A stretch of DNA of 41,352 bases, taken from the NCBI GenBank assembly GCA_003151935.1, contig PLYZ01000023.1:1-41352 (forward strand), written 5' to 3'. The notes below the pieces were generated by a model. That model was given only the letters and a program-made list of their open reading frames with translations, ran no database searches and was not told where the DNA came from. Source of the DNA: Candidatus Dormiibacterota bacterium (GTDB lineage Bacteria > Chloroflexota > Dormibacteria > Dormibacterales > Dormibacteraceae). The position numbers and the translations under genes were made by a program. Shown here piece after piece: positions 1-41,352 of the stretch. The first letter of the stretch is position 1; the number at the start of each line of letters is the position of its first letter.

Positions 1-1575
1 CGCAGTGCTGCCCGTCGGTTGCTTGCCCTTGCGCGCGACGGTCTCGGCACGCGACATGCGGACCACCGTCGGGAAGTGGACGTCCTGGAAGTAGTGCTCC
101 CAGTCATAGAGCGAGGCGTCGAATGGAAACGTTTTGCGCTCGGCCTCCGGCACTTTGTCCCAGATCGACATCAGGTTTCGCGTATCGAAGATGCAGTCAA
201 CTTCGGTGTATACGCCATACAGCTGGATCAGGTTCAACCCGCGATCGAGACGCTCGCGCTCCGCGTTCAGGTCGTCGGACATGTCGGCGACGCTGGCCCC
301 GAGCGGAAGCCGCTCGACCACCCACTGGGCGGCTTCGACAAAGCGCAGCGCGGTTCGCGCGCGCGTCGCGAGCTCCTCACGCGTCGGGTAGGTCCAGTTC
401 GGCGTGCCGATCGCCTGACCGTAGCGGTCTCGCAGCGGATTCTTGGCGAAGTACCGGCCCGCGGAGTCGGCCATGCCTCTGAAGCGCAGGGGGTTGCGGC
501 TCCCCGACGCGGCGTGATAAATGCGAGGCTTCTCGTCAGGTGGCGGATTCGCCGCAACGGCAAGCACCGTGTTGACGACGTAATCCGCCGGGATGATGTC
601 CAGCACCGAGTCGGGAAGCCCCGAGAAATCGCGAAGGATGCCTCGCCCGAAAGCAAGAATGAGCGGCTCGGCCATGCGAAAGCCCTCGAGCCACCCGGGA
701 AACGGCTCCTCGAGCGCGCTTTCGATGATCGACGGACGAACGATCGACAGCGGGATGTCGCCGTGCAGCTCCACCACTGCGTGCTCCGCCATCGCCTTGG
801 TAAATGAATAGATATCGGCGAACCCCATCGCGTTCGCGTGGACGCGGCCTCGTTCGATCAAACGGTCCTTGACCCATCGATCCCGCAGGCGTTCTGTGGT
901 CCGCGCGACCGCCGGCGTGCCGGCCGGTCCCATGCGCGAGCGTGCCTCGCGGCCGAGCCGCTTCAGGATCTCCGGTCGACGCGACTCTTCCTCCACCGGC
1001 CCTCGCAGGGTCGAGAGCACCGCCGCCTCGTGGCGCCAGTTGAGACCAGGGTCGTGCGGGGCTTCTTCGCGCACGAGCCCCCGCAGCATCCCCCCCACAT
1101 ACGCGGTCGAGACGTGGACCAGGTGGGGGCGCGTACCGGTGGCCTTGAGCGCCTCCACCATGCGCGCAGCTCCGAGCAGGTTGGTCTGCGCCGACAGGTC
1201 GGCGGGGTTGTCGAACTCGACCGCGGCCGCGGAGTGGATCACGATCTCGCACGCGCGCAGCTGCTCCCGCCCCGCGTCGCTCAGCCCCAGACCGTCACGG
1301 CCGAGGTCGATCTCGACCACCGCGAGCTTTTCCGCGACGAGCTTCGCGAATGCCTCCACGCCAATTTCTTCCTTGAGGCGTTTGAAGGCCGGGCTCGACA
1401 GAACCTCACGCTCCAGGCGCTCGGAAGCCGGGCGGCGGGCGCTCGACCGGATCGCCAGGTTGATGCGCCCCACCTCCGGAATCGAGCGGAGGCACTTCTC
1501 GACGATCGACTTGCCAAGGAAGCCGGTGCTGCCGGTGACCAGGATGGTCTTGCCCTTCAAGGCCTCGGCAATCAA
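1..1575 (-). CDS. Fatty acyl-CoA reductase (male-sterility/SDR type), 3' end beyond the window
   Basis: The frame is open from a TTG at 1575 to the window edge, giving at least 525 residues with no stop. The N-terminus reads LKGKTILVTGSTGFLGKSIV, an extended-SDR Rossmann motif (TGxxGFLG). HSAAAVEF and HVSTAYVGG follow, the latter holding the Tyr region of the NAD-binding 4/male-sterility domain. The last part (SIWDKVPEAERKTFPFD and YDWEHYF) fits the FAR C-terminal domain. The family reduces long-chain acyl-CoA to an aldehyde or alcohol with NADPH, feeding wax ester or ether lipid synthesis. The gene starts 25 bp after the M23 peptidase stop, so the two are probably co-transcribed. The start is uncertain: an in-frame TAG lies four codons upstream of the TTG, there is no clear Shine-Dalgarno (SD) sequence, and a second TTG at 1560 is possible. 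The true C-terminus is not visible. Confidence 0.82.
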   Translation of the reverse strand, partial: MIAEALKGKTILVTGSTGFLGKSIVEKCLRSIPEVGRINLAIRSSARRPASERLEREVLSSPAFKRLKEEIGVEAFAKLVAEKLAVVEIDLGRDGLGLSDAGREQLRACEIVIHSAAAVEFDNPADLSAQTNLLGAARMVEALKATGTRPHLVHVSTAYVGGMLRGLVREEAPHDPGLNWRHEAAVLSTLRGPVEEESRRPEILKRLGREARSRMGPAGTPAVARTTERLRDRWVKDRLIERGRVHANAMGFADIYSFTKAMAEHAVVELHGDIPLSIVRPSIIESALEEPFPGWLEGFRMAEPLILAFGRGILRDFSGLPDSVLDIIPADYVVNTVLAVAANPPPDEKPRIYHAASGSRNPLRFRGMADSAGRYFAKNPLRDRYGQAIGTPNWTYPTREELATRARTALRFVEAAQWVVERLPLGASVADMSDDLNAERERLDRGLNLIQLYGVYTEVDCIFDTRNLMSIWDKVPEAERKTFPFDASLYDWEHYFQDVHFPTVVRMSRAETVARKGKQPTGSTA

Positions 1576-1600
1576 GACCGACTGATTCTAGTGGTGTGGC

Positions 1601-2677
1601 TTACTGCGCCTCGCCGTGGTTGACGCCCGGCACCACCACCACCGGGGATCCGCTGGCATCGGTCCACCCCAGGCCCGTGGTCGCCGACGCCCAGAACCAG
1701 TAGCTCTGGCCCGGCCGCCCCTGGAAGACTCCCGACCCCGCGCCCGAGTTCCCGCTCCAGAGCTTCATCGTGCCGTCCTGCAAGACCGTGTACACGTTGT
1801 ACCTGTTTCCGCTTCCCGGACTCGACCACGAAACGTCGATCGCCGTCGGGTCGGCGGCCTCGGCGACGGCGGTGACGGTCACGCTCGGCATGGTGATGCT
1901 TGCGAAACGAGGCGATCCGGTCAGCCACAGGTCGCCCTGGTCCCACGCATAGGGATCGGGATACGTCCCCGACCATCCATACGGATCGACCGGCGTCTGG
2001 CTGCGGTGGATGTTGTAGACGCCGAAATGCAGGTGGGGGCCGGTGGCCGTACCCGTCATGCCCGAGATTCCGATCACCTGTCCGCGCGCGACGTACTGGC
2101 CTATGGTCACGCCGATCTTGGAGAGATGGCCGTAAAAGGTCAGAAGGCCGTTGCCGTGGTTGATCTCTATCGTTTGGCCGCTCAAGCACGAGTGGCAGTT
2201 GGGGTCGAGCCAGTTGGCCAGGATGACGACTCCCGGGGCGGCGGCCGCCACCGGCTCATAGGTGAGCCCGTAGTCGTAGCCGTCATGCCCGTCGTAGTAC
2301 AGGTAGTCGTGCCCGGCCGGCGTCTGCGCGTAACCGGCGTCAAACGACGGGTCGGGGCCTCCCACCTTGGCCGAGGCCTGGGTGCCGTCGTAACGGCAGA
2401 CTGTTCCATTGACCCCGTAATCGGGGTAGCAGTGATCGAAGAGGGAGGTCACGACGTGCGGTCCCATGAACGGGAGGGTCAGGAACGCGCCGGGAGCAGG
2501 GCCCTGGCCAGTGTTGCCGTTTCCGTCCTCGATCGAGCCGTAGCTCGTCTGGCTCGGGTAGGACCACCGCACGTACTTCTCAGCCTTCTGGCCCGGAGGC
2601 GGCGCTTGAGAAGCCTGCACGGGCACGCCCCACAGGAATAGAAAGAGGAAGGTGACGGCAAATACCAATACCCGCAT
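1601..2677 (-). CDS. Secreted M23-family metallopeptidase with C-terminal Fn3-like domain
   Basis: A 358-residue protein starting MRVLVFAVTFLFLFLWG, a signal peptide ending near QASQ at residue 24. An in-frame start 25 codons upstream would bury the signal peptide, so 2677 is preferred. The M23/LytM zinc site is complete: H131 and D135 in HDGYDYG, H184 in YGHL, and H215/H217 in GPHLHFG. The cysteine pair C161/C164 (CHSC) lies in an insertion. Residues about 265-345 look like a beta-sandwich (fibronectin-III-like) with a Trp/Tyr-rich strand (YWFWASATT). M23 enzymes cut peptidoglycan cross-links, so a role in wall remodelling outside the membrane is likely. The gene is divergent from the oxidoreductase at 2753, with a 75 bp gap that must hold both promoters. 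Confidence 0.88.
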   Translation of the reverse strand: MRVLVFAVTFLFLFLWGVPVQASQAPPPGQKAEKYVRWSYPSQTSYGSIEDGNGNTGQGPAPGAFLTLPFMGPHVVTSLFDHCYPDYGVNGTVCRYDGTQASAKVGGPDPSFDAGYAQTPAGHDYLYYDGHDGYDYGLTYEPVAAAAPGVVILANWLDPNCHSCLSGQTIEINHGNGLLTFYGHLSKIGVTIGQYVARGQVIGISGMTGTATGPHLHFGVYNIHRSQTPVDPYGWSGTYPDPYAWDQGDLWLTGSPRFASITMPSVTVTAVAEAADPTAIDVSWSSPGSGNRYNVYTVLQDGTMKLWSGNSGAGSGVFQGRPGQSYWFWASATTGLGWTDASGSPVVVVPGVNHGEAQ

Positions 2678-2752
2678 AGCCCTTGAAACGGAGATTCCGA
2701 GTTTAGGTTGCGGTCCGGCGCGGCGTGGCGCGGATTTGGTTAAGTTTCGCAA

Positions 2753-3808
2753 ATGACATCGACTCCAGCTTCGAGCGGCACCATTCTGAGCCAGGGCCGG
2801 GCGGCCGTGTACGAGGAGCCGATCGGGCCGGCCGGCGTTCGGATTCGGGAGCGCCCCAAAACCGAAGCCGCGCCCGGCGCCGTTGCTGTGGCGATCAGAG
2901 CCTCATCGCTGAACCACCTGGACCTCTGGCTGGCCCACGGCGCCCAGCGCGTCACTCCACCGCGCGTCATCGCCGCGGACGGCGCCGGCGTGGTGCAATC
3001 CAGCGGAGACCCAGCCTGGCGCCCTGGTGACGAGGTGGTTCTCTTCCCCACCCTCTGCTGCTGGGAGTGTGAGTGGTGCCGGGCCGGGCAGAACGTCAGG
3101 TGCGCGCGCTTTGGCATCCTCGGCGAGCACTCCGACGGTACCGCGTGCGAGCTGATCCACATCGACGCGCGCAACGTTTTCCGTAAGCCCGCCGGCCTGT
3201 CGTGGCCCGAGGCCGCGGCGTTTCCGCTCACCTTTCTCACGGCGTGGCGGATGCTCACGACGCGAGCGCAGCTGCGCGCGGACGAGACCGTGCTCGTGGT
3301 CGGCGCCGGCGCCGGCGTCGCGGTGGCCGCGATCAGCATCGCGAAGCACCTGGGCGCGCGAGTGCTGGCGACCAGCCGATCCGAGTCGAAGCGCCAGCGT
3401 GCCCTCGCCCTGGGAGCGGACGCTGTGTTCGATTCGGCGGATTTCAGCAAGCCCGTGCGCCAGGCGACCGGTGACGGGGTCGACGTCGTCTTCGAGCATG
3501 TGGGCCCAGCCACGCTGGAGGAGTCCATGCGCTCGCTGGCGATGGGCGGCCGGATCGTCACGTGCGGTTCGACCTCAGGCGTCAAGGCCGAGATCGCGAT
3601 GCCGCGGCTCTTCTTCCGCCAGGCGGGCCTCCTCGGCTCGACAATGGGCAATGCGGACGAGTTCGAAGCGGTGCTCAAGGCGATCGACCGCGGACTGAAG
3701 CCGGTAGTCGACAGCACCTATCCGTTGTCGGACGTGAAGGCCGCCCTGACGCGCCTCGACGCCGCGGAGCAGTTCGGGAAGGTCGTGCTGTCGGTTTCGG
3801 AAGGTTAG
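2753..3808 (+). CDS. Zinc-type alcohol dehydrogenase/quinone oxidoreductase family protein (MDR)
   Basis: 351 residues, ATG start. The N-terminal GroES-like fold contains SSLNHLDLWL, a common MDR motif. A Cys-rich loop with C102, C103, C106, C109 and C117 (CCWECEWC...C) matches the structural zinc lobe of zinc alcohol dehydrogenases. The Rossmann motif VGAGAGVAVAAI is at about 183-194. The usual catalytic GHE after the first strand is replaced by AADGAGVV, so catalytic zinc binding is doubtful. The protein is closer to NADPH:quinone reductases or crotonyl-CoA reductase-like members of the family. Substrate cannot be predicted. mscL follows 20 bp downstream on the same strand. Confidence 0.85.
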   Translation: MTSTPASSGTILSQGRAAVYEEPIGPAGVRIRERPKTEAAPGAVAVAIRASSLNHLDLWLAHGAQRVTPPRVIAADGAGVVQSSGDPAWRPGDEVVLFPTLCCWECEWCRAGQNVRCARFGILGEHSDGTACELIHIDARNVFRKPAGLSWPEAAAFPLTFLTAWRMLTTRAQLRADETVLVVGAGAGVAVAAISIAKHLGARVLATSRSESKRQRALALGADAVFDSADFSKPVRQATGDGVDVVFEHVGPATLEESMRSLAMGGRIVTCGSTSGVKAEIAMPRLFFRQAGLLGSTMGNADEFEAVLKAIDRGLKPVVDSTYPLSDVKAALTRLDAAEQFGKVVLSVSEG

Positions 3809-3828
3809 ATAGGAGGGCATCCGGCAAA

Positions 3829-4233
3829 TTGAAAGGCTTCAAGACATTCCTGCTCAGGGGCAACGTCGTCGACCTCGCGGTCGGCGTGGTCATCGGCGTC
3901 GCTTTCGGTTCGGTGGTGACCGCCTTTGTCAAAGACCTCATGACACCCCTCATCGCCGCCTTGTTCGGCAAGCCCGACTTCGCAAGCCTTACGTTAATTA
4001 TCAACAACAGCAAGTTCCTGTATGGGGACTTCATCAACGTCGTGATCGCGTTCGTGCTCGTCGCGATCGTCATCTATTTCTTCGTTGTCCTTCCTTTCAC
4101 CGCGCTGATCGCGCGCTTTCAAAAAGAGCCGCCCGCCGACCCCACGACCAGGAAATGCACCGAGTGCCTGAGCGAGATCCCGATCGGCGCCAAGCGCTGC
4201 GCGTTCTGCACCTCGCCGCAGCCGGTGGCTTAA
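3829..4233 (+). CDS. mscL: Large-conductance mechanosensitive channel MscL
   Basis: 134 residues from a TTG at 3829, with AGGAGG at 3811-3816 upstream (spacing of 12, rather long). The sequence LKGFKTFLLRGNVVDLAVGV is the classic MscL N-terminal amphipathic helix and start of TM1. The second membrane helix is at about residues 65-90 (VVIAFVLVAIVIYFFVVLPF). The protein is a homopentameric pore that opens under membrane tension to release solutes on osmotic downshock. The C-terminus has a CxxC...CxxC zinc-ribbon (CTEC and CAFC), a tail seen in some Gram-positive-like lineages and absent from the E. coli protein. No regulator is visible. Confidence 0.95.
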   Translation: MKGFKTFLLRGNVVDLAVGVVIGVAFGSVVTAFVKDLMTPLIAALFGKPDFASLTLIINNSKFLYGDFINVVIAFVLVAIVIYFFVVLPFTALIARFQKEPPADPTTRKCTECLSEIPIGAKRCAFCTSPQPVA

Positions 4234-4255
4234 CTCGTCGGGCGGGATTGTCGGA

Positions 4256-4519
4256 TCACGCCGGCGAGCGACCGCCCTCGGCAAAGAGCCAGAGCCCCGC
4301 GACGAGCACAACGAAAGCGGCGACCCCAACCATCACGCTGCCCGACCAGCCTCCGAGCGCGAGCGCACCGGCCGCTCCCGGAACCCACATGATGGCGGCG
4401 AGGCGCCGGCGGAGGGTGCGCGCCTCGACTTCGTCTGCCTTGGTGGGATCGTCTGGCGGGCCGGGGCTTGATTGGGCCACGGCGAGGTCCTTGTAGAGGT
4501 CAAACAGGGGAAAGGACAC
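4256..4519 (-). CDS. Small membrane protein of unknown function
   Basis: 87 residues from a GTG at 4519. An N-terminal soluble part (FPLFDLYKDLAVAQ) precedes a charged stretch (EARTLRRRLAA). Two hydrophobic segments follow (MWVPGAAGALALGGW and MVGVAAFVVLVAGLWLF), so it is probably a two-TM protein with both ends on the same side. The same frame stays open upstream to 4690, but that part reads through repeat element A and is rejected as coding. It lies downstream of the DtxR-family gene on the same strand, separated by the element, and converges on mscL (22 bp gap). No family was recognised. Confidence 0.55.
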   Translation of the reverse strand: MSFPLFDLYKDLAVAQSSPGPPDDPTKADEVEARTLRRRLAAIMWVPGAAGALALGGWSGSVMVGVAAFVVLVAGLWLFAEGGRSPA

Positions 4520-4548
4520 TGGATCGCCTCGACTGCAGTATGCGCGCG

Positions 4549-4731
4549 AGAGGCGCGGCCGGAAACCCTCGGCGAGAGATTCGGCGATCCAGGTGGTCCA
4601 GATCCGGGTGAAGCGACGAGCAGCGCAGCGAGCGCATCCGTTGATGCGTAAGCGAGAAGCACAGGAGCTGAACCCGGAGATGGGCCGCATGGGCGCCGAA
4701 GATCCGCCGAGGGCTTTTCGGCCGCGCCTCT
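4549..4731 (-). repeat. Element A, copy 1: ~183 bp repeat with long self-complementary ends
   Basis: The left end (4549-4574) begins AGAGGCGCGGCCGGAAA and the reverse complement of the right end (4705-4731) begins AGAGGCGCGGCCGAAAAG. Both then run into CCCTCGGCG, giving about 26 paired bases with one mismatch and one bulge. Inside, TTCGGCG at 4581 pairs with CGCCGAA near 4695, and a small hairpin CGCATC-loop-GATGCG lies near 4634-4649. Copy 2 (11995-12173) shares the interior closely, including a near-identical block of about 30 bases around 4678-4710. The right end overlaps the stop codon of the DtxR-family gene. The element fills the gap before the small membrane protein gene. No ORF in it looks real. 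Confidence 0.8.
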
Positions 4732-5437
4732 AGGAGGGCACCACCCACAGTTTCGCGGCCGTGTCCTGGCCCAGCGTCACCTGGCGCGCACCGGCTTTGA
4801 CGCGCACCGTACGGCCGACGCCGTCGACCTCTAAAACAGCGATCTCGGCGCCGGGAACGAGCTTGCGCTCATGCAGGTACGCGAGCAGCAGCGGCGCCTC
4901 CCGCTCCGCCACCTCGGACACCCGTGTGATCGAAGCGCGCGCACCCGCGTGCAGCTTCGTGAGCCTGACCTCGTTCGGCGCCGTTTTCGAATGGCCCGGG
5001 ATGGGGTTGCCGTGCGGGCAGGTGCGCGGACGGCCCAGCACGTCGTAGAGGCGCTTCTCCACGACATCTGAGACCGCGTGCTCCAGCCGGGCCGCCTCCT
5101 CGTCCGCCGTGACCCAGTTGAGGCCCAAGCCGTCCGTGAGCCAGCGCTCCATGATCCGGTGCCTTCTCACGATCGCCTCAGCCATGCGGCGGCCTTTGGC
5201 GGTCAGCTCGATCTCCTTGCGCGCATTGAGCCGGACCATGCCATCGCGACTCATCCGCCGCAGGCCCACCGTGACCGTGGGCCGGCTCACGCTCAGCCAG
5301 TCGGCCAGGCGCGCGCTGCGCACCGCCTCGCCCTCGTTCGCGATGTAATAGATCGCCTCGAGATAGTGCGAGACCACCTCGGAGGGGCCGCCGAGTTTGC
5401 GGGGTAAATTAGACTTAACTAATCGAAGCTTTTGCAC
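4730..5437 (-). CDS. DtxR/MntR-family metal-dependent transcriptional regulator with FeoA-like C-terminal domain
   Basis: 235 residues from a GTG at 5437. A winged HTH spans about residues 25-85 (ADWLSVSRPTVTVGLRRMSR is the recognition helix region). It is followed by the dimerisation/metal-binding domain with the family hallmark CPHGNPIPG near 141-149. A C-terminal SH3/FeoA-like domain runs from about 160 to 235. Members bind Fe2+ or Mn2+ and then repress uptake genes or activate efflux. It is divergent from a ZIP transporter 31 bp away, so metal-controlled transport is the likely job. An ATTAG-N6-CTAAT palindrome overlaps its first codons. The stop codon touches repeat element A. Fe versus Mn specificity is not decided by the sequence. 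Confidence 0.9.
   Translation of the reverse strand: MQKLRLVKSNLPRKLGGPSEVVSHYLEAIYYIANEGEAVRSARLADWLSVSRPTVTVGLRRMSRDGMVRLNARKEIELTAKGRRMAEAIVRRHRIMERWLTDGLGLNWVTADEEAARLEHAVSDVVEKRLYDVLGRPRTCPHGNPIPGHSKTAPNEVRLTKLHAGARASITRVSEVAEREAPLLLAYLHERKLVPGAEIAVLEVDGVGRTVRVKAGARQVTLGQDTAAKLWVVPS
5408..5423. promoter_or_regulatory. Candidate operator for the DtxR-family regulator
   Basis: ATTAG-ACTTAA-CTAAT is a 16 bp inverted repeat with perfect 5-base arms, AT-rich against a GC-rich background. It lies at codons 5-10 of the regulator and 46 bp before the ZIP start. A further CTAAT occurs at 5441-5445. DtxR/IdeR-type boxes are AT-rich inverted repeats with TTAG/CTAA-like arms, so autoregulation and control of the ZIP gene are inferred. 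If the true regulator start is downstream, the site would sit in its promoter. Confidence 0.45.
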
Positions 5438-5468
5438 GTACTAATAGCGTGACACGAATACGGGCCAG

Positions 5469-6251
5469 ATGAGCCAGGCGGCCGCCGTCGGGTTGGGCGC
5501 GATCGCCGGGGCCACCGTATTCCTGGGCCTCCCAGTAGCCCGGATGAAGGGACTGCCGAAGTCAGTGCAGGGATTCCTGAACGCGTTCGCGACCGGCATC
5601 CTCGTCTTCCTGCTCTGGGACATCCTGAGCCACGCCGGCGGGCCGGTGACCGCCGCGCTCGAACAGGGCCAGCGCGGATCGTTCGCCGCCATGGCCCTCA
5701 TCTTCGCGGCCGGGGTTGGGGCAGGACTCCTGGGCCTCGTCTACTTCAACCGCAGCGTCTTCAGCCATCTCAGGCACGGAACCGCGAACCCAAGCGCACG
5801 GGCGCTGTCGCTGGCGATCGCGACCGGGCTGGGGCTGCACAACCTGTCCGAGGGCCTTGCGATCGGCGAGTCCGCCCACGTCGGTGCGATTGCGTTCACC
5901 GGCGTGCTCGCGGTGGGTTTCGCGCTGCACAACATCACGGAGGGATTCGGCATCGCGGCGCCGATGACCACCGAAACCAAGCCGGCTTCCTGGGGCTTTC
6001 TGGCGGTCGCCGGCCTGATCGGCGGCGGACCCACCTTCATCGGGACCTGGATCGGGTACCTCGCGAGCTCGCAGTACTTCTCGGTCGCCTTTCTGGCGGT
6101 GGCGGCCGGCGCGCTGCTCTACGTGCTGAACGAGCTCTTCAATTTGGGCCGCAAGCTCAACTCGCCGCCGGCGTTCGCCTGGGGACTGCTGCTGGGCTTC
6201 CTGACCGCCTACGCCACGGAACTGTTTCTCACGGCGACCAGCGGAGCTTAG
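5469..6251 (+). CDS. ZIP-family divalent metal transporter
   Basis: 260 residues with about eight hydrophobic segments. The two ZIP signature helices are clear: HNLSEG at 124-129 in TM4 and HNITEG at 154-159 in TM5, which form the binuclear metal site. The His-containing loop between TM3 and TM4 (FSHLRHGT) is short. The family moves Zn2+, Fe2+ or Mn2+ across the cytoplasmic membrane. It is divergent from the DtxR-family regulator, whose candidate operator lies between them. This suggests a role in iron or manganese homeostasis, although some bacterial ZIPs work as exporters. It ends 6 bp from the convergent gene at 6258. Confidence 0.92.
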   Translation: MSQAAAVGLGAIAGATVFLGLPVARMKGLPKSVQGFLNAFATGILVFLLWDILSHAGGPVTAALEQGQRGSFAAMALIFAAGVGAGLLGLVYFNRSVFSHLRHGTANPSARALSLAIATGLGLHNLSEGLAIGESAHVGAIAFTGVLAVGFALHNITEGFGIAAPMTTETKPASWGFLAVAGLIGGGPTFIGTWIGYLASSQYFSVAFLAVAAGALLYVLNELFNLGRKLNSPPAFAWGLLLGFLTAYATELFLTATSGA

Positions 6252-6257
6252 CCGGGC

Positions 6258-6617
6258 TCAGCTCGCGTAGTCGAAGCCGGCCGTGCCATCCCCGTCGGGC
6301 TCGATGTCCTGCCAGTCCGGGTAGCGCCACCGGAAGAGCCGCTCCTGGATCTCGAACAGGCTGTCCAGCGTGTCCTGCACCTGGCCGCAGTCGCGCAGCG
6401 GCTCGCGGACGTGGTTCGGCATCGTTTCGACCACCTCACGGAGCTCGGCGCGCACCGGCGACGGCACCGTCTTGACCCCGTCCCGGTTCATCTCCTCGAG
6501 CCGCCAGAGCACCCGGTCGGTGGCCTCCAGCATGCGCTGGAAGGCGTACCGGCGCCGGTTCTGGCGGCGCAGGGCGGTCTCTTGCTGCTCGATTCGGTTG
6601 CTCGTGTGGTCGATCAT
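6258..6617 (-). CDS. Hypothetical small acidic/charged protein
   Basis: 119 residues. The ATG at 6617 has GAAAGG 9-10 bases upstream. The protein is highly charged and apparently all-helical, with no signal or membrane segment. The middle (FQRMLEATDRVLWRLEEMNR) and LDSLFEIQERLFRW suggest amphipathic helices, and the tail is acidic (DIEPDGDGTAGFDY). No family was recognised. It is convergent with the ZIP gene and divergent from the NUDIX gene. Confidence 0.65.
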   Translation of the reverse strand: MIDHTSNRIEQQETALRRQNRRRYAFQRMLEATDRVLWRLEEMNRDGVKTVPSPVRAELREVVETMPNHVREPLRDCGQVQDTLDSLFEIQERLFRWRYPDWQDIEPDGDGTAGFDYAS

Positions 6618-6686
6618 GCTCAGCTACCTTTCTTAGCTTACCGGCTACCGCGAGTTCATAAGACGCGGATTATTGAGAGCTTGAAT

Positions 6687-6738
6687 CCCCCCTCCCCGGC
6701 CGCCACGCGGCCGGACCTCCCCGGCAACCGGGGAGGCC
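6687..6738. repeat. GC-hairpin repeat, copy C1, in front of the NUDIX gene
   Basis: Two hairpins lie in tandem: GGCCGC-CAC-GCGGCC (6699-6713) and CCTCCCCGG-CAA-CCGGGGAGG (6716-6736). The 3' arm GGGGAGG is the only SD-like sequence of the NUDIX gene and sits 6 bases before its TTG. The same design recurs at 9505-9590 and 21336-21378. Confidence 0.75.
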
Positions 6739-6742
6739 AGTT

Positions 6743-7303
6743 TTGAGCGATTTCCCAGCGCGGCTCGAACAATTGTTCCGCCCGATCGACGCCTGGGGCG
6801 AGTTTCGCAATGGCGCTCGGCCCGCGGCGGTCGTGTTCGTCCTCTACCGCCACGGCGGCCGCTGGATGGTGCCCTTCGTGAGGCGCCGGGCTGACCTGAG
6901 AGACCACCCGGGGCAGGTCGCGCTGCCCGGTGGAGGGGTGCAGCCGGGCGAATCCGCCTGGGAGGCGGCCCAGCGCGAGGTCCACGAGGAGATCGGCGTA
7001 CGCCTCGGCGGCCTTGCTCCCCTCGGGGCCGGGGACCCCATCTACGCCTCGGTGTCCAACTTCTCGGTGGTGCCGTTCGTGGCCCACCTGCCGGACCCGG
7101 TACTTCCGTTCGTGCACGACGAGCGCGAGCTCGACGGCGTGCTCGCGATCCCGCTCGACCACCTGCTCGATGACAGCGCGTGGCTCGAATCGGACGCTCC
7201 GTGGCGCTTCCGCTACCTGGCGCATGAGGAGAGCGTCGTGTGGGGCCTGACCGAGCGAATCGTGGCGGGGCTCGCGCCGAAGCTCAGGCAAGCCCTGGAA
7301 TAG
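6743..7303 (+). CDS. NUDIX hydrolase, CoA-pyrophosphatase-like
   Basis: 186 residues from a TTG at 6743 with GGGGAGG at ideal spacing. The Nudix box GGGVQPGESAW...REVHEEIG (about residues 63-86) fits Gx5Ex7REUxEExGU with all catalytic Glu present. The preceding RRRADLRDHPGQVALPGG resembles the NuDiX-CoA signature of CoA/acyl-CoA pyrophosphatases (NudL type). That would fit a genome rich in acyl-CoA chemistry. It likely hydrolyses CoA or a related nucleoside diphosphate with Mg2+ in the cytoplasm. The start lies directly after a hairpin repeat that may mask its SD. Confidence 0.88.
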   Translation: MSDFPARLEQLFRPIDAWGEFRNGARPAAVVFVLYRHGGRWMVPFVRRRADLRDHPGQVALPGGGVQPGESAWEAAQREVHEEIGVRLGGLAPLGAGDPIYASVSNFSVVPFVAHLPDPVLPFVHDERELDGVLAIPLDHLLDDSAWLESDAPWRFRYLAHEESVVWGLTERIVAGLAPKLRQALE

Positions 7304-7317
7304 CTAACCACGGCCAT

Positions 7318-7372
7318 CGGTGCCCGAATGGCTGTATCCATGGCTGGATGCGACCACCGGTGCCCGAATGGC
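7318..7372. repeat. Pair of 15 bp direct repeats in a convergent gap
   Basis: CGGTGCCCGAATGGC occurs at 7318-7332 and 7358-7372, a 40 bp period, in the 88 bp between the convergent NUDIX and ccmD genes. No hairpin terminator with a T-run was seen there. Confidence 0.5.
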
Positions 7373-7391
7373 GCAATTTGGAGGCCGGCGA

Positions 7392-7502
7392 TCAGCGCTC
7401 GGGTCGTGTCTTTTCCAGTTCCCGCAGGCGGCGAAGCGACCAGGCCAGGTAGCCGCCGAGCACCACCACGGCAAAGCCGTAGGCGGTGATGAGGTAGGTC
7501 AA
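7392..7502 (-). CDS. ccmD: CcmD-like small heme-exporter subunit
   Basis: 36 residues from a TTG at 7502 that overlaps the ccmC stop (TTGA). One N-terminal membrane helix (LITAYGFAVVVLGGYLAW) is followed by a basic helix SLRRLRELEKTRPER. This is the size and layout of CcmD, which holds CcmE to the CcmABC heme-handling ABC complex. Assigned by position at the end of ccmABC and by topology, because CcmD sequences are poorly conserved. It is the last gene of the run. Confidence 0.8.
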   Translation of the reverse strand: MTYLITAYGFAVVVLGGYLAWSLRRLRELEKTRPER

Positions 7503-8197
7503 TTGACCGGCTCCGGGTCGCGCGCGGCGACCATGTGCGCGGGCTCGGCCACGGCCTGCACCGCTACGTCCGCCAGCGTCTCGATGCGATAGCGAATCCC
7601 GATCATCACCGCCGCCAGCACCAGAGTGCACGCCATGGTGAAGAAGAACGTCGCAAGCATCTCCGGCGGAAGCGCGTCGTTGACGATGATCGGTCCCGGG
7701 TGCACGGTCCGCCACCAGGTGACGCTGAAGTGCACCACCGGCACGTCGATGAAACCGAAGATGCCGACCACCGCCGCGAAGCGCGCCGCCTGCCGCCCCG
7801 GCTCGGCGAGGCGCCTCACAAGGAGGTACCCGGCGTAGATGATCCAGAGCACGAGGGTCGAAGTGAGCCGCGCGTCCCACGTCCAGTAGGTGCCCCAGAT
7901 CGGCTTGGCCCAGAGCATGCCCATGACCAGGGTGACGGTGGTGAAAACCAGGCCGACGAGCGCGCCCGCGCGCGCGAACCGATCCGCGACCAGGCTCCCA
8001 TTGCGCAGGTAGATGATGCCGCCGACCAGCACCACCGCGAAGCAGCCGTAGGCCGCGATCGCCGCGCTCACGTGAAGGTAGAAGATGCGCTGGACCGGAC
8101 CCTGAAGCGCGTCGGTCGGAGCAAACAGGAAGATGGCGGCGGCGGCGGCGAGCATCAGCGCAACCCCGCCGGCGGCCGCTTTTTCGTACTTAGTCAT
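7499..8197 (-). CDS. ccmC: Heme exporter protein CcmC
   Basis: 232 residues. The ATG at 8197 overlaps the end of ccmB, and a start three codons upstream is less likely. There are six hydrophobic segments. The Trp-rich heme-handling (WWD) motif WGTYWTWD is at 101-108, flanked by conserved His in the periplasmic loops (YLHVS near 42 and VVHFSVTWW near 160). CcmC loads heme onto CcmE. The C-terminal tail is longer than usual. The gene overlaps ccmB and ccmD, which points to translational coupling. Confidence 0.95.
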   Translation of the reverse strand: MTKYEKAAAGGVALMLAAAAAIFLFAPTDALQGPVQRIFYLHVSAAIAAYGCFAVVLVGGIIYLRNGSLVADRFARAGALVGLVFTTVTLVMGMLWAKPIWGTYWTWDARLTSTLVLWIIYAGYLLVRRLAEPGRQAARFAAVVGIFGFIDVPVVHFSVTWWRTVHPGPIIVNDALPPEMLATFFFTMACTLVLAAVMIGIRYRIETLADVAVQAVAEPAHMVAARDPEPVN

Positions 8198-8855
8198 CCA
8201 GCACAAACCTCGCCGCGAGTGACGTGAGCACCACGAACAGTATGTCGAAGTCCACGAGCAGGGCCATGGCCTGGTCGTAGCTGCCGCTTGCCCCCATCGC
8301 GACCTGCACAGCCTGCCCGCCCGCGACGATGAAGGGAATCCACAGCGGCAGCGTGAGCAGAGGAAGCAGCAGCTCGCGGGCGCGCACCCGTGCCACCATC
8401 GCGGCGAACAGGCAGCCGAGCGCGGCCATGCCGATCGTGGCCAGGAGCACCGCGGCGATCACCTGTACGGACAGCGGGGTGCCGAAGAACAGCGTCAGGG
8501 CCGGCAGCAGCACCGCCTCGCAGCCGATCAGCAGGAGGGTCGCCGCCGTCGCCTTCCCCGCGAAGATCGCCACAGGCGAGGCCGGCGTCATGAGCAGCGC
8601 TTCGAGCGACGCCTGCTCGCGCTCCGCCGCGAACGCCCTCCCGAAGGCGACCAGGCCCGCGAACACGAGGGCCAGCCACAGGATGCCCGGCGCGATCGAC
8701 GGGGCGTTCCGCGAATCGATCTGAAAGCCGAAGTTTGCGATCACGAGCGCGAGGATCACGAACTGGGCCAGCGCGGGCACGAGCTCGCGGGTGCGCCACT
8801 CCGCCCTGAGGTCCTTCCGTGCGACCGCGACCGCAACAGCGAAGGAGTTCGTCAT
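8190..8855 (-). CDS. ccmB: Heme exporter protein CcmB
   Basis: 221 residues. The ATG at 8855 forms an ATGA overlap with the ccmA stop. There are six predicted membrane helices. FGRAFAAEREQASLEALLMTP is the conserved CcmB cytoplasmic coupling region (AxERExGtLE type). CcmB is the membrane subunit of the CcmAB ATPase, which releases holo-CcmE from CcmC. An upstream in-frame extension is a shadow of ccmA and is rejected. Confidence 0.94.
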   Translation of the reverse strand: MTNSFAVAVAVARKDLRAEWRTRELVPALAQFVILALVIANFGFQIDSRNAPSIAPGILWLALVFAGLVAFGRAFAAEREQASLEALLMTPASPVAIFAGKATAATLLLIGCEAVLLPALTLFFGTPLSVQVIAAVLLATIGMAALGCLFAAMVARVRARELLLPLLTLPLWIPFIVAGGQAVQVAMGASGSYDQAMALLVDFDILFVVLTSLAARFVLDD

Positions 8856-9496
8856 CGCACGACGTGCAACCGCGTCGCCGTGCCCACCGAACGGCCGTGG
8901 CGCAGCGTCAGCGTCCGCTGGCACAGACGGTTGGCGAGCGCGTGGTCGTGGGTGGCCATCACCACGGTCCGGTCGCTCATCACCGCGGCCAGCAGGTCCG
9001 CCGCGTCTGAACCGAGGCTCGCGTCGGGCTCATCGAGGACGAGGAGCTTGGGGTCGTGGAGGATCGCGCGGCCGATCGCGAGTCTCTGCTGCATTCCCCT
9101 GGACAGCAGGCCCGCCGGGCGGCTCGCCTCCGAGGCGAGGCCGACGAGGGCAAGCGTTTCAGCTGCTCGCGTCCGGCTGACGCCCTGCAGGGTGCAGAAG
9201 AACTCCAGGTTCTCGGCGGCGGACAGGGCCGGGTAGAGCCCCGGCGCGTGCGCGACATAGCCGATCCGCTGCCGGAGCCGCCTGCGCTCGCGAAGCGCGT
9301 CCAGGCCCATGATCTCGAGCCCGCCAGAGGTCGGGCGGGCGGCCGTGGCCAGGATGCGCAGGAGCGTCGTCTTGCCGGCTCCGTTCTCACCCAGGACCGC
9401 CATGTGCTCGCCGGCGTCGATCGCGAGGTCCACGGATTCCAGCGCGACCTCGGAGCCGAACCAATGCGTCAGGCCGTTCGCCACCAGAATGCTCAT
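8852..9496 (-). CDS. ccmA: Heme exporter ATP-binding subunit CcmA
   Basis: 214 residues from an ATG at 9496. Walker A is GENGAGKTT (36-44), the signature is LLSRGMQQR in place of LSGGQ (as is common in CcmA), and Walker B is LLVLDEPDASL with the H-loop ATHDHAL. It powers CcmABCD. The frame is open upstream to 9625, but that stretch is the translated GC-hairpin repeat, so the start before ILVANGLTHWFG is chosen. The ATG shares its A with the stop of the 60-residue ORF upstream (TAATG), so translation may depend on termination there. Confidence 0.95.
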   Translation of the reverse strand: MSILVANGLTHWFGSEVALESVDLAIDAGEHMAVLGENGAGKTTLLRILATAARPTSGGLEIMGLDALRERRRLRQRIGYVAHAPGLYPALSAAENLEFFCTLQGVSRTRAAETLALVGLASEASRPAGLLSRGMQQRLAIGRAILHDPKLLVLDEPDASLGSDAADLLAAVMSDRTVVMATHDHALANRLCQRTLTLRHGRSVGTATRLHVVR

Positions 9497-9678
9497 TACA
9501 CCCCCCCACCTGGCAGCGCCCGCTTCTCGGGCGGTGCCGACCTCCCCAAGGGGTGGGGAGGTGAAAGGCTCTCCCCAGGTGGTGGAGAGATGAAATCGTC
9601 CACGGGGGTTTTGATCAGCGGCCACAGGACGAACGGGCCCGCCGCGAATAAAAGCAGCGTCGCGACGATGAGCGCCAT
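9496..9678 (-). CDS. 60-residue single-TM protein between ccmF and ccmA, possible CcmI/CcmH remnant
   Basis: The ATG at 9678 follows the ccmF stop with no gap (TAG ATG) and its stop overlaps the ccmA start (TAATG). The first 24 residues (MALIVATLLLFAAGPFVLWP) form one membrane helix of the kind that opens CcmI/CcmH-type proteins. Residues about 30-60 are encoded by GC-hairpin repeat C2 (SPPHPLGRSAPPEK) and look like low-information read-through. Either a genuine short membrane peptide was extended by repeat insertion, or an older gene was cut short. A function in heme delivery is suggested only by position. Confidence 0.5.
   Translation of the reverse strand: MALIVATLLLFAAGPFVLWPLIKTPVDDFISPPPGESLSPPHPLGRSAPPEKRALPGGGV
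9505..9590. repeat. GC-hairpin repeat, copy C2, in front of ccmA
   Basis: Three hairpins can be drawn: CGCCCG-CTTCT-CGGGCG (9519-9535 region), ACCTCCCC-loop-GGGGAGGT (9540-9562) and CTCTCC-loop-GGAGAG (9570-9589). CCACCTGG at 9507 can also pair with CCAGGTGG at 9575. It shares the CCTCCCC/GGGGAGG core with copies C1 and C3. On the minus strand it ends a few bases before the ccmA ATG and is entirely inside the 60-residue ORF. Confidence 0.7.
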
Positions 9679-11625
9679 CTAGGTGAGCACCGAGGCGGGA
9701 ACGCGCCGCCTGACGGCCTCGACCGCGGGAGCTCGTTCTCCGATGTTGCCCAGCAGCACGCCCACGATGATGATCGCCCCGCCCGCCCAGATCCAGCTCA
9801 CCAGGGGGTTGACGAAGACGCTGAACGAGGCCGACCCGTCGGCGGTGACTCCGGCGAGCACGACATAGACATCGGCCACAGGGGTGGTGCTGATCGCCAC
9901 GTGGGTCAGTGACTGCCCTCCGAGCCCCGAATAGGTTGCTCGCGCGGGTTCCAGGGTCGAGTCACCGAACCGCATCAGGCCGACGAGCTCCGTGTGGTCG
10001 GACAGCTGGCGCTGCTCGGATCCCGTGTAGGTCAGCGTGTAGCCGGCGACGGTGACCTGCTGGCCGGGCGCGAGCGTCACGTCCTTCTCCTGCTGCCAGA
10101 AGTGCGAGGCTCCGATCCCGGCGACGAGGACGGCCAGGCCCAGGTGGGCCAGGTAGGCGCCGTATCGCCGCCGCCTGCGACGCAGCATCGACGGAAGTCG
10201 GGCCCACCCGCTACCGAGGCGCGCGTATTGGGTGAAGCATGTGCCGGCGACGGCCGCCACCAGGGGGAGCGCGATGAGAGCGGGGATCGATCGCACGCCG
10301 GCGACCAGCAGCGCCGCCAGCACCACCACTATGGCTGCGCCCGGCCACATCAGCGCTCGCGCCGAAGGCATCCTGGCGGCTCGACGCCACGGCAGCAGGG
10401 GTCCGGCCGCCATCAACGCGAGGATGACGACGAACAGCGGGCCCGCGGCGCGCTCGTAGTAGGCGGCGCCGACCACGCGCTGCTGCCCGAGCATGCCCGA
10501 CACCAGCGGGAGCACCGTGCCCCACAGAACCACGACGACCACGGCGATCAAGAGCAGGTTCTGGAGGACGAAGGCTCCCTCGCGAGAAACCGGCGCCACC
10601 GGCTCCGCGTCGCCGCCGAGGACATTGGAACGAAGAGCCAGCAGCACGACCGAGAAGACGATGCAGATGAACAGAAATGCCAGGAACCACGGGCCGATGG
10701 CGCTGATCGCGAACGTGTGCACCGACGGGACGACGCCGCTGCGCACGATGAAGGTTCCGAACACGACGAGCAGGAAGGCGAGGATGACCAGGCCGAAGTT
10801 CCAGGCCCGGAGCCGGCCGCGCGTCTCCTGGACCATCGATGAATGCAGGTAGGCAGTAGTGGCCAGCCATGGCATCAGGGCGACGTTTTCGACCGGGTCC
10901 CAGCCCCAGTAACCGCCCCATCCGAGGACGTGGTATGCCCACCACATTCCGAGGACGAGCCCGGTCGTCTGCAGGCCCCACGCGATGAGCGCGAAGCGGC
11001 GGGTGTGCGCGATCCACGCGGAATCGGGCCTGCCCGCCATGAGCGCGGCCGACGCAAAGCAAAACGGGATCGCGAACGACGCGAACCCGGCCAGGATCAC
11101 CGGTGGATGGATCAGCATCCCGCCGTCGCGGAGAATCGGGTTGAGCCCGAGACCGTCTGGCGGTGTGATCGAGAGCAGGTCGAATGGGCTCGCCACCAGT
11201 ACGAGGACGACCAGGAAAAAGCTCAGGATCGCCGCCATCAGGCCCGCCGCGTAGCCGGCCAGCCTCAAGCCGAGCGATGCGCTCGCCACGAGCGACACGC
11301 TGCCGAGCACGCCAAGCACCAGTGCCCAATAGAGAAGCGAACCCTCCTGCCCGCCGTAGAAGCCGGCCGCGCTCAGCGCCGTCGACGTCGACAGGTCCGT
11401 GTGCTCGGTGACATACGCGAGCGAAAAGTCGTGGCTGAGCAGAGCCCACTCGAGCACCCCGCCCGCGGCGACGATCATCGCGGTGGCCGCATAGAAGGCC
11501 CGCCTGCCGACCTGGACCATGACCGGGTTCTGCTGCCGGCCCGCCCAGAAGGAGAGCACCGCCGAAAAGCCGCCCATGACGAGCGCAGCGAGCAGAGCGC
11601 CCGCGCCGAGGTACCCGAGTATCAC
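9679..11625 (-). CDS. ccmF: Cytochrome c heme lyase subunit CcmF
   Basis: 648 residues from a GTG at 11625 overlapping the ccmE stop (GTGA). It is a polytopic protein with about 15 hydrophobic segments. GGQEGSLLYWAL and the heme-handling WGGYWGWDPVEN motif (near residues 225-236) are diagnostic of the CcmF/NrfE/CycK family, with the conserved His in DGGMLIHPPVI. CcmF takes heme from CcmE and joins it to apocytochrome CxxCH motifs outside the membrane. A longer in-frame extension upstream is a shadow of ccmE. No ccmH lies next to it. Confidence 0.96.
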   Translation of the reverse strand: MILGYLGAGALLAALVMGGFSAVLSFWAGRQQNPVMVQVGRRAFYAATAMIVAAGGVLEWALLSHDFSLAYVTEHTDLSTSTALSAAGFYGGQEGSLLYWALVLGVLGSVSLVASASLGLRLAGYAAGLMAAILSFFLVVLVLVASPFDLLSITPPDGLGLNPILRDGGMLIHPPVILAGFASFAIPFCFASAALMAGRPDSAWIAHTRRFALIAWGLQTTGLVLGMWWAYHVLGWGGYWGWDPVENVALMPWLATTAYLHSSMVQETRGRLRAWNFGLVILAFLLVVFGTFIVRSGVVPSVHTFAISAIGPWFLAFLFICIVFSVVLLALRSNVLGGDAEPVAPVSREGAFVLQNLLLIAVVVVVLWGTVLPLVSGMLGQQRVVGAAYYERAAGPLFVVILALMAAGPLLPWRRAARMPSARALMWPGAAIVVVLAALLVAGVRSIPALIALPLVAAVAGTCFTQYARLGSGWARLPSMLRRRRRRYGAYLAHLGLAVLVAGIGASHFWQQEKDVTLAPGQQVTVAGYTLTYTGSEQRQLSDHTELVGLMRFGDSTLEPARATYSGLGGQSLTHVAISTTPVADVYVVLAGVTADGSASFSVFVNPLVSWIWAGGAIIIVGVLLGNIGERAPAVEAVRRRVPASVLT

Positions 11626-12002
11626 TGGGTGTAGGGAGTCGTCGAGAACCGCGACGGGCACTTGGCCAGCAGCGTGGTCGCGTGGAACACGCCATCCGTA
11701 CCCAACCGTCCCTCGGCGACCACGGTGATTCCAGGCTTGAAGATGTCCGGCAGCGTCCCGGTGTAATCGACCGGTACCGAGGACGTCGCATCCTTCTCGG
11801 TGAAGGTCACGTGCAGCCCGCCGTCGGTCTTCTGAACGTCGGTCTGGACGACGCCGGCGACACGCACGTCGCCCGCGCCGGAATGCGACCGCAGCTCGCC
11901 CACGGTGAGGTAGTACTCGGTGGTTCCCCCGGAGGCGGAGTAGATGAGGTAGCCGACGCACGCGGCGACGACCAGCGCCGGGATGGACCATTTAGCAGTC
12001 AC
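11622..12002 (-). CDS. ccmE: Heme chaperone CcmE, cysteine-type (CxxxF variant)
   Basis: 126 residues from a GTG at 12002. One N-terminal anchor (WSIPALVVAACVGYLIY) precedes an OB-fold domain (YYLTVGEL, VRVAGVV, VPVDYTGTLPDIFKPG, VVAEGRL). At the heme-attachment loop the usual HDENY is replaced by CPSRF (C115, F119). This places it with the CxxxY class of CcmE known from Desulfovibrio and archaea, here with Phe in place of Tyr. It carries heme covalently between CcmC and CcmF. The start codon lies inside the right-hand arm (in minus-strand sense) of repeat element A copy 2. Confidence 0.93.
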   Translation of the reverse strand: MTAKWSIPALVVAACVGYLIYSASGGTTEYYLTVGELRSHSGAGDVRVAGVVQTDVQKTDGGLHVTFTEKDATSSVPVDYTGTLPDIFKPGITVVAEGRLGTDGVFHATTLLAKCPSRFSTTPYTQ

Positions 12003-12173
12003 GACCGGAAACCTCGGCGAGAGATTCGGTGGCCAGGTGGTCCAGATGCTAGGCGCGGCCGAGCACCGGAGCGAGCGCATCCGTTGATGCGTGAGCGAGG
12101 AGCGGAGGTCGCAACGACGCAGATGGGCCGCATGGGCGCCGAAGATCCGTCGAGGTGTTCCGGCCGGGACTGC
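11995..12173 (-). repeat. Element A, copy 2: ~179 bp repeat with self-complementary ends, between tlpA and ccmE
   Basis: The left end (11995-12019) reads GCAGTCACGACCGGAA then ACCTCGGCG. The reverse complement of the right end (12148-12173) reads GCAGTCCCGGCCGGAA then CACCTCGACG. That gives about 22 paired bases with a few mismatches and a bulge. The outermost bases differ from copy 1 (AGAGGCG) but again match each other. The interior is strongly conserved with copy 1, including the CGCATC/GATGCG hairpin (near 12086-12101) and the block at 12121-12155. It fills the gap from 5 bp after the tlpA stop to within the ccmE start. Confidence 0.8.
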
Positions 12174-12177
12174 CCAA

Positions 12178-12696
12178 TCATGTCGTTGTCACCAAACCCA
12201 GGTAATGATCGAGCGTGGCGGGATCGAGCGGTCCGACGAACGACGCGGTCACCCGGCCCTGGGCGTCGATGAAGAAAGTCGCCGGCAGCCCCGCGACCCC
12301 GTAGGACTGATAGCTGCCCACCACAATCGGTCCGGCGGGATAGGGATGCTGATGCAGTTGCTCGAAGCTGGCGAAGCCACCCGAGGTGTCCTGGTTGTCA
12401 GCTCCCACGAACGCGACCCCGGGATGATTGGTGGAACCGTTCGATAGGACGGGCAGCTCCTGCACGCACGGGATGCACCACGAGGCCCAGAAGTTCAGCA
12501 CGACAGGCTTGCCCTGCAGCTGCCACACACTCACCTGCTCCCCGCTCTGGGTTGCGATCGCCAGCCGCGGCGCGGTCTTGCCCAGCAGCGGCGGGTTGGC
12601 GAGCGCCGCGTGCTCGAGGCCCCAAGCGAGCGACAGCATGAGCACCGAACCGAGGACGATCGCCACCACTGCGACCGTCGCAGACCTGCGGTTCAC
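12178..12696 (-). CDS. TlpA/ResA/CcmG-like membrane-anchored thioredoxin
   Basis: 172 residues from a GTG at 12696 overlapping the glycosidase stop (GTGA). An N-terminal anchor (TVAVVAIVLGSVLML) precedes a thioredoxin fold with active site WCIPC (C74, C77) and the cis-Pro loop GLPATFFID. Outside the membrane such proteins keep apocytochrome CxxCH cysteines reduced for heme attachment, the CcmG/ResA role. Its place just before ccmE supports that. A longer frame upstream is a shadow of the glycosidase gene. Confidence 0.9.
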   Translation of the reverse strand: MNRRSATVAVVAIVLGSVLMLSLAWGLEHAALANPPLLGKTAPRLAIATQSGEQVSVWQLQGKPVVLNFWASWCIPCVQELPVLSNGSTNHPGVAFVGADNQDTSGGFASFEQLHQHPYPAGPIVVGSYQSYGVAGLPATFFIDAQGRVTASFVGPLDPATLDHYLGLVTTT

Positions 12697-13940
12697 GCGC
12701 CTGAGTCTAGGGACTTGAGGAGGCCGTTTGCCCTCGCGATCCGGGAGTAGAGCCGCCCCGACGGCTTGATCGTCCGTTCCAGGGTCCTGCGGTCGACCGC
12801 GATCAAACCGAACTGCACCTGGTAGCCGCGCGCCCATTCGAAGTTGTCCATGTTCGTCCAGTGAAAGTAACCGCGCACGTCGACGCCATCCTGGATCGCC
12901 AGCCGTACGTTCGCCAGGAGATCCGTGAGGTACCGCTCGCGCCTGGAGTCATCGGTGGTGGCCAGCCCGTTTTCGGTGATGTACACCGGCTTGCCAAGGC
13001 CCTTGAGCTCGTTCAGGATCGCGCGCATCCAGGTTGGGTCGGCGCTCCATCCCATGTCGGTGACGAACGCTCCCGGGACGTTGGAGCGCCTGATGAACTG
13101 CTCCCGCGGCCGGCCGGGGTCGAACGCGCAGCACTGCCCGTGATAGTGCGCGATCCCGATGAAGTCCGAGGTCGCCTCGACCACCTTGCCCAGCCGGCCC
13201 GGCGCGACCGGCCAGCGGTCGACCGCCATCTGGGCGGTCCGTGCAGCCAACCGATCGCCGCGCCTGGTGCTCGCGGGCAAGAAAAGGAACTTGTGATGAG
13301 ACAGCCCGACCGGCGAGTCGGGCCAGCGGCGCTTGATCGCTAGATATGCGAGCTCGTGCGCGCGCCGCATGTTGGCGAGGACCCGATAGAACGCCGCGAG
13401 ATCGCCGCGACGGCCGGGTGGGAACTCGCCCGTGATCCAACCATTCGCGGCGTAGATGTTGGGCTCGTTGATCGTGCACCACAGCGAGACCAGGTCACCG
13501 AGCTCGTCGACCACGCGATGCACGTAGGGAAGGAACGCACGCGCCGACCCCGAGGCCCCCCATCCGCCCTTCCGAATGAACCAGAGCGGGTTGGTGAAGT
13601 GATGCAGGGTGACCATCGGCTCGATACCCTGCTCACGCAGCTCGCCCAGGACGTCGCGGTAGTGCCGGATCTGGCGCGAATCGAACTCACCCTCCGAGGG
13701 TTCGATGCGGGACCACTCGATCGAGAGACGGTGCGCGTTCTGGCTGAGCTCGCGCAGCAGCGTGAAATCCTCGCCGTATTGGTGGTAGTGGTCGCACGCG
13801 ATCTCCGAGGTGTCTCCGTTCTCGATCCGGCCCGGCTGCTGCTCGAACTCCCACCACTCGCAGTTGCGGTTGTCGCCTTCGACCTGGTGGGCGGCGCTGG
13901 ACGTTCCCCACAGGAAGCCGTCGGGGAAGCGCCGGTCCAC
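12693..13940 (-). CDS. Glycoside hydrolase family 1 (beta-glucosidase-like)
   Basis: 415 residues from a GTG at 13940. The N-terminus FPDGFLWGTSSAAHQVEG is the GH1 signature. The acid/base Glu is E159 in TINEPN and the nucleophile is E323 in YITENG, so the retaining mechanism is intact. The C-terminal HWTNMDNFEWARGY matches the sugar-binding region, with Glu-Trp as usual. It is shorter than typical GH1 (about 440-470). The segment normally reading IGINYY here reads IGIAHYHG, which may alter the site near the nucleophile. No signal peptide, so it is cytoplasmic. Substrate is probably a small beta-glycoside. Its overlap with a cytochrome-maturation thioredoxin gene is unusual. Confidence 0.93.
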   Translation of the reverse strand: MDRRFPDGFLWGTSSAAHQVEGDNRNCEWWEFEQQPGRIENGDTSEIACDHYHQYGEDFTLLRELSQNAHRLSIEWSRIEPSEGEFDSRQIRHYRDVLGELREQGIEPMVTLHHFTNPLWFIRKGGWGASGSARAFLPYVHRVVDELGDLVSLWCTINEPNIYAANGWITGEFPPGRRGDLAAFYRVLANMRRAHELAYLAIKRRWPDSPVGLSHHKFLFLPASTRRGDRLAARTAQMAVDRWPVAPGRLGKVVEATSDFIGIAHYHGQCCAFDPGRPREQFIRRSNVPGAFVTDMGWSADPTWMRAILNELKGLGKPVYITENGLATTDDSRRERYLTDLLANVRLAIQDGVDVRGYFHWTNMDNFEWARGYQVQFGLIAVDRRTLERTIKPSGRLYSRIARANGLLKSLDSGA

Positions 13941-13942
13941 GG

Positions 13943-14581
13943 TCAGGCGGCGGCGGTCGTGGGATTCGCCATGGCGGGCGGCGGGATGTACTCCCACGTC
14001 GTCGGGGTCTCGCCCTCCATGTCGAGTCGCAGCATGCCTGCCTTGTCGACCGATTTGCGGTACATCTCGCGCTCGTTGTGGGCCCGGCCATCGAGCAGGA
14101 TCCAGGCGGCGTTGAGCGGATCCGCGTGACTGACGACCGCCTGCGTCTCGCCTGGGTGCTCGCGCGCGAGACGGCGAATCACCTCCAGCACGCGCCCGCC
14201 CAGGCGGTCGACCGATTCGTCGCCCGGGACCAGGCCGCGCTTGGCCTTGTGGACGAACCAGAGGGGGCGGAGAAGCGGCACCTGCCAGTAAGCGAGGCCC
14301 TGGAGATAGCGGCTGAACTCCGCTTCTCTCAGGTCGGGATCACTCTCGAGCACAGCAGGCCGGGCCAGCCGCACGTTGATGAGCTGGGCCGTTTCGGCGG
14401 CGCGCGCCAGGGGGCTGTGGACGATCCGCCGTATTTCCTCGTCGCGTAGCCGGTCACCCACCGCGGACGCCTGGAGGCGCCCCAGCGCGCTCAGGTCATA
14501 GCCGTCGAGATGACCGTAGATCACCCGATGCGGGTTTTCCACGTCGGCATGGCGGATCATGTAGACGCGGGTCTGGGTCAC
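13943..14581 (-). CDS. Histidine phosphatase superfamily protein (phosphoglycerate mutase-like)
   Basis: 212 residues from a GTG at 14581. The phosphoacceptor motif is IRHAD (R10, H11) rather than the more common RHG. SPLARAAETAQLI carries the second Arg, and VVSHADPLNAAW the second His near 155. The enzyme forms a phospho-His intermediate. Members act on sugar phosphates, nucleotides or phosphoproteins, and the substrate is not predictable here. The C-terminal 25 residues are Pro/Ala-rich. It lies 2 bp upstream of the GH1 start and 16 bp downstream of the GGDEF-like gene, in one operon. Confidence 0.88.
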   Translation of the reverse strand: MTQTRVYMIRHADVENPHRVIYGHLDGYDLSALGRLQASAVGDRLRDEEIRRIVHSPLARAAETAQLINVRLARPAVLESDPDLREAEFSRYLQGLAYWQVPLLRPLWFVHKAKRGLVPGDESVDRLGGRVLEVIRRLAREHPGETQAVVSHADPLNAAWILLDGRAHNEREMYRKSVDKAGMLRLDMEGETPTTWEYIPPPAMANPTTAAA

Positions 14582-14597
14582 GACTGGAGATCTGGGC

Positions 14598-15266
14598 CTA
14601 TTGGCTTCGCAGTGCGCCGACCGAGGTGCGGTTCGTTCCCCCCGAGCGGCCCGCCTCCAACGCCTGATAGGCCTCGCGCAGCAGGTTGCCGGTGTACTCG
14701 CGCCGGTTCATCAGGCCCGCCTCTTCGTCGTTTCGACTCAGCACGCCGATCGTCGCAGCGCCGCAGCTCATGGTGATCCGCTGCCAGTTGCCCGCCGTCG
14801 AGAAGTCGTGCGATGCGATCGAGCGGCGGATCTTGTCGGCCGCAAGCGTCGCGCCCTGCCCGTCGGTCTCAGGCAGCACGATGGCGAAGTGCGGCGGTCC
14901 GTCCGCGTCCAGGAAGGCGACCGTGTCGGTATCCCGGATGGCCAGGCCGAGGCGTTCGGAGATCTCTCGCAGGAGAGCCTCGACCTGGATCTGCTCCAGC
15001 TCGTTGTGGATGTGCTCCGCATGGTCGAGCTCGACGACCAGGACGGACAGCGGGCGGTGATAGCGAACCGCCCGGTTGGCCTCCTGGCCGACCAGCGCAT
15101 TTATGAATTTCGAGTTCCAGATGCCCGTGACCGGATCGACGACCCCGAAAAGAGGGCTGGACGACCGATCGGCCTGGCTGTGGCCGCAGCTTGGGCAGTA
15201 CGGAGCCGTCTCGGGCAGCTCCGAGTTGCAGTACCAGCAGGTGGCCATGCCGGGCATTCTAGGCAT
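14598..15266 (-). CDS. Zinc-ribbon protein with degenerate GGDEF domain
   Basis: 222 residues. Three in-frame ATGs (15266, 15257, 15248) are possible starts. The N-terminus has a zinc ribbon, CWYC...CPSC. From about residue 43 the sequence follows a nucleotidyl-cyclase fold: DPVTGIWN corresponds to DxLTGLxN, then VLVVELDH, and later FAIVLPETD. The active-site loop reads DGPPHF where GGDEF is expected, and the substrate-contact region NDxxGHxxGD is replaced by HNELEQIQVEAL. It is therefore unlikely to make c-di-GMP and may instead be a binding or scaffold domain. It is first in the run leading to the ccm genes. Confidence 0.8.
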   Translation of the reverse strand: MPRMPGMATCWYCNSELPETAPYCPSCGHSQADRSSSPLFGVVDPVTGIWNSKFINALVGQEANRAVRYHRPLSVLVVELDHAEHIHNELEQIQVEALLREISERLGLAIRDTDTVAFLDADGPPHFAIVLPETDGQGATLAADKIRRSIASHDFSTAGNWQRITMSCGAATIGVLSRNDEEAGLMNRREYTGNLLREAYQALEAGRSGGTNRTSVGALRSQ

Positions 15267-15297
15267 CGGGACCAGTACGAGCGCCCGCGATTGAGGT

Positions 15298-15490
15298 ATG
15301 AGGGAAAACCGGGCGGTTTTCCCTGCGCGCAGGCGCGAGCAGGATGTGACCTACTGATTGCATCGGCCGGCCGGCTCCGCCAGCGGGCCTGCTCCCATTC
15401 CCCGGGATCGGACTTTCTGAATCATCACTCCCCGCCACGCAAGGTGGCCTTCAGGCACGCCGGGGGACGGCCGGAGTAAATCCGGCCTAC
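15298..15490 (+). repeat. Element B, copy 1: ~193 bp structured repeat
   Basis: It starts with a perfect hairpin AGGGAAAACC-GGGC-GGTTTTCCCT (15301-15324). GAGCAGG (15337-15343) pairs with CCTGCTC (15387-15393) around an inner GC hairpin. It ends with GGCCGGA-GTAAA-TCCGGCC (15469-15487) followed by TAC. Copy 2 is at 29358-29551 in the same orientation. It occupies the divergent gap between the GGDEF-like gene and rarA and reaches 22 bp from the rarA start, so it must share space with the promoters. No ORF was found in it. Confidence 0.8.
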
Positions 15491-15511
15491 AGGCCACGTC
15501 ACAATTCGCAT

Positions 15512-16774
15512 ATGGCTGGCCAGGGCGACCTCTTTGGTGCCGGCGACGGGCTGCCGGCGGCGCCCGAGCCGGACGCGCCGCTGGCGACGAGGTTGCGGCC
15601 GAAGACGTTCGACGACCTGGTCGGCCAGCGCCAGGTGGTCGACGTCCTGAGACAGCTGACGCGCTCGGGCCACCTGCCGAGTATCGTGCTGTGGGGGCCT
15701 CCTGGAAGCGGCAAGACCACGCTGGCGCGCCTGCTCGCCACGGAGACCAGCGCGCGCATGGTGGCAATGTCCGCGGTGACCGCCGGCGTCGCCGACCTGC
15801 GCAAGGTCGTGGCCGAGGCCAGGGTCCACCGCCGGGCGGGTCTGCGCACCGTCCTGTTCATCGACGAGATCCATCGCTTCAACAAAGCCCAACAGGACGC
15901 CATCCTGCCGCATGTCGAAGAGGGCACCGTCACCTTGATCGGCGCCACGACCGAGAACCCGTCGTTCGAGGTCATCGCGCCGCTGCTCTCACGCAGCCGG
16001 GTCTTCAGGCTCGAGCAGCTGGAGCGGGACGAGCTCGCGCAGGTGGTGCGGCGCGGGCTCGCTGAGCTCGGAGCGCAAGTCGACGACCAGGCGATGGACG
16101 CCCTGCTCGAGGGCTCCCGCGGCGACGCGCGGGTGGCGCTCAACGGCCTGGAGGCCGCGGCGGCGCTCGCCGGCGAGGAGACGATCTCGCTCGAGCACGT
16201 CGAGCATGCGCTGCAGCAGAGCCATCTCCTCTATGACCGCGCGGGCGACCAGCACTACGACATCGTCTCCGCCCTGATCAAGAGCGTGCGCGGCAGCGAC
16301 CCTGACGCAGCCGTTTATTGGATGGCCAGGATGCTCGAGGCCGGCGAGGATCCGCTTTTCGTCGCGCGCCGCCTGGTGATCCTCGCGGCCGAGGACGTCG
16401 GGCTGGCCGACCCGCAGGCTCTTTCGGTCGCGATGGCCGCGCAGCAGGCTGCCCACTTCGTCGGCATGCCTGAAGCCGTGCTGCCACTCACCGAGGCGGC
16501 CCTGTACCTGGCGCTGGCGCCGAAGTCGAACTCGGCTCTCACGTCGTACGGCGCAGCCCGCGAGCTCATCCAGGAAACCGGCAACGAGCCGGTCCCCATG
16601 CATCTGCGCAACGCGCCGACCGGGCTGATGAAGTCGATGGGCTACGGCAAGGGATACAAGTACGCGCACGAGCACGAAGGCGGCGTCGCACGCGATCAGG
16701 TGCACATGCCGGAGAAGCTGAAAGGGCGCAAGGTCTACAAGCCCAATCCGCGGGACAAAAACCAAGCCAAGTAG
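15512..16774 (+). CDS. rarA: Replication-associated recombination protein A (RarA/MgsA AAA+ ATPase)
   Basis: 420 residues, ATG at 15512. Residues 1-25 carry GQGDLFG, resembling the short DnaE/SSB/clamp-interacting start of RarA. LATRLRPKTFDDLVGQ is the family entry motif. Walker A is GPPGSGKTT (62-70) and Walker B is LFIDEIHRF (D118, E119). Sensor 1 is GATTENPSFE, followed by SRSRVF. The C-terminal part with YWMARMLEAGEDP and GYGKGYKYAHEHEGG is typical of RarA/WRNIP1 rather than RuvB. It acts at stalled replication forks. The NDK-like gene follows 11 bp later. Confidence 0.95.
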   Translation: MAGQGDLFGAGDGLPAAPEPDAPLATRLRPKTFDDLVGQRQVVDVLRQLTRSGHLPSIVLWGPPGSGKTTLARLLATETSARMVAMSAVTAGVADLRKVVAEARVHRRAGLRTVLFIDEIHRFNKAQQDAILPHVEEGTVTLIGATTENPSFEVIAPLLSRSRVFRLEQLERDELAQVVRRGLAELGAQVDDQAMDALLEGSRGDARVALNGLEAAAALAGEETISLEHVEHALQQSHLLYDRAGDQHYDIVSALIKSVRGSDPDAAVYWMARMLEAGEDPLFVARRLVILAAEDVGLADPQALSVAMAAQQAAHFVGMPEAVLPLTEAALYLALAPKSNSALTSYGAARELIQETGNEPVPMHLRNAPTGLMKSMGYGKGYKYAHEHEGGVARDQVHMPEKLKGRKVYKPNPRDKNQAK

Positions 16775-16785
16775 CATTTCGCTTC

Positions 16786-17406
16786 GTGGCCGACGCGCTT
16801 GTGATCTTCAAACCCGACGCCGCCTACCGGCTTGCCGCGCGCGCCGCCCTGTGGCAGTGGCTGTCGTCTGAGCGGGACTGGAAGGTCAAGTCGCTCGCCT
16901 GGTTCCAGCCTCCGGTCGCGCTGATCGAGAGCCACTACGACTTCCTGCAGGGACGCCCATTCTTTCCCTGGCTCGTCGACTTCATGACGGCGCTGCCTCT
17001 CGTTGTCGGGCGCATCACGGCCTCGGCCGATGCATTGACCCAGATGCGCCATGACCTCGGTGAAACGCGCATCGCGCAGTCGCGCCCCGGCTCGCTGCGC
17101 GAGCGTTACGGCATCTTCGGCGGCCTCAACTGCCTGCATCTGTCGGACGCGCCCGAGTCAGGGGCCGCCGAGGTCGAGAAATGGTCGAAGGTCGTGCAGC
17201 TCGACCACGTTGCCGTCGGGCTCGATGTCAAAACGGATCGGCCGGACCACACCTACCAGCTGCGATCGCTTGCGACGCAGGTGGCGGGGAACATCCACGT
17301 GGAGCTCGCCTCGCAGGTTATGCACGACCTGCTCTCAGAGGAATCGGGAGTCGAAGGCGAGCAGCTCGAAGCGCTTTACCGGGTCATTCGGGAGGCGCTG
17401 GCTTAG
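16786..17406 (+). CDS. Nucleoside-diphosphate kinase-like protein with C-terminal extension
   Basis: 206 residues from a GTG at 16786, against about 140 for normal Ndk. VIFKPDA (K9), HYDFLQGRPFFPWLVDFM, PGSLRERYG (R105), and NCLHLSDAPES (N115, H118) match the Ndk active site, including the phospho-His. An insert near residues 80-100 and about 75 extra C-terminal residues with little similarity to the family set it apart. It probably transfers phosphate between NTPs and NDPs, or has become a specialised paralogue. Its last 23 bp overlap the tail of the convergent mscS gene. Confidence 0.75.
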   Translation: MADALVIFKPDAAYRLAARAALWQWLSSERDWKVKSLAWFQPPVALIESHYDFLQGRPFFPWLVDFMTALPLVVGRITASADALTQMRHDLGETRIAQSRPGSLRERYGIFGGLNCLHLSDAPESGAAEVEKWSKVVQLDHVAVGLDVKTDRPDHTYQLRSLATQVAGNIHVELASQVMHDLLSEESGVEGEQLEALYRVIREALA

Positions 17407-17953
17407 GCGAGACTCCTTCGGCCGCTCGTTCGACCGCTCGAACGTGGACCGTCACCGCCTTGTTGAACAGCTCCGAGTTCGGCACCACCAACAGGTCGCC
17501 GGAGTCTGTTTTCAACAGCGTCACCCTCAACTTGATGTCGGTCACGGTGCCCTCACCAACCCCTTCCATCGAGATCCGGTCGCCAACCCTGAGGTGGCGC
17601 TCGAGCAGCACGTAGTAGCCGGACACGTAGTCCTTGAGCAGGTCCTGCACGCCGAAGCTCGCGACGATGGTGGCGAGCAGGATGCCCGCGAGCGTGAAGT
17701 TCTGGCTCTGGAACGCAAACCCGATCGCGAACCAGATCCCGAGCCCGATCAGAACGACGGTGGCAACCCGGCCGCCGATCTGGACCATGTCCGAGCGCAT
17801 GTTCCGCCGGTTTAGAGCCGCGACCACCCGGTTGGAAACGAAACGGGACCCGGCGACGAAGACCACCAGCACGACCAGGCCGACGCCGAAATATTCAAGG
17901 TCCTTGTTCGAGACGAAGGGAAGCAGCGAACCCGCCAGCGGCGGCGAGGTCAT
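17384..17953 (-). CDS. Small MscS-family mechanosensitive channel
   Basis: 189 residues. The ATG at 17953 forms an ATGA overlap with the rplY stop. Two N-terminal membrane helices are followed by a pore helix-like TM3 (LAGILLATIVASFGVQDLLKDYVSG). The beta domain follows (HLRVGDRISMEGVGEGTVTDIKLRVTLLKT and VPNSELFNKAV), where the MscS core motifs VGD and IPN/VPN are clear. The usual MscS C-terminal alpha/beta domain is missing, as in minimal MscS-like channels. It is a solute-release valve or a small ion channel. Confidence 0.9.
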   Translation of the reverse strand: MTSPPLAGSLLPFVSNKDLEYFGVGLVVLVVFVAGSRFVSNRVVAALNRRNMRSDMVQIGGRVATVVLIGLGIWFAIGFAFQSQNFTLAGILLATIVASFGVQDLLKDYVSGYYVLLERHLRVGDRISMEGVGEGTVTDIKLRVTLLKTDSGDLLVVPNSELFNKAVTVHVRAVERAAEGVSPKPAPPE

Positions 17954-18609
17954 TCCTTGGTCTCGGCCGCTTCCTCCGCGCCCTCTTCGCCCTCTACGCC
18001 GGCCTCGCCCTCGGCGCCAACGGCGGCTTCGGCGGTCGGGACTTCCTCTTCGACCTTCATCTCACGCTTGTGAACGATCTTCACGATGAGCTCTTCAGGG
18101 TCGAGGAGCACGGTCACGCCCTTCGGCACGTTGAGGTCCGCGATGCGAAACTCCGACTCGATCTCCTCGAGAGGCGTCAGGTCCACCTCGAAGGCGGCGG
18201 GAATGTCGGACGGGAGGCACTCGACCCTGAGCATGTGGATCGGCTGCAGCACGTCCGCGTCGCCCCGCTTGACCGCAGCCGACTCCCCGACCAGGTGGAC
18301 CGGGACCTCGACCATGATCTTCTCTTCCAGGTTGACCTGGTAGAAGTCGACGTGGATGGGGCCGAGGCGGCGAGGATGGGTCTGGATCTCGCGCACGAGG
18401 ACCTTCTCAGTCCGACCGCCGTCCACGACCAGGTCGACCAGGTGGGTGCGGCCAGACTTCACGAACACCCTCTGAAACTCGAGACGGTCCAGCTCAAGGG
18501 CCGTGGGCTTGGTGTTGTGCCCGTAGACGACCGCAGCGAGCTTGCCCTGGCCGTAAAGGCGGCGAGAGCGCTTGCCCAGGAGTTCGCGGGTGGAGGCTTT
18601 CAGTTGCAT
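17950..18609 (-). CDS. rplY: Ribosomal protein L25/general stress protein Ctc
   Basis: 219 residues from an ATG at 18609 (MQLKASTRELLGKRSRRLYG). The L25 domain binds 5S rRNA (KLAAVVYGHNTKP, with Arg-rich start). The TL5/Ctc C-terminal beta domain follows (VEVPVHLVGESAAVKRGDADVLQ). A strongly acidic, Glu/Ala-rich tail of about 35 residues ends the protein, as is usual in high-GC lineages. The long upstream frame is the antisense of the RDD gene and is rejected. It is divergent from the RDD gene with a 103 bp gap that contains a TATGAT at 18639 as a possible -10. Confidence 0.94.
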   Translation of the reverse strand: MQLKASTRELLGKRSRRLYGQGKLAAVVYGHNTKPTALELDRLEFQRVFVKSGRTHLVDLVVDGGRTEKVLVREIQTHPRRLGPIHVDFYQVNLEEKIMVEVPVHLVGESAAVKRGDADVLQPIHMLRVECLPSDIPAAFEVDLTPLEEIESEFRIADLNVPKGVTVLLDPEELIVKIVHKREMKVEEEVPTAEAAVGAEGEAGVEGEEGAEEAAETKE

Positions 18610-18712
18610 ACTTCGGCCTCGGGTTGGGAGGCGCTGGTTATGATACGGCAAAGCCGTCCGGCCGCCGACCCGGGCGCGTCCAAACCGAATACACCAGGAG
18701 GGTCCGAAAGGT

Positions 18713-19264
18713 ATGCAGAACCCACCGCCTCCCCCAGGGGCCCCACCTCCCCCGCCGCCGCCAGGCGGCGGATATCCGCCGCCGATGATGCCTCCACCAC
18801 CGTCCGGTGGCGGAATGCCGCCCATGATGCCTCCAGGCGGCGGTGGCGGGTACGCGATGGCGGCGCCGAGCAACCTGGCTAGCCCCGGCATGCGAATTGT
18901 CGGCGGCCTGATCGACGTTGTAATCCTGCTCGTCATCAACGCCATCATCGGAACGATCCTCCAGAACGTACGAGGACTCGCGGGATTGATCGACATCGTG
19001 ATCGACGTCGCTTACTTCGGATACTTCTGGAGCTCGCGCGGGGCCTCGATCGGGATGATGCCGTTTGGCTTCAAGGTGCGCGACATGGCGACGGGGCAGT
19101 ACCCGACGATGGGCAAGGCCGCATTGCGCGGGTTTATCTGGGTTCTCGAGGTCGGCTTCACCGTCTGCATCATCGGGGCGATCGGCTGGCTGTGGCAGCT
19201 GTGGGACCCCCAGAAGCAGGCGATCCACGACAAGATCGCGGGGACGATCGTCACGACGAGCTGA
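18713..19264 (+). CDS. RDD-family membrane protein with proline/glycine-rich N-terminus
   Basis: 183 residues. The ATG at 18713 has GGAGGG upstream. Residues 1-50 are almost only Pro, Gly and Met (runs of up to seven Pro), a flexible cytoplasmic tail. Then ASPGMRIVGGLIDVVILLVI starts an RDD domain (Arg, then ...LID in TM1), with further helices at about 88-110 and 140-165. KVRDMATGQYP and AIHDKIAGTIVT are RDD-family landmarks. Function is unknown; RDD proteins are suggested transporters or membrane scaffolds. Confidence 0.88.
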   Translation: MQNPPPPPGAPPPPPPPGGGYPPPMMPPPPSGGGMPPMMPPGGGGGYAMAAPSNLASPGMRIVGGLIDVVILLVINAIIGTILQNVRGLAGLIDIVIDVAYFGYFWSSRGASIGMMPFGFKVRDMATGQYPTMGKAALRGFIWVLEVGFTVCIIGAIGWLWQLWDPQKQAIHDKIAGTIVTTS

Positions 19265-19276
19265 AGACGAGCTGCG

Positions 19277-19678
19277 CTAGCGCTTTTCCTCGGGGAAGCG
19301 CTGGCGCAGCCAGTCGACGATCTCCTGCAGCGGTGTTCCGGGGGTGAAGAGCTTCTCCACACCCTGCTTCTTCAAGGCCGCGATGTCGTCGTCGGGGATG
19401 ATCCCTCCACCAAACACCACGATGTCTGTGGCCTTGCGGCGCTTGAGCTCCTCCACCACGGCGGGGAAAAGCGTCATGTGCGCGCCCGAGTGGATCGACA
19501 ACCCGATCACCTGGGCGTCTTCCTGCAGGGCCGCGTCAACGACCATCTCAGGGGTCTGCCGCAGCCCGGTATAGATGACCTCGTAGCCGGCATCGCGAAG
19601 CGCGCGCGCCACGACCTTGACACCGCGGTCGTGGCCGTCTAGGCCGACCTTGGCCACGATGATCCGCACGGGACGCAC
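19277..19678 (-). CDS. B12-binding (small) subunit of an acyl-CoA mutase
   Basis: 133 residues from a GTG at 19678 (a GTG three codons later is also possible). [14 protein letters not shown] holds the base-off/His-on cobalamin motif DxHxxG (D14, H16, G19). [12 protein letters not shown] and [11 protein letters not shown] complete the B12 fold. It supplies adenosylcobalamin to the large subunit encoded 11 bp upstream, which here looks like isobutyryl-CoA mutase (IcmB role). It is the only B12-binding subunit in the window, so the separate methylmalonyl-CoA mutase large subunit at 36716 may also depend on it. Confidence 0.92.
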
Positions 19679-19689
19679 GGCGGTGGGAC

Positions 19690-21333
19690 TCAAACGACCG
19701 CCTGTTCGGTATAGATGCCGAACACCTCGATCAGCGTGTTCATGATCTCGCCTTCGGTGGCGTAAGCCCGAACCGACTCGAGGATGTAGGGCATGAGGTT
19801 GTCCGTGCCCGCCGCGGCCTTGCGCAAGCTCGTGAGCGCCTTCGAGCACCTCGCCTGGTCACGTTTCCTTCGCACCTCGCGAACGCGTGCGACCTGCTCG
19901 CTCTCGAGCTTCGGGTCGATGCGCAGAATCTCGATCGGGACCTCTTCATCGACGGTGAAGTCGTTGACGCCGATCATGATCCGCCGCTTCTCTTCGAGCT
20001 CCCGCTGGTACTGGAAAGCGGCGTCGGCGATCTCCTTCTGGAAGAAGCTCGCCTCGATCGCGGGAATGACCCCGCCGAGGTCTTCGATTCTCTTGAAGTA
20101 CTTCTCCGCCTGTCTCTCCATCTCATCGGTCAGCGCCTCGATGAAATAGCTGCCCCCGAGCGGGTCGACCGTGTTGGCCACTCCACTCTCGTACGCGAGC
20201 AGCTGCTGCGTCCGAAGCGCGATCCGCGCGGATTTGTCTGTGGGCAGCGCGAGCACCTCGTCCATCGCGTTGGTGTGCAGGGACTGCGTCCCGCCCAGGA
20301 CCGCCGCGAGCGCCTCGATCGCGGTGCGCGCGATGTTCAGCTCCGGCTGCTGCGCCGTCAGCGAAACACCGGCGGTTTGCGTGTGGAATCTCAGCTTCCA
20401 CGATCGCTCCGACTGCGCCCCGTAGCGCTCTCGCATCCATCGTGCCCAGATGCGCCGCGCCGCGCGGAACTTCGCGATCTCCTCGAAGAAATCGATGTGG
20501 GCGTCGAAGAAAAATGAAAGTCGCGGAGCGAAGTCGTCGATGCGCATGCCCCTCTCAAGGCAGGCGTCGACGTATGCCATGCCGTCCGCGAGCGTGAACG
20601 CGAGCTCCTGGACGGCGGTGGAGCCAGCCTCCCGGATGTGATAGCCCGAGATGGAAATCGTGTTCCACTGCGGGACCTCTTTGGCGCAGTACTCGATGGA
20701 GTCGACGACCAGGCGCATCGAAGGGGCCGGCGGAAAGATGAACTCTTTCTGCGCGATGAACTCTTTCAGGATGTCGTTCTGCAAAGTGCCGCCGAGCCGC
20801 GATGCCGGCACGCCCTGTTCCTCGGCGACCGCGATGTACATGCAGAGCAAAATCGCCGCAGGCGAGTTGATGGTCATCGACGTGGTGATGTCGGCCAGCG
20901 GGATGCCGGCGAACAGCGTCTCCATGTCGGCCAGCGAGTCGATCGCGACCCCGCAGTGGCCGATCTCTCCGCGGCTCGTCGGTGCATCCGAATCCTGTCC
21001 CATGAGCGTGGGCATGTCAAAGGCGACCGATAGCCCGGTCTGGCCGTTCGCCAGCAGGTACTTGTAGCGGCGGTTGGTCTCCTCCGCGGTGGCAAAGCCG
21101 GAGAACTGACGCATGGTCCAGAGCCGGCCGCGGTACCCGCTCGGATGGATCCCCCGCGTGTAGGGAAACTGGCCGGGCACCTCTTCCGGCCGGCGGGGAA
21201 GGTCGTCGGTCGTGTACAGCGGCTGGAGCGGGATCCCCGAGATCGTCGAGGTCTCGATGCCGTCGTCCCGCACGGGACTGCTTTCGAAATCCTCCTTCCA
21301 GGCCTGTTTGGGGTCGCGAGCTCGGACTTTCAT
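19690..21333 (-). CDS. icmA: Isobutyryl-CoA mutase-type large subunit (B12-dependent acyl-CoA mutase)
   Basis: 547 residues from an ATG at 21333. It is a TIM-barrel acyl-CoA mutase domain without its own B12 domain. The two substrate-defining positions, Tyr89 and Arg207 in methylmalonyl-CoA mutase, are F77 (in RQFSGF) and Q195 (in EFIAQKEF). Phe/Gln is the known pair of isobutyryl-CoA mutase. The invariant His is H232 in [25 protein letters not shown] is a family block. It is predicted to interconvert isobutyryl-CoA and n-butyryl-CoA. It lies in an operon with MeaB upstream and the B12 subunit downstream. A hairpin repeat sits directly before the ATG and its 3' arm is the only SD. Confidence 0.85.
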
Positions 21334-21335
21334 TG

Positions 21336-21378
21336 ACCTCCCCATCTTATGGGGAGGTGGCGCAAAGCGCCGGAGGGG
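21336..21378. repeat. GC-hairpin repeat, copy C3, in front of the mutase gene
   Basis: A 10 bp hairpin ACCTCCCCAT-CTT-ATGGGGAGGT (21336-21358) is followed by GGCGC-AAA-GCGCC (21359-21371) and GGAGGGGAG. On the minus strand GGGGAGGT lies 2 bases before the mutase ATG, so closing the hairpin would hide the SD. Same family as 6687 and 9505. Confidence 0.75.
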
Positions 21379-21385
21379 AGCTGGC

Positions 21386-22384
21386 TTAGATTTGCCGCCC
21401 GCGATCCAATATCTCCTCGGCCGTGTTGTAAGGCGTCCCTTCGTCGAGCAGGCGCTCGGCGAGCGCTGGTTCCTCGTCCAGGGCGCGCCGAACCCGGTTG
21501 CGGGCGATCTCGGCCGCCACTTCGCCGGTCTCGTCCTTGAGCCTCTGCTCGGCGAGCTCGCGGGCCCGTCCGCTCGATTCCAGGTGGTCTCGGTGAGCAA
21601 GCACGGCTGCCCAGAGCTCTTCGATCCCCTCCTGCTTGGCGGCGATCGTGGCGAGGATGGGCGGCTTCCAGATCTGGCCTCTCGGCGCAAGGCTGAGCAT
21701 GGAGCGCAGCTCGGTCATGACGCGAACGTGACCGTCCAGGTCCGCCTTGTTGACCACGAAGATGTCGGCGATCTCGAGGATCCCCGCCTTGATCATCTGC
21801 ACGCCGTCCCCGAGGTTCGGGGTCAGCACGACGACCGTGGTGCCGGCCACCGCGGCGACCTCTAGCTCGGACTGGCCGACTCCGACCGTCTCGAGGATGA
21901 CCTCGTCGAAACCGAAGGCTCCCAGCAGCCGGATCGCCTCCCGCGTCGCAAGCGACAGGCCGCCCAGGTGGCCCCGGGCCCCCATGCTGCGGATGAACAC
22001 CTTCGGGTCCAACGCGTGGCGCTGCATCCGGATCCGGTCGCCGAGGATCGCGCCGCCGGTGAACGGCGAGTTGGGGTCGGTCGCGAGCACGGCGACCGAG
22101 CTGCTCTTTTTCCGCAGCAGGGCGACCACGCCATCGACCAGGGTCGACTTACCTGTGCCGGGAGCGCCGGTGAAGCCGACCACGCCGGGAGCGCGACGCT
22201 GTGCCCGAAGGGACTCTTCCAGCACGCGCACCGAGGGATCGCGCCGCTCGACCATGCTGATTGCCCTCGCCAGGGCGCGGACGTCGCCGGACCGGAACCG
22301 GCTCTCCAGGTCGGAGTCGTTCAGCTCACTACTCGCCCAAGAAGCGTAGGGCGAAGTCGTGTCCCAGCACCACCACCAGTCCAT
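21386..22384 (-). CDS. meaB: MeaB/ArgK-type G-protein chaperone of a B12 mutase
   Basis: 332 residues if started at the ATG at 22384. Walker A is [27 protein letters not shown] is a hallmark of MeaB/Arg[15 protein letters not shown]-type switch residues appear as [13 protein letters not shown], and NKADLDG is the GTP-specificity loop. It uses GTP to gate cobalamin loading and to protect the mutase from inactivation. It lies directly upstream of the mutase subunits. The start is unclear: the ATG lies 56 bp inside the upstream LCP gene, and no closer ATG, GTG or TTG exists before the conserved core. Confidence 0.93.
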
Positions 22385-23783
22385 ACGTCTGTTGGCCTGA
22401 TGCGGGGGCGGGGTTGGTGGGAGTCGCGGCCACGACAGTGCCGCCGAAGAAATTCTGGAGGTACTTTGTCGTGAGCGGGAACTGGCCGCCAGAGTAGTCG
22501 AGGATCAGGGTCTGGGCCGATGCGGGGTGGCCGACAGGGTCAGCCAGCTGAAGGCCGGTCGGGTCGAACATCGTGGTGACGAGCGAGTCGAGACCGCCGA
22601 AATTGGTCGAGCCGTTGACAAACTGCACAGGTGCCTTCTCCGCCAGGGTCTTGGGGTCGATCAGGACCGAGGCGAGGTACTTGTGGATCATGTTGAAGCT
22701 AGGGTCGTCGGCGCAAAGCTGTGAAACGTACGGACCAAGACCGCAGTTCCCGAAGTCGAGCAGGTTCCCCGGCGCAGCGTCGGAGTTCGCAGTCAGGGCG
22801 ACCCGGATGATCGACGCGTCGGGCAGGTTCTTGCCCCAGTCGTAGATCGCTTTCATGTCGGACAGCGACATGTCGGTGTTGATGTTCTTCTGCAGTGCAT
22901 CGAGGAGCTGGGGAGCTTTGGCGAAGCCGTTGACGGTGGTCGCCTTCTTCTTGATCGCCTGCATGATGTCCTGCTGCCGTTGGGCGCGGCCGAAGTCGGA
23001 CGCCTGCTGAGGTTGTATCGCATGACGCGAGCGGGCGATCTCCAGCGCCTGCTCGCCGTTGAGGTGCTGGCAGCCGGCCTTGAAGTGGATCGGCATATAC
23101 CCGTTGCTGTAGTTGGGGTACGAATTGTCGTCGAGGGCGCTGCTCAGGCAGACGTCGACTCCGCCCAGAGCGTTGACCATGTCGCGAAACGCGACGAAGT
23201 CGACCGCGATGTACTTGTCGAACGTGATCCCGGTCACCTTGCCGACCTCGTGCTCCGCGGCATACCCACCGCCGGTGCGGCCCGTGTACTGCGAAGCGAC
23301 GCAGCAGATGATGTTCGTGTACGGAACCTCATACGCGGCGTTGATCTTCTGCGTCCAGATCCTGCTTGACGGGTTCTGAAGATTCATTGGGACGGTGAGG
23401 TCCCGCGGGATCGACGCGAGCATCACGCGATTGGACGTCGGGTCGATCGTGACGGCCATGATCGAGTCCGTCAGATATGGCGCATCGTTCTCGTAGCCGC
23501 CCATCCCGAGCAGCAGGATGTTGACCTGCTGGCCGTGCTTGAGCTTGTAGGCGATGGTCCCCTGCGCAGGCTCAACAGCCTGCACGACCTCGCCGATGGG
23601 ATTGATGTGATGGCCCGTGGTGGCCGTGATGAAATCGTCGAATCGCTTGTAGGTCAGGGTGGCGGCAACGATCACCACCAGCAGCAGGGCGGCAACGAGC
23701 GCCGCGGGGACCGACCTGGTCAGGCGGTAGGAGACGGAGTAGCGAGATCGCCTGGCCCTAGGCCTGGCCCTGAGCATGCGCAC
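22329..23783 (-). CDS. LytR-CpsA-Psr (LCP) family wall-polymer ligase with LytR_C domain
   Basis: 484 residues, ATG at 23783. A basic N-terminus (RARPRARRSRY) precedes one membrane helix (VPAALVAALLLVVIVAATLTY). The LCP catalytic domain (about 85-310) carries LLLGMGG, the DSIMAVTIDP metal-binding Asp region, IPRDLTVPM, and the Arg-rich ALEIARSRHA...DFGRAQRQQ. Residues about 395-484 fit the LytR_C domain (TLILDYSGGQFPLTTKYLQ). LCP enzymes attach teichoic-acid-like or polysaccharide chains to peptidoglycan on the outer face of the membrane. Its 3' end overlaps the MeaB gene. Confidence 0.92.
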   Translation of the reverse strand: MRMLRARPRARRSRYSVSYRLTRSVPAALVAALLLVVIVAATLTYKRFDDFITATTGHHINPIGEVVQAVEPAQGTIAYKLKHGQQVNILLLGMGGYENDAPYLTDSIMAVTIDPTSNRVMLASIPRDLTVPMNLQNPSSRIWTQKINAAYEVPYTNIICCVASQYTGRTGGGYAAEHEVGKVTGITFDKYIAVDFVAFRDMVNALGGVDVCLSSALDDNSYPNYSNGYMPIHFKAGCQHLNGEQALEIARSRHAIQPQQASDFGRAQRQQDIMQAIKKKATTVNGFAKAPQLLDALQKNINTDMSLSDMKAIYDWGKNLPDASIIRVALTANSDAAPGNLLDFGNCGLGPYVSQLCADDPSFNMIHKYLASVLIDPKTLAEKAPVQFVNGSTNFGGLDSLVTTMFDPTGLQLADPVGHPASAQTLILDYSGGQFPLTTKYLQNFFGGTVVAATPTNPAPASGQQTYGLVVVLGHDFALRFLGE

Positions 23784-23837
23784 GGGGATTTTAGCGTCCA
23801 GGCCTGAGAAAACGGTGTGCGGGCCTAAGTGGTTACG

Positions 23838-24326
23838 TCATGGCGTCGGCGTGCTGTTCGTCGCTGAGGTGATCACTCCGGAAAGAATCAGGAAGAACCA
23901 GCCGACGCTAGCGACGAAGCCGACGATCCCCAGCACCAGGCCGACCACCGCCAGGGTTCCTCCACCCAGCGCCCCTCCACTCGACGCGATCCGCTGGCGT
24001 GAGATGAACCCCATGATCGCCGCGGTCGGGCCCAGCACGATGCCGAGGCACGCCACGGTGCACACCAGGGAAGCAATGCCGATCACCAGCGAGGCGACCG
24101 CGAGCCCGTCATTTCGGGGCGCGGCATAACCGGCCGACATGGGCGCGTATCCGCCAGGGGGCGGCGGTACATAGGAACCGCCCATCGGCGGCGGTGGAGG
24201 CATTCCACCTCCCCCCATCGGTGGCGGCGGCGGTGGAGGCATTCCGCCCCCGCCTGTCGGTGGTGGCGGAGGAGGTGGTGGCGGAGGATACCCTCCAGCC
24301 GGCGGCGGTGGGGGCAAGTCCGACAT
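23838..24326 (-). CDS. DUF4190-domain membrane protein with proline-rich N-terminus
   Basis: 162 residues. The ATG at 24326 has a strong SD (AAGGAGG) 8 bases upstream. Residues 1-70 are Pro/Gly/Met-rich with two Pro runs of about ten. Two membrane helices follow, joined by a short polar loop (DGLAVASLVIGIASLVCTV and LAVVGLVLGIVGFVASVGWF, with ISRQRIASSGG between), the DUF4190 plan. Function unknown. It sits 12 bp downstream of the DUF4013 gene and in the same run as a second, broken DUF4190 gene. Confidence 0.85.
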   Translation of the reverse strand: MSDLPPPPPAGGYPPPPPPPPPPTGGGGMPPPPPPPMGGGGMPPPPPMGGSYVPPPPGGYAPMSAGYAAPRNDGLAVASLVIGIASLVCTVACLGIVLGPTAAIMGFISRQRIASSGGALGGGTLAVVGLVLGIVGFVASVGWFFLILSGVITSATNSTPTP

Positions 24327-24338
24327 CTGACGACCTCC

Positions 24339-24998
24339 TTATGCCGCTATAGCGGCAGGCGACCCGATCTCGAAACTGCGGACGACCCATGCCTGCATCG
24401 CGAGCGCATACGCCGTCGTGAAAAGGACTCCGATACCGCAGGCGACCAGGCCCAGCGACCCGATGAAGCCCGCGGCGATCAGCATAAGGCCGGCGATCAG
24501 GGTGCTGGCGATATTGGCGCGCGCATGTCGCACCACTGCGCCCACGTGCAGGCCTCCGGCGATTCCACCTCGGTCGGTGGCGAGCACGATCGAAGGCATG
24601 GCGAAGTTGAGAGCGAGGCTGCCGAGAGTGGCGATGCTGAAGGCCAGCAGGCTGAGCACTATGGCCACGGAGATCAAGACTGGATTGGCGGCGGCATGCG
24701 ACTGGTTGGAGGCGACCATGAGCACGGGGACATAGATCAAGGCCGCGACCAGCGCGACCGCGAGCTCGTAAGCCAGGTTCACCACGAAGAGACGGAAGCC
24801 GCGAGGGATGTAGCCGAGGTTCGCCGGCGCAAGCCTCTCGTCACCGGCCCGCAGGCGGTCGAGCGACGCAAGCATCCAGCCGAGGCCGTTGATGGCGCCC
24901 ACGATCGGAATCAGCAAGGTGAGGGCGATGATCAGGAGCTTGGTCAGCCACGCGGGATCCCTGGCCGGCCACACGAAGGCATCGGTGATGCGGTCCAC
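24339..24998 (-). CDS. DUF4013-like multi-pass membrane protein
   Basis: 219 residues from a GTG at 24998. There are about five hydrophobic segments (LLIIALTLLIPIVGAINGLG, LAYELAVALVAALIYVPVLM, LISVAIVLSLLAFSIATLGS, and two near the C-terminus). Gly-Tyr-Ile-Pro-Arg-Gly-Phe (GYIPRGF) in the first loop is typical of DUF4013 proteins. The function is not established; many sit beside other small membrane proteins. It lies 10 bp after the restored stop of the frameshifted DUF4190 gene and 12 bp before the intact one, so these three form a membrane-protein cluster. Confidence 0.75.
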   Translation of the reverse strand: MDRITDAFVWPARDPAWLTKLLIIALTLLIPIVGAINGLGWMLASLDRLRAGDERLAPANLGYIPRGFRLFVVNLAYELAVALVAALIYVPVLMVASNQSHAAANPVLISVAIVLSLLAFSIATLGSLALNFAMPSIVLATDRGGIAGGLHVGAVVRHARANIASTLIAGLMLIAAGFIGSLGLVACGIGVLFTTAYALAMQAWVVRSFEIGSPAAIAA

Positions 24999-25008
24999 GC
25001 GCCTCGGG

Positions 25009-25418
25009 TCAGCCGCCGGCTGTGGGTTGCGCCGTCGCGACCAGTACCACCACGATCCAGATGAGGCTCACCACAGATCCGATCGCCATCGCCACGATCC
25101 GAACACCCATCCGGTGACGGCGACGCCGCGGCCCCCAAGCGCGCCCTGCGAGCTGTCGATCCGGCGCACGGCCGACTTGCCGAGAAAGTAGGCGAGCGTC
25201 CCGAGCACCGTGCCCGGTATCCCCATGGGCAGTCCGAGGACGATCCCGGCGATGGCTGCAATCAGTGACGCGATCCCGCGTCCATCGGTCGATCCCGGTG
25301 CTTTGACGCGCGGAAGCGGATAGCTCGGGGGCAGGTACCAGGGCGCAACGCCCTCCGCGACCGGTGGCGCGATTTCCGAGTGCCCCTTTTCGATTTCAGA
25401 GGAGACCCGCACGTTCAT
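25009..25418 (-). pseudogene. DUF4190-like membrane protein gene with a one-base frameshift
   Basis: The ATG at 25418 overlaps the dehydrogenase stop (ATGA). The frame runs through PWYLPPSYPLP, a first helix (IASLIAAIAGIVLGLPMGIPG), the loop LGKSAVRRIDSSQGALGGRG, and VAVTGWVFG, then ends in SWRWRSDLW and a stop at 25068. Moving one base near 25098-25102 restores the expected second helix (IVAMAIGSVVSLIWIVVVLV) and a stop at 25009, just 10 bp before the next gene. The loop resembles the intact DUF4190 protein at 23838. This is either a real deletion or an assembly error. If real, the product lacks TM2. Confidence 0.75.
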
Positions 25419-26554
25419 CTCAAGAGCGACCTGGCGATCACGACGCGCTGGATCTGGTTGGTGCCCTCGTAGATCTGCGTGATCTTTGCGTCTCGCATCA
25501 TGCGTTCGACCGGGTAATCCGAGATATACCCGTAGCCGCCCAACAGCTGAACGCAGTCTGTCGTCACCCTCATCGCCATGTCCGAAGCAAACAGCTTCGC
25601 CATCGCGGCGATCTTCGTCAGGTCGGGAGCCTTGCTGTCCACCTTGGTCGCCGCGCGGTACACGAGGTGGCGCGCGGCCTCGATCTGCGTCGCGATGTCG
25701 GCCAGCATGAACTGGATGCCCTGGAAGCTCGAGATCGGCTGGCCGAACTGCTGGCGCTCTTTGACGTAGTCGAGGGCGTAATCGAAGGCGCCTTCGGCGA
25801 TGCCGAGAGCCTGCGCCCCGATCCCCGGTCGCGACCGGTCGAGGACGGCCAGCGCGATCTTGAAGCCGGCGCCCTCATCGCCGAGCCGGTTCGACGCTGG
25901 AACCTTCACGTCCTCGAAGACGAGTTGCGCCGTGGGCGAACCGCGGATGCCGAGCTTGTGCTCGAGCTTCGATGCCTGCCAAGGGCTGGTCTCGCGCTCG
26001 AGCACGAATGCCGAGATACCGCGATGATCCGCGTCTGGATCGGTCTGCGCGAAGACCACGAGCGTCCCCGCCACGCTGCCGGCGGTGATGAACTGCTTGG
26101 ACCCGTTAAGCACGTACTCGTCGCCGTACCGCTTCGCGCTGGTTTTCATCGCGGCCGCATCGGAGCCCGAGCCGGTCTCCGAAAGCGCGTATGCCGCCAC
26201 CTTTTCCCCGGCCGCCAGCGGCGCGCAGAGGCGCTTTTTCTGCTCCTCTGTGCCGGCGACCAGGATCGGGTATGAGCCGAGCGCCTGGACCGCGAGGATC
26301 AGTGACGAGCTCGCGCAAGCCTTCGCGATCTCTTCGATGCCCATGCAGATCGTGACGCTCGAGCCGGAGATTCCACCGTACTGCTCGGGAAACGGGATAC
26401 CGAGGATTCCGTTGTCGGCGAAGAGCTTTTCGATGTCCTTCGGATATTCGCTCGTCGCATCGATCTCAGCCGCTCGCGGTGCGACGCGGTCCTGGACGAG
26501 CTTCCGGATCGTGTCGCGGATCGCGACCTGCTCCTCAGAGAAGTCGAAATCCAT
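25415..26554 (-). CDS. Acyl-CoA dehydrogenase (short/branched-chain type), paralogue 1
   Basis: 379 residues, ATG at 26554 (MDFDFSEEQ). The three-domain ACAD fold has ALSETGSGSDAAAMKT (FAD/substrate loop), GSKQFITAG, and the C-terminal IYEGTNQIQRVVIAR with the Glu catalytic base in the position used by short- and medium-chain enzymes. QLLGGYGY is the FAD-binding block. The enzyme oxidises acyl-CoA to trans-2-enoyl-CoA and passes electrons to ETF. Chain length is not predictable, but nearby isobutyryl-CoA mutase genes make isobutyryl- or butyryl-CoA plausible. It starts 10 bp after paralogue 2. Confidence 0.94.
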   Translation of the reverse strand: MDFDFSEEQVAIRDTIRKLVQDRVAPRAAEIDATSEYPKDIEKLFADNGILGIPFPEQYGGISGSSVTICMGIEEIAKACASSSLILAVQALGSYPILVAGTEEQKKRLCAPLAAGEKVAAYALSETGSGSDAAAMKTSAKRYGDEYVLNGSKQFITAGSVAGTLVVFAQTDPDADHRGISAFVLERETSPWQASKLEHKLGIRGSPTAQLVFEDVKVPASNRLGDEGAGFKIALAVLDRSRPGIGAQALGIAEGAFDYALDYVKERQQFGQPISSFQGIQFMLADIATQIEAARHLVYRAATKVDSKAPDLTKIAAMAKLFASDMAMRVTTDCVQLLGGYGYISDYPVERMMRDAKITQIYEGTNQIQRVVIARSLLR

Positions 26555-26564
26555 CGAGGTGAGC

Positions 26565-27683
26565 TTAGCGGAGGACTTCGCGAGCGATGACGATCCGCTG
26601 AACTTGATTCGATCCCTCGTAGATCTGCAGGGCCTTCGCGTCGCGAACGTGCCTCTCGAACGGGCTGCCGGACACGGTTCCCTCGTTACCGGCGAGCTGC
26701 ACGGCGTCAAGGGCGAGCTGCATCGCCGTATCAGTGCAGTGGAGCTTGGCCATCGACGCCTGGCGGGTGAACGGACGGCCGAGGCTGCACAGCCAGGCGG
26801 CGTGATACGCGAGCAACCGCGCCGACTCGAGGCGGGTTGCCATGTCCGCGAGAAGAAAGTCGTCACCCTGTTCCCTCGAGCTCTCGGCCAGCAGCGCCCG
26901 AGACTCATCGACCGCCGCCTGGGCGATGCCCAGAGCCTGACCGGAGATCCCGATGCGGCCGGAGTCGAGGGCGCGCATCGCGACTGTGAAGCCCTGCCCT
27001 TCGTCGCCGAGGCGATTCTCCACCGGCACCTCGACGTCTTCGAGGACGATCTCGGCAGTGGGCGATCCGTGCAGCCCCATCTTCTTGAAGACCTGGCCGA
27101 TCCGCAGACCGGGCGCGTCGGACGGAACGAGAAACGCGGTCACTCCGGCGGCCCTCTCCTCAGGTCCCGAGCGCGCAAATACGACATACAGGCCTGCACG
27201 GCCGGCGTTGGTGATGAACGTCTTGGTGCCGTTGAGGACATAGCCACCACCGGAGCGCCGCGCGCTCGAAGTGAGGGATGCGGCGTCGGAGCCCGAGGCG
27301 GGCTCGGTCAGCGCAAACGCGCCCAGCAGCTCCCCCGAAGCGAGTCTCGGCAGCCACTTCCGTTTCTGCTCTTCGGTGCCGAACAGCAGGATCGGCTCGC
27401 TGCCGACGCTGGTGTGCACGTCCACGATCACCGAGGTCGAGGCACACGCCTGCGCGAGCTCTTCGATGCAGATCGCAAAGGCGAGCGCGTCGAGCCCGGC
27501 CCCGCCGTACTCACGCGGGATCAGGACGCCGAGCAGGCTCGCCTCCGCGGCCGCCTTCACAGCCTCCTCCGGGAACCGATGGTCGCGGTCGACCGCTTCC
27601 GCATGGGGGAGAACGGCGCCCTGGGCAAGTTCGCGCACCGCTGCGCGAAAGGAAGCGTGCGCAGGGGCGATTTCGAGATCCAA
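26565..27683 (-). CDS. Acyl-CoA dehydrogenase, paralogue 2
   Basis: 372 residues from a TTG at 27683 ([15 protein letters not shown]). Motifs: [24 protein letters not shown], and [15 protein letters not shown] with the catalytic Glu. The FAD block reads QLAGNEGTV instead of the common GGxGY, so substrate or FAD contacts may differ from paralogue 1. It is probably the partner or alternative-substrate form of the gene 10 bp downstream. The start is 31 bp from the divergent gene at 27715, and a TAGAAT in that gap could be a -10 for the plus strand. Confidence 0.93.
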
Positions 27684-27714
27684 GGTGACTGTTAACTAGA
27701 ATAGTGGGCTGGTC

Positions 27715-28137
27715 ATGGAAGCTGGTCCGCGGTATCTCGAGGGCACCACTGTCGGCAGTGGGCGCGACATCATCGGTGTGCGCCGTGACCGGATCGCCGA
27801 CATCATCAGCACCGGCCGCGAGATCATCTCGCGGGCGAAGTCGGACAAGCTCTTGCCGGACACGATCACCGGCGCCACGGCGGCGCTCCTGGTGACCATC
27901 GCCGGCTACGGCGAGCCGCTGTCGGAAGGACAGTGGCGGGAGCTGGCGGGAGTCGTCGGCGGCATCATGCGGGACAGCACCTATGCGGACCTCGCCCGGC
28001 TCCGCTCGCTCATCGCGCAGGAGCAGTTCCTGAACGTGGCGCGGAACCAGGGCTACAGCCGCTTCATCCGCCGCCTGGACGACGGGCGTTGGGTTTGCGA
28101 GCTCGCCCCAAAGCTTGAAGACCTCCCCGACGAATAA
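27715..28137 (+). CDS. Hypothetical 140-residue protein
   Basis: ATG at 27715. The protein is soluble with mixed charge. The core IADIISTGREIISRAKSDKLLPD and ITGATAALLVTIAGYGEPLSEG look helical, and the C-terminus (FIRRLDDGRWVCELAPKLEDLPDE) is more strand-like and acidic. There is no signal peptide. No family was recognised. The beta-propeller gene starts inside its last 23 bases, suggesting co-translation. Confidence 0.65.
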   Translation: MEAGPRYLEGTTVGSGRDIIGVRRDRIADIISTGREIISRAKSDKLLPDTITGATAALLVTIAGYGEPLSEGQWRELAGVVGGIMRDSTYADLARLRSLIAQEQFLNVARNQGYSRFIRRLDDGRWVCELAPKLEDLPDE

Positions 28138-29353
28138 AAACCGGCTGGGCGCCGCGCTGCGCTCGCGGCCGGTTCGCATCCTCTTCGGGATCTTCTTTGC
28201 GCTGGCGGTCGTCAGCCCCGCGGGAGTCGTCTTCGCGGTGGTCTGGACGGCGCCGCCGGTGACCAGCGTCGCGAGCTCGGCCCTTACCACGGCCGAGGAC
28301 CAGCCGGCTCGCATGCTGCCGGCGCCAGATGTGCAGCCCGTGAGCCTGCCGCCACCAGACTTCAACGTGTACGCCAACACGCTGTCCGGGGTCGTCGCGT
28401 GCCCGCTGTGCGATCTTCCGCCCCGCGTTTACGTTCCCAACAGCAACGCGGGGACCGTTGACGTCATCGACCCTCTGACGTTCAAGGTGATCGACCATTA
28501 CGCGGTCGGCGCCATCCCTCATCACATCGCGCCGGCATGGGACATGAGCGCCCTTTATGTCGACGACGAAGGATCGAGCAAGCTCACGGTGATCGACATA
28601 CACACCGGAAGGCCGACAGGCCAGACGATCCCGATGCCATATCCGTACAACCTCTACTTCACGCCCGACGGCACGAAGGCGATCGACGTCGTGGAGCGGC
28701 TTCAGCGGATCGAGTTTCGAGATCCCAACAACGGATGGCGCCTGCTCAAGTCGGTAGGCATTCCCTGGCCGGGCGCCGACCATCTCGACTTCAGCGCTGA
28801 TGGCAGCTATTTGATGATCTCTGCGGAGTATTCCGGTGTCGTCGCAAGGGTGGATGTGGTCAACATGAAGCTCGACGGCTACGTCCGGGTCGGCGGCCTG
28901 CCGATCGACGTCAAGCTCTCCCCCGACGGTCGCTATTTCTTCGTCACCAACCAGGGACGGATGGGCGTGTCGGTGATCGACCCGGTGGCGATGAAGGAGA
29001 TCCAGTTCATCCCCACCGGGCGCGGCGCGCACGGCCTTCAGGTCTCTCGCGACACGAAGTCGCTCTACGTTTCCAACCGCCTCGAGGGCTCGATCTCCGT
29101 CATCGATTTCGCCACGCGCACCGTGACGGCGAAGTGGCGCATACCTGGGGGTGGATCTCCCGACATGCTCCAGCTCAACCCCGAAGGCACGCAGCTGTGG
29201 GCGTCCGGTCGCTATAACGCAACCGTGTACGTGATGTCGACCGTCACGGGGCAGCTCCTCGCCAAGATCCCCGTCGGATCGCAGGACCACGGGCTCACGT
29301 ACTTCCCCAACGTGGGGCTGCACAGCCTCGGCCACAACGGCGTCTATCGCTAA
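28115..29353 (+). CDS. Membrane-anchored YVTN-type beta-propeller protein
   Basis: 412 residues from a TTG at 28115. An N-terminal basic region and one hydrophobic segment (ILFGIFFALAVVSPAGVVFAV) form a signal-anchor, followed by a Pro-rich linker. The propeller repeats begin at about residue 100: RVYVPNSNAGTVDVIDP, ALYVDDEGSSKLTVIDIHTG, YFFVTNQGRMGVSVIDP and SLYVSNRLEGSISVIDF. These are the repeating xVTNxxxxxVxVID pattern of YVTN/cytochrome d1-like propellers. CPLC at about 92-95 could bind metal or form a disulfide. It is a probable periplasmic or surface binding protein; the ligand is unknown. No CxxCH heme motif was seen. Confidence 0.85.
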   Translation: MKTSPTNKNRLGAALRSRPVRILFGIFFALAVVSPAGVVFAVVWTAPPVTSVASSALTTAEDQPARMLPAPDVQPVSLPPPDFNVYANTLSGVVACPLCDLPPRVYVPNSNAGTVDVIDPLTFKVIDHYAVGAIPHHIAPAWDMSALYVDDEGSSKLTVIDIHTGRPTGQTIPMPYPYNLYFTPDGTKAIDVVERLQRIEFRDPNNGWRLLKSVGIPWPGADHLDFSADGSYLMISAEYSGVVARVDVVNMKLDGYVRVGGLPIDVKLSPDGRYFFVTNQGRMGVSVIDPVAMKEIQFIPTGRGAHGLQVSRDTKSLYVSNRLEGSISVIDFATRTVTAKWRIPGGGSPDMLQLNPEGTQLWASGRYNATVYVMSTVTGQLLAKIPVGSQDHGLTYFPNVGLHSLGHNGVYR

Positions 29354-29357
29354 AGAT

Positions 29358-29551
29358 ATGAGCGGAACCCTCGGCGGTTTCCGCTGCGCGCAGGGCGGCG
29401 AGCAGGATGGGATTTACTGATTGCATCGGCGCGTTGGCTTCGCCAAGGCGCCTGCTCACCTTCCCCGGGATCGGACTGTCGAATTACTCACTCCTAACGA
29501 TGTGAGCGACACGAATGCCCGCTGGGGACGGCCGGAGTAAATCCGGCCTAC
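29358..29551 (+). repeat. Element B, copy 2: ~194 bp structured repeat
   Basis: Same order as copy 1. The first hairpin has arms AGCGGAACC and GGTTTCCGCT (29361-29385), paired with a one-base bulge and changed on both arms relative to copy 1. GAGCAGG (29400-29406) pairs with CCTGCTC (29451-29457) around TTGGC-TTC-GCCAA. The terminal GGCCGGA-GTAAA-TCCGGCC is identical to copy 1. It lies in the convergent gap between the propeller and dehydrogenase genes, so it is not a 5' leader here. The middle (29482-29520) is the least conserved part. Confidence 0.8.
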
Positions 29552-29571
29552 TTGCCGCGCGGCTTGGGGAC

Positions 29572-30735
29572 TCAGCAACCCAGGATGCGGGCGATCAGCA
29601 TCCGCTGCACCTCCGAGGTCCCTTCGCCGATCTCGTTGATCTTCACGTCCCGCCAGTAGCGGGCGACGGGGTAGTCCTCCATAAAGCCGTAGCCGCCGTG
29701 GATCTGCACGGCCTGGTCGGCCGCGCGCTTCGAAACCTCGGAGGCGTAGAGCTTGCACATGGCGGCGAGCATCCGCGCCTCGTCCGACGTCTCGGCGCCG
29801 CCACGCATATAGGTGACCGCGGCGCGGTACACCATCGTCCGCGCGAGCTCCGTTTCCATCGCCATGTCGGCGAGCTTGAACTGCACGGCCTGGTGCTTGG
29901 AGATCGGGACGCCGAATGTCCTCCGCTCCTTCGCGTACGCGAGCGACGCATCGAGGCACGCCTGGGCTAGACCAACCGAAAGGGCCGCGATGGCGATTCG
30001 CCCGCCCATCAACGTGTGCAGGAACTGGCGGTAGCCGCCACCCTCCGCGCCGAGCAGGTTCTCCTTGGGCACGGCGCAGTCCTCGAAGCTCAGCGGATGG
30101 GTGTCCGACGAGTGCCAGCCGAGCTTGCGGTAGGAAGCGAGCACGTGATAGCCGTCAGTGCCCGTCGGGATCATGATCGCGCTGATCTCGGGACGGCCCC
30201 CGTTCGGCTTCCCCGTCACCGCAGTTACCGTCACGCCCGCCGAGATGTCCGTTCCACAGTTGGTGATGAACTGCTTGGAGCCATTGATGACCCAGCTCCC
30301 GTCGCGAATCTCAGCCCTCGTTTTCGTCGCGCCGGCATCCGATCCTGCCTCCGGCTCGGTCAGGCCGAAGGCCCATAGCTTGCGTCCCGCGAGCAGCTCC
30401 GGGAGCCAGCGCTCCTTCTGCTCCTTGGTGCCGAAATCGTAGATGGGCGCCGCTCCGAGACATACCGCGGCTTCGAGCGTGATCCCGACGCCGGTGTCGG
30501 CGCGCGAGATCTCTTCGATCGCGAGGCAGAGCGAGAGAAAATCGCCACCGGCGCCGCCGTACTCCTCCGAGAACGGAAGGCCGAACAGGCCGAGCTCCCC
30601 CATCTGCCGCACGACGTCGTAACCGAACTTGTGCTCGCGGTCGAGCTCCTCCGCCGCCGGAGCGACGACTTCGCGCGCGAAGTCCCGGCACGTGTCACGA
30701 ATCGCCTGCTGCTCGCTGCTCAGCTCGAAGTCCAC
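29572..30735 (-). CDS. Acyl-CoA dehydrogenase, paralogue 3
   Basis: 387 residues from a GTG at 30735 (DFELSSEQQAIRD). Motifs: GLTEPEAGSDAGATKT, GSKQFITNCG, IHGGYGFMEDYPVARYWRD, and IGEGTSEVQRMLIAR with the catalytic Glu. This ending is common in bacterial short-chain and branched-chain acyl-CoA dehydrogenases. It lies at the 3' end of the sucC-sucD-DUF2752-GNAT run, 20 bp from the GNAT gene. It is more distant from paralogues 1 and 2 than they are from each other in the FAD block. Confidence 0.94.
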   Translation of the reverse strand: MDFELSSEQQAIRDTCRDFAREVVAPAAEELDREHKFGYDVVRQMGELGLFGLPFSEEYGGAGGDFLSLCLAIEEISRADTGVGITLEAAVCLGAAPIYDFGTKEQKERWLPELLAGRKLWAFGLTEPEAGSDAGATKTRAEIRDGSWVINGSKQFITNCGTDISAGVTVTAVTGKPNGGRPEISAIMIPTGTDGYHVLASYRKLGWHSSDTHPLSFEDCAVPKENLLGAEGGGYRQFLHTLMGGRIAIAALSVGLAQACLDASLAYAKERRTFGVPISKHQAVQFKLADMAMETELARTMVYRAAVTYMRGGAETSDEARMLAAMCKLYASEVSKRAADQAVQIHGGYGFMEDYPVARYWRDVKINEIGEGTSEVQRMLIARILGC

Positions 30736-30755
30736 ATCACCAATCCTTGCACGAG

Positions 30756-31190
30756 CTAGATCCGTTTCCCCATCTCGAACTCGAGCCGGGGCTCACCGGG
30801 GTGCACCGGCTGCACCACACCGGTGCGCGCGAACCCGCAGCGTTCGTAGAGTCGCTCCGCCACCGCGTTGCCGTCGGTCACCCACAGCAGCACCGTTGAG
30901 TAGCCCTGATCCTTCGCCCAGTCGACGACGGAATTCACGAGCCGCGCTCCGACGCCCCGGCCGCGCGCGCGTGGGGCGACCCACATCGAGATGAGAGCCG
31001 CGCTCGTCTTGTCAGAGGCGATGCCGGCGGCCGTGCCGACGATCTCACCATCGAGCTCGGCCGCGAGCTGGGCGCGGTTGGCAAGTCGCTCGCGCCAACT
31101 CGTCTCGTCGGCGGTTTGCTCGCGCTCGTAGGTCGAGCCGAACGCGAATGGCGCATCCCGGAGCGCCGCCAGCCTCACCTTGCGGAACAA
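30756..31190 (-). CDS. GNAT-family N-acetyltransferase (start uncertain)
   Basis: 144 residues from the TTG at 31190. [20 protein letters not shown] is the acetyl-CoA pyrophosphate loop (RxxGxG/A) and [17 protein letters not shown] is motif B of GNATs. The conserved frame extends 12 codons further ([12 protein letters not shown]), which is the expected first beta strand. Only an ATT at 31226 could start it, overlapping the DUF2752 stop. Either a rare ATT start is used or the first strand is lost. Substrate unknown; FGSTYERE after the first helix is often seen in small-molecule or protein N-acetyltransferases. Confidence 0.85.
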
Positions 31191-31221
31191 TTGCCAGTCT
31201 TCCGGCCCAAGCTGCCGGATC

Positions 31222-31653
31222 TCAATTTCCGAGGATGAAGACCTTCAGGGCCCAGCTCACGACCACCGCGCTCACCGCTCCCAGCGCCAGCAGTCGCCAC
31301 TGCATTCGGGTGAGGCGAGGCGTCCACGTGCGGCCGCTGATGGCTCCCACCGCGAGCCCGGCAACGCCGGCGAAGGTGCCGGCGAAAAACAGAGGTCCCA
31401 GCGGAAACAGCCTGACGGCGTTGGAGAGATCGCCCTGCCACATGTACGCGAACGAGCGTGTCCCACCGCAGAACGGGCATGGATGCCCGGTCAGGTAGAA
31501 GAACGGACAGGGCGGAGCGGCCAGGTGCGCAGCCTGGAGAAGGAAAAAGATCCTGGTGTAGGCGAGCCAGAGCAGAAGTCCTGCGAGCAGGGCGAGGTCG
31601 CGCAGCCTGTCCGCCGGCACGGCGCGGGTGAGGCTGATCGGCACCGCGCTCAT
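31222..31653 (-). CDS. DUF2752 membrane protein
   Basis: 143 residues. The ATG at 31653 forms an ATGA overlap with the sucD stop. Three hydrophobic segments are visible. The family motif [14 protein letters not shown] (about 60-72) is clear, with a CxxC that could bind metal or be redox-active near the membrane surface. Function unknown. Its translational coupling to sucD is unusual and may only reflect operon compaction. Confidence 0.88.
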
Positions 31654-32510
31654 CTCAGCAGTCCGACGATCTCGTCGGTGGTTTCCGCGACGGCAACGCC
31701 GGCTTTCCGGAAAGCCTCTTCCTTGCTCTTCGCGGTGCCACGGTTGCCCGAGATGATCGCTCCGGCGTGGCCCATCCGCTTGCCTTCCGGAGCGGTCCGC
31801 CCGGAGATGAAAGCCACTGTCTTGAGCCGGCTGCCGCGCGCGAGCAGCTCGGCGGCACGCTCCTCGTCGCTTCCGCCGATCTCGCCGATCACGACCAGAT
31901 GGGTCGTCGCCGGGTCCTGCTCGAACAGCTCGATGACGTCGCGGAACGTCAGCCCGAGCACGGGATCGCCACCGATGCCCACGATGGTCGATTGACCCAG
32001 GCCCGAGGCTGAGAGCGCCGATGCGACCTCGTAGGTGAGCGTGCCGCTGCGGGAGACGAGCCCGACCGGACCGGATGAGGTGATGTTTTGCGGGATGATG
32101 CCGATCTTCGCTACGCCGGGCGTGATCAAGCCCGGACAGTTGGCCCCGATGAGTCGCGCTGCCGGATAGCCGCGCAGGAAGTCCTTCACCTTGATCATTT
32201 CCTGGATCGGAATGCCCTCGGTGATGCACACGATCAGGGTGATGCCCGATGCGGCGGCCTCCATGATCGCGTCGGCGGCGAAGGGCGGCGGCACGAAGAT
32301 GCCGGAGGCGTTGGCATCGGTCGCCTTCACGGCATCCGCCACGGTGTTGAAGACGGGCACGCCGATGTGCGCGGTGCCGCCCTTTCCGGGGCTGGTTCCA
32401 CCAACGACCCTGGTGCCCATCGCCTGCATCTGCTCGGCGTGGAAGGTGCCTTCGCGACCGGTGATCCCCTGCACGATGACCCTGCTCGAAGCATCGAGGA
32501 GGATGCTCAT
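31650..32510 (-). CDS. sucD: Succinate-CoA ligase alpha subunit
   Basis: 286 residues. The ATG at 32510 overlaps the sucC stop (ATGA). [18 protein letters not shown] is the CoA-binding start. [12 protein letters not shown] and SRSGTLTYE are ligase motifs, and the phospho-His lies in MGHAGAI near residue 240. With SucC it converts succinyl-CoA plus NDP and Pi to succinate, CoA and NTP. This is the exit step for the methylmalonyl-CoA route encoded further along. Confidence 0.96.
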
Positions 32511-33646
32511 TTGGCCGCGACCCTCGTCAGCTCGACGATCTTCTGAGCCGCCTCCCAGGCGTTCGCGCCCGGCTCGATGCCGTTCTCTTTGAGGATCTTG
32601 CGGCCTTCAGCCTCGCGAGTGCCGCTGAGGCGGACGACCAGCGGGAGCTGCATCTTGAGGTTGTCACGAGCGGCGACGAGGCCCTTGGCCACCTCATCTC
32701 CGCGCGTGATGCCGCCGAAGACGTTCATCAGCACGCCCCTCACACGAGGATTCATGAGGATCACGGCAAGCGCGTTCTGCACCACCTCGGCTTTCGCGCC
32801 GCCGCCGATGTCGCAGAAGTTGGCGGCATGGCCACCCGCGCGCTGGACCAGGTCGAGGGTGCTCATGCATAGGCCGGCGCCATTGCCGATGATGCCGATC
32901 TCGCCGTCAAGCGACACATAGGTGAGGCCTAGCTTCTTCGCCTCGACCTCGAATGGGTCGCCCTCCAGCACGCCGCCGTACCGCTGCTCGAGATCCTTGT
33001 GCCGCCAGGCGGCGCTCTCGTCGACCTCGAGCTTTGCGTCGCCGGCGATCACCTCGCCACTCTTGGTCACGACCAGCGGGTTGATCTCCGCCGTGACAGC
33101 GTCGAGCTCGGGGATCGCGCGGTAGAGCTTCTTGATGAGGCTCGTGAGCGGGCGCGCGAGCTCGCCGAGCCCGGCTTCGTACACGAGCTGGGTGAGCTCG
33201 AAATCGAGCGGGCCGCGCCACGGGTTCGGATAAAGCCGTGCGATCGACTCAGGCGATTCCTCGGCCACCTGCTCGATCTCCATCCCACCCTTCGCCGAGA
33301 GCATGAGGATGTTGGCGCGCGCATCGCGGTCGACCGTGAAGCCTAGGTAGATCTCGCGGTCGATCTCGAGCGCCGTTTCGCAATAGACCAGCGGCACCTT
33401 GAAGCCTTTGATGTCCATGCCGATGATCTGGGCGGCGGCCGCTCGCGCCTCGTCGGGCGTCCGCGCGAGCTTGATGCCGCCGGCCTTGCCGCGCCCGCCG
33501 ACGGGCACCTGCGCCTTGACGGCGACGGGGCCAAGCTCCGCACAAGCGGCCGCCGCCTCGTCTGGAGTGCGCGCGACCTTGCCCGGCGGTATCGCTATGC
33601 CAAGCGAGGCGAGCACCTCCTTGGCCTGGTACTCGAGAAGCTTCAA
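32507..33646 (-). CDS. sucC: Succinate-CoA ligase beta subunit
   Basis: 379 residues from a TTG at 33646 (KLLEYQAKEVLASLGI). ATP-grasp domain: VKAQVPVGGRGKAGGIK at about 44-60 and AEINPLVVTKSG with the metal-binding Glu/Asn. The C-terminal domain has IGNGAGLCMSTLDLV and NVFGGITRGDEVA. No specificity for ADP or GDP can be called from what is visible. It overlaps sucD by 4 bp. The short 56 bp gap to the HNH gene leaves little room for a promoter. Confidence 0.96.
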   Translation of the reverse strand: MKLLEYQAKEVLASLGIAIPPGKVARTPDEAAAACAELGPVAVKAQVPVGGRGKAGGIKLARTPDEARAAAAQIIGMDIKGFKVPLVYCETALEIDREIYLGFTVDRDARANILMLSAKGGMEIEQVAEESPESIARLYPNPWRGPLDFELTQLVYEAGLGELARPLTSLIKKLYRAIPELDAVTAEINPLVVTKSGEVIAGDAKLEVDESAAWRHKDLEQRYGGVLEGDPFEVEAKKLGLTYVSLDGEIGIIGNGAGLCMSTLDLVQRAGGHAANFCDIGGGAKAEVVQNALAVILMNPRVRGVLMNVFGGITRGDEVAKGLVAARDNLKMQLPLVVRLSGTREAEGRKILKENGIEPGANAWEAAQKIVELTRVAAK

Positions 33647-33702
33647 CTCAGCGGGACATCCAGTCTCGGCACGGACTAATTATGAGAGGGCGCCTGATCG
33701 GG

Positions 33703-34893
33703 CTAGTCGGGTCCCCGCAATGGTGGCCCGAACGTAACCGTCGGCGGGATGGTCACAATCCGGCCGTCACTGTCGCGAATGATCTGCCAGTTGCCCTCAT
33801 GCACCATCCAGTGATGCCGGTAGCAAAGAAGGGCAAGGTTGGACGGTCGGTTCGTTCCGCCGTGGATCCAGTGCACGAGATGGTGCCCTTCGGTCCAGCT
33901 CGCGGGCCGCTCGCAACCAGTCCAAACGCAGTGCTTGTCGCGCACGTTGAGCGCCTTGCGCGCCGGTCCGGAGATCGTCCGCTTGGCCCGCCCGACATCA
34001 ATAACCGTGGACTCCGAGTCGAGCAGGATGCGGGTGACCGAAGCGTCGCAAGCCAGCCGCTCGACGGTCTTTGAGGAGACAGGAACAGAGGAGAACTCCA
34101 GGTCCGCCGCCGGCGCGCCCGGCAAGCCGAGCAGAGTCTCGAGCGAGGTGGTGACCTGGAGGTGAGTCCGCTGCGATCCCTGCTGCGGGATCAGCCCGCT
34201 GTCCAGTGCATGCAGGGCGAGCTCGACCGCGGCATCCCCAAGCCGCTTCTCCCGGCTCCGGTCGTCATAAGCGCCAGACTTGCGCGCCAGCGGCTCGAAA
34301 GCCGTCCGAAGCGCAGCCCCACCCTCGGGGTCAAAGACGCCCTTGATCAGCACCGCTCCGTCATCGCAGGTGGTGATCGTGAGCTTGCGGTTCTCCACCC
34401 GCTCGGTCTGCTCAGCCTCATAGCCCTTGGGATCGGCGGCGTGCCGGTAGTGGTCGCAGATGTAATAGAACTTGCCGGCGGAGTTCTCCCGCGCCTTCTC
34501 CAGCAACGAAGCCTCGTCGAACCTGGCGCCGACGGCATTCGCCGTCCTGACCATGGTCTTCAAATGAGGAAAGCCGATCTCGCCATTGGAAACCGCCTGG
34601 ACGCTTTCGGGCACCCGCTCAATGTTCTCGCCGACCGCTATCAGGTCGGCGGCGGCGGTGCTGGTCAGGTGGCAGTTGAAGCGGATCCAGTCGATCGGGC
34701 TCGCAAAGCCATGATCGTCGTATTCGTTGGTGGCCGCGAAGCGAGCGGCGAGGCGCGAAGCACGGAGGTCAAGAAGGTGCCTTTCGTGGAGCACCTGCCT
34801 GAGCTCTTCGGCAAGCTCTGAGTTGCCCTCCGAGCGCTCCTCGAATGCCAGCTGAGTGCCGGCCGAAGGCTGCACGTCTTGCGTCGCGAGCAT
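33703..34893 (-). CDS. DUF222-HNH endonuclease-like protein (13E12 family)
   Basis: 396 residues from an ATG at 34893. The long helical DUF222-type region (about 25-290) precedes a C-terminal HNH domain. There DKHCVWTGCERP carries two of the zinc-binding Cys, EGHHLVHWIHGGTN the catalytic His region, and NLALLCYRHHWMVHEG the closing Asn/His. The family is often repeated in actinobacterial and related genomes and its role is not settled (13E12-type, possibly mobile). It is in the same orientation as sucC and follows a G-rich leader region. Confidence 0.9.
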   Translation of the reverse strand: MLATQDVQPSAGTQLAFEERSEGNSELAEELRQVLHERHLLDLRASRLAARFAATNEYDDHGFASPIDWIRFNCHLTSTAAADLIAVGENIERVPESVQAVSNGEIGFPHLKTMVRTANAVGARFDEASLLEKARENSAGKFYYICDHYRHAADPKGYEAEQTERVENRKLTITTCDDGAVLIKGVFDPEGGAALRTAFEPLARKSGAYDDRSREKRLGDAAVELALHALDSGLIPQQGSQRTHLQVTTSLETLLGLPGAPAADLEFSSVPVSSKTVERLACDASVTRILLDSESTVIDVGRAKRTISGPARKALNVRDKHCVWTGCERPASWTEGHHLVHWIHGGTNRPSNLALLCYRHHWMVHEGNWQIIRDSDGRIVTIPPTVTFGPPLRGPD

Positions 34894-34959
34894 AAAAACA
34901 GACTACCAAACAGACGTTCGCTCGTCAATAGATTTGATCGTAAAAAGCCAGAAAAATGC

Positions 34960-35155
34960 CAAATTCCTTGGGCAACCTTTCCCCGCCAGACCCCGCTGCC
35001 ACGCCCCGCCTCCAAGTCCCTTTCCAAGCACGCCCCCACCACCCAAGCGCACCCCTAACTCCCGCCCCGACACCCCCCTCCCAGTCTCTTTCGAGAGTCC
35101 TACTGGCACCCAAGCCCGCCGCCCCGACTCCCTCTTCCCCGTCCCCCCTAGAGCG
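34960..35155 (-). other. Strand-asymmetric C-rich/G-rich tract upstream of the HNH gene
   Basis: About 195 bp are very rich in C and poor in G on the plus strand, so G-rich on the minus strand, with many GGG and GGGG runs. ORFs on both strands here are composition artefacts. An AT-rich stretch (34895-34965) lies between it and the HNH start and could hold that promoter. The tract also covers the 3' flank of the carboxylase gene. Confidence 0.55.
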
Positions 35156-36716
35156 GGATGTTCCCATGCCATTTCGGGCTGCGCCGCCGCTCCTTCCGAA
35201 GCGCGATCCTCAACGCCCGGATGAGCTCCCAACGCGTCCGGCCCGGCTCGATCACGTCATCGATGTAACCCCGCTCAGCAGCATTGAAGGGATTGGCGAA
35301 CCGCTCCGTGTAATCGCTGACGAGCTCCCGCCGCCGGGCCACCGGATCCGCGGCGGCCTCCAGCTCGCGGTGAAAGATGATGTTGACCGCGCCCTCCGGT
35401 CCCATCACCGCGATCTCCGCCGTCGGCCAGGCGACGTTGAAGTCCGCCCTGATGTGCTTCGAGCACATGACGCAGTAAGCGCCGCCGTATGCCTTGCGCG
35501 TGATCACGGTCAGCTTCGGCACGGTCGCCTCGCTGAACGCGTAGAGCAGCTTCGCTCCGTGACGGATGATGCCTCCGTACTCCTGCGCCGTACCCGGCAG
35601 GAAACCCGGCACGTCGACGAACGTGACGAGCGGGATGTTGAACGCGTCGCAAAAGCGAACGAACCGCGCAGCCTTCACCGAGGCGTTGATGTCGAGCGCG
35701 CCCGCCATCACCTTCGGCTGGTTTGCAACCACGCCGATCGGATGGCCGTCGAGGTGCGCGAACCCGACGACCATGTTCATCGCGTAGTAAGGCTGGACCT
35801 CGAAGAAGTCGCCGTGGTCCACGACCATCCCGATGACCTCTTTGATGTCGTAAGGCTCCTTGGGATTGTCGGGGATGATCGTCGCGAGGCCGGGCGCAGC
35901 GCGCTCTGGGTCGTCGGTGGTGCCGGCCATGGGCGGCTGCTGCTCCGAGCTCTGCGGGATGTACTTGAAGAGGCGGCGTACCTGGGCGAAGCACTCGTCT
36001 TCTGATTCGGCCAGGAAGTGGGCGACGCCCGACTTGACGTTGTGCACCTCGGCGCCTCCAAGGGAGTCGAAAGTAACCTCTTCGCCCGTCGTGACGCGAA
36101 TCACCTCCGGCCCCGTGATGAACATGTAGCCCACCTCGTGGACCATGAAGGTGAAGTCGGTGATCGCCGGCGAGTAGACGGCGCCACCGGTGCACGGGCC
36201 CAGGATCAGGCTGAGCTGGGGGATGAGACCGCTGGCTTCGACGTTGCGCCAGAAGATCTCCGCGTAGCCCGCCAGCGAGACGACCCCTTCCTGGATTCTC
36301 GCGCCGCCCGAGTCGTTGATGCCGATGATCGGGATCCGGTTGCGCAGGGCGAGGTCCATGACCTTGATCACTTTCTCCGCGAAGACCTCTCCGAGCGAGC
36401 CGCCGAAGACCGATGCGTCGTGGCTGAACAGGACCACGTCCCTCCCATCGATCTTTGCCATGCCGGTGACCACTCCATCGCCCGGCACCCTCTTGCTCTC
36501 GAGGTCGAAGCCGGTGGCGCGGTGCTTGGCGAAGATGTCAATCTCCTCAAACGAATTGCGGTCGACCAGGCGATTGATCCGCTCGCGCGCGGTGAGCTTG
36601 CCCTTCGCGTGCTGCCGGTTGAAGGCCTCTGCGTCTCCGTGCCGCGCCTCGTACTTGCGCTGGCGCAGCTCGTTGAGCGGATCGACCTTTCGCCGCTTGG
36701 GTGTTGGTGATCCCAT
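35148..36716 (-). CDS. pccB: Propionyl-CoA carboxylase beta subunit (carboxyltransferase)
   Basis: 522 residues. The ATG at 36716 shares one base with the mutase stop (TGATG). FGGSLGEVFAEKVIKVMDLA and INDSGGARIQEGV form the first oxyanion site. FVDVPGFLPGTAQEYGGIIRHGAKLLYA is the second half of the carboxyltransferase, with GPEGAVNIIF near the end. The enzyme moves carboxybiotin CO2 onto propionyl-CoA to give methylmalonyl-CoA. The gene neighbours are epimerase and mutase, so propionyl-CoA is the preferred substrate call over acetyl-CoA. The biotin carboxylase subunit is not in the window. An in-frame extension to 36773 is rejected. Confidence 0.92.
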   Translation of the reverse strand: MGSPTPKRRKVDPLNELRQRKYEARHGDAEAFNRQHAKGKLTARERINRLVDRNSFEEIDIFAKHRATGFDLESKRVPGDGVVTGMAKIDGRDVVLFSHDASVFGGSLGEVFAEKVIKVMDLALRNRIPIIGINDSGGARIQEGVVSLAGYAEIFWRNVEASGLIPQLSLILGPCTGGAVYSPAITDFTFMVHEVGYMFITGPEVIRVTTGEEVTFDSLGGAEVHNVKSGVAHFLAESEDECFAQVRRLFKYIPQSSEQQPPMAGTTDDPERAAPGLATIIPDNPKEPYDIKEVIGMVVDHGDFFEVQPYYAMNMVVGFAHLDGHPIGVVANQPKVMAGALDINASVKAARFVRFCDAFNIPLVTFVDVPGFLPGTAQEYGGIIRHGAKLLYAFSEATVPKLTVITRKAYGGAYCVMCSKHIRADFNVAWPTAEIAVMGPEGAVNIIFHRELEAAADPVARRRELVSDYTERFANPFNAAERGYIDDVIEPGRTRWELIRALRIALRKERRRSPKWHGNIPL

Positions 36717-38284
36717 CAGGCCGCCTCCCCCGGCCGATACTCGCCGAACACGCCGCGCAGGACCGAGCAGCACTCGCCGATCGTCACGTAGTCGGCCAGG
36801 GCGGCCTTCAGCGGGATCATCAGGTTTGCGGTTCCGCGCGCCGCGCGCTCGAGCTCGGCGAGGTGACGTTCGACGAGCGCCTTAGGCCGGCGCGCGCGCA
36901 GCTGCTCGAGGGCGCGCGTCTGTTCTGCCTGCTGGCGCGGGCTGATCTTCATGATCTCGACGGCTTCGGCGCCTGTTTCCGAATATCGGTTGACCCCCAC
37001 CACGACACGCTCGCCGGACTCGACTCGCCGCTGCAGCCGGTATGCGCTGTCTGCGATTCGGCGCTGCGTCCAGCCGCTCTCGATGCATGCCACAGCACCT
37101 CCCAGCTCGTCCACCTCGGCCATGATCGACTGCGCCTCCTCCTCCACGCGGTCCGTGAGGTTCTCGACGTAGTAGGAACCGCCGAGCGGGTCGGCGACCA
37201 GTGGCACGGCCGTCTCGTAGCCGATCACCTGCTGCGTGCGCAGGGCAAGCTCGGCCGCCCTCTCCGAAGGCAGCCCCAGCGCCTCGTCATACCCGTTGGT
37301 GTGCAGCGACTGCGTGCCACCCAGCACCGCGCTCATCGCCTCGAGCGTGGTCCGCACCACGTTGTTCAGCGGCTGCTGGGCAGTGAGCGTGACGCCACCG
37401 GTCTGGGTGTGGAACCGAAGAGCCAGAGACCTCTGGTCGGCGGCGTGAAAGCGGTCGCGCATGACGCGCGCCCACATCCGCCTGGCCGCGCGGAATTTCG
37501 CCACCTCCTCGAAGAAGTCCATGTGCGCGGCGAAGAAAAAGGAGAGATGCGGGCCGAAGTCGTCCACCGAGAGCCCGGCCGCCTGTGCCGCCTCGACGTA
37601 CGCGATCGCATGGCTGAGCGTGAACGCGATCTCCTCGGCCGCGGTCGAGCCGGCCTCCCTGATGTGGTAGCCGGAGATCGAGATCGTGTTCCAACCTGGC
37701 AGCGAGCGACCGCAGTAAGCGAAGAGGTCCGTGACGAGGCGCATCGAAGGCTTCGGCGGAAAGATGTACGTCCCCCGGGCCGCGTACTCCTTGAGGATGT
37801 CGTTCTGCGTTGTGCCCGTGATCTTCTCGGGAGGGCAGCCTTGTTTCTCCGCCACCAGCTGATAGAGCAGCAGCAGCATTGCAGCGGTGGCGTTGATGGT
37901 CATCGACGTCGAAACCCGCTCGAGTGGAATGTCCTTGAACAGGATCTCCATGTCCTCTAGCGAGTCGATGGCAACGCCCACCTTCCCGACCTCGCCGTTG
38001 GCCATCGGGTCGTCCGAGTCATAGCCGATCTGGGTGGGGAGATCGAATGCGACCGAGAGTCCGGTCTGGCCCTGCTTCAGCAGAAACCGGTACCGCTCGT
38101 TCGACTCCGCAGCCGAGCCGAACCCGGCGTACTGGCGCATGGTCCACAGGCGGCCCCGGTACATGTCCTTGTGAATGCCGCGCGTAAACGGGAAATCGCC
38201 CGGCGGCGGCTCCTCGGCGCGTCTGTCCTCGACCGAGTACACCGGCTTGAGCGGCAGGCCACTGTCGTTCTGGACATCGGTCAT
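36716..38284 (-). CDS. mcmA: Methylmalonyl-CoA mutase large (catalytic) subunit
   Basis: 522 residues. The ATG at 38284 overlaps the epimerase stop (ATGA). The specificity pair matches methylmalonyl-CoA mutase: Y52 in RQYAGF (Tyr89) and R170 in EYAARGTY (Arg207). [10 protein letters not shown] holds the invariant His. TNGYDEALGLPS replaces the usual TN(A/S)xDEALALPT. No B12 domain is fused or adjacent, so it needs a separate small subunit. It isomerises (R)-methylmalonyl-CoA to succinyl-CoA. Flanked by mce and pccB in one operon. Confidence 0.92.
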   Translation of the reverse strand: MTDVQNDSGLPLKPVYSVEDRRAEEPPPGDFPFTRGIHKDMYRGRLWTMRQYAGFGSAAESNERYRFLLKQGQTGLSVAFDLPTQIGYDSDDPMANGEVGKVGVAIDSLEDMEILFKDIPLERVSTSMTINATAAMLLLLYQLVAEKQGCPPEKITGTTQNDILKEYAARGTYIFPPKPSMRLVTDLFAYCGRSLPGWNTISISGYHIREAGSTAAEEIAFTLSHAIAYVEAAQAAGLSVDDFGPHLSFFFAAHMDFFEEVAKFRAARRMWARVMRDRFHAADQRSLALRFHTQTGGVTLTAQQPLNNVVRTTLEAMSAVLGGTQSLHTNGYDEALGLPSERAAELALRTQQVIGYETAVPLVADPLGGSYYVENLTDRVEEEAQSIMAEVDELGGAVACIESGWTQRRIADSAYRLQRRVESGERVVVGVNRYSETGAEAVEIMKISPRQQAEQTRALEQLRARRPKALVERHLAELERAARGTANLMIPLKAALADYVTIGECCSVLRGVFGEYRPGEAA

Positions 38285-38685
38285 GTTTCGACGAACTCCG
38301 TCAGCACGCCGCCCATGCTCTTGGGGTGCACGAACGCGATGCGCCTGCCATGAAGGCCGATGCGGGGTTCGGCGTCGATCAGCTCGAGACCGGCCTCACG
38401 AGCTGCAGCGAGCGCGACCTCGATGTCGGTCACGCCGTACGCGACGTGGTGCAGACCGGGGCCCCGCTTCGCCACGAACTTCCCGATCGGCGAATCCTCG
38501 CGCATCGCCGACATGAGCTCGATCTCACCATCGCCGACGCGCAGAAGCGCGGCCTCGAGCCCTTCGGTCTCGCTGGCGGCGCGGTGGACGAGCTCGGCTC
38601 CCAGCGCGTTGCGGTAGAGCCGGATCGATTCGTCGAGGTCGGCCACCGCGACGCCGATGTGATGGATGCGATCCGGCGCGCTCAA
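38281..38685 (-). CDS. mce: Methylmalonyl-CoA epimerase
   Basis: 134 residues from a TTG at 38685 (TTGA overlap with the dehydrogenase stop). It is a VOC-fold glyoxalase-like protein: HHIGVAV (first metal His), GPGLHHVAYGV (second His) and the C-terminal GVLTEFVE (metal Glu). FVHPKSMGGVLTE is the epimerase signature. It interconverts the S and R forms of methylmalonyl-CoA between PccB and the mutase. Confidence 0.94.
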   Translation of the reverse strand: MSAPDRIHHIGVAVADLDESIRLYRNALGAELVHRAASETEGLEAALLRVGDGEIELMSAMREDSPIGKFVAKRGPGLHHVAYGVTDIEVALAAAREAGLELIDAEPRIGLHGRRIAFVHPKSMGGVLTEFVET

Positions 38686-39527
38686 TACGAGTACCAGCCC
38701 TCACCACTCTTGCGGCCGAGCTTCCCGGCTTTGACCTTCGCCTCCAGCTTCGGCGACGGCCGGAATCGCTCCTCTCCTGTGCTCTGATACATGTGCAGCC
38801 TCGCCTTGTATGTCACGTCCAGGCCCGTGAAGTCGCCCAGGCGGAAGGGACCCATCGGCCAGTTGAGGCCTTTCTCGACGGCCACATCGATGTCTTCGAA
38901 CCCGGCCACGCCGGCGTCGAGAAGCCTGTAGGCCTCCTGGGTTGCGGCGTGCAGGATGCGGTTGACGATGAAGCCGTCGATCTCCTTGTTGATGAGCACC
39001 GGCGTGCGACCGATCTCGCGCGCCAACGACATCGCGCGATCCACGGTCTCATCCGAGGTCTGAGGCCCGCGCACCACCTCGACCAGGTCCATCACCAGCA
39101 CCGGATAGAAGAAGTGCATGTTCACGCAGCGCCCAGGCCTGGTGGTCTCGCCGGCGATCTTGCTGATTCCCATCGTCGACGAGTTGCTCGCGAGGACCGC
39201 GTCCGCCGGCGCGGCCCGGTCCAGCTCGGCGAAGACGGAGCGCTTCAGCTGCAGGTCTTCGAAGACCGCTTCGATTACGAAGTCAGCGCTTGATGCCGCT
39301 TCGGACAGGTCTGTGGTCTCGCGCACCCGGGACAGGGCCTCTTCGGCTTCGACCTTCCCGAGCTTGCCCTTCTCGACGCGCCGCATGAGATGACCGCGGT
39401 TAGAGTCGCGGGCCCTCTGAAGCTGCTCGGCGCTGGTGTCACTGAGCCAGGTCTCGACTCCACAGAGCGCGGCCTGCTGCGCGATCTGGGCCCCCATGCT
39501 GCCGGCGCCAATCACTACCAGGCGCAT
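38682..39527 (-). CDS. 3-hydroxyacyl-CoA dehydrogenase (3-hydroxybutyryl-CoA type)
   Basis: 281 residues. The ATG at 39527 shares a base with the SCP2 stop (TGATG). The Rossmann NAD site is VIGAGSMGAQIAQ. The catalytic pair is H138 (in NMHFFYPV) and E150 (LVEVVRG), with S117 in ASNSSTMGI. The usual HFFNP reads HFFYP. GWYSY ends the helical dimerisation domain (GRKSGEGWYSY). It oxidises 3-hydroxyacyl-CoA with NAD+. Short-chain substrates are likely given its size (about 280 residues, no hydratase domain). Confidence 0.92.
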   Translation of the reverse strand: MRLVVIGAGSMGAQIAQQAALCGVETWLSDTSAEQLQRARDSNRGHLMRRVEKGKLGKVEAEEALSRVRETTDLSEAASSADFVIEAVFEDLQLKRSVFAELDRAAPADAVLASNSSTMGISKIAGETTRPGRCVNMHFFYPVLVMDLVEVVRGPQTSDETVDRAMSLAREIGRTPVLINKEIDGFIVNRILHAATQEAYRLLDAGVAGFEDIDVAVEKGLNWPMGPFRLGDFTGLDVTYKARLHMYQSTGEERFRPSPKLEAKVKAGKLGRKSGEGWYSY

Positions 39528-39955
39528 CAGTGCACCGAGAAGATCCGCGTCACGCGGTTGAGCGTCGCGATGTTGGGCAGCAGCCCGTCGATCTTCAGCC
39601 TGCCAAGGACCAGCTTCGACGCGACTCCTCGTCCCACCTCGTCGTAGTAAACCGGAAGGCCGAGGATTCCGATCTTCAGGTTGCTCAGGCTCATCACGGT
39701 CTCGGCCTCCGCGCGGATCGTGATCGTGCGCCGGGGCTCGAGCCCGTTGTAAACGGTCAGCCGCCCGGCATCGAACACCAGGGTCACGCCCTCGTCGATG
39801 TCGGTGACCCAGATGCCGACGCGCGCGATCAGCGCGTCAAAGTCCTTCCTCTTGTCAGGATGGGCTCGGACGTTGGCCTCGATCAGGCCTCCGAGCATCT
39901 CTGCAAACGCGCTGGGCTCCTTGCTGGCGTATGCGACCAGGTGGCGTTCTTCCAC
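39527..39955 (-). CDS. SCP2 sterol-transfer domain protein (lipid/acyl-CoA binding), copy 2
   Basis: 142 residues from a GTG at 39955 with AGGGAG upstream (EERHLVAYASKEP). The frame is open upstream to an ATG at 40036 overlapping the previous stop, but that part translates a GC hairpin (SLLPSGERARE), so the downstream start is preferred. The C-terminal half (ITIRAEAETVMSLSNLKIGI and LVLGRLKIDGLLPNIATLNRV) matches the SCP2 core. It may bind fatty acyl-CoA or other lipid for the operon's oxidation enzymes. Confidence 0.75.
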   Translation of the reverse strand: MEERHLVAYASKEPSAFAEMLGGLIEANVRAHPDKRKDFDALIARVGIWVTDIDEGVTLVFDAGRLTVYNGLEPRRTITIRAEAETVMSLSNLKIGILGLPVYYDEVGRGVASKLVLGRLKIDGLLPNIATLNRVTRIFSVH

Positions 39956-39969
39956 GCCCCGCTCCCTAG

Positions 39970-39993
39970 CCCTCTCCCCTGAGGGGAGAAGGG
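39970..39993. repeat. GC hairpin between the two SCP2 genes
   Basis: CCCTCTCCCCT-G-AGGGGAGAAGGG folds with one bulge. On the minus strand it lies just before the SCP2 copy 2 start and within the 62 bp between the two SCP2 genes. It has the sequence style of widespread intergenic palindromes and resembles the C family (CTCCCC/GGGGAG) but lacks the second hairpin. Confidence 0.65.
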
Positions 39994-40017
39994 ACTCGTT
40001 TTTCGCTGCTTCCGCTG

Positions 40018-40440
40018 TTAACTTTCGTCTGGCCATTCGGTCTGAAACCGGGTCGTGCACATGGTCAGCTCCTGGGACGCCTTCGTGTAGCGAACGATGG
40101 TCGGCAGGTCGCCTTTCAGCTTGAGCTTCCCCTGGAGCATGCCCTTGGTCGCATCGAGCTCCAGCTTGGCGACCTGCTTCCAGCGCGAGTAGGGGGCGGT
40201 GATCACGAAGTCGCACTTCTGGGCGTCGGCGGCCGCACCGACTTTGATATCACGCGCCTCGCCGTCGAACAGGTCCATCACGAGGCCGCGCGCCTCCGGG
40301 AAATGCTTGTCCGGCTCAGCCTCGACGACCAACCCGACCGTCCACTTCCACCCTTTGGCCGCCGCCTTGTAGACGCTGGACTTATTGACCTCGTCTTTTA
40401 ACTGGTCCGCCCACTCCGCTGAGAAAGCCTTGATCGCCAT
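40018..40440 (-). CDS. SCP2-like lipid-binding protein, copy 1
   Basis: 140 residues. The ATG at 40440 has AGGAGG at 40446-40451, so this start is preferred over one eight codons upstream. The SCP2-type core is VVEAEPDKHFPEARGLVMDL, CDFVITAPYSRWKQV and KGMLQGKLKLKGDLPTIVRY, the last being the characteristic SCP2 helix-strand. It probably carries hydrophobic acyl groups. It is the first gene of the propionate operon. Confidence 0.82.
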   Translation of the reverse strand: MAIKAFSAEWADQLKDEVNKSSVYKAAAKGWKWTVGLVVEAEPDKHFPEARGLVMDLFDGEARDIKVGAAADAQKCDFVITAPYSRWKQVAKLELDATKGMLQGKLKLKGDLPTIVRYTKASQELTMCTTRFQTEWPDES

Positions 40441-40482
40441 GCGTTCCTCCTGGTTTCCCGACAACAGCCGCCGGCGACAAAG

Positions 40483-41157
40483 CTACACCACGTGGATGGT
40501 GTCGCCGGAGGCCACCCGGCCCGGCCGCGTCACGCGGCAGTAAACGCCCATGCATGTGTCTTGAGTGTCGGTGAGGAAGCGCAACAGCGCCGGCGTCGTG
40601 ACCGTCGTGTCCGGGTCGTGCGTGATGACGACGCAGCGCTCGCAGCGGCTGACCACCTCCAGCTCCGCGGTGCCCGCCTTGACGCGCCGGCCCAACCAGG
40701 CGATCTCTTCCTGCGGTGCAAGGCCGTCGACGTACAGGTTGGCCCGGAACCGCCGGTGATCGACGTGCATGCGGGCCTCGGCTCCGAAGGCCGCGACGGA
40801 AGCAAGGTTGATCAGCAGCACCGGCGAGTCGTCGAAGTTGCCCCCCTCGAGCTCGCGCAAGGCCAGCGGACGGGATGCACCGGCGGCAAGTCGGGACACC
40901 ATGCCGCCGTCAAGGTCACGGACCTCACCCCCCGAAGTTACGACCTCGACGTGGCCATTGGCGAGGCGGGCTCGGTAGGTCATGAGCCGCCGGTCCTGGC
41001 GGATGGTGAACAGCTTGCCGGCGCGGTTGGGCGCGCCGTCGACAAAGGCCCAGCGTCGATCGCCTTCGAGGCCCGTTTCGGCGACCGCGCACGCATCCAC
41101 GCGTTCGCCGGCCATCGACTTCACCGGGTAGCGCCAGACCTCGACCACGGATGCCAT
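40483..41157 (-). CDS. MOSC-domain protein (YcbX/mARC-like)
   Basis: 224 residues, ATG at 41157. The N-terminal MOSC beta-barrel part is VVEVWRYPVKSMAGERVD. LEGDRRWAFVD and RFRANLYVDGLAPQEE follow. The C-terminal MOSC domain has CERCVVITHDPDT and the putative molybdenum-ligand Cys in DTCMGVYCRV. No ferredoxin domain is present, so it is shorter than YcbX and relies on a separate reductase. Likely role: reduction of N-hydroxylated compounds with molybdenum cofactor. Confidence 0.9.
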   Translation of the reverse strand: MASVVEVWRYPVKSMAGERVDACAVAETGLEGDRRWAFVDGAPNRAGKLFTIRQDRRLMTYRARLANGHVEVVTSGGEVRDLDGGMVSRLAAGASRPLALRELEGGNFDDSPVLLINLASVAAFGAEARMHVDHRRFRANLYVDGLAPQEEIAWLGRRVKAGTAELEVVSRCERCVVITHDPDTTVTTPALLRFLTDTQDTCMGVYCRVTRPGRVASGDTIHVV

Positions 41158-41231
41158 CGGTCCCGAAGCCTACGGCACGGCAGCGTTTCCCCTTTACGAT
41201 GTCGGCGTGGCTTCCGGCGGCGGCGACTCGA

Positions 41232-41352
41232 ATGGCTGAGAAGCCCTTCTTCGAGCCGCTCTCTGCACGCGACGCGTGGTTTGGGCGCAGGGGGATCAGG
41301 ATCCCCCTACGGAACCCTCTGCTCCTGCGACGACTGGCAGGCCTGTTGGACA
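41232..41352 (+). CDS. Edge-truncated ORF of unknown function
   Basis: ATG at 41232, open to the window end (40 residues seen: MAEKPFFEPL, ARDAWFGRRG, and a Leu/Arg-rich helix). It is divergent from the MOSC gene (75 bp gap). A near-perfect palindrome AGGGGGATC-AG-GATCCCCCT at 41289-41308 lies within it. Too short to assign, and possibly not a gene. Confidence 0.3.
   Translation, partial: MAEKPFFEPLSARDAWFGRRGIRIPLRNPLLLRRLAGLLD
41289..41308. repeat. 9 bp palindrome near the right edge
   Basis: AGGGGGATC and GATCCCCCT flank a 2-base loop. It is inside the edge ORF; no second copy is seen in the window. Confidence 0.5.

What the first reader, a model, noticed from the sequence alone, without database searches (positions are those of the whole stretch)
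4549..4731. Element A: ~180 bp repeat whose long ends pair, with changes on both arms between copies
Two copies (4549-4731 and 11995-12173) share a conserved interior. In each copy the outer ~25 bases of both ends are self-complementary, but the outermost bases differ between copies (AGAGGCG versus GCAGTC) while still pairing within each copy. A simple insertion with fixed terminal repeats would keep the same ends. Paired change points to selection on a folded structure, or to a mobile element whose ends are corrected against each other. Both copies fill the gap in front of a minus-strand gene.
Basis: partly seen in the sequence, partly recalled or inferred. Interest (0 to 1): 0.75.

Follow-up and report, generated by a model that had tools for sequence, protein, structure and literature searches.

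The report
Jumping hairpin with self-matching ends
These are two copies of a short mobile DNA element, found dozens of times in related uncultured soil bacteria, that folds end to end into one long hairpin and keeps its two ends matched to each other while those ends change from copy to copy, which known short mobile repeats with fixed end sequences are not described as doing.

Summary
The window holds two copies of a ~180-nt element that folds along its whole length into one rod (RNA z -13 and -10). The host genome has at least 19 full copies; relatives in Candidatus Dormibacterota and other families of the phylum have more. Among 105 copies, 56 of 63 pairs show changes on both sides (1108 cells; 301 in shuffles). 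The most conserved letters are unpaired G and A of regularly spaced tandem G.A loops.

The element is mobile. In a recent burst of near-identical copies, sites in a 91-94% identical relative are empty, with one TA where the filled site has TA at both ends. Most copies abut stop codons.

The outer 25 bp belongs to the locus and drifts by paired changes even between orthologous copies; the core is homogenised within genomes. G.T pairs exceed A.C 12:1 on one strand, whichever way neighbouring genes run, so it is not a 3'UTR hairpin or terminator.

No Rfam family matches. No tested mobiliser (Y1, IS630 DDE, IS110, reverse transcriptase) tracks the element. Best reading: a new variant of bacterial hairpin MITE whose ends are defined by structure, not sequence. 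Whether the strand acts as RNA or single-stranded DNA is open.

The parts
4549..4731 (+). Element copy 1, whole hairpin; the + strand is the folding strand
   Evidence: RNA fold -132.4 (z -13.1) against -106.2 on the other strand; DNA parameters -68.8 against -59.7; empty site in same-genus genome G002
4549..4572 (+). Left outer arm of copy 1
   Evidence: Pairs with 4707-4731; equivalent columns change on both sides in helices 1-3 of A3
4573..4706 (+). Conserved core of copy 1 with the tandem G.A internal loops (for example 4578-4579 with 4701-4702)
   Evidence: Invariant and near-invariant columns
4707..4731 (+). Right outer arm of copy 1; its end overlaps the TAG stop (CTA, 4730-4732) of the minus-strand gene 4730-5437
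   Evidence: Sequence; ORF list; context
11995..12173 (+). Element copy 2, whole hairpin
   Evidence: RNA fold -113.9 (z -10.2) against -84.5 on the other strand; DNA parameters -55.3 against -43.9; no element in G001 and most of the family; G002 keeps only a small end hairpin
12018..12149 (+). Conserved core of copy 2
   Evidence: Alignments A1 and A3
4730..5437 (-). Neighbour: iron-dependent repressor with FeoA domain (DtxR type); its stop abuts copy 1
   Evidence: Pfam PF02742, PF04023, PF01325
9679..11991 (-). Neighbour: CcmF-like cytochrome c assembly protein, starting 4 nt left of copy 2
   Evidence: Pfam PF16327, PF01578
12178..12837 (-). Neighbour: thioredoxin-like (AhpC/TSA, redoxin) protein, ending 5 nt right of copy 2
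   Evidence: Pfam PF00578, PF08534

Best explanation
A family of non-coding, non-autonomous mobile elements of about 175-225 bp (MITE-like). Shown: a copy inserts at a TA dinucleotide, usually the TA of a stop codon, and the TA is found at both ends afterwards. Shown: the element is one quasi-palindrome, and one fixed strand folds into a long rod with about five regularly spaced tandem G.A internal loops. Shown: after insertion the outer 25-bp arms stay with their locus and drift by paired substitutions, while cores are more alike within a genome than arms are. Inferred: the folded strand is selected, most likely as an RNA made from the element's own strand; the core loops form the binding surface for a protein and the arms only have to pair. 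Inferred: gene conversion spreads core versions between copies. Inferred: an unidentified TA-specific transposase supplied in trans moves the element, recognising the hairpin or core rather than a fixed terminal repeat.
For: Copies: at least 19 full-length in the own genome; 28 of 41 near relatives by BLAST; 24 of 201 genomes across the phylum by covariance model, in families f1, f2, f3, f21 and f32. Mobility: empty sites; a recent burst in G004 whose orthologous sites in G017 hold a single TA; TA within a 5-nt window at the left end in 65 of 140 copies, right end 65, both 37, against 8, 8 and 1 in control windows. Structure: 56 of 63 pairs with both-side changes, 1108 double cells against 301 shuffled and 120-191 slid, 94.9% of cells paired. 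Unpaired loop G and A columns are 0.90-1.00 conserved at most loop positions. Strand: G.T 445 against A.C 37 overall; 92:11 and 80:21 without G.U-rich columns, and 49:5 and 43:6 even where both neighbouring genes run the other way. Locus-level maintenance: 14 orthologous pairs, arms, 49 double Watson-Crick changes, 1 double mismatch, 12.3 doubles expected if sides were independent. Core and arm uncoupling: L113 core 0.97 to L071 in the same genome with arms 0.31, but core 0.90 and arms 0.73 to its ortholog L229; L016/L076 core 0.70 with arms 0.88.
Against: No transcript data, and no conserved promoter was seen, since the flanks are simply the ends of host genes. No mobiliser was identified. 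Double Watson-Crick changes outnumber G.U intermediates between orthologs (49 against 17), more than a simple stepwise path would suggest. A subfamily with GCGATCACGG-type ends lacks TA and has target-like letters at the left end, so the TA rule is not universal.
Confidence: 0.6

Rival explanations
1. The folded strand matters as single-stranded DNA, not RNA: a transposition enzyme recognises the hairpin in an exposed strand during replication, as with attC sites or IS200/IS605 ends.
For: G.T over A.C polarity and stable tandem G.A also apply to DNA hairpins; DNA parameters show the same polarity (-68.8 against -59.7); the folding strand is antisense to both neighbouring genes in 63 of 126 contexts against 28 sense, so read-through rarely makes that RNA.
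Against: Y1 (HUH) transposases are absent from all but one of the element-bearing genomes searched, where the single hit (G025) is a below-cutoff fragment, and frequent in G013, where BLAST finds no element. A TA duplication points to a double-strand DDE-type reaction. Orthologous, non-moving copies also keep pairing.
Confidence: 0.25
2. The arms are kept complementary by DNA processes alone (template switching or quasi-palindrome repair copies one arm onto the other), without selection.
For: Double changes exceed single ones between orthologs and 36% of arm doubles are transversion pairs; apex deletions show palindrome instability (L115, L028, G002 site 2).
Against: The conserved mismatches (tandem G.A, A.A) would be corrected away but are the best conserved letters; such repair has no strand preference, yet G.T:A.C is 12:1.
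Confidence: 0.1
3. An ordinary TA-specific (IS630/Tc1-mariner type) MITE such as ERIC, Correia or RUP, with degenerate terminal repeats and no special biology.
For: TA duplication, size, end-to-end hairpin and intergenic position match that class (PMC2229807).
Against: The terminal repeats are unrelated between copies with 97% identical cores; IS630 DDE domains were not found in G000, G001, G002, G004, G017, G020, G220, G224 or G228; orthologous copies do not simply decay but compensate.
Confidence: 0.2
4. A 3'UTR hairpin or transcription terminator of the host genes.
For: Most copies abut a stop codon.
Against: The folding polarity does not follow the direction of the neighbouring gene (49:5 where both genes run opposite, 14:2 where both run with it), and orientation is biased against the sense arrangement (63 against 28, p 0.0003). 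TA scarcity in a 66% G+C genome can account for stop-codon placement.
Confidence: 0.05
5. The arms are copied from the target at insertion (foldback synthesis), so each insertion brings new matching ends.
For: Some empty sites resemble one arm (L229/L101, L069 GTGCTCA, G232 site 2 with a 10-bp repeat and inverted copy). Cores of 97% identity carry unrelated arms.
Against: In the clearest recent insertions the empty site has only TA and no arm, and all seven burst copies share arms. Remnants left by deletion explain L101 as well.
Confidence: 0.1

Closest known systems
Bacterial hairpin MITEs with TA ends: ERIC/IRU, Correia/NEMIS, RUP, RPE, RU-1 to RU-3 (review PMC2229807)
   Same: About 100-200 bp, no gene, 5'-3' end pairing into one long stem, TA at the ends, intergenic, many copies
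   Different: Those are described with fixed terminal inverted repeats (RUP with an IS630 partner); here the ends differ freely and covary, the core carries conserved tandem G.A loops, and no IS630 partner was found
REP/REPIN elements with RAYT (Y1) transposases (PMC3116915, PMC2817692)
   Same: Short palindromic intergenic mobile DNA with a hairpin fold
   Different: REPs are far shorter (own knowledge); Y1 transposases are absent from nearly all carrier genomes tested; TA duplication here
Integron attC sites (own knowledge)
   Same: Structure-recognised hairpins with variable sequence and one active strand
   Different: No fixed core sites at the ends and no cassette array; attC was not searched as a family beyond Rfam
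Candidate structured RNAs of the Weinberg type, for example Chloroflexi-1 (PMC2864571) in Rfam
   Same: Candidate structured RNA supported by covariation, reported from a member of the same phylum
   Different: No Rfam family matches, even at permissive thresholds

Membership tests
Bacterial TA-type MITE (ERIC/Correia/RUP class) | Short, gene-free, multi-copy, demonstrably mobile | tested here: met
   At least 19 copies, filled and empty sites
Bacterial TA-type MITE (ERIC/Correia/RUP class) | TA target duplication | tested here: met
   Recent burst copies against G017 empty sites; not universal, GCGATCACGG-type copies lack it
Bacterial TA-type MITE (ERIC/Correia/RUP class) | Conserved terminal inverted repeat sequence shared by copies | tested here: not met
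   Arm identity falls to about 0.25-0.4 between some copies with cores of 0.95 or more
Bacterial TA-type MITE (ERIC/Correia/RUP class) | Partner IS630-type transposase in the genome | tested here: not met
   DDE_3 found in only 2 of the element-bearing genomes searched (G006, G034), absent in G000 and G004; genomes are drafts
REP/RAYT or IS200/IS605-derived | Y1 transposase present | tested here: not met
   Absent in carriers apart from one below-cutoff fragment in G025; above the cut-off only in G013, where BLAST finds no element
IS110 / bridge RNA systems | DEDD recombinase present | tested here: not met
   Present in 6 carriers but absent in G000, G001, G004, G017, G020, G220, G224
Retroelement (group II intron, retron, DGR) | Reverse transcriptase present | tested here: not met
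   RVT_1 absent in most carriers including G000, G002, G004
Known Rfam RNA | Covariance-model match | tested here: not met
Conserved structured RNA | Covariation beyond shuffled and slid controls | tested here: met
Conserved structured RNA | Transcribed | not testable with these tools
   No RNA data

The most novel reading that the evidence does not exclude
A mobile element family whose ends are specified by base pairing rather than sequence, with a modular core that spreads between copies while each locus keeps its own coevolving arms; it acts as a protein-binding RNA or single-stranded DNA rod and is moved by an unknown TA-specific enzyme that reads shape.
Probability: 0.35. Interest if true: 0.85.

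Novelty: new variant of a known kind. Interest (0 to 1): 0.66.

Why it matters
Short mobile repeats are normally identified by a fixed terminal repeat that matches a parent transposase. Here the ends are free to change as long as they pair, copies compensate in place, and no usual mobiliser tracks the element. That makes two questions testable: how a transposition system can recognise shape instead of sequence, and whether a dispersed repeat is kept as a functional nucleic acid. It would also be a first repeat or RNA family of this kind for Dormibacterota, soil bacteria that are still poorly known (the last point is inference).

Tried and rejected
Rfam at gathering and permissive thresholds: nothing. 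Y1, DDE_3, RVT_1 and IS110 domains as mobilisers: none tracks the element. Viral contigs: no match to the core pattern. Arms copied from the target: looked attractive in L229/L101 and G232, but rejected as the main explanation after the clean TA-only empty sites of the burst. Terminator or 3'UTR role: rejected by polarity being independent of gene direction. A first count of single changes used a joint fold of both sequences and was biased against A.C; it was replaced by folds of one sequence at a time (one search replaced). Literature searches found no description of this family.

Full report
Observation. Both copies exist at the stated coordinates. They fold end to end, not only at the ends: -132.4 and -113.9 kcal/mol, z -13.1 and -10.2. 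The + strand folds better than the - strand in both, also with DNA parameters.

Extent. BLAST with copy 1 finds about 20 places in the own 2.94-Mb genome, of which 19 are full-length hairpins and others are diverged or apex-deleted. Of 41 near relatives, 28 have matches. A covariance model from 19 own copies matches in 24 of 201 genomes sampled across the phylum, in five families, with 10 or more copies in several genomes of a distant family, f21. A core pattern in named genomes hits almost only MAGs labelled Candidatus Dormibacterota (Dormibacteraeota) or soil Chloroflexi.

Structure. In 105 aligned copies, 94.9% of cells pair, 56 of 63 pairs have changes on both sides, and 1108 cells carry double changes against 300.8 in shuffles and 120-191 when partners are slid. 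The outer two helices (14 pairs) vary in every pair. Conversely the unpaired letters of the internal loops, mainly tandem G.A, are 0.90-1.00 conserved at most positions. This pattern, free pairs and fixed loops, is what selection on a fold gives. Perfecting a palindrome by repair would remove the loops.

Strand. Wobble pairs on the folding strand exceed the A.C mismatches that the other strand would show as wobble: 445 to 37 in all, 92:11 in arms and 80:21 in core after dropping columns rich in G.U. The bias is the same where both neighbouring genes run against the element (49:5 arms, 43:6 core) as where they run with it (14:2, 15:7). So the fold is not maintained in the neighbours' mRNA. Sense arrangements are rarer than antisense ones (28 against 63).

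Mobility. At site 1, same-genus G002 lacks the element (left flank to 4547, right flank from 4724 rejoined). At site 2, G001 and most of the family lack it, and G002 has only a small hairpin of the ends, best read as an apex deletion. More than a dozen other filled/empty pairs exist. In G004 seven copies are nearly identical. Five of their sites were matched in G017, four at 91-94% identity and one at 75%. The two cleanest read gct-A-gagctc and gct-A-gccgcc, that is one TA where the filled site has TA at the left and TA (or CA) at the right. TA lies at the ends far more often than in control windows (65, 65 and 37 against 8, 8 and 1 of 140). The element usually abuts a stop codon; in a genome with 12.7 TA per kb and TAG/TAA as 20 of 33 coding-like stops in the window, that follows from a TA target plus survival outside genes (inference).

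Arms and core have different histories. L113 and L071 lie in one assembly (PLJM01): cores 0.97 identical, arms 0.31. L113 and its ortholog L229 in G001: core 0.90, arms 0.73. L016 and L076 at one site: core 0.70, arms 0.88. L048 shares the arms of L010 and L114 but has another apical module. Cores therefore appear to move between copies (gene conversion, inferred), while arms stay with the locus.

Change in place. Across 14 orthologous pairs, in the arms, 49 double changes are Watson-Crick to Watson-Crick, one is broken, and 12.3 doubles are expected if the sides changed independently; single changes go to G.T 17 times and to A.C 4 times (counts in both directions). Doubles are scattered along the arms; 16 of 25 are transition pairs. 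In the burst, arm position 8 shows T-A, T.G and C-G in sister copies.

Mobiliser. Y1_Tnp is absent from the tested carriers except for one below-cutoff fragment in G025, and present 11 times in G013, where neither BLAST nor the model finds an element. DDE_3 (IS630), RVT_1 and IS110 DEDD domains are each missing from most carriers, including G000 and burst genome G004. The genomes are drafts, so a missed gene is possible.

Known relatives. The closest class is bacterial MITEs such as ERIC, Correia/NEMIS and RUP, which are 100-200 bp with TA ends, and whose mobilising enzymes are mostly unproven (PMC2229807). The present family meets size, hairpin, TA and mobility, but fails the conserved-terminal-repeat and IS630-partner features. 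It is therefore described as a variant of that kind, not as a member of any named family. Rfam has nothing.

Verdict. What is inferred is the form in which the folding strand acts (RNA favoured, single-stranded DNA possible), its partner, and the mobiliser.

Noticed in passing
window 15335-15498 and 29398-29559: A second repeat pair in the window (97 nt at 80% and 36 nt at 92% identity), unrelated to this element; folds into several hairpins rather than one rod.
   Followed up: partly
L192 about 2370-2620 (G232, orthologous to window site 2): An independent insertion of a diverged hairpin at the same intergenic site, flanked by a 10-bp direct repeat GATCACGACG and with an inverted copy of the left target flank in its right arm.
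   Followed up: partly
L115 1143-1259, L028 about 1465-1550, L191 about 2425-2455 (G002 site 2): Copies that have lost the apex of the hairpin but keep the paired ends, as expected of palindrome instability.
   Followed up: partly
L048, L050, L086; L104, L237; L274-L278: Longer versions (200-225 nt) with shared extra structured modules at the apex or as a side hairpin, at unrelated sites.
   Followed up: partly
G013 (L306-L317): A genome of the same family with 11 Y1 transposase matches and no copy of the element found.
   Followed up: no
window 24186-24263: Two head-to-tail 39-nt repeats (87% identical) inside a minus-strand ORF.
   Followed up: no
window 20187-20790 and 37213-37816: A likely paralogous gene pair 17 kb apart (72-80% identity).
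   Followed up: no
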